From Acidaminococcales bacterium (lineage in GTDB: Bacteria > Bacillota > Negativicutes > Acidaminococcales > JAISLQ01): a DNA stretch of 39,638 nucleotides. How positions within the stretch are numbered: position 1 is the first letter of the stretch; the number at the start of each line of letters is the position of its first letter. A program made the position numbers and the translations under genes. Below, one piece after another: positions 1 through 39,638 of this stretch. The stretch spans positions 1 to 39,638 of the forward strand of contig JAISLQ010000006.1 in the NCBI GenBank assembly GCA_031290885.1, read 5' to 3'. Below the pieces are notes generated by a model. It did no database searches, was not told where the DNA came from, and saw nothing but the letters and a program-made list of their open reading frames with translations.

Positions 1-252
1 CGGAGCAAAGCCGGCAGCTACGCCCTGCGGGCGGTCTATTACGACCTGCCGGCCTCCACCTACATCAACACCACGCCGGAACTTGATCCGGGCGCGGCCG
101 GCGGCAGCGGCTTCAAAGGCTATACCGTGGGCGGTTCCTACATACTGGCCAAGAACATTGAGTTTGCCCTCGACTACTTTGACTTTGACAGCAAAAAAGG
201 CGATGCTTACGACAACAACCTGCTCTGGACGAGAGTGTTCTTCTACTTCTAA
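1..252 (+). CDS. Outer-membrane beta-barrel (porin-like) protein, C-terminal end
   Basis: Only the last 83 codons of the gene are in the window; reading frame 1 is open from the first base to a TAA stop at 250-252. The peptide alternates aromatic/hydrophobic and polar residues, as in amphipathic beta strands, and ends LWTRVFFYF, with a terminal phenylalanine like the C-terminal signal recognised by the BAM outer-membrane assembly machinery. Negativicutes carry abundant porins with an N-terminal SLH domain and this style of C-terminus, so this is probably one of them. The SLH part would lie upstream of the window and cannot be checked here. A strong terminator follows 48 bases after the stop. 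Confidence 0.7.
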   Translation, partial: RSKAGSYALRAVYYDLPASTYINTTPELDPGAAGGSGFKGYTVGGSYILAKNIEFALDYFDFDSKKGDAYDNNLLWTRVFFYF

Positions 253-299
253 AAACCGGAGAGCGGCTTGTCAAAAACAACAAAACAGCGCTTTACGCC

Positions 300-334
300 A
301 AGCGGCGGCCATAATGGCCGCCGCTTGCGGTTTT
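300..334 (+). terminator. Rho-independent terminator of the porin-like gene
   Basis: A perfect 12-bp inverted repeat (arms 300-311 and 315-326) with a 3-base loop is followed by GCGG and a short T run. It lies 48 bases after the porin stop codon and faces the minus-strand etfA terminator. Confidence 0.8.
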
Positions 335-505
335 CGGCTTTGCAAAGCCGGCTCCGCCCGTTTCGGCTTTCTTTAGCGGACATATCGGCCCGGCCGGGAA
401 CAAAAACACAGGAAGCCGTTTACAGATTTTGCCGCCACAACGGTCGCAACATTGGCCGCGGCGGAAGGACAGACCGACAAGTAGGCCGCCCCTCCCAATC
501 GCCCG
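335..505. other. Gene-free spacer between convergent transcription units
   Basis: The space between the porin and etfA terminators has no convincing gene. It contains a 16-bp perfect palindrome at 335-350 (CGGCTTTGCAAAGCCG) directly behind the porin terminator, possibly a second part of that termination structure. Nothing else was recognised. Confidence 0.5.
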
Positions 506-550
506 TTAAAAGGCAAAAGGGAGACAGGCTTTCGCCCGCTCCCTTTTGCC
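506..550 (-). terminator. Rho-independent terminator of etfBA
   Basis: A perfect 12-bp stem (arms 512-523 and 539-550) begins 4 bases after the etfA stop codon on the minus strand and is followed, in that direction, by TTTT. It closes the long minus-strand block that starts with the glycogen genes. Confidence 0.8.
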
Positions 551-554
551 CCGG

Positions 555-1571
555 TCATTTTTGCCGGGCTTTTTTGATTTCTTTGGTCAAAGCCGGCAGT
601 ATTTCAAACAAGTTGCCTACTATGCCATAATCAGCTACCCGAAAGATTGGCGCGTCCGGGTCTTTGTTGATGGCAATGATCGTGTCCGACGAATTCATGC
701 CGGCCAGATGCTGTATCGCGCCGGAAATGCCGCAGGCGATATATATTTTGGGGCCGACGGTTTTGCCGCTTTGCCCTACCTGGTGCAGATGCTCTATCCA
801 GCCGGCATCGACGGCGGCGCGGGAGGCGCCCACGACGCCGCCGATCGCGTCGGCCAAGTCCTCAATCAGTTTGAAGTTTTCCGGCGCGCCCAACCCGCGC
901 CCGCCTGCCACGATATACTCGGCTTCTTCCAAGTTGCAGACAACGCCTTCCGGCAGCTCTTCCCGGACGAATTCGACGCGGTTCGCGCTTGGCGGCAGGG
1001 AAAGGCTGAATTTGATCACCTGTCCCGCGCGGCTGCTGTCCGGCGGCGGCTTCTTGAAGGTTTTCGGCCTGACCGTGCCCATCTGCGGCCGCCTGTCCGG
1101 GCAGAGGATCTGCGCCATGATATTGCCGCCGAAGGTCGGGCGCGTCCAAATGACCAAATTGGTTTTTTCGTCAACGCCCACGCCGGTGCAGTCGGCGCAC
1201 AAGCCCGTTTCCAGCCTGGCGGCCACCCGCGGGGCGAAGTCCCGCCCGTCCACGGTAGCGCCGAAAAGCACGGCCTGCGGTTTGTACTCATTGATAAGTT
1301 CCACGGTGGCATAAGTGTAGGCGTCGGTATGGAAACGCCCATATTCCGGGCCTTCTATGAGATACACTTTATCCGCGCCGCCGGCGATCGCCTGGCGCGC
1401 CAATTGGTCGCCGTCCGCGCCGGTGATGACAAGCGCGGACAGCTCGGCGGAGAGTTTGTCGGCCAGCTCCCGGCCGTGCCCTAAAAGTTCAAATCCCACG
1501 TTGCGCAGGATGCCCGCGTTTTGTTCCATGTAGACCAGCAACCCTTTTGCTTCTTCAACGGTTATTTTCAT
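555..1571 (-). CDS. etfA: Electron transfer flavoprotein, alpha subunit
   Basis: 338-residue EtfA, the FAD-binding subunit of the soluble heterodimer that passes electrons between flavin dehydrogenases and other carriers in the cytoplasm. The C-terminal third has the ETF-alpha FAD domain: GGRGLG, GASRAAVDAGW, then QVGQSGKTV, the IACGISGAIQH block and the AINKDPDAPIF block. The usual IVGDL near the end reads IVGNL here, a conservative change. It starts with ATG 11 bases after the etfB stop, so the two are co-transcribed and probably co-translated. No acyl-CoA dehydrogenase or other partner is next to it, so the redox partner is unknown. Bifurcating ETFs occur in related anaerobes, but that is inference. 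Confidence 0.95.
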   Translation of the reverse strand: MKITVEEAKGLLVYMEQNAGILRNVGFELLGHGRELADKLSAELSALVITGADGDQLARQAIAGGADKVYLIEGPEYGRFHTDAYTYATVELINEYKPQAVLFGATVDGRDFAPRVAARLETGLCADCTGVGVDEKTNLVIWTRPTFGGNIMAQILCPDRRPQMGTVRPKTFKKPPPDSSRAGQVIKFSLSLPPSANRVEFVREELPEGVVCNLEEAEYIVAGGRGLGAPENFKLIEDLADAIGGVVGASRAAVDAGWIEHLHQVGQSGKTVGPKIYIACGISGAIQHLAGMNSSDTIIAINKDPDAPIFRVADYGIVGNLFEILPALTKEIKKARQK

Positions 1572-1582
1572 GGCGCACCTTC

Positions 1583-2371
1583 CTATGCGAGCAGCCCGGC
1601 GTCGGACAGTCTGGCCACCAACCGTTTGGCCGACGCTTCGGCGCTGTCTTCTTTAATAATTTCCCCTTGGCCTCTCTGGGTAAGATAAAAGATTTTGGCG
1701 ACCTTGGTCGGGGAGGCTTTAAGCCCGGTATCTTCCCGTGCCAGGCCGAGATCGGCCGCCGTCCAAACAGGGATGGCGGCCTTGTTTGCTTTCATCCGCC
1801 CCTTGATGCTGGGCAGGCGCGGTTCGTTGATGATCTTGGTTACGGTCAAAAGCAGCGGCAATTTCACTTTCAAAACGGCATAGCCACATTCCTCTTCGCG
1901 CTTGACGGTCGCTTCGCCGTTTTCGATCGTCAAGCTGACCGCGTTGGTTACCTGCGGCAGATCCAAAAATTCCGCCATTTCCGGCCCTACTTGCGCGGTG
2001 TCGCCATCGGTGGCTTGTTTGCCGCAAATGATGAGATCGTAGCCGCCGATCTTTCTGGCGGCGGCGGCCAGCGCCTTGCCCGTGGCCAGAGTGTCCGAAC
2101 CGCCGAAAGCGGCATCCGAGAGGTGGACCACTTCGTCCGCGCCGGTAGCTAAACATTCTTTCAGCGCTTCCGCAGCCTGCGGCGGGCCCATAGTTACGAC
2201 CGTAACCTTGCCGCCGTGCTTTTCGCGCTGGATGAGCGCTTCCTCCAAGGCGTTCTTGTCGAAAGGATTGATCACCGACGGAATGCCCTGGCGGATGAGG
2301 TTGTTGGTTACCGGGTCAATTTTGACTTCGCCGATGTCGGGAACCTGTTTGATAAATACTATGCTGTTCAC
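1583..2371 (-). CDS. etfB: Electron transfer flavoprotein, beta subunit
   Basis: 262-residue EtfB. The reading frame is open further upstream, but the family N-terminus (SIVFIKQVPD) begins at a GTG at 2371, preceded by a GGGGGGAG ribosome binding site. I chose this start, and it gives the usual EtfB length. The nucleotide/flavin loop CGKQATDGDTAQVGPE is at residues 116-131. The C-terminal arm that wraps around EtfA is present. A 111-base gap separates it from the upstream DUF2225 gene; no strong terminator is visible there, so it may be read from the glycogen-operon transcript or from a weak local promoter (TATTAT near 2390). Confidence 0.94.
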   Translation of the reverse strand: MNSIVFIKQVPDIGEVKIDPVTNNLIRQGIPSVINPFDKNALEEALIQREKHGGKVTVVTMGPPQAAEALKECLATGADEVVHLSDAAFGGSDTLATGKALAAAARKIGGYDLIICGKQATDGDTAQVGPEMAEFLDLPQVTNAVSLTIENGEATVKREEECGYAVLKVKLPLLLTVTKIINEPRLPSIKGRMKANKAAIPVWTAADLGLAREDTGLKASPTKVAKIFYLTQRGQGEIIKEDSAEASAKRLVARLSDAGLLA

Positions 2372-2482
2372 TGTTTCTCTCCCCCCATAATAAAAAAATA
2401 GCAGACGCGCACTTTTCCGCGGCCGAAGCGCGTTGGCGCCGCCCGGCGGGGCCACGAGCGTTTCAGGCAGCGCCAATACGCC

Positions 2483-3193
2483 CTAATTTTGCTCGGCGGG
2501 CGCCTCGTTTTCCGCTTCTTTGCGTTTGGCTTTTATGTCCGCCCAAGCATCGCGCGCCAGTTCGGAAATGCGTTTTTCCGATTTTGCCTGGGGGTTGGCG
2601 ATAATCCGGCTGAAATTGGCCGCTGCCTGATCTAATTTGCCTGTGCGAAATTGCAGTTGGGCAATGAGGTAGTCCATGGTCAGCTCATTCATGTTGCCAA
2701 TGGGAAAACCTTCTTTGAAACTGGCCTTTTCATAATACTCCAGCGCTTTCTCCAGCGCCATCATTTCCAGCGATTCATCGGCCGCTTCGCGGTAAAGCCA
2801 GGCCAAACGCAAATAAAGGCTGGCCAGGCGGCTGTTTTTCGCATCGATCAAATCCGAATAAAAGATCGCCAGTTTGTAGAGGATTATGGCCTGTTCGCGC
2901 GAACGGACGCCGGGGAGATCCATGCTGACCTGGCAGCCTTCCAAAAAATCCCGCAATACTTGCACCGATCTTTCCGGAATATCGGAAAAGTGGCTTTCCA
3001 AAGCGGCATAGCCGCAATGCGGGCAAAACCAGACGGAATAATAAAGCGGATTTATTTGTTCGTAGACTATGTTAAAATCCGTGTCCTGCCTTACCATGCG
3101 CAATTTGGAACGCGTCTTGGTAGCGGGGAAAACCCCGTCGCATAAAGGGCAGCTTTTTTCCACAACGTATGTTGGGTCAAGGGAACTTGCCAA
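2483..3193 (-). CDS. DUF2225 family zinc-binding/TPR-like protein
   Basis: About 236 residues. It starts with two CxxC pairs (C15/C18 in SCPLCDG and C57/C60 in FCPHCGY), a zinc-ribbon-like arrangement typical of DUF2225, followed by helical repeats resembling tetratricopeptides from about residue 90 (LYLRLAWLYREAAD, ALEYYEKASF, FRTGKLDQAAANFSRII). The biochemical role of the family is unknown. I favour a TTG start at 3193 because CAGGTGA lies 5 bases upstream; an in-frame TTG at 3214 would add 7 residues. It lies only 48 bases after the glgX/malQ stop in the same direction, so it is probably in the glycogen transcript, although homologues are not tied to glycogen. Confidence 0.8.
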   Translation of the reverse strand: MASSLDPTYVVEKSCPLCDGVFPATKTRSKLRMVRQDTDFNIVYEQINPLYYSVWFCPHCGYAALESHFSDIPERSVQVLRDFLEGCQVSMDLPGVRSREQAIILYKLAIFYSDLIDAKNSRLASLYLRLAWLYREAADESLEMMALEKALEYYEKASFKEGFPIGNMNELTMDYLIAQLQFRTGKLDQAAANFSRIIANPQAKSEKRISELARDAWADIKAKRKEAENEAPAEQN

Positions 3194-3241
3194 TAAAATC
3201 ACCTGCCTTGCCAAAATGGCAAAATTAAACTCGCCGACAAC

Positions 3242-6200
3242 TTACCAGGCACTATCATAGCACATTCCGGGAATGTTTTCATCTATGCCTTTTACGCGGA
3301 CGCGCTCGCCCAATGTTACCAATTCCCGCCCGCGCTGCGCCGCGCGCTCGTCCAACCGTCCGGGCGGCAGCCGCCAGCCCCAGTTGCCCAAGGCGACGCC
3401 CGGCGTGTTCATCCGGGCGCTGCCGGGAAGCGCCAGCAAGTCCTGCAAGGGCGCAATGACCCAGATATGATCGGATGTATAGACAAATTTCAAAAATTGG
3501 TCGGCCGTTTCTTCCTTCGGAAGCATGGCGGGAATGCCCGCCAGTTCCGCCATGCGGACAAAGGCCGGATCGCTGCGGTTGTTTTCCGCCCAGCCGAGGA
3601 GCGTGTCATTGTCATGGGTCCCGGTATAGAGTATTTTGGTTATGTCGCTTGAAACGCCAAATTGCAGGACGTCCGTGCCGGGCAAGGCAAAGCGGTCGCG
3701 CAGCCGGTGCACGGAGGGGGTTATGTCGCCTAAGTCTTCCACGATAAAAGGCAGGCCGCCGAAGTGTTTTTGCAAAGAGAGCAGAAAATCTTCCCCCGGT
3801 CCGGCGCGCCATTGCCCCGGCGCGGCGGTCGCGCTCCCGCGCGGTACGCGCCAATAGCTGTCCAGCGCCCGGAAATGGTCGAGGCGCAGAAGGTTGCAGG
3901 CTTTCAGGCCATGTTCCAAGCGTTTTTTCCACCAGCCATAACCATCTCCCTTTAAAGCCGCCCAGTTATAAAGCGGATTGCCCCAAAGCTGGCCGGTTTC
4001 GGAAAAATAATCCGGCGGCACGCCGGCAACCGCCGCCGGCGCGCCGTCCTCCTCCAGTTCAAAGAACTGCCGGTTGCTCCACACGTCGGCGCTCTCGCCC
4101 GAAAGGTAGATAGGAATGTCGCCGATGACAATAAGGCCTTTTTGATTGGCTTTTTCCTTTAAGAGCGCCCATTGCCGCCAAAATTCGTATTGCAAAAACA
4201 ACTGGTAGCCTATTTCGCCCGCCAGCCGCTCGCCGAAAGCCGCCAGTTCGTCCGGGTCGCGCCGGAAGAGTTTTTGCGGCCAGCCGTTCCAGTGCGCGCC
4301 GCCGAAATTACCTTGCAAAGCCTTGTACAAAGCGTAATCGTCCGCCCAGAAAGCGTTTTCCCGATGAAAGCGCTCAAACTCCGCCCCCGGCGCAAACTGT
4401 TTGTACGCCCGGCGGAAGATTTTTTCTTTGCGCTCTTTTACCTGCGAAAAATCCACCCGATCGGTTTCTGACGCCCCGGCCTTGGCGGCGGCAATGTCCT
4501 CTTTGGCGATATAGCCTTCCGCCAGCAGCAGCTCGGGAGAAATCAAAAGCGTATTGCCGGCGAAAGCGGAATCGCCGGCATAAGGCGAACCGGCATAGTC
4601 AATGGTGTTCAGCGGCAGCAGCTGCCAAATCTGGTGTCCGGAGGAAACGGCAAAATCAATAAATTCATAAGCGCCCGGGCCGAAATCCCCTATGCCGAAA
4701 TCGGAAGGAAGGCTTGACGGGTGCAGCAGCAGCCCCGCTTTTCGCGTCCGGTCAGGGTAAATCACCCCGCCGCGCAGGACGCGCCCCATCCCACCGTCGA
4801 CCGGCATGGAGACGCGCCCGGCGCGCGGGGAAAACACTTCGCCGCTCAATACGTCCACAAGGGCGCTGTCGCCGTCCATGCTGAAGGTCTTGCGCTGCCG
4901 GCCGCGGTTTAAAACGACGGTCGCTTCTTCCGCCGCCAGCAACCGTTTATAAGAGAGTATGTCAGGTTCCGTTTGCAGCGGCAGCCAGGCGCCGCGCCGC
5001 AATGCCGGGTACCTGCGCCGCAGCCGGGACAGCCGCCAGTAATATTTGTAAACATCCGGGTCTTCTTTCCCCCACGGATAGGTGGCGCGGTTGAAGGGAT
5101 CGCTAAACCCTTCCGCCCCCGCCTCGTCGCCGTAATAAACGGATGGCAGGCCGCAAAAGGTCATCTGCCAGACGACGGCCAGCCACAAAAGGCGCAGAGC
5201 GTCGCAGCGCTCCCGGCCGGAGAGATAAAATCCGCGTTTTTGCGTGTCGGTAAAGTTGTCGCCGGGAACGCCGGAGAGTTCGGTGAAAATGCGCGCGGTG
5301 TCATGCGTGCCCAGAAGGTTCATCAAAAGGCCAAAATTTTCCGCGGGGTAATTTTCGTAAAGGCTGTAAAGGCGCGCCATAACTTCCCGGGAGCTCCGGC
5401 GCGCCAGAAGAAAGTCAAGCACGCAGTCGCGGAAAGGATAGTTCATCACCGAGTCAAGCTGGTTGCCCAAAAAATAACAGCGCAATTCGTTGTAGGCGAC
5501 CTTGCGGGAGGCGTCTTCCCATACTTCGCCCAAGAGGAAACATTCCGGATCCTCAAGTTTTATGCGCCATCTTAACAACTTGATGAACTCCGTAGGCAAT
5601 TCGTCCGCCACGTCAAGGCGCCAGCCGCTTGCCCCGGCTTGCAGCCAGCGGCAGGCAACGCTCCTTTTTGCTTCAACTATGTAATAAAGGTAATCAGGGT
5701 TGAGCTCGTCGACGTTGGGCAGGTTGCCGATGCCCCACCAGCTTTCATATTCATGGGGATAATTCTTAAAACGGTACCAACTGTAAAAAGGGGAATCTTT
5801 TGATTGCCATGCCCCGACGCTTTTGAAGGTGCCTTCCTTGTTGAAGTACCGGCTGTCGCTTCCCGTGTGGCTGAACACGCCGTCCAGGATTACCCTGATC
5901 CCGCGCTCCTTCGCTTCGTGGCACAATCTTTTAAAAGCGTCCAGATCGCCTAAAACCGGATCGACCTTTTCATAGTCGCCCGTATCGAAACGATGGTTGC
6001 TGACCGAAAGAAAAATAGGGTTAAGATAAATGAGCGTTACGCCGAAATCTTCCAAGTAATCAAGTTTGGCGGTTATGCCGTCAAGGTTGCCGCCGAAAAA
6101 ATCATAGGCCATTATTTCGCCGGTTGCGCGGTCGCGCGCGTACAGCGGACGCCTGTGCCAGTCGTCGTGGATAAGCGAATCGGGCTTTTTGGCCAAAGGC

Positions 6201-6643
6201 GCGGGAAAAGGGTTGAAAAAACGATCGGGGAATATCTGGTAAATCATCCCGCCGTAAAGCCAGCCCGGCATTTTTTGGGCGTCATAGACGGTTATTTGGT
6301 AAGAAACCGGATCGCTGTCGTAAATCTTGCCCCGCCCGCCCAATTGTTCGGGGTTGTTGCCGTAATAAAGCGTGCGCCCCGGCAGCTTTACGATGAAATA
6401 ATACCAGGCCAGGCAGGGTTTGTCCGGCAAAGTAATTTCAACTCGCCAAACGCTTTTTTCGGCGGGCGCTTTTTTCCGGGCCATGGGATAAATATACTCG
6501 CCGTCGCGCCAAAGCCTAAGCAGCACTTCCGACGGTTCCTGCCCGACGGTTTCCAGGGCGAGGCGCAAGGCGCCCTTTATAGGGCGCGCGCCGAAAGGAT
6601 CGCGGTAAAGAAGGTTTTGCGAATCGTGCAGAAGTGAAATCAC
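3242..6643 (-). CDS. Fused glycogen debranching GH13 / GH77 4-alpha-glucanotransferase
   Basis: 1133-residue two-enzyme fusion. Residues 1-120 form a beta-rich N-terminal domain like those of cyclomaltodextrinases. Residues about 125-600 are a GH13 alpha-glucosidase/debranching barrel with DGVFSH (254-259), nucleophile D344 in GWRLDVADE, acid E373 in LGEVWED and D448 in GTHDTAR. From about 632 a complete GH77 (MalQ) domain follows: nucleophile D922 in RLDHFRALD, acid E969 in IVEDLGD and D1011 in GTHDNDT. Both active sites look intact, so one polypeptide can trim branches and disproportionate the released maltodextrins. Similar GlgX/MalQ fusions are known from Negativicutes. It starts with GTG at 6643, with TAGGAGA overlapping the glgP stop (11-base gap), so translation is coupled. 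It is the last glycogen gene of the operon. Confidence 0.92.
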   Translation of the reverse strand: MISLLHDSQNLLYRDPFGARPIKGALRLALETVGQEPSEVLLRLWRDGEYIYPMARKKAPAEKSVWRVEITLPDKPCLAWYYFIVKLPGRTLYYGNNPEQLGGRGKIYDSDPVSYQITVYDAQKMPGWLYGGMIYQIFPDRFFNPFPAPLAKKPDSLIHDDWHRRPLYARDRATGEIMAYDFFGGNLDGITAKLDYLEDFGVTLIYLNPIFLSVSNHRFDTGDYEKVDPVLGDLDAFKRLCHEAKERGIRVILDGVFSHTGSDSRYFNKEGTFKSVGAWQSKDSPFYSWYRFKNYPHEYESWWGIGNLPNVDELNPDYLYYIVEAKRSVACRWLQAGASGWRLDVADELPTEFIKLLRWRIKLEDPECFLLGEVWEDASRKVAYNELRCYFLGNQLDSVMNYPFRDCVLDFLLARRSSREVMARLYSLYENYPAENFGLLMNLLGTHDTARIFTELSGVPGDNFTDTQKRGFYLSGRERCDALRLLWLAVVWQMTFCGLPSVYYGDEAGAEGFSDPFNRATYPWGKEDPDVYKYYWRLSRLRRRYPALRRGAWLPLQTEPDILSYKRLLAAEEATVVLNRGRQRKTFSMDGDSALVDVLSGEVFSPRAGRVSMPVDGGMGRVLRGGVIYPDRTRKAGLLLHPSSLPSDFGIGDFGPGAYEFIDFAVSSGHQIWQLLPLNTIDYAGSPYAGDSAFAGNTLLISPELLLAEGYIAKEDIAAAKAGASETDRVDFSQVKERKEKIFRRAYKQFAPGAEFERFHRENAFWADDYALYKALQGNFGGAHWNGWPQKLFRRDPDELAAFGERLAGEIGYQLFLQYEFWRQWALLKEKANQKGLIVIGDIPIYLSGESADVWSNRQFFELEEDGAPAAVAGVPPDYFSETGQLWGNPLYNWAALKGDGYGWWKKRLEHGLKACNLLRLDHFRALDSYWRVPRGSATAAPGQWRAGPGEDFLLSLQKHFGGLPFIVEDLGDITPSVHRLRDRFALPGTDVLQFGVSSDITKILYTGTHDNDTLLGWAENNRSDPAFVRMAELAGIPAMLPKEETADQFLKFVYTSDHIWVIAPLQDLLALPGSARMNTPGVALGNWGWRLPPGRLDERAAQRGRELVTLGERVRVKGIDENIPGMCYDSAW

Positions 6644-6654
6644 CTGATACTCTC

Positions 6655-9102
6655 CTATTTATCGATGCGCGTTATGCTTTGGGCGCGCCATATATCGCGG
6701 GCGTATTCCTGGACGGTGCGGTCGGAGGAGAAAAAGCCGGACTTGGCGATGTTTACCGTTGACATTTCCAGCCATTTCGGGCGGTCCTGATAAAGCTCGC
6801 CGACTTTTATCTGCGCCTGGCGGTAGGACTCAAAATCTTTCATTACGTAAAATTCGTCATTGCCGGCATAAATATAGTTTTTAATCGACATGAGGCTTTG
6901 CTGATCGATCGGCAAGGCCCCGCCGAACAGTTTGTCCATGGTGTCGGCCAGCCGCGGGTCGTCCGCTATGGTGTTATAGGCGGAATAAGTATTGTTTTGG
7001 TTAAGTTCCAACACCTCGTCCGCCCGGAGGCCGAACAGCACGAAATTGTCTTCACCTACTTTCTCCCTTATCTCGACGTTGGCGCCGTCGAGAGTGCCGA
7101 TGGTTACGGCGCCGTTCATCATCATCTTCATGTTGCCAGTGCCGGAGGCTTCTTTGCTGGCGGTGGATATCTGCTCGCTCACTTCCGCCGCCGGCACGAT
7201 TATCTGCGCCAGGCTGACGTTGTAGTTTTCAAGGAATATGACCCGAAGGCGCCTGTCAATGGCCGCGTCATTGTTAATCGTTTCCGCCAGGGTGTTTATC
7301 AGCTTTATGATCGCTTTGGCCAGATAATAACTGGGCGCGGCCTTGCCGGCAAAAATAAAGGTGCGCGGCGGCGCGGGGGGGGCGGCGCCGGCTTTCATCG
7401 CGTTATAGAGCGCGAAAATGTGCAGGGCGTTCAACAGTTGCCTTTTGTAGGCGTGTATGCGTTTTATCTGCACGTCGAAAATTGATTTTGTGTCTACCGG
7501 CACGGCTAATTTGTTCATAATGTATTTAGCCAATATTTCTTTGCGCGCCTGTTTGACTTGCGCGAGTTCTTCCAGGAATTCCTCGTCCTTGGCGTAGCGC
7601 ATCAGGTGAGCCAGATCGTCAGGATGCTTTATCCAGCCGTTGCCGATTCTTCCTGAAATCAGGTCGGTAAGTTCGGGATTGGAGTTGTAAAGCCAACGCC
7701 GGTGGGCAATGCCGTTGGTCTTGTTGTTGAATTTTTGCGGCTCGTATTGATAAAAATTGCGCAAAACATCCTTTTTCAATATTTCGGTATGGATATAAGC
7801 CACGCCGTTCACGCTGTAGCTGCCGAACACGGCCAGGTTGGCCATAAATACTTGCCCGTCATGCACGACCGCCATGGAATTTATTTTGTCCCATTCGCCG
7901 GGATAGGCCGCCTCCAGTTTTATCCTGGCGCGCCGGTCTATTTCCTCTATTATCATGTAAACCCTGGGCATGAGTTCCTTGACTATGTCGACCGGCCATT
8001 TTTCCAGCGCCTCCGGCATAATGGTATGGTTTGTGTATGATACTACCCTGGTAACGATGTCCCAGGCGGCATCCCAGCCCAGGCCTTCCTCGTCCAGCAG
8101 CAGCCGCATCAATTCCGGCACAACCAGCGCCGGGTGGGTATCGTTTATGTGAACGGCTATGTAATTCGGCAGATCTTCCAGCGCCAGCTCGTACTTTTTC
8201 TTGTAGAACCGCAATATGCTTTGGATGCCGGCGGAAACCATGAAATACTGCTGTTTCAAGCGGAAGCGTTTGCCCTGATAGTTGGAATCGTCAGGATACA
8301 GCACCTCGCTCAAAGACTCCACGGCGTATTTGTATTCCACCGCTTTCTTGTATTCCTGCCGGTTGCTCAGCAGTATTTCCTCGGCCGCCGGCATTACCTC
8401 CGCGCTCCAAAGGCGCAGGGTATTGACGATGTTGTTGTCGTAACCGACGATCGGCATGTCATAAGGGACGGCCAGCACCGCCTCATAGTCCGTATGGATG
8501 AATTTGAGGCTGCCGCCTTCCTGCTGCATTTGCACCGCGCCGCCGAAACGCACTTCCATCGCCTTGTCGCGTTTCGGCCATTGCCAGGCGCTGTAGTTTG
8601 ATATCCAGCGGTCGGGGAATTCAATTTGATTGCCGTCGACGATTTTCTGCTGGAACAGGCCGTATTTGTAGCTTATGCCGCAACCGTGCCCGGGGATGGC
8701 GGTTGACGCCAAAGAATCAAGAAGGCAGGAGGCCAAGCGGCCAAGGCCGCCGCTGCCCAAAGCGACGTCTTTTTCCTGCGCTTCCAAATCGTCAAGGCTT
8801 ATGCCCAGTTCGGCCAAGCCCCTTTTTACGGGATCCTTGATCTCCAGGTTGGACAAATAATTGTCCAACAATCGCCCGGGCAGATATTCTATGCAAAAAT
8901 AATATACTTGCTTTACTTTCCTTGCCTGATATTCCGCGTTGGTTTTTACCCAGTTGCTCGCTATTTCCTCGCGCAAAGTTTCTACCAACGCTTCGTACTG
9001 CTGATCAAGGGACCCTTCGCTGATCGGCTTGCCGTGCAATGTCTGAAAACAGGTGGCGTATTTTTCCATAAACCTCGTTTTAAATTTCTCTTCTGTCAGC
9101 AT
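6655..9102 (-). CDS. glgP: Glycogen/maltodextrin phosphorylase
   Basis: 815-residue GT35 phosphorylase that releases glucose-1-phosphate from alpha-1,4-glucan ends. The pyridoxal-phosphate lysine is K659 in GTGNMKMMMNGAVTIGTLDG, and the N-terminal YYFCIEYLPGR and GSGGLGRLASC blocks are conserved. The reading frame opens earlier, but the ATG at 9102 has GGGGAG five bases upstream, inside the last codons of glgA, and lies 2 bases past the glgA stop, so I use that start. Length and ends are normal for bacterial GlgP. Its position directly before the debranching fusion makes sense: phosphorylase stalls near branch points, which the next protein removes. Confidence 0.96.
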   Translation of the reverse strand: MLTEEKFKTRFMEKYATCFQTLHGKPISEGSLDQQYEALVETLREEIASNWVKTNAEYQARKVKQVYYFCIEYLPGRLLDNYLSNLEIKDPVKRGLAELGISLDDLEAQEKDVALGSGGLGRLASCLLDSLASTAIPGHGCGISYKYGLFQQKIVDGNQIEFPDRWISNYSAWQWPKRDKAMEVRFGGAVQMQQEGGSLKFIHTDYEAVLAVPYDMPIVGYDNNIVNTLRLWSAEVMPAAEEILLSNRQEYKKAVEYKYAVESLSEVLYPDDSNYQGKRFRLKQQYFMVSAGIQSILRFYKKKYELALEDLPNYIAVHINDTHPALVVPELMRLLLDEEGLGWDAAWDIVTRVVSYTNHTIMPEALEKWPVDIVKELMPRVYMIIEEIDRRARIKLEAAYPGEWDKINSMAVVHDGQVFMANLAVFGSYSVNGVAYIHTEILKKDVLRNFYQYEPQKFNNKTNGIAHRRWLYNSNPELTDLISGRIGNGWIKHPDDLAHLMRYAKDEEFLEELAQVKQARKEILAKYIMNKLAVPVDTKSIFDVQIKRIHAYKRQLLNALHIFALYNAMKAGAAPPAPPRTFIFAGKAAPSYYLAKAIIKLINTLAETINNDAAIDRRLRVIFLENYNVSLAQIIVPAAEVSEQISTASKEASGTGNMKMMMNGAVTIGTLDGANVEIREKVGEDNFVLFGLRADEVLELNQNNTYSAYNTIADDPRLADTMDKLFGGALPIDQQSLMSIKNYIYAGNDEFYVMKDFESYRQAQIKVGELYQDRPKWLEMSTVNIAKSGFFSSDRTVQEYARDIWRAQSITRIDK

Positions 9103-9104
9103 TT

Positions 9105-10550
<1,446 letters not shown>

Positions 10551-10552
10551 AA

Positions 10553-11662
10553 TCACACCACCGTTCCTTTTTTTATTACAAGCGGATACAACGGGTCGCC
10601 TTTGAGCGAATGACCCGGCGTTATCTCAACGTCCTTGTCGCAGATCACGTTTTCCAGGCGCGCGCCGCTTCCTATATAGGAATACTGCATGATTACGGAG
10701 TTTTTGACCACGGCCCCTTTCGCCACATGGACCGAACGAAAAAGCACGCTGTTTTTTACGAAACCGTTGATCTGGCAACTGTTGGCCAGGACAGAGTTTT
10801 CCACCTTGGCCTCGGACAGGTATTTGGTCGGCACGGAATCTTTCACTTTGGTGTAGATATGGCCGTTGCGAAAGAAAATGTCCTGCCAGACGGCCTGGTT
10901 CAAAAGCGCCATGTGATGCCGGTAATATTCCCTGACGTCGCAAATGTTGGCCGCATAGCCGGTGAATTCCCAAGCATTCAGCCGCAGGTTCTTGAGGTTG
11001 GCCTGCAGCTGCCGGACATAATCGCCGCCGCCGCGGCTCATGGCGTTGGTTATGATGTCCAGGAGCAGCCGGCGGCCAGTGATCGCCATGCTCATGTACA
11101 GATTGCGGCTTTTGCTTTGCGGCGGCGCTATCTCCATGTCGGCGATAAAATTGTCGGCGTCCAGCGTGAGCATGACCGCCCCGGACGGCCTTGTTTCATT
11201 ATTGCCCAGGCGCCGGTAGATGAGCGTCGCGTCGGCTTTGGATTGTTTGTGATATTCAAGCGCCAGGCCGTAGTTCAGGTTGCATAAAAACTGGCTGGCG
11301 GACAAAATGACGTATTCTTGTTTGGCGTCGAGCAAAAAATCCAAGTGCTGCGAATAATAGTCCACGTCGCCCGTGCCGGCCAGCGGCGTGCGCGGCGTGG
11401 GAATGAGCAGGAACAGGCCTTCGTGCTTGCGGTCAAGGTCCCAGTCCTTGCCGGCCCTTAAATGCTGCAGGAGCGCCCCGGAATGTTCCGGAATGAGTAT
11501 GCCGACGTTGTGCACGCCGGAGTTGACCATATTTGAAAGCGCAAAATCCACCAGCCGGTATTTGCCGCCAAAAGGGACTGCCGCCAAAGGGCGCGTTTGC
11601 GTCAGGACGTCCAGTTTTACCGTATTTTCGTGCAAGTTTATCAATCCCATGACATTGAACAT
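10553..11662 (-). CDS. glgD: GlgD, GlgC-like subunit of ADP-glucose pyrophosphorylase
   Basis: 369-residue homologue of GlgC. It keeps the [16 protein letters not shown] block and a C-terminal left-handed beta-helix (hexapeptide repeats such as VVKNSVIMQYSYIGSGARLENVI). It lacks the GGxGxRL nucleotide loop: the corresponding segment reads INLHENTVKLDVLTQTRP. This is the signature of GlgD, which in Firmicutes pairs with GlgC to raise or tune activity and is nearly inactive alone. The ATG at 11662 is preceded by GGGGAGG at good spacing, and the gene begins 39 bases after glgC. The function is assigned from the family plus its position between glgC and glgA. Confidence 0.93.
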   Translation of the reverse strand: MFNVMGLINLHENTVKLDVLTQTRPLAAVPFGGKYRLVDFALSNMVNSGVHNVGILIPEHSGALLQHLRAGKDWDLDRKHEGLFLLIPTPRTPLAGTGDVDYYSQHLDFLLDAKQEYVILSASQFLCNLNYGLALEYHKQSKADATLIYRRLGNNETRPSGAVMLTLDADNFIADMEIAPPQSKSRNLYMSMAITGRRLLLDIITNAMSRGGGDYVRQLQANLKNLRLNAWEFTGYAANICDVREYYRHHMALLNQAVWQDIFFRNGHIYTKVKDSVPTKYLSEAKVENSVLANSCQINGFVKNSVLFRSVHVAKGAVVKNSVIMQYSYIGSGARLENVICDKDVEITPGHSLKGDPLYPLVIKKGTVV

Positions 11663-11701
11663 CCAAACGCCTCCCCGCTCAGATAAACCGCCAAATGGCC
11701 C

Positions 11702-12844
11702 TTATCCATCGTCCAGTTTTTCGCCGCCGGAAAAACGCAGCGCTATGTCGCCCGGGCCGGACGGAAGTATTTTCTGTTTTTGCATGACGAAAACCTTGCC
11801 TCCGACAATCGCCCTTTCGACCACCGCGCCCATGGAGACGCGGGACTCGGCCATTATTACGGAATCTTTCACCGCGGCTCCTTCCTCCACGATGACGGAA
11901 GGGAAGAGAATGCTGTTTTCCACATGGCCGTAGATCAAGCAGCCTTCGCTTACAAGCGACTTCAGCACGCGTCCTTCTTTGCCGATGTAGTGAGGGGGAA
12001 GGGCGAGGTTTTCCGAACTGATGATCCAGTCGGGAGAATAAAGGTCAAAGGCGTAGTCGTCGCCCAACAGATCCATGCTGGCCTGCCAGTAACTTTCAAC
12101 TGTGCCCACGTCGCGCCAATAGCCCTCAAAAGGATAGGCAAAGAGTTTTTCTTTTTTAAAGAGCATGCGGGGTATTATATCTTTGCCGAAATCGTGCGAG
12201 CTTTTCGCGTTCTGGCTGTCTTCTATGAGATAGCGGCGCAGGACCTGCCAATGAAAAATATATACGCCCATAGAGGCGAGGGTGCTTTGCGGATTTTTGG
12301 GCTTTTCCTCGAAAGCGGCAATCCGCCCGTCCTTGTCCGCGCACATTATGCCGAAACGGCTGGCTTCCTTGATGTCGACGTTTATGACGGCAATGGTGGC
12401 ATCCGCTTTTTTCTCGACATGGAAAGAGAGCATTTTGGAGTAGTCCATCTTATAAACATGATCGCCGGAAAGCACGGCCACATGATCGGGCTTCATGCTG
12501 TCGACAAACTTGATGTTTTGATAAAGCGCGTCCGCCGTGCCTTTGTACCAGTCGGCGCCGCCTTCGCGGGCGTAGGGCGGCAGGATGTAGATCCCGCCGT
12601 GCTTGCGGTCAAGGTCCCAGGGACTGCCTATGCCGATGTATCGGTGAAGTTCCAGCGGCTGATATTGGGTAAGCACCCCTACCGCGTAAATGCCGGAATT
12701 GTAACAGTTGCTGAGGGCAAAATCAATTATGCGGTATTTGCCGCCAAACGGCACGGCGGGCTTGGCTATGTTTCTGGTCAAGCCGCCAAGCCGGCTGCCT
12801 TGCCCGCCCGCGAGCAGCATCGCGATACATGAAAGCTTGCGCAT
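11702..12844 (-). CDS. glgC: Glucose-1-phosphate adenylyltransferase (ADP-glucose pyrophosphorylase)
   Basis: 380-residue catalytic GlgC, which makes ADP-glucose from ATP and glucose-1-phosphate, the committed step of glycogen synthesis. It has the intact nucleotide loop [34 protein letters not shown], the metal/catalytic [19 protein letters not shown] for glucose-1-phosphate binding, and a C-terminal beta-helix. It begins 6 bases after glgB; its ribosome binding site GGGTGGTGA overlaps the glgB stop codon. It works with the neighbouring GlgD. Confidence 0.97.
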
Positions 12845-12850
12845 TGATTG

Positions 12851-14737
12851 TCACCACCCTTTTGCGTCACCTGCTACAATGTATAAAGAAGATAAAGGCG
12901 GCACCCTGACGACCAAGGAATATTCCTGCCCGTGCCAGGGCGTCGGATTGGCGATGAGGACGCGCCTGGTCCATTTGCCGCTGCCGCCGAAATTTGCATC
13001 GTCGCTGTTTAAAGCCTCGTGATAAGGGCCCATTTGCGGCACGCCCACCCGATAGCCCTCATGGGCTATCTCCGTGAAGTTGCAGATCACCGCCAAATGC
13101 CGGCCGTTTTCGTCAAAACGCAGGAAACTGATTATGCTGTGGTCTTTGTCGTCGGGCTCCAGCCAGGCAAAACCGCGCCAATCGGAGTCTATTTGCCAGA
13201 GGCAGCTTTCCCGGCGATAAAAATCGTTGAGCGTTTTGACATAATTTTTGAGCTTGCCATGCATTTCATAATCAAGCAAAAACCAATCCAACTGCTTTTT
13301 TTCGTCCCACTCAATAAACTGGCCAAATTCCTGTCCCATAAAAAGCAGCTTCTTGCCGGGATGGGCCATCATATAGCCGAGCAAGAGGCGCACATTGGCA
13401 AATTTCTGCCAATAATCGCCCGGCATTTTGCCGATCAGGGATTTCTTGCCGTGCACCACTTCGTCGTGGGAAAAAGGCAGGACAAAATTCTCCGAAAAGG
13501 CGTACATAAAGGAAAACGTGATGTAATTATGGACGCCGCGCCGGTGCGCCGTCTTTTGGGCTATGTATTCCAGCACGTCGTTCATCCAGCCCATGTTCCA
13601 TTTATAATTAAACCCCAGGCCGCCGTCGTGCACCGGCCAAGTTACCATCGGGTAGGAAGTGGACTCTTCGGCCATCAGCAATGTTTGGGGGTTGCGCTTG
13701 AACACCAGGCGGCTCAAATCACGAAAGAACGCGATGCCGGCCGTATTTTCGCGCCCGCCGCATTCGTTGGGCAGCCACTTGCCCGAGGGCTTGTTATAAT
13801 CAAGGTAAAGCATGCTGGCCACCGCGTCTACGCGCAAGCCGTCAAGATGAAAAACTTCTATCCAGTAACAAGCGTTGGAAATAAGAAAACTGCGCACCTC
13901 GGGTTTGTAAAGGTCAAAATAAGACGTCCCCCAGCCTTCATTGTCCCGGCGCAGAGGATGGGCCGGCTCATAGCAGCAGCTGCCGTCAAATTGCCGCAGG
14001 CCGTGATCGTCCTTGCAAAAATGGCCGGGAACCCAATCCATGATGACGCCTATGCCCAATTCGTGGCAGACGTCCACAAAATGCTTCAAATCCCGCGCGC
14101 AGCCGTAACGGCTGGTCGGCGCATAATACCCCGTTACCTGATAGCCCCAGGAATTGTCGAGGGGATGTTCGGACAAAGGCAAAACTTCTATATGCGTATA
14201 GCCCATGTCCCGGACATAAGCCGGCAGCATCCCTGCCAACTCGCGGTAAGAAAAAAACTCGCCGTTTTCTTTCTGCCGCCAAGAACCCAAATGCGCCTCA
14301 TAGATATTGACGGGCCGCCCGTATGAATTGGTTGAGCGGCTTTCCATCCACTCCCGGTCGGTCCAGAAAAATTCGTCCGGCGCGGCGACCACGGAAGCCG
14401 TATTAGGCCTAAGCTCCGCGGCGAAAGCCAAAGGGTCGGCTTTTAACCGCGTTTTTCCGTCCGCGCCCACAATTTTATATTTATAACGCATTCCCGCGTC
14501 GGCGCCGGGCACAAAAACCTGCCAGATGCCGCCGCCGATGTTTCGCATGGCAAAATCCAAACCGCGCCAATCATCAAAATCGCCGACGGCCCATGCCGCT
14601 TTGGCGGCCGGGGCCCATACCGAAAAAACCACTCCGTCCCGGCCTTCCAAACTGGTTTTGTGCGCGCCCAGGAACTTGAATATTTCGCAATGCCTGCCTT
14701 CGGCAAACAAATAACGATCCATTTCGCCAATAACCAT
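12851..14737 (-). CDS. glgB: 1,4-alpha-glucan branching enzyme
   Basis: 628-residue GH13 branching enzyme that cuts alpha-1,4 chains and rejoins them through alpha-1,6 bonds. A CBM48 domain occupies about residues 20-115, followed by the barrel with IMDWVPGHF (232-240), nucleophile D304 in GLRVDAVASMLY, acid E357 in LMAEEST and D425 in PFSHDEVVHGK. Length is normal. The ATG at 14737 has only a weak AAGCGTGA ribosome binding site. It is the first gene of the glycogen operon. Upstream (14738-14866) are a TTGACA (complement of 14818-14823) and an AT-rich ATAATAAT segment, but their spacing of about 22 bases is too long for a standard promoter, so I list no promoter. Confidence 0.97.
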   Translation of the reverse strand: MVIGEMDRYLFAEGRHCEIFKFLGAHKTSLEGRDGVVFSVWAPAAKAAWAVGDFDDWRGLDFAMRNIGGGIWQVFVPGADAGMRYKYKIVGADGKTRLKADPLAFAAELRPNTASVVAAPDEFFWTDREWMESRSTNSYGRPVNIYEAHLGSWRQKENGEFFSYRELAGMLPAYVRDMGYTHIEVLPLSEHPLDNSWGYQVTGYYAPTSRYGCARDLKHFVDVCHELGIGVIMDWVPGHFCKDDHGLRQFDGSCCYEPAHPLRRDNEGWGTSYFDLYKPEVRSFLISNACYWIEVFHLDGLRVDAVASMLYLDYNKPSGKWLPNECGGRENTAGIAFFRDLSRLVFKRNPQTLLMAEESTSYPMVTWPVHDGGLGFNYKWNMGWMNDVLEYIAQKTAHRRGVHNYITFSFMYAFSENFVLPFSHDEVVHGKKSLIGKMPGDYWQKFANVRLLLGYMMAHPGKKLLFMGQEFGQFIEWDEKKQLDWFLLDYEMHGKLKNYVKTLNDFYRRESCLWQIDSDWRGFAWLEPDDKDHSIISFLRFDENGRHLAVICNFTEIAHEGYRVGVPQMGPYHEALNSDDANFGGSGKWTRRVLIANPTPWHGQEYSLVVRVPPLSSLYIVAGDAKGW

Positions 14738-14866
14738 TTAATCACGCTTCTCAAAAAACTCGGTTGCCTTTTGTTTTTAGTTCGACATTATTATGAAAAA
14801 TCCTGCAATCCCACGAATGTCAAAAGCCGCGCCGGAAAATTTGCGCTGCCTTCCCTGCCCCCGCCC

Positions 14867-15880
14867 TCATCCCATCGCCGCCGGCGGCCGGTCATACTCC
14901 ACTTCATGCGCGAATTCGCGGAACCTGTCCACGTACCAGCGCGCCAATGCATCGGCGGATGTAAAGCCGCTTCCTTTAAGGTCGGTTTGGCGCACGGCGT
15001 AAAGCTCGGCGCCGTCATAATAAATTTTCGCGCCAAGGCCGTCGGCGCGCGCCGAAAACTTCTCCGGCGCTACCGGCCGGCAGTTTTTCAAAAGATGCAG
15101 ATTGCCTGCCAACAGCCAAGCCCGCGCCAAAGCGGAATAACCGCCTGCCGGCTCTTTTATCACTATATGCCAGCCGCCGGCTTGAATGGCCGCAGCGGTA
15201 CCCGCCGGAACGACTTCCGGCAGGATGTTCTCGCTTTTGGCCAAAGCGGAGAGCCTATCGACGCGCTCGGCAACGGGCGGATGGCTTTTGCTCGCCCTGG
15301 CGCCGCTTTTGACGGAAAGTTTGCTGATAGTGACAAAGATGCCATAAGGGTTGTAGCCTGCCTTCAGCGCCAGATAAAAACCGCCGGCGTCCGCCTGGTA
15401 TTCGTGTTCGTGGTTTTCCTGCATTTTTTGCCGCCGGAGTTTGCCGCGCTCGCCGCCGGCGACAGCCTTGTCGGAGCGAAAGGATATGTGCCCTTTTTCA
15501 AAATGGGCAATTTCATGGGCCAGGGCGCCGGCCAGTTCGGCGTCGTCCGGCATAAAATCGGCCAGCCCGCGGAAAACAAAAATATAATTGAGCGGGCAAG
15601 AAAAAGCGTTGACCATTTTGCCGTCAAGCACCCGGAAAACATAAGACAAATCGCGGCGTTCGGACGCCTCCGCCAATTTTCGGCCGATAGCCTCTACCCT
15701 GGCGTTGATTGCTTCGTCTTTGCTTGTGCCGTAATAATTTTCAATTATGGCGGCGCCGTTTTTCCCATCGTAAACCAGGCCCTTGTCGCCTTTTCCCGCC
15801 CGGGCGGGCGAAATTTCGCCGCAAATGAAGGCCGAAAGAAAGATGCATACCAAGGCTGCAAACTGCAATGTTTTCCGCAT
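14867..15880 (-). CDS. Secreted M48-family zinc metalloprotease (copy 1)
   Basis: 337-residue protein with an N-terminal signal peptide (basic MRK, hydrophobic core, likely cleavage after ARA near residue 28). The zinc motif HEIAH is at 122-126 and a third ligand is likely E160 in EYQAD; both match the M48 pattern HExxH plus ExxxD. The C-terminal half (about 200-337) is variable and carries a small domain shared with the next gene (ARAWLLAGNLHLL, IYYDGAELYAV). It is probably periplasmic, with the substrate unknown; M48 proteins often act in envelope quality control. AAAGGA precedes the ATG. It is a paralogue of the adjacent upstream gene, 50 bases away, and the two are likely an operon. Confidence 0.85.
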   Translation of the reverse strand: MRKTLQFAALVCIFLSAFICGEISPARAGKGDKGLVYDGKNGAAIIENYYGTSKDEAINARVEAIGRKLAEASERRDLSYVFRVLDGKMVNAFSCPLNYIFVFRGLADFMPDDAELAGALAHEIAHFEKGHISFRSDKAVAGGERGKLRRQKMQENHEHEYQADAGGFYLALKAGYNPYGIFVTISKLSVKSGARASKSHPPVAERVDRLSALAKSENILPEVVPAGTAAAIQAGGWHIVIKEPAGGYSALARAWLLAGNLHLLKNCRPVAPEKFSARADGLGAKIYYDGAELYAVRQTDLKGSGFTSADALARWYVDRFREFAHEVEYDRPPAAMG

Positions 15881-15930
15881 AAATCGTCCTTTGTTTTTCA
15901 GGGCCTTCTATCAACCGGACAAAGCCTCGC

Positions 15931-16965
15931 TCAACCCGACATAGCGGCGGCGGGCTGGACGTTTGCGCGGCCCTGCGCCCAGAGGCGCAATTTTTCAACA
16001 TAGTCGGCGGCCTTTTGCGCCAAAGTTTCGCCGCCAGCCGCCAAATCCAGCCAATTCACGGCATAAACAAGCCGGTCGCCATAATAAATGCCGGCAAGTC
16101 CTTTTTGCTCGTCAACAATAAATTTATCCGGGTCTACAGCTCCGGCCTGGGCAATCGCGTACAAACTGCCCGCCAGCATCCAGGCGCGGTAAAGCGGCTT
16201 GCCGGCGCCGTCGGGCACCCTGACCTCCATAGTCCATTCGCCGTCTTGTACTTCGGCCGCCCCCTCTTTTTCAAAAACGGCCGGCGTTATTTGCAGCCGC
16301 TGCAAATATTTTTTTATCCGCTCCGCCCTGGCGGACGGTTCCGGGTGCTGGGCGAAGTTGACCTTTATGTCGGGATGCTCGTCGGCATCGTTTAGTTTGT
16401 TCAGGACGACGAGAACGGCGTAAGGATTCATATTGGCGCCGAGGACATACATAAATCCGCTGTCGTCGGCTTCCCGCTCGTCCCTTTGGCTGTAGGCCGG
16501 CAAAGCGGCCAACGCCGCGTTGGCGGCAATGGCCGCTTCCGGCCCGCCCAAAATCGCCCCGATGATCATGGCCCAAAGTTGCTCGCGTTCCCTTCGAGCG
16601 ATATGATTGCCCGTAACATGCCCCATTTCATGGCCGATGACGGCCGCCAGTTCATCGTCCGACGGCATGAAGTCCGTCAATCCTTTGAACAGGTATATAT
16701 AGCCGCCGGGCAAGGCGAGGGCATTTATTTCCGCGGAATTTATAACTTTGAAAGTAAAGTCGTCCGTATTCAGGCCGTTGGCGGCAACCAATTTGTTTCC
16801 TATGCCGCTCACGCGCTTTTGCGCGGCGGCGTCAGGGAAAAGGCCGTAGTAGCGCTCAAACTGCCCGGCCCTGTCCGCATCGGCCGCCGAGCGGGCGCCG
16901 GCCGGAGCGGACAGGGCAAACAAATGCGCCAATATCAATATTAAGAACGCGATTTTTCTTGGCAT
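15931..16965 (-). CDS. Secreted M48-family zinc metalloprotease (copy 2)
   Basis: 344 residues. A signal peptide covers the first ~25 residues (cleavage near AGARS), followed by the M48 domain with HEMGH at 112-116 and the third-ligand motif EREAD starting at E163. The region just before HExxH (LPGGYIYLFKGLTDFMPSDDELAAVIGHE) is the typical M48 layout. The C-terminal domain (YRAWMLAGSLYAIAQ, GIYYGDRLVYAVNW) matches that of copy 1, showing duplication of the whole gene rather than only the catalytic domain. It lies downstream of the motAB terminator, so it probably has its own promoter in the short gap. The catalytic residues in both copies are intact. Confidence 0.86.
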   Translation of the reverse strand: MPRKIAFLILILAHLFALSAPAGARSAADADRAGQFERYYGLFPDAAAQKRVSGIGNKLVAANGLNTDDFTFKVINSAEINALALPGGYIYLFKGLTDFMPSDDELAAVIGHEMGHVTGNHIARREREQLWAMIIGAILGGPEAAIAANAALAALPAYSQRDEREADDSGFMYVLGANMNPYAVLVVLNKLNDADEHPDIKVNFAQHPEPSARAERIKKYLQRLQITPAVFEKEGAAEVQDGEWTMEVRVPDGAGKPLYRAWMLAGSLYAIAQAGAVDPDKFIVDEQKGLAGIYYGDRLVYAVNWLDLAAGGETLAQKAADYVEKLRLWAQGRANVQPAAAMSG

Positions 16966-16990
16966 AAGGCGCCTTCTTTACGCAGCAATA

Positions 16991-17016
16991 CAAAAAGCAG
17001 GCGTTGCCGCCTGCTT
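16991..17016 (-). terminator. Rho-independent terminator of motAB
   Basis: A perfect 9-bp stem (arms 16995-17003 and 17008-17016) with a 4-base loop is followed on the minus strand by TTTTTG. It starts 9 bases after the motB stop and separates the motor genes from the protease pair. Confidence 0.82.
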
Positions 17017-17024
17017 GCCGCCTA

Positions 17025-17888
17025 TCAACGATTGGACGCGGGAACGCCCGCGGTAGCCGCCGTTGTAGCTTCCGGGTTGATCAGCGTGTCCATGGCGCGT
17101 TCGCCATCTATATACATCCTCTGAATGAGAATTTCCACCCGGCGGTTACGGGCGCGGCCGGCTTCCGAATCGTTCGGGGCGATCGGCCGGTATTCGCCGC
17201 AGCCGATCGCGCTAAAGCGCGCGGGGTTAAAAGCCGGATTGATGCTCAAAAGATATTTCATCAAACTCATCGCCCTGGCCGAACTCAATTCCCAATTGGA
17301 GGGAAATTGCGCCGTATTAATAGGCACATTGTCCGTATGGCCGGAGATCAGTATGTTTTGCGGGATAGGCCCGATAATATCGGCGACCCTTTGCCCGAAG
17401 TCGGCCGCCGCAGGGCTGAGCTGCGCGCTGCCCGAGGGGAACAGCGCGGTGTCGCGTATCCTAATCACCAGGCCCTGATCGGTCAATACGGTTTCAATGC
17501 CGCCGTGGAGCTGCTGGATAAAAGACTCTATTTCACTTTTGGCGTTTCCCAATTGCGAACTTTCCAGTTCCGCCGGGCTCATGACCGAAGTAGGGGCGGA
17601 GCCGGGGCCGGCCGTCAAGCCGGCGCCGCCGGAGAGGATGGTCTGCCCGCCGCCGCCGCCGCCCAAAGCAGTGCCGATGCCCAAACCGCCCAGCGCGCCG
17701 CCGAGTCCGCCGCCCAAGGCAACGTTCAATGCTTGGCCGACTGCCGCGAACTTACCCTGGTCAACTTTTGCCGTAGCGAACAAAACGATAAACAGAGCCA
17801 AAAGCAAGGTCAAAAGATCGGCGTAAGGAACAAGCCAGGTTTCGTCAGGGTGTTCTTCGTGCGGAGGGCCGTGGTGTTTTTTGGACAT
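17025..17888 (-). CDS. motB: Flagellar motor stator protein MotB (OmpA-type C-terminus)
   Basis: 287 residues. A short cytoplasmic N-terminus is followed by one transmembrane helix at about 22-40 (PYADLLTLLLALFIVLFA) carrying the proton-binding aspartate D24. Then comes an unusually glycine-rich linker at about 57-95 and a C-terminal OmpA-like peptidoglycan-binding domain (ISGHTDNVPI, NWELSSARA, GRARNRRVEI). With MotA it forms the ion channel that drives the flagellum. The ATG at 17888 has GGAGAG upstream and begins 4 bases after the motA stop. No other flagellar genes are in the window. A non-flagellar MotAB-like role cannot be excluded, but the aspartate and anchor are both present. Confidence 0.9.
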   Translation of the reverse strand: MSKKHHGPPHEEHPDETWLVPYADLLTLLLALFIVLFATAKVDQGKFAAVGQALNVALGGGLGGALGGLGIGTALGGGGGGQTILSGGAGLTAGPGSAPTSVMSPAELESSQLGNAKSEIESFIQQLHGGIETVLTDQGLVIRIRDTALFPSGSAQLSPAAADFGQRVADIIGPIPQNILISGHTDNVPINTAQFPSNWELSSARAMSLMKYLLSINPAFNPARFSAIGCGEYRPIAPNDSEAGRARNRRVEILIQRMYIDGERAMDTLINPEATTAATAGVPASNR

Positions 17889-17892
17889 AGGC

Positions 17893-18672
17893 CTACTCTC
17901 CCGCAGAAGAGCTGGTTTTGCGCTCGGATTGCGGCAAGAAAGCGTTGAGCTTGGACTCGACGGCGATCGGCGAATCGCCGGCCTGCAACGACAATATGCC
18001 TTCGACTATTATTCTTTTTATGCTCGCTTCTTCCGCGCTTAAAATTTTCAGCTTGGTGGCAATGGGGTGGCAAACGACATAGCCGAAAAATATGCCGTAC
18101 ATTGTCGCGATAAAAGCGGCCGCGATGGAATGGCCGAGCTGGTCGATGTCGTTCAGGTTGCCGAGCGCCGCGACCAAACCGATAACCGCGCCCAAAACGC
18201 CGAGCGTGGGCGAATACATGCCGCCCTGCGAGAAAATAGTGGCGCAATGGCGATGCCGTTCTTCCATGGCGCCGATCTCCGCTTCCATGACGTCCCTTAT
18301 GAATTCCGCGTCAAGGCCGTCGATCATCATGCTCAAACCGCCGCGCATGAAAGGGTCCTTGATTTCGCCCAGCCGGCCTTCGAGGGCGAGCAGGCCTTCG
18401 CGCCTGGCTACTTGGGAAAATTCGACAAAAGTCGCGGCAAGCACGGACACCGGGATCAATGTCTGCTTCTGCACGACTTTCTTCAGCAGGGCCGGCGTTT
18501 TTTTCGCTATATGCATGGGCATGGCGTTCAAAACGGCGCCGGTAGTGCCGACAAGTATGATCATGACCGCGGCCCCGCTGAGCAGCATTACGGGATTGGC
18601 TCCTTTGAGCACCATGCCGACAAGCACGGCTACTATCGCTATAGGCACACCTAATGTAGTCGAAAGTTCCAA
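17893..18672 (-). CDS. motA: Flagellar motor stator protein MotA
   Basis: 259-residue MotA/TolQ/ExbB-family membrane protein with four predicted helices: two near the N-terminus (about 5-22 and 30-47), a cytoplasmic loop with RREGLLALEG, and two C-terminal helices (GGMYSPTLGVLGAVIGLVAAL and SIAAAFIATMYGIFFGYVV). The prolines flanking the third helix region are conserved in MotA. The start is a TTG at 18672, with GGGGATGA just upstream. An overlapping ATG there is in another frame and would give only a nonsense peptide. It is paired with motB, 4 bases downstream. Confidence 0.9.
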   Translation of the reverse strand: MELSTTLGVPIAIVAVLVGMVLKGANPVMLLSGAAVMIILVGTTGAVLNAMPMHIAKKTPALLKKVVQKQTLIPVSVLAATFVEFSQVARREGLLALEGRLGEIKDPFMRGGLSMMIDGLDAEFIRDVMEAEIGAMEERHRHCATIFSQGGMYSPTLGVLGAVIGLVAALGNLNDIDQLGHSIAAAFIATMYGIFFGYVVCHPIATKLKILSAEEASIKRIIVEGILSLQAGDSPIAVESKLNAFLPQSERKTSSSAGE

Positions 18673-19150
18673 AAAATCATCCCCTTTTTCTGCAATGAAA
18701 AATAAAAACGGATTTTATTTGAATTTTTCGCCAAACAATGCCGCAAGCAGCTGCATGTCCGGCTCGCGCCGGGCGCCGGCCCGCAAATGGGCAAGCCGCG
18801 CCCGCCGCAGATGGCCGGCCGAGTATGCGCTGAGGTCAGCCGCCCTCCGGTTCCCGCCGCCTTGGCCGGATTTTTGCTTTCCGCCCGTACTCGAACGGGC
18901 AAAAAGAGTGCTTTCCGGCCTGTAGAAGCGTAGGGCTCAGGGCGGTTCGAGGCAGTTCGGCAAAAATTATTTTCCCGGCAAAACAGAAAAACAAAACCTA
19001 AAGGCCGGCGCAGCCGCGCCGCCGAACATACGAGGCAAAGAGCGGACGGGCGTAGGACAGGCATGCCGTACTTTAAATGTTGAAAAGCATTTTATTGATA
19101 CACATTCATATTAACATCAATTATCTGTTTAGTCCAGCCCATATATATCT
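18673..19150. other. Long gene-free stretch between motA and the methyltransferase island
   Basis: No convincing gene. A 137-codon reading frame here has no ribosome binding site and no protein-like pattern. The last ~90 bases (about 19065-19150) turn strikingly AT-rich compared with the surroundings and probably mark the edge of the acquired methyltransferase island. A motA promoter should be near 18690-18720, but I see only weak matches. Confidence 0.5.
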
Positions 19151-19373
19151 TTATATCGTAAAAAAAGCCGAAAAGGTTAAAGCAACAAGAGGGTTGCCTC
19201 TCAACTCCTCATATTGATGGATAGCAAAAAGCTCGTCAAGTTTTTCGGGAGCATTAACGATGCCGCCCCAACTGCGGAGGATGCCAGAAATGTTCGCAAA
19301 CCAATTCAGCAAGCGCGGCTTTATCGAAAATCCCATCGCGGTATTCAATGAAATCGAGCAGTTCGCGGAGCAT
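19151..19373 (-). pseudogene. Frameshifted small ORF behind the DNA methyltransferase (possible restriction enzyme remnant)
   Basis: Twelve bases after the methyltransferase stop an ATG at 19373 opens a 39-codon frame beginning MLRELLDFIEYRDGIFDKAA and ending at a TAA at 19254-19256. Removing one G from the four-G run inside the codons for QLG joins it smoothly to a second frame (GGIVNAPEKLDELFAIHQYEE) that runs to a TAA at 19151-19153. The repaired product would be 73 residues, acidic and helical. Position directly behind a lone methyltransferase suggests the N-terminus of its partner endonuclease, truncated and frameshifted, but I do not recognise the family. A sequencing error in the G run is possible. 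Confidence 0.5.
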
Positions 19374-19385
19374 ATTATCCCGCGT

Positions 19386-20378
19386 TTACCCGAACAATGA
19401 TTCGGCCTGCCGGTTGCTTTCAGTTTTGGATTTGGCGCAAACCTTTTGCTGCAACGCAAGCGTATTGCGTTCCCAAAACACGCCGTCCGCATAGCCTTGA
19501 ATGGTGGTTGCGTCGTCCGCCATTTCAAGACGTTTTTGCGCGTATGCACAATACTCCGCCTCTCGTTCAATGCCGATAAACCGACGGCCGAGTTTTTTTG
19601 CCACTACCGCCGACGTGCCCGAACCTACAAACGGGTCGAGAATCATATCGCCCGAATTGGAACTTGCCAAAACCAACTTCGCAAACAGCTTTTCGGGCTT
19701 TTGCGTTGGGTGGTCCGTGTTTTCCGGCATTGACCAATATGGAATGGAAATGTCGTCCCAAAAATTCGACGGAAAGGTGTCGCGGAAGTTCCCGTTTTCG
19801 CTTTCAATCCAATCCTTGGGTACGCCGTCAGCTTTGTATGGCGCAATAACGCGGCGGCGCATCTTGACATCGTCAACATTGAAGGTAAATGACTTCGGAG
19901 ATACGGTTGCGAACCAAATGTCCTCCATTGAATTTTTCCAGTTATGCATTGCTCCGCGCCCTTTTTCCCGCTGCCAAGTAATACGATTTTGGACAGTAAA
20001 ATATTCGCCGAGAAGCCGCCCGACAACAAGGCTTGTCTGCCAGTCGCTGCAAACGTAAACCGTAGCGTCGGCTTTCAAGGCATGGCGAACGGTTTCAAGC
20101 CAACGGCGCGTAAACACCGAATACTCCGCATCGTCCATTTTCTTGAATGCCTGGCTGCCATATAGTTTGTTCAAATTATATGGCGGATCAACGATGAGTA
20201 AATCCACAAAGCTATTTGGAAGCGTTTCGAGTATATCGAAAGCATCGCCGTGAATAATCATATTTTCGGGCTGCATATCTTCGTATGTACAAGAGCATGA
20301 CCCCATATATCGACTGACCTCGCTGTCGCTTAACGTAATCGTCCTATTGCGTTCAGCCCGTTGTGCCGCCATAGCCAT
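19386..20378 (-). CDS. Site-specific DNA methyltransferase, beta class (N6-adenine or N4-cytosine)
   Basis: 330 residues. The catalytic motif IV DPPYN (64-68) comes before the AdoMet motif I DPFVGSGT (248-255), which is the beta-class order; HPTQKPEKL precedes motif I as usual. The target-recognition region lies between them (about 115-225). DPPY is most often an adenine-N6 enzyme, but the base and recognition site cannot be read from sequence. Start ATG at 20378 follows GGAGG. It overlaps the upstream HTH gene by 26 bases and is followed by a frameshifted ORF instead of an intact endonuclease. Base composition and codon use appear more AT-rich and less biased than in neighbours, suggesting acquisition by transfer. 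Confidence 0.9.
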   Translation of the reverse strand: MAMAAQRAERNRTITLSDSEVSRYMGSCSCTYEDMQPENMIIHGDAFDILETLPNSFVDLLIVDPPYNLNKLYGSQAFKKMDDAEYSVFTRRWLETVRHALKADATVYVCSDWQTSLVVGRLLGEYFTVQNRITWQREKGRGAMHNWKNSMEDIWFATVSPKSFTFNVDDVKMRRRVIAPYKADGVPKDWIESENGNFRDTFPSNFWDDISIPYWSMPENTDHPTQKPEKLFAKLVLASSNSGDMILDPFVGSGTSAVVAKKLGRRFIGIEREAEYCAYAQKRLEMADDATTIQGYADGVFWERNTLALQQKVCAKSKTESNRQAESLFG

Positions 20379-20562
20379 GCAACCTCCGTCCGTTTTTGCG
20401 TCTGCCGTCTGCCGGCTTTGGCGTATCTTGGGGAACGAACCCGTTGCGCCCGCCTCTTGCTGCGCCGTCTATTTGACCGCTTGCGCACGGAGCTTGCACA
20501 CGTCTGTCGGTTATGCCCCGCCTTTCGGCTGCTTGCTTTGGCGTTGTCCAGCCAAAATCCAT
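20353..20562 (-). CDS. Small helix-turn-helix (excisionase-like) DNA-binding protein
   Basis: 69 residues starting MDFGWTTPKQAAERRGIT, with GAGGAGA five bases before the ATG at 20562. The pattern WTTPKQAAER-GITDRRVQ, a wing region GQIDGAARGGRN, and PQDTPKPADGR matches a common small HTH family in Firmicutes. Several core positions look altered: RG where WG is usual after AAER, a proline in the recognition-helix region (VQAPC), and GRNGFVPQ where GR.W.IP is usual. The last ten residues overlap the methyltransferase start. It may control the methyltransferase operon or may already be decaying. TATAAT at 20599-20604 on the minus strand could be its -10 box. Confidence 0.6.
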   Translation of the reverse strand: MDFGWTTPKQAAERRGITDRRVQAPCASGQIDGAARGGRNGFVPQDTPKPADGRRKNGRRLHGYGGTTG

Positions 20563-20693
20563 TTTGGTCTCCTCGCTCATTCCGATTCTAAAGTTTATTA
20601 TACTGCGAACAAACAAAGCAAGAAAGAAAGTGAAATTTCTAAAAAATTTCTCCGGCCCCGAAAAAAGTCCTTGACAAAACAGTCCGAATTATT

Positions 20694-21887
20694 TTACAAA
20701 CGGGGCCCTTCGTCCGCGCCGCTCGTCGCGGGCAAATCGGATCCTGACGCGAGGGCGCAGGCCACGGCCGCCCCGAATAGCGACGAGTTGCGCCCGGACA
20801 GGGTTTCAGGCGGTCTGGCGCCGAGCTTGGCGAGCGCGGCGTTCAACTCTTGCCGGAACAAGGGCATTTCGTTATAGATGGCACCGTCGATAAAAATTTC
20901 CTCCAAAGCCTCCCCTTTATGGGCAAGATAAAGGCTTATGCCGGAATATTCGGCGGCCGTGAGCGCGGCCGCCCTTTTGACGATAGCGCGGACAACGCCG
21001 GCCAAAGCGTTCGGCGCGCCGTCAAGGATTGCCGACAGTTCCACGGCCCTTTCCAGACGAACGCCCACGCCCAATGCCCGCGCAGCCAGGGACGCCAGTT
21101 TGGCCAGATAATCGCCGGCCGTCATCTTTTCCATGAGCTGGCCGCCCGGCCGGGAACTCGAAAGATCAAGCTCTTGGTCGAAACGGTTGCGGCAAGCCGG
21201 GGAAAAATTGCCTGTTTCCAGATTTATGGCCATCTTTCGGTCGGGTTCGTAATAGCAACTGTTGTGGCCGGTGCCGCAAACGCTGCCGACAATGTTTTTT
21301 TTGCCTGACTGGTAGGCGGACGCCAGCAAAACCGCCGTCGCATCGTTTAAAATGACGGCGGGGACAATGTCGCCGCGGCCGATAAAAAGCAGCTTTTGGC
21401 GCAACAGGCCGTTCACGTTTATGTTTTGGGCGCCCGCAAAAGAGATTTCCTTGGTCCAATTGTGCGCCCGGGCGTCATGGGCACCGGGGAAAACGACGGT
21501 CGAATGGGAAAAAGTATGCCCCAAAAAACCGCCCTGTTGCCCAGCAAAGTCGCTTATCTTGCGGGCGATATCGAAAAAAAGCGCGTCCACTTCGTGCCCG
21601 GCCGCGGCGGACAGTTCTTTGAGCGGCCATTTGCGGGCGGCGTTTTGCGTGATAAAGCCGCGCCGCAAAGTTATATGCGCCAGGCGCAAATTGCTGCCGC
21701 CAAAATCCAGGGCGAAAAAATCCCCTTCCTCCCGGCCGCCGGGCAAGCCGAGAAAAGACGGGAGAAAGAGAAAGGGCGACGGCTCCCCCCGCAGGCCGGC
21801 GGAAAGCGCCGCCTCCACGCGGCCGGCTTCATCAAGAAGCTGTTCACGGGTCAAAGAGAACTCGCCTATTACGTCCTTTTCCGTCAT
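20694..21887 (-). CDS. Hexokinase (eukaryotic-type hexokinase fold family)
   Basis: 397-residue sugar kinase with the large hexokinase family pattern rather than the ROK or Glk type. It has phosphate-1 DFGGSNLR (61-68), GHTFSHST (123-130, matching the G-TFSF segment of yeast hexokinase), NWTKEI (143-148), catalytic D182 in VILNDATAVL and phosphate-2 GTGHNSCY (205-212). It should make glucose-6-phosphate in the cytoplasm. The start ATG at 21887 overlaps the stop of the upstream reductase gene as ATGA, so the two are translationally coupled; an upstream extension of the frame is inside that gene and unlikely. It could feed the glycogen pathway. It is the last gene of a five-gene unit. Confidence 0.85.
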   Translation of the reverse strand: MTEKDVIGEFSLTREQLLDEAGRVEAALSAGLRGEPSPFLFLPSFLGLPGGREEGDFFALDFGGSNLRLAHITLRRGFITQNAARKWPLKELSAAAGHEVDALFFDIARKISDFAGQQGGFLGHTFSHSTVVFPGAHDARAHNWTKEISFAGAQNINVNGLLRQKLLFIGRGDIVPAVILNDATAVLLASAYQSGKKNIVGSVCGTGHNSCYYEPDRKMAINLETGNFSPACRNRFDQELDLSSSRPGGQLMEKMTAGDYLAKLASLAARALGVGVRLERAVELSAILDGAPNALAGVVRAIVKRAAALTAAEYSGISLYLAHKGEALEEIFIDGAIYNEMPLFRQELNAALAKLGARPPETLSGRNSSLFGAAVACALASGSDLPATSGADEGPRL

Positions 21888-23551
21888 TTTGCCATCAGCC
21901 CCTGCTCCAAAGCCATTGCGCGCCAACTCATGTAGCCGCCGCTCATGTTTACCGCGTCAAAGCCTTTTTGCGTCAAAGCGCGGCAGGCGATGTAACTGCG
22001 CAGGCCCGAATGGCAGAAAACATATATGGTCCTGTCCTTGGGCAATTCGCCTGCCCGTTCGCGCAATTCATGCAGGGGAATGTTAAGCGCGCCCTTTATC
22101 GGGGCGCCGGCGCACTCATCCGCCGTGCGCACGTCAAGCAGAAAGCGCGCTCCGCCCGGCGGCGCGTCCTGCCAGAAAGCTTGCCTTAGCTCGCCGGACA
22201 GCACTTTTGCCGCTACGTCGCCGGCGTAATTGACCGGATCCCGGGCAGAGGCGTAAGGCGGGGCGTACGCCAATTCCAGCTCGCCAAGGCCGCGCACGGT
22301 CAGAGCGCTTTTGAGCGCGGCGGCGAAAACATCGGCGCGTTTGTCCGCCCCGCTTTTGCCGACGACCTGCGCCCCCAGTATTTTGCCGCTGCCGGCGGCA
22401 AAAAGCAGCTTGATCGAAAGCGGCGACCCGCCGGGATAATAAGCGGCGTGGCTGGCCGGATGCAGATATACTTTGTCATAATTTGCCCCGGCCGCCTTTA
22501 AATCTTTTTCATTGGCGCCCGTGGCGGCGGCGGTCAAATCAAAAACCTTCACGGCCGCCGAGGCCAATACCCGGCCGAAGGGCTTTTTCTCCCCGGCGAT
22601 ATGCGCGGCCGCCACGCGCGCCTGCTTGCCGGCGTTTCCGGCCAGGGCGGCTATGAACGGGCGGCCTGTTGCCATGTGCGTGCTTTCCACCGCGTCGCCG
22701 GCCGCGTAAATGTCCTTGTCGGAAGTCTGCATGAACCGGTTGGTTTTTATGCCGCCGGACTTGCCTATTTTCAGCCCCGCCGCCTCGGCAAGGGCTGTTT
22801 CCGGGCGAATTCCCATGCTCAAAAGGACAAAATCGGTTTTGAGTTCGCCCCCCCTTTCCCCGCTTAACCGCAGGACGAGTTCGCCGCCTTTTTTTTCAAT
22901 TCCGGCAAGAAACGTTTTCAGGCGCAAATCAACCTTTTTTTGCCTGATATGGTTTTGCAGGATGGCCGCCATTTCCGGGTCAAAAGCCGGCATGACTTGG
23001 CCGGACGCTTCTATGAGCGCCGTTTTTAATCCCAAGGCGCAAAAGTTCTCCGCCGCTTCCAGCCCGATAGAGCCGCCGCCGATTACCGCCGCCCGCTCCG
23101 GTTTTCGCGTGTTGAGGAATGTTTTCAGCGCGGCCGTGCCTTCAACGTCTTTGAGGATGAATACCTCCGCAAGCCCCGCCCCGGCGATGGGGGGGCGCAC
23201 GGCATAAGAACCGGGCGCCAGCAGGAGTTTGTCGTAAGGATAATTCAAAAGCTCCCCGCCGGGCAATTTTTTGGCCGTAACGGTCTTTTGTTTTCGGTTG
23301 ATAGCGACGACTTCGGTGTTTACCAAAACCGTAACATTGAAGCGGCCTTTTAAAGTGGCGGGCGTGTGCAAAACAAGCTCGTCCTCGTCTTTGATCAAGC
23401 CGCCGATATAATAAGGCAGGCCGCAGTTGGCGTAAGAAACGTAAGGGCCGCGCTCGAACACGGTAATTTCGGCGTTTTCGTCCAGCCGCCGCATTTTCGC
23501 CGCGAACGCCGCGCCGGCGGCTACGCCGCCTACAACGAGATATTTAGCCAC
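21884..23551 (-). CDS. CoA-disulfide reductase with C-terminal rhodanese domain
   Basis: 555 residues. The FAD site VVGGVAAGA is at the N-terminus, and the redox cysteine falls exactly at C43 (YANCGLPYYIGG), as in characterised CoA-disulfide reductases. This numbering and the spacing from AAAGGA support the GTG at 23551 as start over an in-frame GTG at 23560. An NAD(P)H-binding VIGGGSIGLEAAE and a dimerisation domain follow. The last ~100 residues are a rhodanese domain with active C513 in CHSGLRS. The fusion reduces CoA disulfide, persulfides or polysulfide using NAD(P)H. This fits redox and sulfur homeostasis in an anaerobe; the preferred substrate is unknown. Confidence 0.92.
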   Translation of the reverse strand: MAKYLVVGGVAAGAAFAAKMRRLDENAEITVFERGPYVSYANCGLPYYIGGLIKDEDELVLHTPATLKGRFNVTVLVNTEVVAINRKQKTVTAKKLPGGELLNYPYDKLLLAPGSYAVRPPIAGAGLAEVFILKDVEGTAALKTFLNTRKPERAAVIGGGSIGLEAAENFCALGLKTALIEASGQVMPAFDPEMAAILQNHIRQKKVDLRLKTFLAGIEKKGGELVLRLSGERGGELKTDFVLLSMGIRPETALAEAAGLKIGKSGGIKTNRFMQTSDKDIYAAGDAVESTHMATGRPFIAALAGNAGKQARVAAAHIAGEKKPFGRVLASAAVKVFDLTAAATGANEKDLKAAGANYDKVYLHPASHAAYYPGGSPLSIKLLFAAGSGKILGAQVVGKSGADKRADVFAAALKSALTVRGLGELELAYAPPYASARDPVNYAGDVAAKVLSGELRQAFWQDAPPGGARFLLDVRTADECAGAPIKGALNIPLHELRERAGELPKDRTIYVFCHSGLRSYIACRALTQKGFDAVNMSGGYMSWRAMALEQGLMAK

Positions 23552-23593
23552 GACACGCACACATCCTTTGCCGCAAAATAACGCCCGCCCCGA

Positions 23594-24037
23594 TCAGTTT
23601 TCGGCGGCCAGCCCTTTTTGCGCAAGATATTCCGCCAAAAGGGACGCCGTCTTAACCACCAGCTTCAGGCAGTTGATATTCTGTTCGCGCGTGCCGAAAT
23701 CAAACTTGCGCAATGTGTCGCAGTTGGCGGCGCTATTGGCGGCGGCAAATTTTTCGTAAAAACCTTTGCTCAAATCATACATAGATGCCCTCTCCCCTTC
23801 CGGCGGGCGGGGGCGGCCGGCCAAGGCGCCCAGCACCATGACGCTGCCCGAGAGCGCGCCGCACAGATCGCCGGCGTGTCCGATCCCTCCGCCGAAACAA
23901 CTGGCAAGCCTTACGTTTTCCCCTATCCCCAGATTGCATAGCTCATCGAAAGTAACGACGATCGCCTCGGCGCAATTGATGCCTTTTTTGTATTTTTCCC
24001 CGCTCAGCGCCGCCGCTTTTTCCACAAATGCCCCCAT
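23594..24037 (-). CDS. C_GCAxxG_C_C family redox-like protein
   Basis: 147 residues with spaced cysteines in the family pattern: NCAEA near residue 21, ASCFGGGIGHAGDLCGALSG in the middle, then NCDTL and NCLKL near the C-terminus. These proteins are thought to bind a cofactor or act as redox or disulfide partners, with no defined reaction. Start ATG at 24037 has GGGGGGAGA five bases upstream. It sits 14 bases after the PHP gene and about 40 bases before the CoA-disulfide reductase. A thiol-redox link with that enzyme is reasonable but is inference from neighbourhood. Confidence 0.85.
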   Translation of the reverse strand: MGAFVEKAAALSGEKYKKGINCAEAIVVTFDELCNLGIGENVRLASCFGGGIGHAGDLCGALSGSVMVLGALAGRPRPPEGERASMYDLSKGFYEKFAAANSAANCDTLRKFDFGTREQNINCLKLVVKTASLLAEYLAQKGLAAEN

Positions 24038-24051
24038 GTTCGTCTCCCCCC

Positions 24052-24858
24052 TTATTTTGTGCGGCGCAAAGCGCCGCCTTGCTCCTTGCGGTCAAAAAAC
24101 ATTTTGCGGTTTTTGTAATATACGGGCCTTAGCCCGATGCTTTCGGCCATTTCCCAAGCCGCGGCGATCCCGCGCCCGACGTTTTCGGCGCAATGGGCAT
24201 CGGAACCGATCGTTACATATTTGCCCCCCAACTCGCGGTAACGGCGGTAAAGCGCAAACAGGCAAGCAACGGCCGTTTTGTCGTCGAACCGGCGCGTATT
24301 GATTTCCAGGACTTTTTCTTTTTTTAGGAGTTCGGCGCAGACCGCCGACCACTCAGCGTAAAAATCGTCTATATATAAATTCCGGTCGCTGTAGGCCGCG
24401 TAACGGCAAATATAGTCAACATGCCCAAGCGTGTCGAAATCATCGAAATCACGCACGCAATCCGCCATGACCGCGAGATAACGCCCGTAAACCGCCTTTT
24501 TTTCGTTGTTTAGCGTATAGGCGGGGCTGTAAATGTCGATCCCGTCCACCACGTGGATGGAACCGATTATCTCGTCAAACGGCCAGCCTTTTATGATTTC
24601 CTTGTTTTTCTCCGCGCACTCGGCCCGAAGCCCCAGTTCCAAGCCGAGCAGCAGCTCGCTTTCTTTGCGCAAAGGATTCAGCGTGGCAAAATATTCATTG
24701 AAATCAAAGACAAATTCTTCCGGGTTTTCCGGATAATCCAAGTCCAGGTGTTCCGTGATGATTATGCCGATCCCCAGCTTTTGGGCGGCGCTTAGCGCCT
24801 GGCGGTGATCCATGCGGGAATCGCAGGAAAAAGTCGTATGCAAATGCGTGTCGAACAT
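24052..24858 (-). CDS. PHP-domain phosphatase (histidinol-phosphatase-like)
   Basis: 268 residues beginning MFDTHLHTTFSCDSRM, with the metal motif HLH at 5-7 of a PHP domain. Other metal-site blocks are ITEHLD, GLELG, GSIH, GHVDYICR and the C-terminal GSDAHCAENVGRG. The closest functional group is the HisK/HisJ histidinol-phosphatase family, but there are no other histidine genes nearby, so the substrate is open. Two adjacent ATGs (24861 and 24858) follow GGGAGG; I use the second for spacing. The open frame extends far upstream, but only inside the chbG gene. It begins 11-14 bases after the chbG stop. Confidence 0.88.
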   Translation of the reverse strand: MFDTHLHTTFSCDSRMDHRQALSAAQKLGIGIIITEHLDLDYPENPEEFVFDFNEYFATLNPLRKESELLLGLELGLRAECAEKNKEIIKGWPFDEIIGSIHVVDGIDIYSPAYTLNNEKKAVYGRYLAVMADCVRDFDDFDTLGHVDYICRYAAYSDRNLYIDDFYAEWSAVCAELLKKEKVLEINTRRFDDKTAVACLFALYRRYRELGGKYVTIGSDAHCAENVGRGIAAAWEMAESIGLRPVYYKNRKMFFDRKEQGGALRRTK

Positions 24859-24872
24859 CATGCCCTCCCGTG

Positions 24873-25619
24873 TTATAAAGCGGCGAAGGAAACAAGGTTG
24901 ATTCCCTGCGCGCGCGCGGCCGCACGGATTCGCGGCGAGAGCAGGATCTCCAGTTCGTTTTGCCGGCCGAGGCTGTAGGAACTTATCCCGCCCAGCTCGT
25001 CGTCCGCCCTGCCGGGATGGCACATCAATTCCAGCGTGCCTTCCCAGGGGACGGCCAAAAGCGCGAGGATCTGTTCGAGCGTGGCCTGCCCGCCGTAGAA
25101 GCCGCCGAAAAAAAAGTCCGGGCTGCGGATTTGCCTGTAACGGTTTTCGCTTGCCGCCACCGTGCGCCTCAATGGCACATTCAGCTCCCTGGCCAGCGCG
25201 ATCGCTATGTCCTCTATCTCCTCGCCCAAGCGCTCATGAATGAAGTGATGGCTGTCGAGATGGTCGGGCCGGATGCCCAAAGACAGCAGCCGCCCCAATT
25301 GCGCCCGCCACTCGATTTCGACTTCCCCTGCGGCCGGCTTCTCCCGCCGCAGCCGGTCGGCGCCCTTAAAAAAGCCCTTCCCGTCAAGCAGCGACCTTAT
25401 TTTTTCCGGCGGCGCCGCCGGGCGCCCGTAGGTAAGGCAAAGATGCAGCCCCAGCGGAATCTCGGCCTCTTTCGCCAAAGCGGCCGCTTGCGCCGGAAAA
25501 CCGCCCGTTACCAGCATGCTTGAGCTGGTAACGGCGCCCCGTTTGAAAGCGTCGACTATTCCCGCGCTGCAGGCCATGGACAAAGCAAAATCGTCCGCGT
25601 TTACGATAAGGTTGCGCAT
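24873..25619 (-). CDS. ChbG/HpnK (YdjC-like) carbohydrate deacetylase
   Basis: 248-residue member of the YdjC/ChbG fold. It has NADDF at 7-11 with metal-binding D10, GLHLCLT with H59, HLDSHHFIHE starting at H120 (second metal ligands) and CHPG near residue 200. Family members remove acetyl groups from small sugars such as chitobiose or hopanoid glucosamine. No chitobiose or hopanoid genes are present, so the sugar is unknown. First gene of a five-gene unit, with an extended -10 promoter just upstream. Confidence 0.87.
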   Translation of the reverse strand: MRNLIVNADDFALSMACSAGIVDAFKRGAVTSSSMLVTGGFPAQAAALAKEAEIPLGLHLCLTYGRPAAPPEKIRSLLDGKGFFKGADRLRREKPAAGEVEIEWRAQLGRLLSLGIRPDHLDSHHFIHERLGEEIEDIAIALARELNVPLRRTVAASENRYRQIRSPDFFFGGFYGGQATLEQILALLAVPWEGTLELMCHPGRADDELGGISSYSLGRQNELEILLSPRIRAAARAQGINLVSFAAL

Positions 25620-25651
25620 AGGCGCCCTGCCTTAAAAAGTTCTTGTTTTTT

Positions 25652-25680
25652 ATTATAACATATCCGGCGGCATTGAACGA
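25652..25680 (-). promoter_or_regulatory. Extended -10 promoter for the chbG-to-hexokinase unit
   Basis: On the minus strand TGTTATAAT (complement of 25652-25660) is a perfect -10 box with the TGn extension, 32 bases before the chbG start. The -35 region (TTCGTT-like) is weak, which is common for extended -10 promoters. Confidence 0.55.
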
Positions 25681-25697
25681 AGCTTTTGCGTGAGAAG

Positions 25698-25735
25698 CAA
25701 AAAGGGCCTGACAGCTGAAATGGCCGCCAGGCCCT
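25698..25735 (-). terminator. Terminator of the GRE-MFS unit
   Basis: Arms AGGGCCTG (25703-25710) and CAGGCCCT (25728-25735) form an 8-bp stem with a 17-base loop, followed on the minus strand by TTTTT. It lies about 130 bases after the MFS stop, and the chbG promoter begins right after it. Confidence 0.75.
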
Positions 25736-25864
25736 CTCGGACCCAAATTCACCGCGCCCTTGCCGGGCGCCCGCCGCTCGCTTGCCGCTGCGTTAATTCG
25801 TTTGAATTTAAGCTTTGAAGATGAATTTTCGCATGGCATGGACTATCCGGGCGCAAGCCCCTTC

Positions 25865-27136
25865 TCATTTGGCGCCAGGGAAAGCCTGCTTGATAGGCAG
25901 CGTAAGGGCGAACAAAGCGGAAGCCACGTAAGACCAGAGGGCAAAGGAGAAGGACGCGTCATAAGAACCCGTCACATCGAGGAAATATCCGCCCAAAAAA
26001 CTTCCCGTCGCCGGGCCGATGCCCATAACGACCAATGTGCCCAGGCCCCATATTTTGCCGAAATTTTTGCCGCCGTAAATAGTTCCCACGTATCCGGCGA
26101 TGCCGCCCGGCTCAATTGCCCAGTAGATAGCAAAGAATACGCAGGCTATAATGCCGTAGGCCATTGACACGCCGCTCAAGCGCAGGATCAAAACACCGAT
26201 TATGCCGCATATGGGAGCGATAATGACCATAAGTTTCCTTGCTTTGCCTTCGGAACCGAGCTTTCCGACCAGGCTATCGGCGACCACGCCGGTGCCGGGC
26301 ATTGTAACGAGGCCGCACACGCCGATGGCGATGTACAGAGTCCCCGCTGTCGCGGTGGAAAATCCGTGCGTGGTAATCCAATAGTTGACCAATTGCGTCC
26401 AGATCAAAAATTCAGCCATCATGCTGCCCAGGAAGGCAATGACGGCGCCCCAGATGGGCCAAGTTTTAAAAGCGGTCTTAACGTCCCAGGGGGGAGGGGC
26501 CGCCGCGCCGGCGACCGGCGCAACCAGGCCGTAAGGCTCATAGCCGTAGTGATCGGGGTTCTTTCGCGCAAAAAAAGCCGCCATGGCCAACAATACAAAT
26601 ACGATGGCGGCCAAGATTCTCATGGCTTCGCGCCAGTCCATGGTAAGCAGCAGCTGATTGAGCACCAGGCTAAGCAGAAGCTGCGCCATGGGCGCGCCCA
26701 TGAAGGCCATGCCCCAGCTTTTGCCATAGTAACGGCCAATGAACCATTTGCGCACGGAAGCGGTGGACGATACCCACAGCATGCCTGTCCCTATTCCGGC
26801 AAACAACGAATAGGTGAGCAGATAGGTAGCGTAGCTGTCGGCAAAGCTGCACAGAAAAAATCCGAGCGCGGCAAAAACGGAACCAATGGCAAAAGCTTGC
26901 CTGGTGCCCCATTTGTCCACAATCATTCCGCTGAAGTATGCGGTAACGCCGTAAATAACCATCATCAAAGAATAGCCCATGGAAGTCTGTCCAACAGTCC
27001 AGCCCATGCCGCTTGCCAACGGGCGCAGGAGCAAAGAGAAGGAAGACCGATATCCGAACAGGCAGAACACTGCCAACCAAGCGGCAAATACGACCATGTT
27101 GCCACTTGATTTTTTGTGCGCTTCACTGTTAATCAT
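25865..27136 (-). CDS. MFS transporter of the oxalate/formate antiporter (OFA) type
   Basis: 423-residue, 12-helix major facilitator. The loop between helices 2 and 3 reads GMIVDKWGTRQAF, the usual MFS A-motif position. The overall pattern (GYRSSFSLLLRPLASGMGW, SSTASVRKWFIGRYYGKSWG, YGGKNFGKIWGLGTLVVMGIGP) is that of OFA-family organic-acid carriers. The ATG at 27136 is chosen because GGAGGGA lies 8 bases upstream. It follows the GRE gene in the same direction after a 376-base gap and ends at a terminator, so it probably moves the substrate or product of the GRE, most likely a carboxylate. A truncated relative lies at 31398-31568. Confidence 0.85.
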   Translation of the reverse strand: MINSEAHKKSSGNMVVFAAWLAVFCLFGYRSSFSLLLRPLASGMGWTVGQTSMGYSLMMVIYGVTAYFSGMIVDKWGTRQAFAIGSVFAALGFFLCSFADSYATYLLTYSLFAGIGTGMLWVSSTASVRKWFIGRYYGKSWGMAFMGAPMAQLLLSLVLNQLLLTMDWREAMRILAAIVFVLLAMAAFFARKNPDHYGYEPYGLVAPVAGAAAPPPWDVKTAFKTWPIWGAVIAFLGSMMAEFLIWTQLVNYWITTHGFSTATAGTLYIAIGVCGLVTMPGTGVVADSLVGKLGSEGKARKLMVIIAPICGIIGVLILRLSGVSMAYGIIACVFFAIYWAIEPGGIAGYVGTIYGGKNFGKIWGLGTLVVMGIGPATGSFLGGYFLDVTGSYDASFSFALWSYVASALFALTLPIKQAFPGAK

Positions 27137-27142
27137 TAGCAA

Positions 27143-27512
27143 GATCCCTCCTTACCGCGATAAATAGTAGCACGCAATTTAAGTGTTTGCTGAAATATGC
27201 CGGCAAAACATGGCGGCAACATAGCCCCGCTTTGCTATGCGCAAAATGCGGGCAGCGCGTTTTTTGCGGACGGGAAACGCGCCGCTTCCGCCATTTTGCC
27301 AAACAGCGCGGCGCCCCCGGATGCCGCTCGCGCCTGTTCCGGCGCAGCCGGTTTTGAAATTAATTTGCTGTAAACAAAGGCAAAGAAAGGGGGCTGAGAC
27401 TACAGGCGCAATCATCAAATATAGCCAGCCAGCCCCAGCCCTTCCTTGTTGTCAGATATTGGCTGTTTCAGCTAATGTTTCAAGCCTTCTGCCAACTTTG
27501 CGCACTTTTAAA
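27143..27512 (-). other. Long gap between GRE and MFS genes
   Basis: No gene seen in 370 bases. On the minus strand, about 75 bases after the GRE stop, CAGCCCC (27430-27436) can pair with GGGGGCTG (27389-27396) across a ~33-base loop, followed by a T-rich stretch. This could be a weak or leaky terminator that lowers MFS expression relative to the GRE. The rest is GC-rich with short inverted repeats such as CATAGC/GCTATG near 27220-27240. Confidence 0.35.
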
Positions 27513-29951
27513 TTAAATGGCCCATTCGTTTTCGGAACGGTCGATCAGCTCGTTCTGGATCGTTTCGCTAAGATCGGTCCAGTAAGCGCTGTAACCGGCA
27601 ACGCGCACGATGAGATCCTTATGTTTCTCCGGCTCCTTCTTGGCGGCGCGCAATTGCTCGGTGCTGATGACGTTGAATTGGATGTGCTTGCCCGAGCCTT
27701 CCCCAAAGTAGGTCCGAATCAGAGCCGCCAAGTTGTCGCGGCCTTTCTTGTTGGCAAGGGAGGACGGCGTGAAGCGCATGTTGAACAGCGCGCCGTAAAG
27801 GTCGGTTTGGTCTACGCGGTTGGCCGAATTGATGACGGCGGTCGGGCCGTTGACGTCGGTCCCCTGCGTCGGGGAAACGGCGCCGTCGGCCATGGAGACC
27901 CAAGCCTTGCGGCCGCAGGGCATGGCGCCCAACTTGGCCCCGGTCCCGCCATGAAACCCTATGGAGTGCGGCGAAACTTCGTAATGGCTGCCGTAGGTAG
28001 TGGGCTTGGAATGCCAGATTTCCCTCAAGGTCGAGTATACTTCATCCGCCAGCGCATCAACTTCTTCTATGTCATTGCCGAACTTCGGAAGGGCCAAAAT
28101 CTTGGCGTGCAGTTCTTCATAGCCCACCCAGTCCGCCGCCATGGCATCAAGCAGAGTTTGTTTGCTGCAGATCGGATTGTCGACGAAGATATGGTATTTG
28201 AGGACATACAGGGCATTGGCGACATCCTGGACGCCGACAGGCACAATGTACATGCTGTTGTCTTCATGTTCCGCGCCGCCTACGCTGGCTACCTTGCCCT
28301 TCTTGATGCAGGAGTGGACAAAAGCCGACATCATGATGTCCGGGAAGGACTCGGTATGCTGAATCTTGCAGCGGCGGCCGCTGGTGGTTCCGACATCCGC
28401 CCAATAGTCCAGCTGTTTGCAATAGGCTTGGAAGAATTCTTCGTAAGTCTGCATCTTGGTGAATTCGCCGGTGGCCGGGCCTAGTTGCTCGTTATATTTG
28501 CGATCCCAGCCGTTTAAGAGAGCCATTTCCAGCATCTTGGCCTTGTTCATGACCAAAGGCCAAATGGGGCCGGTCTTTCCGGGCACCGTGTGCAGCGTGC
28601 AGCCGCCGAAGGCGTAGCTGCGCGCTTCTTCCAAGGTGTAGCCGCGCGCGAGCAAGTAATTGGTGGTCGACAAGTCGTTGAAGAAAGCGGGAAAGCCCAT
28701 GCCCATGGCAACGACTTCCAGGCAGCGATCCATGAATTTTTTGTTGATGCGGGGATGCCAGCGCACGGAAAGCGTAGGATGCGTGGTTTTGACGCGCACG
28801 GCGGCCTCCAGCCAGAGGAAGGACAGCTCGTTTACGGCGTCCCTGCCGGTCTTGGGGTCTACCCCTGCGAGCACCGTATTGTGAAAGTGCGACTCGGAAC
28901 TTAGGTTCGGGGTCATGACATCCGGCCAGAACTGGCGCTTGCCCATGGTCTTGACGCGGAAGCACTCCAGCAGCTGAAGGGCGTACTCCTGGTCAATGTA
29001 GCCTCTCTCGATGTCTTTCTTGAACGTCGGATACAGGAATTGGTCGACGCGGCCAAAACCCATGCCATAGGTGCGGGTATCGTAAAATATCATCAGCACG
29101 CCGAACTGGAAGGACTGCAGAGCTTCCTGGAAGGTTTCCGCCGGATATTCCGGAACGCGCCGGCAAACGCGGGCGATTTCTTCAAGTTCAGCCTTGCGGG
29201 TCGGGTCTTTCTCAACAGCGGCCTTTTCAGATGCTAAGTCGGCGTAACGGTGCGCGTAGTCTATGCCGCCTTGCAGCATGCATTTCAAGCCTTTCCAGAA
29301 CTGCTCCTTATAAAAGTCCCCAAGGGAGGTAATTTGCAGTTTTTCCAGCTGCTCGTCGATTTCGGCGATCAGGCCGCGGGCGCCCTTGTTCATGAGGGTG
29401 AAACCAATGTCCGGACAATTCCAAGCTTTTTCCGCGAACATTTCCGAAACGGTATTGATGACCCAAGCGCCGGCCTCGCCGATTTTATGTTCGTATTCGG
29501 CTTCTTCGGGGCCTTGATACTTCTGCCACATTTCCTTGCCGCCGGTGTTGCGGAAATATTCGCAGATATCCAGGGCCTGCTGTGCGTGCGCCTCGTTGTC
29601 GAAACCGAAGAATTTGCCTTTGTTGCCTTCCCAACCGTACTTTTGAATGTACTCTTCCATCCACAAAGCCGCCAGATCCGGGAACCACTCAGGGCCCATC
29701 GGCCGCGCGCTGTAGTCGCCGACCAAAAGCTGGTCGTCATCGATGTAAATCGGGATCTCCCGCAGAATTTTCTGTACGGTCAGGCCGCGCTTGTGAAAGA
29801 AAGAATAGCCGTCAAATTCTTTATAGCCGTCTACCAACAGCTGGGCGCGCGCCATGGACATATTCTGTGTGTAGCGCAAGGGGTTCAGCCGGTCCCAGAT
29901 AACATTTCCCCTGCTCTTTCCTTCGTACTTGTTGTACTTTACTTTCGCCAT
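27513..29951 (-). CDS. Glycyl radical enzyme of unassigned specificity
   Basis: 812 residues with both GRE hallmarks. The C-terminal glycyl loop is RVAGYSAYW with radical G786. The thiyl-radical cysteine is C451 in FGGCTLHTVPG. Upstream blocks (LSVRWHPRIN, GFPAFFND) and downstream SPTQGTDVNGPTA fit the large PFL-like family including arylacetate decarboxylases and fumarate-adding enzymes. In the well-known dehydratases, choline and isethionate lyases and hydroxyphenylacetate decarboxylase the cysteine is followed by Cys-X-Glu; here it is Cys-Thr-Leu with His at +3. The expected base is missing, so none of those activities should be assumed. Start ATG at 29951 has AGGAG at 9 bases; an ATG at 29960 abuts it and is rejected. 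Its activase is directly upstream. Confidence 0.93.
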   Translation of the reverse strand: MAKVKYNKYEGKSRGNVIWDRLNPLRYTQNMSMARAQLLVDGYKEFDGYSFFHKRGLTVQKILREIPIYIDDDQLLVGDYSARPMGPEWFPDLAALWMEEYIQKYGWEGNKGKFFGFDNEAHAQQALDICEYFRNTGGKEMWQKYQGPEEAEYEHKIGEAGAWVINTVSEMFAEKAWNCPDIGFTLMNKGARGLIAEIDEQLEKLQITSLGDFYKEQFWKGLKCMLQGGIDYAHRYADLASEKAAVEKDPTRKAELEEIARVCRRVPEYPAETFQEALQSFQFGVLMIFYDTRTYGMGFGRVDQFLYPTFKKDIERGYIDQEYALQLLECFRVKTMGKRQFWPDVMTPNLSSESHFHNTVLAGVDPKTGRDAVNELSFLWLEAAVRVKTTHPTLSVRWHPRINKKFMDRCLEVVAMGMGFPAFFNDLSTTNYLLARGYTLEEARSYAFGGCTLHTVPGKTGPIWPLVMNKAKMLEMALLNGWDRKYNEQLGPATGEFTKMQTYEEFFQAYCKQLDYWADVGTTSGRRCKIQHTESFPDIMMSAFVHSCIKKGKVASVGGAEHEDNSMYIVPVGVQDVANALYVLKYHIFVDNPICSKQTLLDAMAADWVGYEELHAKILALPKFGNDIEEVDALADEVYSTLREIWHSKPTTYGSHYEVSPHSIGFHGGTGAKLGAMPCGRKAWVSMADGAVSPTQGTDVNGPTAVINSANRVDQTDLYGALFNMRFTPSSLANKKGRDNLAALIRTYFGEGSGKHIQFNVISTEQLRAAKKEPEKHKDLIVRVAGYSAYWTDLSETIQNELIDRSENEWAI

Positions 29952-30070
29952 TAATACCATCTCCTTATTTCTTTGCTCTTGAAGCTTCGGGGCGACCATC
30001 TTTACTTTCTGTAATCATTGATTCCCCCTCTCTTAAAATAGTATTTAAAGCGCGATCTCATAGGAGCAAC

Positions 30071-30982
30071 TTAGCTCGCCCTGATAATTTCCTCAAGCTT
30101 TGCCAGATATTCATCTGACTGGCGCTTGTACGCTGGATGTTCTCCTTTGAAATCCATGCGCCCATACTTTTCCTCGCCCAGGTTGTTATAAGGAAGAAGC
30201 TCTATATGATCAGCAGGGCAAAGGCCCAGTTCGTTTCGCACGAAACTGGCAATGGCGCTGACGCTTTCATAGCTATCGTTGTAACCGGGAATAAGCGGCG
30301 TCCTGAACAATATTTCTTTCTTCTCCGCGACCAGGCGCCTGGCGTTTTCCAAAACATGCTCATTGGGCGCGCCAACGCCTTCTTTGTGCTTTTCGCTGTC
30401 CATGTGCTTGAGGTCATAGAGAATATAGTCGCAATGGTCGGCAATCTTCTTAATGGTCGGCCAAGGATAAGCCCCCGCCATTTCAACGCAAGTATGCACG
30501 CCTTCCTCCTGCGCGCGTTTTAAAAGCGCGGCCGCAAAATCCGCCTGCAGTTCGATGGCCCCGCCCGAAATCGTCATGCCGCCGCCGGAATTTAAATAAA
30601 TCGCATAATCTTTAAGGACCGTTTCCATAACCTCGCCGACCGTCATCAGCTTGCCCTGCACGTTGCGAAGGCCGGACAGGCAGGCCGAAGTGCAAACCCC
30701 GCAGGCCTTGCAGCGCGAACGGTTGACAAGCATTCTCCCATCGATGATATTGCTGGCCCTTTGCGGGCAGGATTGAACGCAGCGGCCGCACAAAACGCAT
30801 TGCTGCTTCCTGACCATAAGGACAGGCATCATGTCCTGGGACTCGGGGTTCTGGCACCAAAAGCAACGCAGGTGGCATCCCTTCAAAAAGACCGTCGTGC
30901 GAATCCCGGGCCCGTCATGCGTGGAAAAACGTTGGATATTGAATACATAGCCGCTTAGCCCCTTGACAATCTCCATACTCAT
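30071..30982 (-). CDS. Glycyl radical enzyme activating enzyme (radical SAM)
   Basis: 303 residues. The radical-SAM motif CxxxCxxC is C36/C40/C43 in GCHLRCFWC. It is followed by two inserted ferredoxin-type clusters (C62/C65/C68/C72 and C91/C94/C97/C101), the form found in activases of non-PFL glycyl radical enzymes. GGGMTISGG binds SAM and DLKHMD follows. It should abstract hydrogen from G786 of the neighbouring GRE under anaerobic conditions. It precedes the GRE gene by about 119 bases in the same direction. AGGGGTG lies before three close ATGs (30985, 30982, 30976); I use the middle one. Confidence 0.94.
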   Translation of the reverse strand: MSMEIVKGLSGYVFNIQRFSTHDGPGIRTTVFLKGCHLRCFWCQNPESQDMMPVLMVRKQQCVLCGRCVQSCPQRASNIIDGRMLVNRSRCKACGVCTSACLSGLRNVQGKLMTVGEVMETVLKDYAIYLNSGGGMTISGGAIELQADFAAALLKRAQEEGVHTCVEMAGAYPWPTIKKIADHCDYILYDLKHMDSEKHKEGVGAPNEHVLENARRLVAEKKEILFRTPLIPGYNDSYESVSAIASFVRNELGLCPADHIELLPYNNLGEEKYGRMDFKGEHPAYKRQSDEYLAKLEEIIRAS

Positions 30983-30991
30983 CATCAACAC

Positions 30992-31397
30992 CCCTAACTA
31001 TTTGTCGCTTTTCTTTTTAGAAAGCCCCCCGTTATATCAAGCCGCGCGCCTTCCGGCGTCCAAAAGCTTCGCGCATAACGGCGGTATATGTCTTTATCCG
31101 GCACAATCCCTTATTTTCTTATGATACCAACAAATCGGCAGCCGATATATCCGTCAAGCGTTTATTGCCGGTCGTATTTGCGGCCGCCAAGGTTGTATGC
31201 CAATACAACCTTGGCGGCCTGTCCAGTTTAAGGGAAGCTACATTGTGGTTACAACGAAACGGCAGAAAGCAAACGCCATCATCGGCAAGCCCCGACTGCC
31301 TTGCCCTTGGCCGGGCGATGCCGCCGCAGCGGGTTGCCGCTCGCCCTCAGTTTCCGCGGCCGCAGTCAAGCAAAGGCCACCGAGTCAATATATGCGC
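30992..31397. other. Gene-free leader and spacer upstream of the GRE activase
   Basis: Holds no gene I can support. Structures visible: CCGTTAT/ATAACGG arms (31029-31035 and 31075-31081) that could fold the activase 5' leader, a 13-base symmetrical ATCGGC-A-GCCGAT at 31134-31146 that could be an operator, and a large perfect inverted repeat at 31182-31219. The part from 31220 to 31397 looks like decayed coding DNA behind the MFS remnant. Confidence 0.4.
31182..31219. repeat. Perfect 17-bp inverted repeat with 4-base loop
   Basis: Arms 31182-31198 and 31203-31219 are exact reverse complements, loop GCCA. There is no T run on either side, so it is not a standard Rho-independent terminator. It lies between the MFS remnant and the GRE activase leader. 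It could be an ancient terminator that lost its T tract, a transcript-stabilising hairpin, or a protein-binding site. Confidence 0.7.
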
Positions 31398-31568
31398 TCA
31401 GACGAAACAAAACGCCGGGACATGAGGCCCGACGTTGACCTTAACCCAAGCGCCCATGAACGTCCCGGCGAAAGGACCGGTTCCCATGACAACGAGCGTG
31501 CGCAGCCCCCAAATATTCCCGAAAGAATGCCCTCCGAAAAATGGCGCCGCATGGTCCGCGCCGCCGCG
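31398..31568 (-). pseudogene. Remnant of an OFA-type MFS transporter gene
   Basis: On the minus strand, starting a base or two after the ECF gene's stop, a 56-codon stretch reads as the region before the last transmembrane helices of an OFA transporter: PFFGGHSFGNIWGL, RTLVVMGTGPFAGTFMGA. Hand alignment to the intact MFS protein encoded at 25865-27136 gives 20 identities in 39 positions, including GG, FG, IWGL, TLVVMG and GP. No start codon, upstream three quarters or full C-terminus exists, and it ends at a TGA at 31398-31400. It is a different paralogue, not a recent copy. Confidence 0.75.
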
Positions 31569-31569
31569 C

Positions 31570-32097
31570 CTATCCGCGAAAGAGCGCGGACAACGGCGTC
31601 CTGTTCAGCAACATAGCCAGCGGGATTCCAAGCGCATAGGCCGGAATCAACTGCGCCAAGTTTCCCGGCACCGAGGTAACCGGAGTCGCCCAATTGCCGT
31701 ACAGCAACGCTTCGTAGAGGTAGTACCCCGCGACCATCAGCGCGCCGCCCAGCGTAACGGCGAGCAAGTTAAGCGCGAAGTTCCCGCCGCCGCGCCGTGC
31801 CGCAATTTTGCCGATTGTAAAGCCCATAAGTCCGCGAATTACAACAGTTCCGGGCGCCCAAGCCGCCCAACCGCCCAGTACGTCGAACAGGCCCATTCCC
31901 ACCGCGCCGGCAATCGCCCCGCTGCGAGCGCCGAACACTATCGCCGCGATTACGAGCGGTACATTGCCCATATGAATCAGTCCGCCGTTAACGGAAACAG
32001 GCAGACGTATATTTATGAACATTGTCCCCGCGAGAGTCAGCGCGATGAGCATCGCGTCGGCGCAAAGCCCGGCAACGGCTGAGTGATTCCTGTCCAA
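31570..32097 (-). CDS. ECF-type transporter S component (substrate-binding membrane protein)
   Basis: 175 residues. After about 15 residues come several hydrophobic helices with the pattern TLAGTMFINIRLPVSVNGGLIHMGNVPLVIAAIVFG, then AGAVGMGLFDVLGGWAAWAP and a YGNWATPVTSVPGN block near the end, as in the riboflavin-type ECF S-component family (PF07155-like). These membrane proteins bind a vitamin or similar compound and need separate EcfA/EcfT proteins, which are not in the window. The start is a TTG at 32097 with GGGAGGGA seven bases upstream; the longer upstream frame lacks such a site. I see no FMN or TPP riboswitch consensus upstream, so the ligand is open. The stop touches an MFS remnant. 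Confidence 0.82.
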   Translation of the reverse strand: MDRNHSAVAGLCADAMLIALTLAGTMFINIRLPVSVNGGLIHMGNVPLVIAAIVFGARSGAIAGAVGMGLFDVLGGWAAWAPGTVVIRGLMGFTIGKIAARRGGGNFALNLLAVTLGGALMVAGYYLYEALLYGNWATPVTSVPGNLAQLIPAYALGIPLAMLLNRTPLSALFRG

Positions 32098-32245
32098 TGG
32101 CGAGTCCCTCCCTCTGTACGCGGCTTCGATTCGCAGCGATATCGCAGCGCTTTTTTCCGCCTGTCGAGTATTTGTTAAGTTCTTTCCCAAATCGGTTGAA
32201 AACTCATCGACTGCGCGGTACCCGCGTTGTTTTTAGCGGGCGTTT

Positions 32246-32848
32246 TCAATAGGTCGCGACAAAAAGCTCAAAATAGCCCTGCGGGTGGGCGCAGGCCGGG
32301 CAGGACTCCGGCGCGGATTTGCCGCGGTGGATGTAGCCGCAGTTGTTGCATTTCCATTCCACTGTTTCGTCCCTTTTGAATACAATTGCTTTTTCTATGT
32401 TTTCGGCAAGTTTGCGGTAACGCTTTTCGTGGCGTTCTTCCACTTCGGATATTTCCGTGAAGGTAACGGCGATGTCGGGGAAGCCTTCTTCCTTGGCGGT
32501 TTTGGCAAAGGCGGCGTAAAGTTCCGTCCATTCCTCGTGTTCCCCGTCGGCCGCCGCTTTCAGGTTGGATAAAGTGTCCAAAGCGGAATAAGCCAAGGGA
32601 TAAGCGGCGCTTATGTCTACCATGCGCGGGTTTTCGCCCTTGGTGTACTCCAGCGCCCATTTCATGAATTTCTTGGCATGTTCTTTCTCGTTGCCGGACG
32701 TTTCCTCAAAAATGTTGGCGATTTGCACGTACCCGGCTTTGCGCGCCACCGAAGAATAGTAAGCGTACCGCGTGCTGGCCTGACATTCGCCGGCAAACGC
32801 TTTCATGAGGTTTTCCAGAGTTTTTGTCCCTACCAAACTTTTGCCCAT
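32246..32848 (-). CDS. Rubrerythrin
   Basis: 200 residues. The four-helix diiron domain has glutamates and histidine in the usual places ([33 protein letters not shown]). The C-terminal rubredoxin-like site is CNNCGY plus [11 protein letters not shown]. It reduces hydrogen peroxide in the cytoplasm of anaerobes. The ATG at 32848 follows AGGGGGAA; the open frame upstream has no supporting ribosome binding site. It lies 108 bases after cstA in the same direction, probably with its own promoter (TATATT near 32880). Confidence 0.95.
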
Positions 32849-32956
32849 AAAAATTCCCCCTGTCGATTTGGTTTTAAAATATATCGCGCCCGCCCCGGCG
32901 ATTTGATGGCGCATTGCCGCAAGAGCTGCCGCAATTTCCCCTTGGCGTCTATCCTA

Positions 32957-34654
32957 TCACTGCGCGCCGCCTTTTGCGCCGCGCTGCCCGAACAACGCTT
33001 TTACCCCCTGCGCCGCGATGCACACGCCCAGCAAAAGCACCAGCACGGCCATTACCAACTGCAAGCCATCGTTGAACATGTTTTTGCTGAGGCCGCCGGC
33101 CAACCCGGACGACAACTGATATACTTTGATGCAGAGCGCGGAGAAGGTAACCGCGATCATGAAGAAAATGGGTATGACCATCATAAAATGGGCGCGCCTC
33201 GTCCTTTTGAGAAACACGGCGCAGGCGATAAGCGACAAGGCCGACAATAGCTGGTTGGAAGAGCCAAACAGCGGCCAGATGGCCGAATAGCCCGCCTTGG
33301 ACAATAGATAAGCGACCAGGAGTGTCAAAATGGTCGCGACGTACTTGTCCATGAAGAATTTATGCGCCGCCCCCGGCTGTTCATCCGCCGACGCCTGAAA
33401 AAATTCCTGGAAGGACAGGCGCCCCACGCGGGCGACCGAGTCCAGCGAGGTCATGGCGAAAGCGGAAACCGAAAGATTTATCAACGTAAAAACGATGTCG
33501 GACGGAAGCCCCAGCGTCGTGAGGAAATTGGCGATGCCGCCGGCGAATACCTGCGGCGGCGTTACAAGACCTTGCTTGGCGGCGGCGCCGGCAGCGAAGG
33601 AAGCTACGGCGATCAGGGCGATAACGGCGAGCAGGCTTTCCATCAGCATGGCGCCAAAGGAAATCGGCAGCATGTCATTTTCGCTTTTGATTTGTTTGGA
33701 CGCCGTACCGGAGGATACCAGAGAGTGAAACCCGGAAACCGCCCCGCACGCGATTGTAACGAACATCATGGGAAACAGCGATTGCCCGTCTATGTCAAAC
33801 CCGGTGAAAGCCGGCAGGTTTATGGAAGGGTTTGAGACAAAAACGCCTACTACGGCGGCGGCGATCATGGCCACCAGGAGATAACTGTTCAGATAGTCCC
33901 GGGGCTGCAGCAAGGCCCAGATCGGCACGACCGATGCGACAAAAATATAAGTGAACACAATAATGTGCCAAATGTCTCGCGAGACAAAGATCGGGAAATT
34001 CAGCCCGAAGGCGATCGCCGCGACTAACAATATCAGCGCGGCCGCCGTGTTCAGCCATTTCCCCAGCCGGCCGAAGCGCAAGACAAAACCCAAAACGACC
34101 GCTTCCACGATGAACAACATGGAGGTAGTCGCTACCGCGCCGTTGGCGGGAATTTGCGTACTGGCGCCTTTCGGCGAAACATAAAAGCCGTTGAAGGTAC
34201 CGGCCACCACGTCCGCGAACGCGGCGATCACCAGTATGCAGAAAAGCCAGCAGAAGATAAGAAAAAGTTTTTTGCCCAGGCGGCCGATATATTCTTCAAT
34301 AACATAGCCAATGGTACGGCCTTTGTTGCGCACGGACGCGTACATAGCGGAAAAATCCTGTACCGCGCCAAAAAACACGCCGCCGAGCAAAATCCAGATT
34401 AATACGGGCAGCCAGCCGAAAACCGCGGCCTGTATGGGGCCGTTGATGGGGCCGGCGCCGGCGATGGAGGCGAACTGATGCCCGAATACCACATGCCTGT
34501 CGGCCGGTACGTAGTCCACGCCGTCTTGATATGCATAGGCCGGCGTTTTCGCCGCCGGGTCAATCCCCCATTTGTTGGCGAGCCAGCGGCCGTAAAAAAG
34601 ATACGCCGCCCCCAATACGGCAATTGAAATTGCCATCATCAAAATGCCATTCAT
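32957..34654 (-). CDS. cstA: CstA-family carbon starvation protein / pyruvate or peptide transporter
   Basis: 565-residue membrane protein with about 15-16 helices. The family blocks ADRHVVFGHQFASIAGAGPINGP near the N-terminus and SSNQLLSALSLIACAVFL near the C-terminus are present. Relatives (CstA, BtsT) import pyruvate or peptides when carbon is short. AGGAGG lies seven bases before the ATG. The gene follows the HxlR regulator by 60 bases in the same direction, so that regulator may control it. Confidence 0.92.
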   Translation of the reverse strand: MNGILMMAISIAVLGAAYLFYGRWLANKWGIDPAAKTPAYAYQDGVDYVPADRHVVFGHQFASIAGAGPINGPIQAAVFGWLPVLIWILLGGVFFGAVQDFSAMYASVRNKGRTIGYVIEEYIGRLGKKLFLIFCWLFCILVIAAFADVVAGTFNGFYVSPKGASTQIPANGAVATTSMLFIVEAVVLGFVLRFGRLGKWLNTAAALILLVAAIAFGLNFPIFVSRDIWHIIVFTYIFVASVVPIWALLQPRDYLNSYLLVAMIAAAVVGVFVSNPSINLPAFTGFDIDGQSLFPMMFVTIACGAVSGFHSLVSSGTASKQIKSENDMLPISFGAMLMESLLAVIALIAVASFAAGAAAKQGLVTPPQVFAGGIANFLTTLGLPSDIVFTLINLSVSAFAMTSLDSVARVGRLSFQEFFQASADEQPGAAHKFFMDKYVATILTLLVAYLLSKAGYSAIWPLFGSSNQLLSALSLIACAVFLKRTRRAHFMMVIPIFFMIAVTFSALCIKVYQLSSGLAGGLSKNMFNDGLQLVMAVLVLLLGVCIAAQGVKALFGQRGAKGGAQ

Positions 34655-34714
34655 GCTTTATCCTCCTGAAAATATAGTCAACAATCAGTTGCGCCCGCCG
34701 CCTTCGCGGCGCGG

Positions 34715-35158
34715 TTAATTTTCTCTGCGGCAAGTTTCGCAAGCATTGGAACCGGCAGTATTTTTATAAAGTTGGGCAAAGCCCCATTTGGCCAAAAGCT
34801 CCAAAGCCGGCAACAAACTCTCGCCGTCCGCGGTCAGGGCGTACTCCACCCGGGGCGGTATTTGGTTGTACTGCTTGCGAAGGACTATGCCGAAATTTTC
34901 CAATTCTTTCAGCGACTGCGACAGCATCATATTGGTTATGCCCGGTATGTTCCGTTTGATCGCGCTGTAGCGGGCAGGCGTCCTTGAGGACAAAAAGCAT
35001 ATTATCGGCAATTTCCATTTGCCGCCGATTATGCTCAAAGCATGGCGCAAAGGGCAAAGCGCGAACTCCCCGCCATTTCCGTCCAGGCCGACCACCTCCC
35101 GCTGCGTGCTTGGCTCGCCGCCATCTTTGCTAAAGTATTGTTTAGCATACCTTGTCAT
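34715..35158 (-). CDS. HxlR-family winged-helix transcriptional regulator
   Basis: 147 residues with the HxlR pattern CPLRHALSIIGGKWKLPIICFLSS, starting at C35, followed by the recognition helix ITNMMLSQSLKELENFGIV and the wing VEYALTADGESLLP. The cysteine just before the helix is often redox- or aldehyde-sensing in this family, and a CxxC (ACETC) sits near the C-terminus. It is divergent from a small flavin-binding protein, the usual arrangement for HxlR regulators and their target. The ATG at 35158 has a poor ribosome binding site; a later GTG inside REVVG is an alternative start. Confidence 0.88.
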   Translation of the reverse strand: MTRYAKQYFSKDGGEPSTQREVVGLDGNGGEFALCPLRHALSIIGGKWKLPIICFLSSRTPARYSAIKRNIPGITNMMLSQSLKELENFGIVLRKQYNQIPPRVEYALTADGESLLPALELLAKWGFAQLYKNTAGSNACETCRREN

Positions 35159-35189
35159 TAAATACTGCGTACTTGCAAAATATTTTCTT

Positions 35190-35207
35190 TATAATACAAT
35201 TATACCA
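35190..35207. promoter_or_regulatory. Divergent promoter region for HxlR and the PNPOx-like gene
   Basis: A perfect TATAAT on the plus strand (35190-35195) points to the PNPOx-like gene, and TGGTATAAT on the minus strand (complement of 35199-35207) points to the HxlR gene. The -10 boxes nearly touch, so one bound regulator could control both directions. The -35 boxes are weak. Confidence 0.55.
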
Positions 35208-35252
35208 TAAAAGGGCTTGGCAAAACAAAACAAAACAAAAGAGGTGGCAAAA

Positions 35253-35645
35253 ATGCAGGAAGTATTGAAATTTTTGGCTGAAAGCAAGGTTTTCTTTTTG
35301 GCGACAGCGGAAGGGAAGCAACCGAGGGTACGTCCCTTGGGATTTTTTATGGAGTATGGGGGCAAACTTTGCTTTTGCACCAGCAACCAAAAAGATATGT
35401 ACAAACAGATGAAAGACAGCCCGTTAGTGGAGATTTGCGCGACTGTCGGCAGGGACGTCCTGCGCGTCACGGGGAAAGCGGTTTTCGTTACCAGCGCCGC
35501 GAGCAAACAGAAGGCGCTGGAAGTCATGCCGGCGTTAAAAGCCAAATATGCCGTGGACGACAAGATATTTGAAATCTTCGCCGTAGAGGATGCCACGGCA
35601 ACTACGCTTGGAGCTGACGGAAGCAAAAAAACGCGGCAAATTTGA
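35253..35645 (+). CDS. Pyridoxamine 5'-phosphate oxidase-like flavin-binding protein
   Basis: 130 residues with the split-barrel FMN-binding pattern: FLAESKVFFLATAEGKQPRVRPLGFFMEY, KLCFCTSNQKDMYKQMKDSP and VLRVTGKAVFV. Short proteins of this type bind FMN, F420 or heme and often reduce small molecules; the substrate is unknown. The start is set at the ATG at 35253, which has AGAGGTGG upstream, not at the in-frame TTG at 35217. The gene is divergent from the HxlR regulator, which probably controls it, and is followed by a strong terminator. Confidence 0.87.
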   Translation: MQEVLKFLAESKVFFLATAEGKQPRVRPLGFFMEYGGKLCFCTSNQKDMYKQMKDSPLVEICATVGRDVLRVTGKAVFVTSAASKQKALEVMPALKAKYAVDDKIFEIFAVEDATATTLGADGSKKTRQI

Positions 35646-35656
35646 AAAAACCGCCA

Positions 35657-35697
35657 ACGGCCCGGTTGCCGCTTCCTGCGGCACCCGGGCCGTTTTG
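35657..35697. terminator. Probably bidirectional terminator
   Basis: A long stem (ACGGCCCGG at 35657-35665 with CCGGGCCGT at 35685-35693, continued inward by TGCCGC/GCGGCA) is followed by TTTT on the plus strand, and on the minus strand by GGCGG and TTTTTT. It serves the plus-strand PNPOx-like gene and the minus-strand DUF3298-like gene. Confidence 0.82.
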
Positions 35698-35742
35698 TCG
35701 GGCGCCGCGCTGCGGTTTTGCCACAGGAATCCTCCATGCCGC

Positions 35743-36411
35743 TTATATTTTGGACCGCACCTCGTCAACCAAAAGATCGTTCAATTCATATCTGTCAAGC
35801 ACAAACGTTGGCAGGCCGAACACATACGCCGCTATCTCGTAAGGCTGATAATATATGACCAGCGCCTCTTCGGTAAGATAAAAGCCCGTATCGGCGCTCA
35901 CGCCCGGGAAGCGCACGCTGCCCCGCCATTCGGCGCGCCGGTTTATTTCCTGCGCGATGCGTTCGTCTATTATCTTCTGATAGCCGGAACCGCTTTGGAA
36001 CAGATCGCCCAATTGGAACACCTTGCCTGTTTCCAAATCAGCGGTTACCGATTCCTGCCAGCTGATGCCGTGCGCGCCGCCCGTGTATTCATATCCGCGC
36101 AGGGCGATGCTGAGCAAAGCGTTGTCGTTATATTTTACTTTGTAAGAAGCGTGAAAGGAGTACCGGCTGCGGTTTTTTGCGTCCGCGGCGGCCAAAACTT
36201 CGTATTCCGCCAATCTGCTTTCTACTGCTTTCGCTAAAATTTCACTTATTTTGGCCGCCGCTTCCGAGTGTTCCCTGTCTTTGACCACGGGGACGACGGC
36301 TTCCACTTCGCCTGATTTTTTCAGCGCCCTAGGCACGATGTCCGGCCGGGCTTCGGCGGCCGCGCAGTTTATCAGCAAGGCGCATGTCAGCGCGGACAAC
36401 AACTTTTTCAT
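35743..36411 (-). CDS. Secreted DUF3298/DUF4163-type protein
   Basis: 222 residues with a signal peptide (MKKLLSALTCALLINC); a cysteine at 16 could make it a lipoprotein, although asparagine just before it is unusual. The mature part has the DUF3298 hallmark YEYTGGAHG followed by a LETGKVFQLGDLFQ block. Members such as RsiV-like and PdaC-associated domains are extracytoplasmic, with no general function known. AGGAGG overlaps the stop of the upstream methyltransferase gene (4-base gap), so the two are one operon. A bidirectional terminator lies downstream. Confidence 0.8.
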   Translation of the reverse strand: MKKLLSALTCALLINCAAAEARPDIVPRALKKSGEVEAVVPVVKDREHSEAAAKISEILAKAVESRLAEYEVLAAADAKNRSRYSFHASYKVKYNDNALLSIALRGYEYTGGAHGISWQESVTADLETGKVFQLGDLFQSGSGYQKIIDERIAQEINRRAEWRGSVRFPGVSADTGFYLTEEALVIYYQPYEIAAYVFGLPTFVLDRYELNDLLVDEVRSKI

Positions 36412-36415
36412 TTTT

Positions 36416-36976
36416 TTATTCCTCCTGTTTCCGGCAAAGATAAACGAAGGCCGGGGGCAAATTCATCAATACGAAATCAGTTTTTACGCTGGGGAAGTAA
36501 CGTTTGAGCATTTTATATAGAAACGGCGAGTATTGAAAGGCCACGAATATGCCGCCGTCCGCCAAGTTGTCGTAAACGTTCTCCATTATGCGGCTGCGCA
36601 GACTTTCCGCGAATATGGAGAAAGGCAGGCCGGAAATGATGCAGTCGGCCTTGGGAAGATCCAACCTCCGCAAAGTGCTGCCAAGAGTTTCCGCTTTTGC
36701 CGCGTAACAAAAACACGGATAACGCGCTTGCAGGGACTTTCGCATTTCGGCACTTTGCTCAAATACGACGACGTTACATTCGGCGACGCGCCGCTCGGCG
36801 ATGTAACGGGTGAAAACTCCTGTGCCCGCGCCCAATTCCACTACCGTCCGCATGTCCTCCCACGGCAGTCCGCCCATCATTTTGCGCGTCAAAAAAGACG
36901 AACTGGGGGTAATGCTGCCAATCTTGCGCGGCTGCGTCATGAACCTGCGAAGAAACTCTATTCGTTCGGATTCCAT
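36416..36976 (-). CDS. SAM-dependent methyltransferase (phospholipid N-methyltransferase-like)
   Basis: 186 residues. RKIGSITPSSSFLTRKM is followed by AdoMet motif I VVELGAGTGVFTRYI (45-59), an acidic motif II (VVFEQS) and SGLPFSIF in the motif IV position. The first block and overall length resemble PmtA-type phosphatidylethanolamine methyltransferases and RsmA-like enzymes; the substrate is unproven. The start at 36976 is supported by TAGGAGA upstream and by a promoter whose -10 box covers the longer in-frame ATG at 37024, which therefore cannot be used. Confidence 0.83.
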   Translation of the reverse strand: MESERIEFLRRFMTQPRKIGSITPSSSFLTRKMMGGLPWEDMRTVVELGAGTGVFTRYIAERRVAECNVVVFEQSAEMRKSLQARYPCFCYAAKAETLGSTLRRLDLPKADCIISGLPFSIFAESLRSRIMENVYDNLADGGIFVAFQYSPFLYKMLKRYFPSVKTDFVLMNLPPAFVYLCRKQEE

Positions 36977-37024
36977 AAAAGCGGCGTCTCCTATCCCTGA
37001 AATTATTAAAAAAACGCTATACAT

Positions 37025-37053
37025 AGCATAATTTCTTTATAATATTTTGTCAA
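37025..37053 (-). promoter_or_regulatory. Sigma-70 promoter of the methyltransferase-DUF3298 operon
   Basis: On the minus strand a perfect TTGACA (complement of 37048-37053), a 17-base spacer, and TATGCT (complement of 37025-37030). It lies about 50 bases before the chosen start codon. Confidence 0.8.
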
Positions 37054-37382
37054 ATTATTTTATGATCAAAGCTTGCCCGCCGGCTGTCGCCCCTGTCGCG
37101 CTTGAAACGGCCTATCGGCCCAATGGCCGCCGCGAACGGCAAGCCTTAGATTGTCAAGAACTGTCCGCGCCTTGTCTTCCTGCCCGGCAGCGCGCTCCCC
37201 AAGGAAAGCAAGCTTAAGGCGCGGGTTCTCCGATAGGCTGAACTTGCCGCGTCCCGCGCGGCAACGCAATTCATCTTTCAAGGCCGGCACGCTCGCTGCT
37301 GCCGGCCTTGAAATCAATGGCGATGGGCAAGCGCATATATCCATCCTTTGCGACTGCCTTGGTTTTTTCGCGGCGGCGGATG
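37054..37382. other. Gene-free spacer between gatB and the methyltransferase promoter
   Basis: No gene supported. It contains a perfect 14-bp inverted repeat (37276-37289 and 37300-37313, 10-base loop) without a T run, about 70-105 bases downstream of the gatB stop. It could end or stabilise the gatAB transcript. Open frames on both strands here lack ribosome binding sites and protein-like composition. Confidence 0.45.
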
Positions 37383-38822
37383 CTAACTTAATTTTTCCCG
37401 GAGCAGTTTGTTGATCATTTCCGGATTGGCGCGGCCTTTGGTCTCTTTCATCACTTGGCCGACCAGAAAGCCCAGCGCCTTGTCCTTGCCGGCTTTGTAG
37501 TCCTCGGCCGATTTGGGGTTGGCCGTTATGATTTTTTCCACCGCCAGGGCCAAAGCTCCGGCATCGCTTATTTGCTCCAGCCCTTTTTCCCGGACGATTT
37601 CCGCGGGCGCCTTGCCGCTTTTGAGCATTTCCTCAAACACCGTTTTGGCCAGTTTGCTTGAAAGCACGCCTTTGTTGACGAGATTGATCATGGCGGCGAC
37701 ATTTTCAGCCGGGATGGGAAAATCCCGCATTTCCAGGTTGTTGCCGTTCAGCCAGGCGGAAATGTCGCCTAGTATCCAGTTGGCAACGGATTTGGCGTCG
37801 CCGGTATGTTTCATCGCTTCGTCAAAATAATCGGCCGTGGCCAGCCGGGCAATGACGCCGGAAGCGTCGTAGGCGGAAAGCCCGAGCCGCCCGGTCAGGC
37901 GTTCTTTGCGCGCGTCCGGCAGCTCCGGCATGGTTTCGGCGATTTTCGCCACCCACTCCGCTTCCGCCACGAAAGGAACCAAATCCGGGTCAGGGAAATA
38001 TCGGTAATCATGCGCTTCTTCTTTAGAGCGCATGGAATGAGTAACGCCTCTTTCCTCGTCCCAGGTACGGGTCTCCTGGACTACCCTGCCGCCTTCGTCC
38101 AGCACGGCGGCCTGGCGCGCCTCCTCGTATTCTATGCCGCGCTGTACGGAGCGGAAGGAATTGAGGTTTTTGATTTCGCTTCTTGCGCCAAATTCTTTTT
38201 GTTCCGGCGGCCTTATGGATACATTGGCATCGCAGCGCAGGCTCCCCTCCTGCATTTTGCAGTCGGAAACGCCGATATATTCGAGGATGGAACGCAGTTT
38301 TTCCATGAAAACGCGGGCTTCCTGCGGCGAGCGCAGATCCGGCTCCGATACTATCTCGATAAGCGGTACGCTGGAGCGGTTGTAATCGACCACCGAAAAA
38401 TCCGAATCGCTGATGGACGCGCCGGAGTGCACTAATTTGCCCGCGTCTTCCTCGATGTGGATGCGGGTTATGCCGATGCGCTTTACTGTGCCGTCCACCT
38501 CTATGTCCACGTAACCGCCGCGGCAGATCGGCAAAAAAAGCTGGGAAATCTGGTAGCCTTTGGGCAGATCAGGATAAAAATAATTTTTGCGGTCAAACCG
38601 GTTGTATCTTTGTATTTCGCAATTAAGCGCCAGCCCGGTCTTTATGGCAAACTCCACCACCTTTTTGTTCAGGACGGGCAAAGCGCCCGGCATGCCGGTA
38701 CAGGTAGGGCAGGTATGGGTATTGGGTTCGCCGCCGAATTCAGCCGGACAGGAACAAAAGCATTTGGTGGCGGTTTTAAGTTCCACATGCGTTTCCAAAC
38801 CTATTATTGTTTCGTATTTCAT
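37383..38822 (-). CDS. gatB: Aspartyl/glutamyl-tRNA(Asn/Gln) amidotransferase subunit B
   Basis: 479-residue GatB, the kinase/tRNA-binding subunit that activates Glu-tRNA(Gln) or Asp-tRNA(Asn) for amidation. The N-terminus has GLETHVELKTATKCFCSC, with zinc-site cysteines C21-C25 and C38/C41 in CPTC. The catalytic cradle continues to about residue 290, and the last ~150 residues are the helical YqeY-like tail (ANWILGDISAWLN, FLVGQVMKETKGRANP). The ATG overlaps the gatA stop by four bases, so subunits A and B are made together. Confidence 0.97.
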   Translation of the reverse strand: MKYETIIGLETHVELKTATKCFCSCPAEFGGEPNTHTCPTCTGMPGALPVLNKKVVEFAIKTGLALNCEIQRYNRFDRKNYFYPDLPKGYQISQLFLPICRGGYVDIEVDGTVKRIGITRIHIEEDAGKLVHSGASISDSDFSVVDYNRSSVPLIEIVSEPDLRSPQEARVFMEKLRSILEYIGVSDCKMQEGSLRCDANVSIRPPEQKEFGARSEIKNLNSFRSVQRGIEYEEARQAAVLDEGGRVVQETRTWDEERGVTHSMRSKEEAHDYRYFPDPDLVPFVAEAEWVAKIAETMPELPDARKERLTGRLGLSAYDASGVIARLATADYFDEAMKHTGDAKSVANWILGDISAWLNGNNLEMRDFPIPAENVAAMINLVNKGVLSSKLAKTVFEEMLKSGKAPAEIVREKGLEQISDAGALALAVEKIITANPKSAEDYKAGKDKALGFLVGQVMKETKGRANPEMINKLLREKLS

Positions 38823-39638
38823 GCTGACGCACCTCCGATCGGCGCGGCCATTTTATGAAAACCGGCGCTCTGCTCGTAAGTATAGGCGGCCCGCAGCACG
38901 CTCATTTCATCAAGCGCCCGTCCGATGAGCTGCAGACCCACCGGCTTGCCGCCGGAAAACCCGCAGGGGATCGAAATGCCCGGCAGCCCCGCCATATTGA
39001 CCGGTATGGTATAAACGTCCAGCATGTAGATGGAAAGCGGATCAAGCATGGCGCCGAGGGGCAAGGCGGTGGTCGGCGCGGTGGGGCAGGCCAAAACGTC
39101 CACCTTGCCGAATACTTTCTTGAAGTCTTCAATGATGAGGGTGCGCACTTTCATCGCCTTATTGTAATAAGCGTCGTAATAACCTGAGCTTAGGACATAA
39201 GTGCCGAGCATGATCCGGCGCTTGACCTCGTTGCCGAAGCCCTGCGTGCGGGTCTTGACCGTCATTTCGATCAAGTTCCGGCAGCCGGGGGCGCGGTAGC
39301 CGTATTTTACCCCGTCAAAGCGCGCCAGGTTCGCCGACGCTTCGGCGGGGGCGATGATATAATAAGTCGCCACCGCGTATTCGGTGTGCGGCAGCGACAC
39401 GTCCACTATTTCCGCGCCCAGTTCCGATAAGTGCCTGATGGCGCCGCGCACTTTTTCCTCTACCGCTTTGTCCAGCCCTTCGCCGAAATACTCTTTGGGC
39501 ACGCCGATTTTCACGCCTTTTATGTCAGGATGCAGCGCCTTGGTGAAATCCGGCGCCGCCAAATTGTAGCTGGTGGAATCATGTTCGCAATGCCCGCTGA
39601 TCGCGTTGAGCACCAACGCGCAGTCGGTAACGTCGCGG
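38819..39638 (-). CDS. gatA: Aspartyl/glutamyl-tRNA amidotransferase subunit A, C-terminal part
   Basis: The last ~272 codons of gatA; the 5' part, including the amidase Ser-cisSer-Lys triad, lies beyond the window edge. The visible part begins RDVTDCALVLNAISG and carries GatA-specific blocks FDGVKYGYRAPG, GFGNEVKRRIMLGTYVLS, CPTAPTTALPLG and NMAGLPGISIPCGF. It supplies ammonia from glutamine to the GatB active site. Its stop overlaps the gatB start (ATGA). gatC, if present, would be upstream and out of view. Confidence 0.96.
   Translation of the reverse strand, partial: RDVTDCALVLNAISGHCEHDSTSYNLAAPDFTKALHPDIKGVKIGVPKEYFGEGLDKAVEEKVRGAIRHLSELGAEIVDVSLPHTEYAVATYYIIAPAEASANLARFDGVKYGYRAPGCRNLIEMTVKTRTQGFGNEVKRRIMLGTYVLSSGYYDAYYNKAMKVRTLIIEDFKKVFGKVDVLACPTAPTTALPLGAMLDPLSIYMLDVYTIPVNMAGLPGISIPCGFSGGKPVGLQLIGRALDEMSVLRAAYTYEQSAGFHKMAAPIGGASA

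Follow-up and report, generated by a model that had tools for sequence, protein, structure and literature searches.

Glycyl radical arylacetate decarboxylases

A Cys-X-Glu motif is characteristic of the glycyl radical enzymes (GREs) glycerol and diol dehydratase, CutC and IslA. A GRE known as arylacetate decarboxylase (AAD), from Olsenella (Tractidigestivibacter) scatoligenes (OsAAD), was reportedly described by Lu et al. in ACS Catal. in 2021, with the structure 7E7L. The PDB deposit of 7E7L is named "Hydroxyphenylacetic acid decarboxylase". AAD decarboxylates p-hydroxyphenylacetate, yet it does so without the small subunit and the active-site residues of 4-hydroxyphenylacetate decarboxylase (HPAD; PMC9248008; PMC13285125). 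In the C. scatologenes HPAD the cysteine and the two glutamates are C503, E505 and E637 (PMC9248008). Among the other GRE arylacetate decarboxylases, phenylacetate decarboxylase (PAD, PhdB) carries glutamine instead of glutamate two residues after the cysteine (position C+2; PMC9248008), whereas indoleacetate decarboxylase (IAD) retains Glu502 and His514. Abstraction of an α-hydrogen atom by the thiyl radical has been proposed for IAD and PAD, and oxidation of the carboxylate for HPAD. The natural substrate and mechanism of AAD are less settled than those of HPAD, and the native substrate in particular is less secure because the ligand in the 7E7L complex lies far from the cysteine (PMC9248008). 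MFS carriers encoded beside the IAD and HPAD genes of O. scatoligenes have been proposed as arylacetate importers (PMC6181972).

Identification of an AAD-like glycyl radical enzyme

The window, which is the whole 39,638-nucleotide stretch of DNA analyzed here, harbors a complete GRE reading frame on the minus strand that is open throughout (27513..29999). Translation probably begins with the ATG at 29951, which is preceded by AAGGAG and is also where the homologs begin, giving a protein of 812 residues (27513..29951) as compared to 828 for the long reading frame. Pfam matches to the PFL-like (E 5e-163) and Gly_radical (E 5e-30) families place the protein among the GREs, and both catalytic residues are intact, with the thiyl cysteine C451 housed in GGCTLHTVPGK and the glycyl residue G786 in RVAGYSAYW (C467 and G802 in the 828-residue numbering). 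The first-pass annotation of this DNA had reported an intact glycyl loop with G786 and a C451 followed by Thr-Leu-His; both are borne out, and its coordinates and residue numbers are all correct, C451 and G786 being exact when counted from the ATG at 29951.

We assign this GRE, with a probability of roughly 0.88, to the known AAD family as a further member, whose reaction is predicted from that of the characterized relative OsAAD. A phmmer search of the PDB matched 7E7L with 1249 bits over residues 21-823, the next best solved GRE scoring 425 bits. The two proteins are identical at 530 of 806 aligned positions (66%), above the 50% identity at which PMC6181972 separates GRE clusters in its similarity network. 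A structure was predicted from 25 aligned GREs (pLDDT 89, pTM 0.90), and in Foldseek the known AAD 7E7L ranked first (E 4e-82, TM 0.90/0.97), no other GRE family scoring better than E 1e-59. Glycerol and diol dehydratases, CutC and IslA share the GRE fold and glycyl loop but show 32% identity or less in the Foldseek alignments. A maximum-likelihood tree placed nine AADs on one side of a branch with a support of 100, apart from the HPADs and other GREs, and a gap in identity separates the AADs (61-94%) from all other GREs (37% or less). Fumarate-adding GREs were rejected as an identity, since none scored above about 300 bits, well short of the score of 7E7L.

Conservation of a glutamate-free active site

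All nine AADs share the motif GGC[TV]LH, in which the residue at C+1 is threonine in the window GRE, L003, L023 and L039, and valine in OsAAD, L022, L025, L026 and L027. The residue at C+2, corresponding to the first HPAD glutamate, is leucine in the window GRE, as in all AADs, and the column of the second HPAD glutamate is occupied by valine in each of the eight AADs that cover the site. Four HPADs identified by NF033715 above its cut-off served as controls; all four have glutamate at C+2 and a second glutamate exactly 134 residues after the cysteine, a spacing that agrees with C503, E505 and E637 of the C. scatologenes enzyme. The window GRE has neither HPAD glutamate, shows about 26% identity to HPAD and lacks its longer N-terminus. 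Because the literature already reports AAD as devoid of the HPAD active-site residues, this absence is a described property of the family. The first-pass annotation had considered the active-site motif non-standard, a view that does not hold given its invariance across the characterized AAD family; moreover, several other GREs in the alignment also have no glutamate at C+2, and neither does PAD according to its published description.

Six histidines (H355, H357, H391, H454, H562 and H662 in the 812-residue numbering) are invariant in the AADs and near-absent elsewhere. We infer that these residues, and above all H454 beside the thiyl cysteine, are candidates for acid-base or carboxylate contacts.

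Activase, carrier and surrounding locus

The GRE gene lies in a conserved operon composed only of an activase, the GRE and an MFS carrier, and the operon contains no gene for a small Fe-S subunit such as that of HPAD. The radical-SAM activase (30071..30991, minus strand) is located just upstream of the GRE, about 70 nt away from the long reading frame and about 120 nt from its probable start codon. It harbors the CX3CX2C motif as CHLRCFWC together with two auxiliary 4-Cys ferredoxin motifs, and it scored 329 bits against TIGR02494 (cut-off 174), in keeping with the dedicated activase with two extra FeS clusters that had been proposed earlier. The OsAAD-linked activase is 56% identical to it, and the activases linked to the remaining AADs from outside its genus are 57-61% identical.

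The MFS carrier gene (25865..27142, minus strand) begins 370 nt downstream of the GRE and has its own AAGGAGG site. Models for lactate and for oxalate/formate carriers come closest to it, although neither match reaches the cut-off. The earlier reading of a carboxylate-type carrier also stands. Of the AAD-linked carriers, the one from the OsAAD locus is 50% identical to this protein, and those of L025 and L026 are 45-50% identical; by analogy with the carriers encoded beside the O. scatoligenes IAD and HPAD genes, it may import an arylacetate. Upstream of the activase, 54 codons remain of the C-terminal part of another MFS gene of this kind, now decayed (31404..31565, minus strand); a tblastn comparison of the L025 MFS with the whole window aligned them at 59% identity (E 4e-14). 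This remnant indicates that the locus probably once carried carriers on both sides, as L026 does now.

A cognate activase and an MFS carrier adjoin the GRE in O. scatoligenes as well, and the two GREs correspond end to end, with Cys-X-Leu-His and without the HPAD glutamates. However, the window GRE has threonine at C+1 instead of valine, its carrier lies downstream whereas that of OsAAD lies upstream, and no Crp/Fnr-like regulator was seen beside the window operon, although one is present beside four other AADs. A search of the window's own genome with a 60-residue query from the OsAAD-linked Crp/Fnr gene, run with no positive control, gave no match. A perfect 17-bp inverted repeat with a 4-nt loop (GGCCGCCAAGGTTGTAT GCCA ATACAACCTTGGCGGCC), a candidate operator or hairpin, lies at 31182-31219, some 190 nt upstream of the activase. 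The genome contains a single copy of its core, even when three mismatches are allowed; its flanks are conserved at two places in a same-genus relative (L045, about 8395 and 6063), but the symmetry of the repeat is incomplete there. Elsewhere in the window, a glycogen gene cluster on the minus strand (3242-14737) encodes a GlgX/MalQ fusion, a phosphorylase, GlgA, GlgD, GlgC and GlgB.

Distribution of AADs

A genome scan identified seven loci. One of them (L024, T. scatoligenes SK9K4) is OsAAD, and five more are AADs from Desulfovibrionaceae (two), Clostridia, Peptococcaceae and Coriobacteriia. Two additional AADs were found in a same-genus genome (L003, 93-94% identity) and in the order of the genome that carries L022 (L039). 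AADs are rare among the sampled genomes. Of 399 genomes from the window's phylum, only its own has one; the count is 2 among 400 genomes from the class that includes O. scatoligenes, 2 among 297 from the order to which L022's genome belongs and 1 among 349 from the phylum to which L025's genome belongs. A search of viral contigs confirmed no relative, and a search of plasmids returned only HypD-like GREs (about 32%). The window GRE thus adds another bacterial genus to those with this rarely met enzyme for p-cresol-type products, and additional AAD sequences help to work out how decarboxylation proceeds without the HPAD glutamates.

One Desulfovibrionaceae MAG (G459) harbors two AADs, L022 and L026, which are 81% alike. 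Each is accompanied by an activase and a Crp/Fnr-like gene, with two MFS carriers at L026, and a split of substrates between the pair is possible. The same MAG also contains further GREs, of which L038 is HPAD/IAD-like with 1064 bits against the HPAD cut-off of 1150.

Proposed reaction and alternative interpretations

By analogy with OsAAD, the most likely reaction of the window GRE is the conversion of p-hydroxyphenylacetate to p-cresol. In the proposed sequence, the MFS carrier would import the arylacetate and the activase would cleave SAM, placing a radical on G786 that would pass to C451. The C451 thiyl radical would then trigger loss of CO2 from the arylacetate side chain, and the product radical would regain a hydrogen atom from C451 to yield the methyl-arene and CO2. 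Initiation may proceed by abstraction of a hydrogen atom from the α-carbon or by oxidation of the carboxylate. The reading of the first-pass annotation that the enzyme, accompanied by a carboxylate-type carrier, probably acts on an organic acid by a chemistry independent of the Cys-X-Glu glutamate is upheld.

A minority possibility is that this genus has the same AAD fold and decarboxylation but naturally uses another arylacetate or a related acid, for instance phenylacetate, which would yield toluene, or a dihydroxyphenylacetate. An identity of 66% leaves scope for a change of specificity, 34% of residues differing from OsAAD, and stretches likely to line the pocket include the differences F305Y, Y306W, F315M and T468V (828-residue numbering). 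The co-occurrence of L022 and L026 in one MAG, with two carriers at one locus, is likewise as expected if substrates differ. No IorA-like (arylpyruvate oxidoreductase) gene scored above cut-off in the host genome, which also leaves room for another acid; in this 95%-complete assembly, uptake of the arylacetate is therefore likelier than its synthesis from an amino acid. However, around the cysteine, the glycine and the family histidines the two enzymes align with almost no differences. It is doubtful, but conceivable, that AADs of this sub-branch decarboxylate a natural substrate other than p-hydroxyphenylacetate through a histidine-based, glutamate-free active site, for example to form toluene or another methyl-arene.

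The first-pass annotation had favored an undescribed activity, and a GRE with a chemistry other than decarboxylation might seem to be indicated by the window GRE falling below every NCBIfam equivalog cut-off. However, OsAAD reaches no cut-off either and shows the same below-cut-off pattern. NCBIfam includes models for HPAD, IAD, HypD, CutC and others, none of which picks out AAD, and it is this missing model that explains its silence on the window GRE and on OsAAD alike; AAD genes appear unassigned by profile annotation for the same reason. Considering the 66% identity to a characterized enzyme in the same fully supported clade and the common operon with matching activase and carrier, a non-decarboxylase activity is very improbable. 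CTLH and CVLH both fall inside one characterized cluster, which is in substance the outcome that the annotation had itself named as speaking against its proposal. Finally, an HPAD or IAD proper would belong to the same overall reaction class, but this membership was rejected as scarcely credible on the basis of the model scores (318 bits against 1150 for NF033715, HPAD; 405 bits against 1100 for NF033718, IAD), the absence of both HPAD glutamates and a clade separate from the HPADs.

A second glycyl radical enzyme in the same genome

The host genome contains only two PFL-like genes. The second GRE (G000:C61:1-2277; L002, L048) lies outside the window, and its 5' end is cut by the contig border. 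Its thiyl motif is GCVVPH, with valine at C+2, and its own activase is encoded directly downstream; the nearest solved relative is CutC. At a strict threshold the incomplete protein gave no NCBIfam match. GREs with this motif also occur in four further genomes from the order (L004, L006, L009 and L013); L009, the one of these four tested against the equivalog cut-offs, reached none. Searching the literature for GCVVPH found nothing. This second GRE is a better candidate for an undescribed activity than the window GRE.

Follow-up and report, generated by a model that had tools for sequence, protein, structure and literature searches.

Introduction

What is the short stretch of DNA that separates an ECF transporter gene from a decarboxylase operon in a draft genome (85 contigs) of a gut-type Acidaminococcales bacterium, and how did it come to lie there? 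The window, which is the whole stretch of 39,638 nucleotides that was analyzed (GCA_031290885.1, contig JAISLQ010000006.1), carries on its minus strand, in this order, the gene for an ECF transporter S component (32190–31570), the stretch in question (31565 to about 31348), a leader with an inverted repeat, the gene of an activase, that of the enzyme and that of an intact carrier. A preliminary description, made from the letters of the sequence, had interpreted 31398–31568 as the rest of a second OFA transporter. Here we ask whether this is correct, from which carrier lineage the relic descends and what brought it into contact with the ECF gene.

Results and Discussion

The operon next to the relic encodes an arylacetate decarboxylase-type glycyl radical enzyme (27513–29999, minus strand). 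With phmmer it gave 1249 bits to PDB 7e7l, which is entitled "hydroxyphenylacetic acid decarboxylase", while the next match, a glycerol dehydratase, reached 425 bits; the enzyme stays below every NCBIfam cut-off listed. We take 7e7l to be the arylacetate decarboxylase (AAD) of Olsenella scatoligenes. The active-site stretch of the window enzyme reads GGCTLHT, as does the frame in the congener G001, versus GGCLE in HPAD-type enzymes. The motif GGC(T/V)LHT is kept in all three aligned orthologues (L081, L082 and G119), and GGCVLHQ in 7e7l is in line with this. In PMC13285125 and PMC9248008, AAD is treated as a distinct decarboxylase type. The glycyl radical activating enzyme is encoded at 30071–30991 (minus strand; TIGR02494, 329 bits, cut-off 174). 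A further glycyl radical enzyme of this genome, partial and encoded at the margin of a contig (G000:C61:8-1351), is 36% identical to the window enzyme. Two distant genomes have a DUF4037 gene in the vicinity of their decarboxylase locus (L044 (G001:C260), 7253–8179; L082, 1806–2750). In L082 the activase gene is moreover immediately preceded by a DUF4125 gene.

Downstream of the enzyme lies the intact OFA/MFS carrier gene (25865–27142, minus strand; MFS_1). The protein obtained 131 bits with NF049980 (cut-off 320) and 57 bits with TIGR00890 (cut-off 375); judged from its sequence it is related to the SfMCT and OFA families and is not a member by the cut-off rule. Related carriers adjoin enzymes that score above the 4-hydroxyphenylacetate decarboxylase cut-off in L099, L102, L108 and L111; the carriers that accompany indoleacetate decarboxylase in L112 and L113 are more distant. 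PMC6181972 hypothesises that the MFS carriers of such loci import arylacetates. Given this hypothesis and the gene context, the intact carrier of the window presumably does the same.

When we searched the window with this carrier using tblastn, we obtained a match at 31404–31565 (minus strand) with 24 of 54 residues identical (E 6.9e-8), and a search of the whole genome returned the same site (E 8.2e-9). A profile made from the C-terminal part of 14 intact carriers was then run over the 1181 six-frame stop-to-stop segments of the window. It picked out 31401–31604 with E 1.2e-15 and the intact carrier with 4e-33; the next best segment had E 2. Translated searching by both methods hence gives significant carrier matches and confirms that 31401–31565 (minus strand), by its predicted translation, codes for the C-terminal portion of an OFA/MFS carrier: 55 in-frame codons correspond to residues 347–401 of the intact one. 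The existence of a decayed second OFA-type carrier, as the preliminary description had it, is thereby borne out, and its count by eye of 20 identities in 39 compares well with the 18–21 of 39 that we find over 39-column stretches. No phage record matched the relic peptide.

The homology probably extends past the in-frame stop to 31348 in another frame. This tail (31348–31404, minus strand) would represent the final carrier codons and contains one further stop; 7 of 18 residues are identical to the intact window carrier, and with a profile that left out the IAD-type carriers L112 and L113 its score ranked 10 among 79,164 translated windows of equal length, and its position is exactly the one expected. 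The fragment first drawn at 31398–31568 is consequently real, with an end that was set too early.

What is left of the gene is the last ~18% (~75 codons), the first ~80% being gone. The relic frame is stop-free for 68 codons and has an in-frame stop at 31398–31400. Its first ATG, GTG or TTG gives 29 amino acids, so that no carrier can be made from it. With truncation, one frameshift, stops and no usable start, the stretch qualifies as a pseudogene, and a full-length open frame for twelve helices, as expected of an OFA/MFS carrier, is not present. Since only residues 347–401 are in frame, plus the probable shifted tail, we are dealing with a pseudogene fragment and not with a carrier. One might quote the 68 stop-free codons in favor of a functional short membrane protein. 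We find this hardly credible, because a product of 29 residues is all that the first start leaves, the 68-residue piece alone has no Pfam match and the homology continues out of frame.

The carriers most similar to the relic belong to the loci L082 (Peptococcaceae bacterium UBA6096, genome G380) and L108 (genome G399), and we call them A-type. The relic is identical to the L082 carrier in 32 of 54 positions (59%), to that of L108 in 31 (57%) and to its own intact neighbor in 24 (44%); apart from L082 and L108, the 12 carriers in the alignment share 10–24 of the 54. Nine of the 54 columns show a relic residue common to L082 and L108 only; in three it agrees with its own carrier and not with them. 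In 9685 of 10,000 column resamplings the nearest carrier was L082 or L108. The tree unites relic, L082 and L108 in one clade with a support of 100/100 and rejects a clade of the relic with its own carrier (AU p 0.011), values that refer to a relic row filling 16% of the columns on a long branch (2.47) flagged by the tree's own checks. Three entries of the first alignment, L078/G093 with a frame that looks broken and the distant carriers L058 and L060, were left out of profile and tree. From the clade, the AU value and the nine diagnostic residues we conclude that the relic, as far as its sequence tells, is of the A-type lineage and a paralogue distinct from the intact carrier, in agreement with the earlier assignment.

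G380 and G399 were the only genomes in which we saw an intact A-type carrier. Among 200 relatives, the relic peptide found matches in 7 genomes including its own, with at most 44% identity outside itself. The 380 genomes of the class contain relatives of the L082 carrier in 7, again including the own genome, and none exceeds 53%; no A-type carrier was found in them. A match of the relic in L081 (18 residues, E 0.006) was discarded as chance; that stretch reads as a threonyl-tRNA synthetase gene.

Did the locus once have one carrier on each side of the activase–enzyme pair, the upstream one being destroyed by the arrival of the ECF gene? The relic shares its strand with the activase gene and immediately precedes it. 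A carrier gene takes this position in 6 of 11 further loci whose contig contains all three genes (L102, L109–L113). These six loci, however, have HPAD- or IAD-like enzymes. For loci with the enzyme type of the window, a scan of the genome contigs gave three (G001's own contig, L081 and L082); the 380 genomes of the class added one besides G001 (G119), and among 398 genomes of the phylum of G380 the type occurs only in the genome of L082 itself. None of these four loci, for which 4.2–8.6 kb were covered, shows a carrier gene ahead of that of the activase. In L082 and G119 the carrier gene follows that of the enzyme, and in L081 the enzyme has no carrier next to it; the G001 contig ends inside the enzyme gene, and the last 28 carrier codons open another contig. 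Nor did any locus surveyed have two flanking carriers. The comparison with related genomes consequently lends no support to the proposed pair of carriers around the GRE genes, and we consider such a history unlikely.

A different origin is suggested by the gene order in the A-type loci. A-type carriers accompany two different enzyme types (L082 and L108), and the window locus combines an enzyme of the L082 type (70% identical to that of L082) with another carrier. The operons of L082 and L108 both close with the A-type carrier gene, so that the loss of a neighboring operon would be expected to leave a carrier tail in front of the next one. Most likely, the stub would thus mark the 3′ terminus of a decarboxylase operon that has since been lost, or it would have come as a stub together with the ECF gene.

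The ECF gene is intact (31570–32190, minus strand; riboflavin-type family, Pfam PF07155, E 4.2e-32). Its stop codon occupies 31570–31572 and the carrier homology begins at 31565. The close contact with the relic is therefore real, with a gap of about 4 bases where within two had been given. In the one congener on which the breakpoint rests, G001 (75% complete, in many contigs), the DNA identity ends at 31214 on one side and at 32244 on the other. The block with activase and enzyme (88% and 93–94% identical to the window) has other genes upstream there than in the window; the block with rubrerythrin and cstA, which matches 32244–35650, is on a different contig, where its neighbors appear from their ORFs to be rpsU and yqeY. 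Because the identity stops at both flanks and the neighbors are different, the ECF gene and the relic occupy a segment of ~1 kb (31215–32243) that is absent from both matching G001 sites. The relic peptide has no match in G001 or G002, which contain the closest ECF relatives, and so the stretch does not belong to a conserved ECF-associated region.

These data fit a recombination that joined ECF DNA to a carrier stub, and they agree with an insertion of the ECF gene, a rearrangement of blocks or an import of the stub alike. The preliminary description had the ECF-linked recombination destroy the carrier: the recombination is consistent with the segment missing from both G001 sites, and the arrival of the ECF gene as the destroyer is one of several courses that fit equally well. 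We found no mobile element at the junction, and 31100–32300 is without flanking direct repeats beyond short GC-rich ones. Foreign composition was dropped as an argument; of 2911 windows, 6.8% have a GC content at least as high as that of the segment (0.60).

It is conceivable that a ready-made stub was imported with the ECF gene on one segment and never was a working carrier in this lineage. Both are missing together from the two G001 sites, and the ECF relative of G001, on a third contig, is 60% identical, compared with 83–91% DNA identity in the shared rubrerythrin and cstA blocks, so that the window ECF gene was probably not inherited in step with its neighbors. In the 380 class genomes we found no A-type carrier, the best other carrier having 53% identity. 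Still, we did not find a donor with an ECF gene beside an A-type carrier, the GC content is not clearly foreign, and a chance import would not predict that the relic adjoins exactly the kind of locus to which such carriers belong. Overall, we see the import as possible and somewhat doubtful. Could the join be an artefact of the draft assembly? The number of contigs and the end of the G001 synteny at the inverted repeat discussed below invite the thought. It seems very improbable to us, as a 125-kb contig carries the ECF gene, the stub and their flanks with ordinary composition, and even then the stub would remain a truncated gene that contains a frameshift.

Between the relic and the activase we noted a perfect 17-bp inverted repeat with a 4-base loop (31182–31219) on the boundary of the block that G001 also has. 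Its RNA fold has −33.2 kcal/mol (z −6.74); no T-run is present, the repeat is imperfect in G001, and a second copy was not found in the genome. The leader upstream of the activase (30992–31214, minus strand) is conserved in G001, with a second copy there (71% identity over 223 bases). As a ~240-bp element it is found twice in L044 (G001:C260), at 6036–6273 and 8372–8607, once before a DUF6198 membrane-protein gene, and this doubling is possibly a shared regulatory site or the mark of a duplication. Rfam returned nothing in the whole window at gathering thresholds and nothing in 30900–31600 with E up to 1, hence the leader is no known riboswitch.

Inside the relic itself, a pattern scan detected a terminator-like hairpin (31411–31436, minus strand) with 9 paired bases followed by a T-rich stretch. 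It folds with −14.6 kcal/mol (z −2.98); the intact carrier gene of L082 has no such hairpin, and its corresponding region gives z −0.27. The decayed tail might thus have been kept as a terminator that keeps the ECF transcript apart from the decarboxylase operon. If true, a fragment of a transporter would be reused to terminate transcription right after the ECF gene. Since the same scan gives 5 terminator-like sites in 1.4 kb versus 2.0 expected, we regard the idea as a weak lead and as very unlikely to be correct.

Conclusion

In summary, the stretch is best explained as the dead tail of an A-type OFA/MFS carrier gene that sits without function at its join with an ECF gene, a reading in which we have high confidence. 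Illegitimate recombination would have fused the ECF gene, which kept its own stop, to the tail of the carrier gene, and the resulting stub would be untranslated and without transport function. The stretch is a real but ordinary gene remnant of a common sort. Its value is that a locus of the p-cresol- or skatole-forming type preserves a vestige of a second carrier lineage. The relic thereby records how such loci trade carriers, and it makes the exchange of carriers between loci testable. In the literature we found nothing on a decarboxylase with a transporter and a pseudogene.

Among the carriers compared, the OFA carrier of L082 is the closest counterpart with its 59% identity over 54 residues and its place in the same clade. 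It differs from the relic in that it is intact, with 441 amino acids, and lies downstream of the enzyme, not upstream of the activase. The IAD and HPAD clusters of Olsenella scatoligenes, as presented in PMC6181972, are similar in that a carrier gene adjoins those of an arylacetate decarboxylase of the glycyl radical kind and of the corresponding activase; the likeness of their carriers to the relic, which is a truncated and frameshifted tail, is one of gene context. Finally, the likeness to the AAD of Olsenella scatoligenes (Lu et al. 2021, as cited in PMC13285125 and PMC9248008) concerns the enzyme of the window and not the relic.
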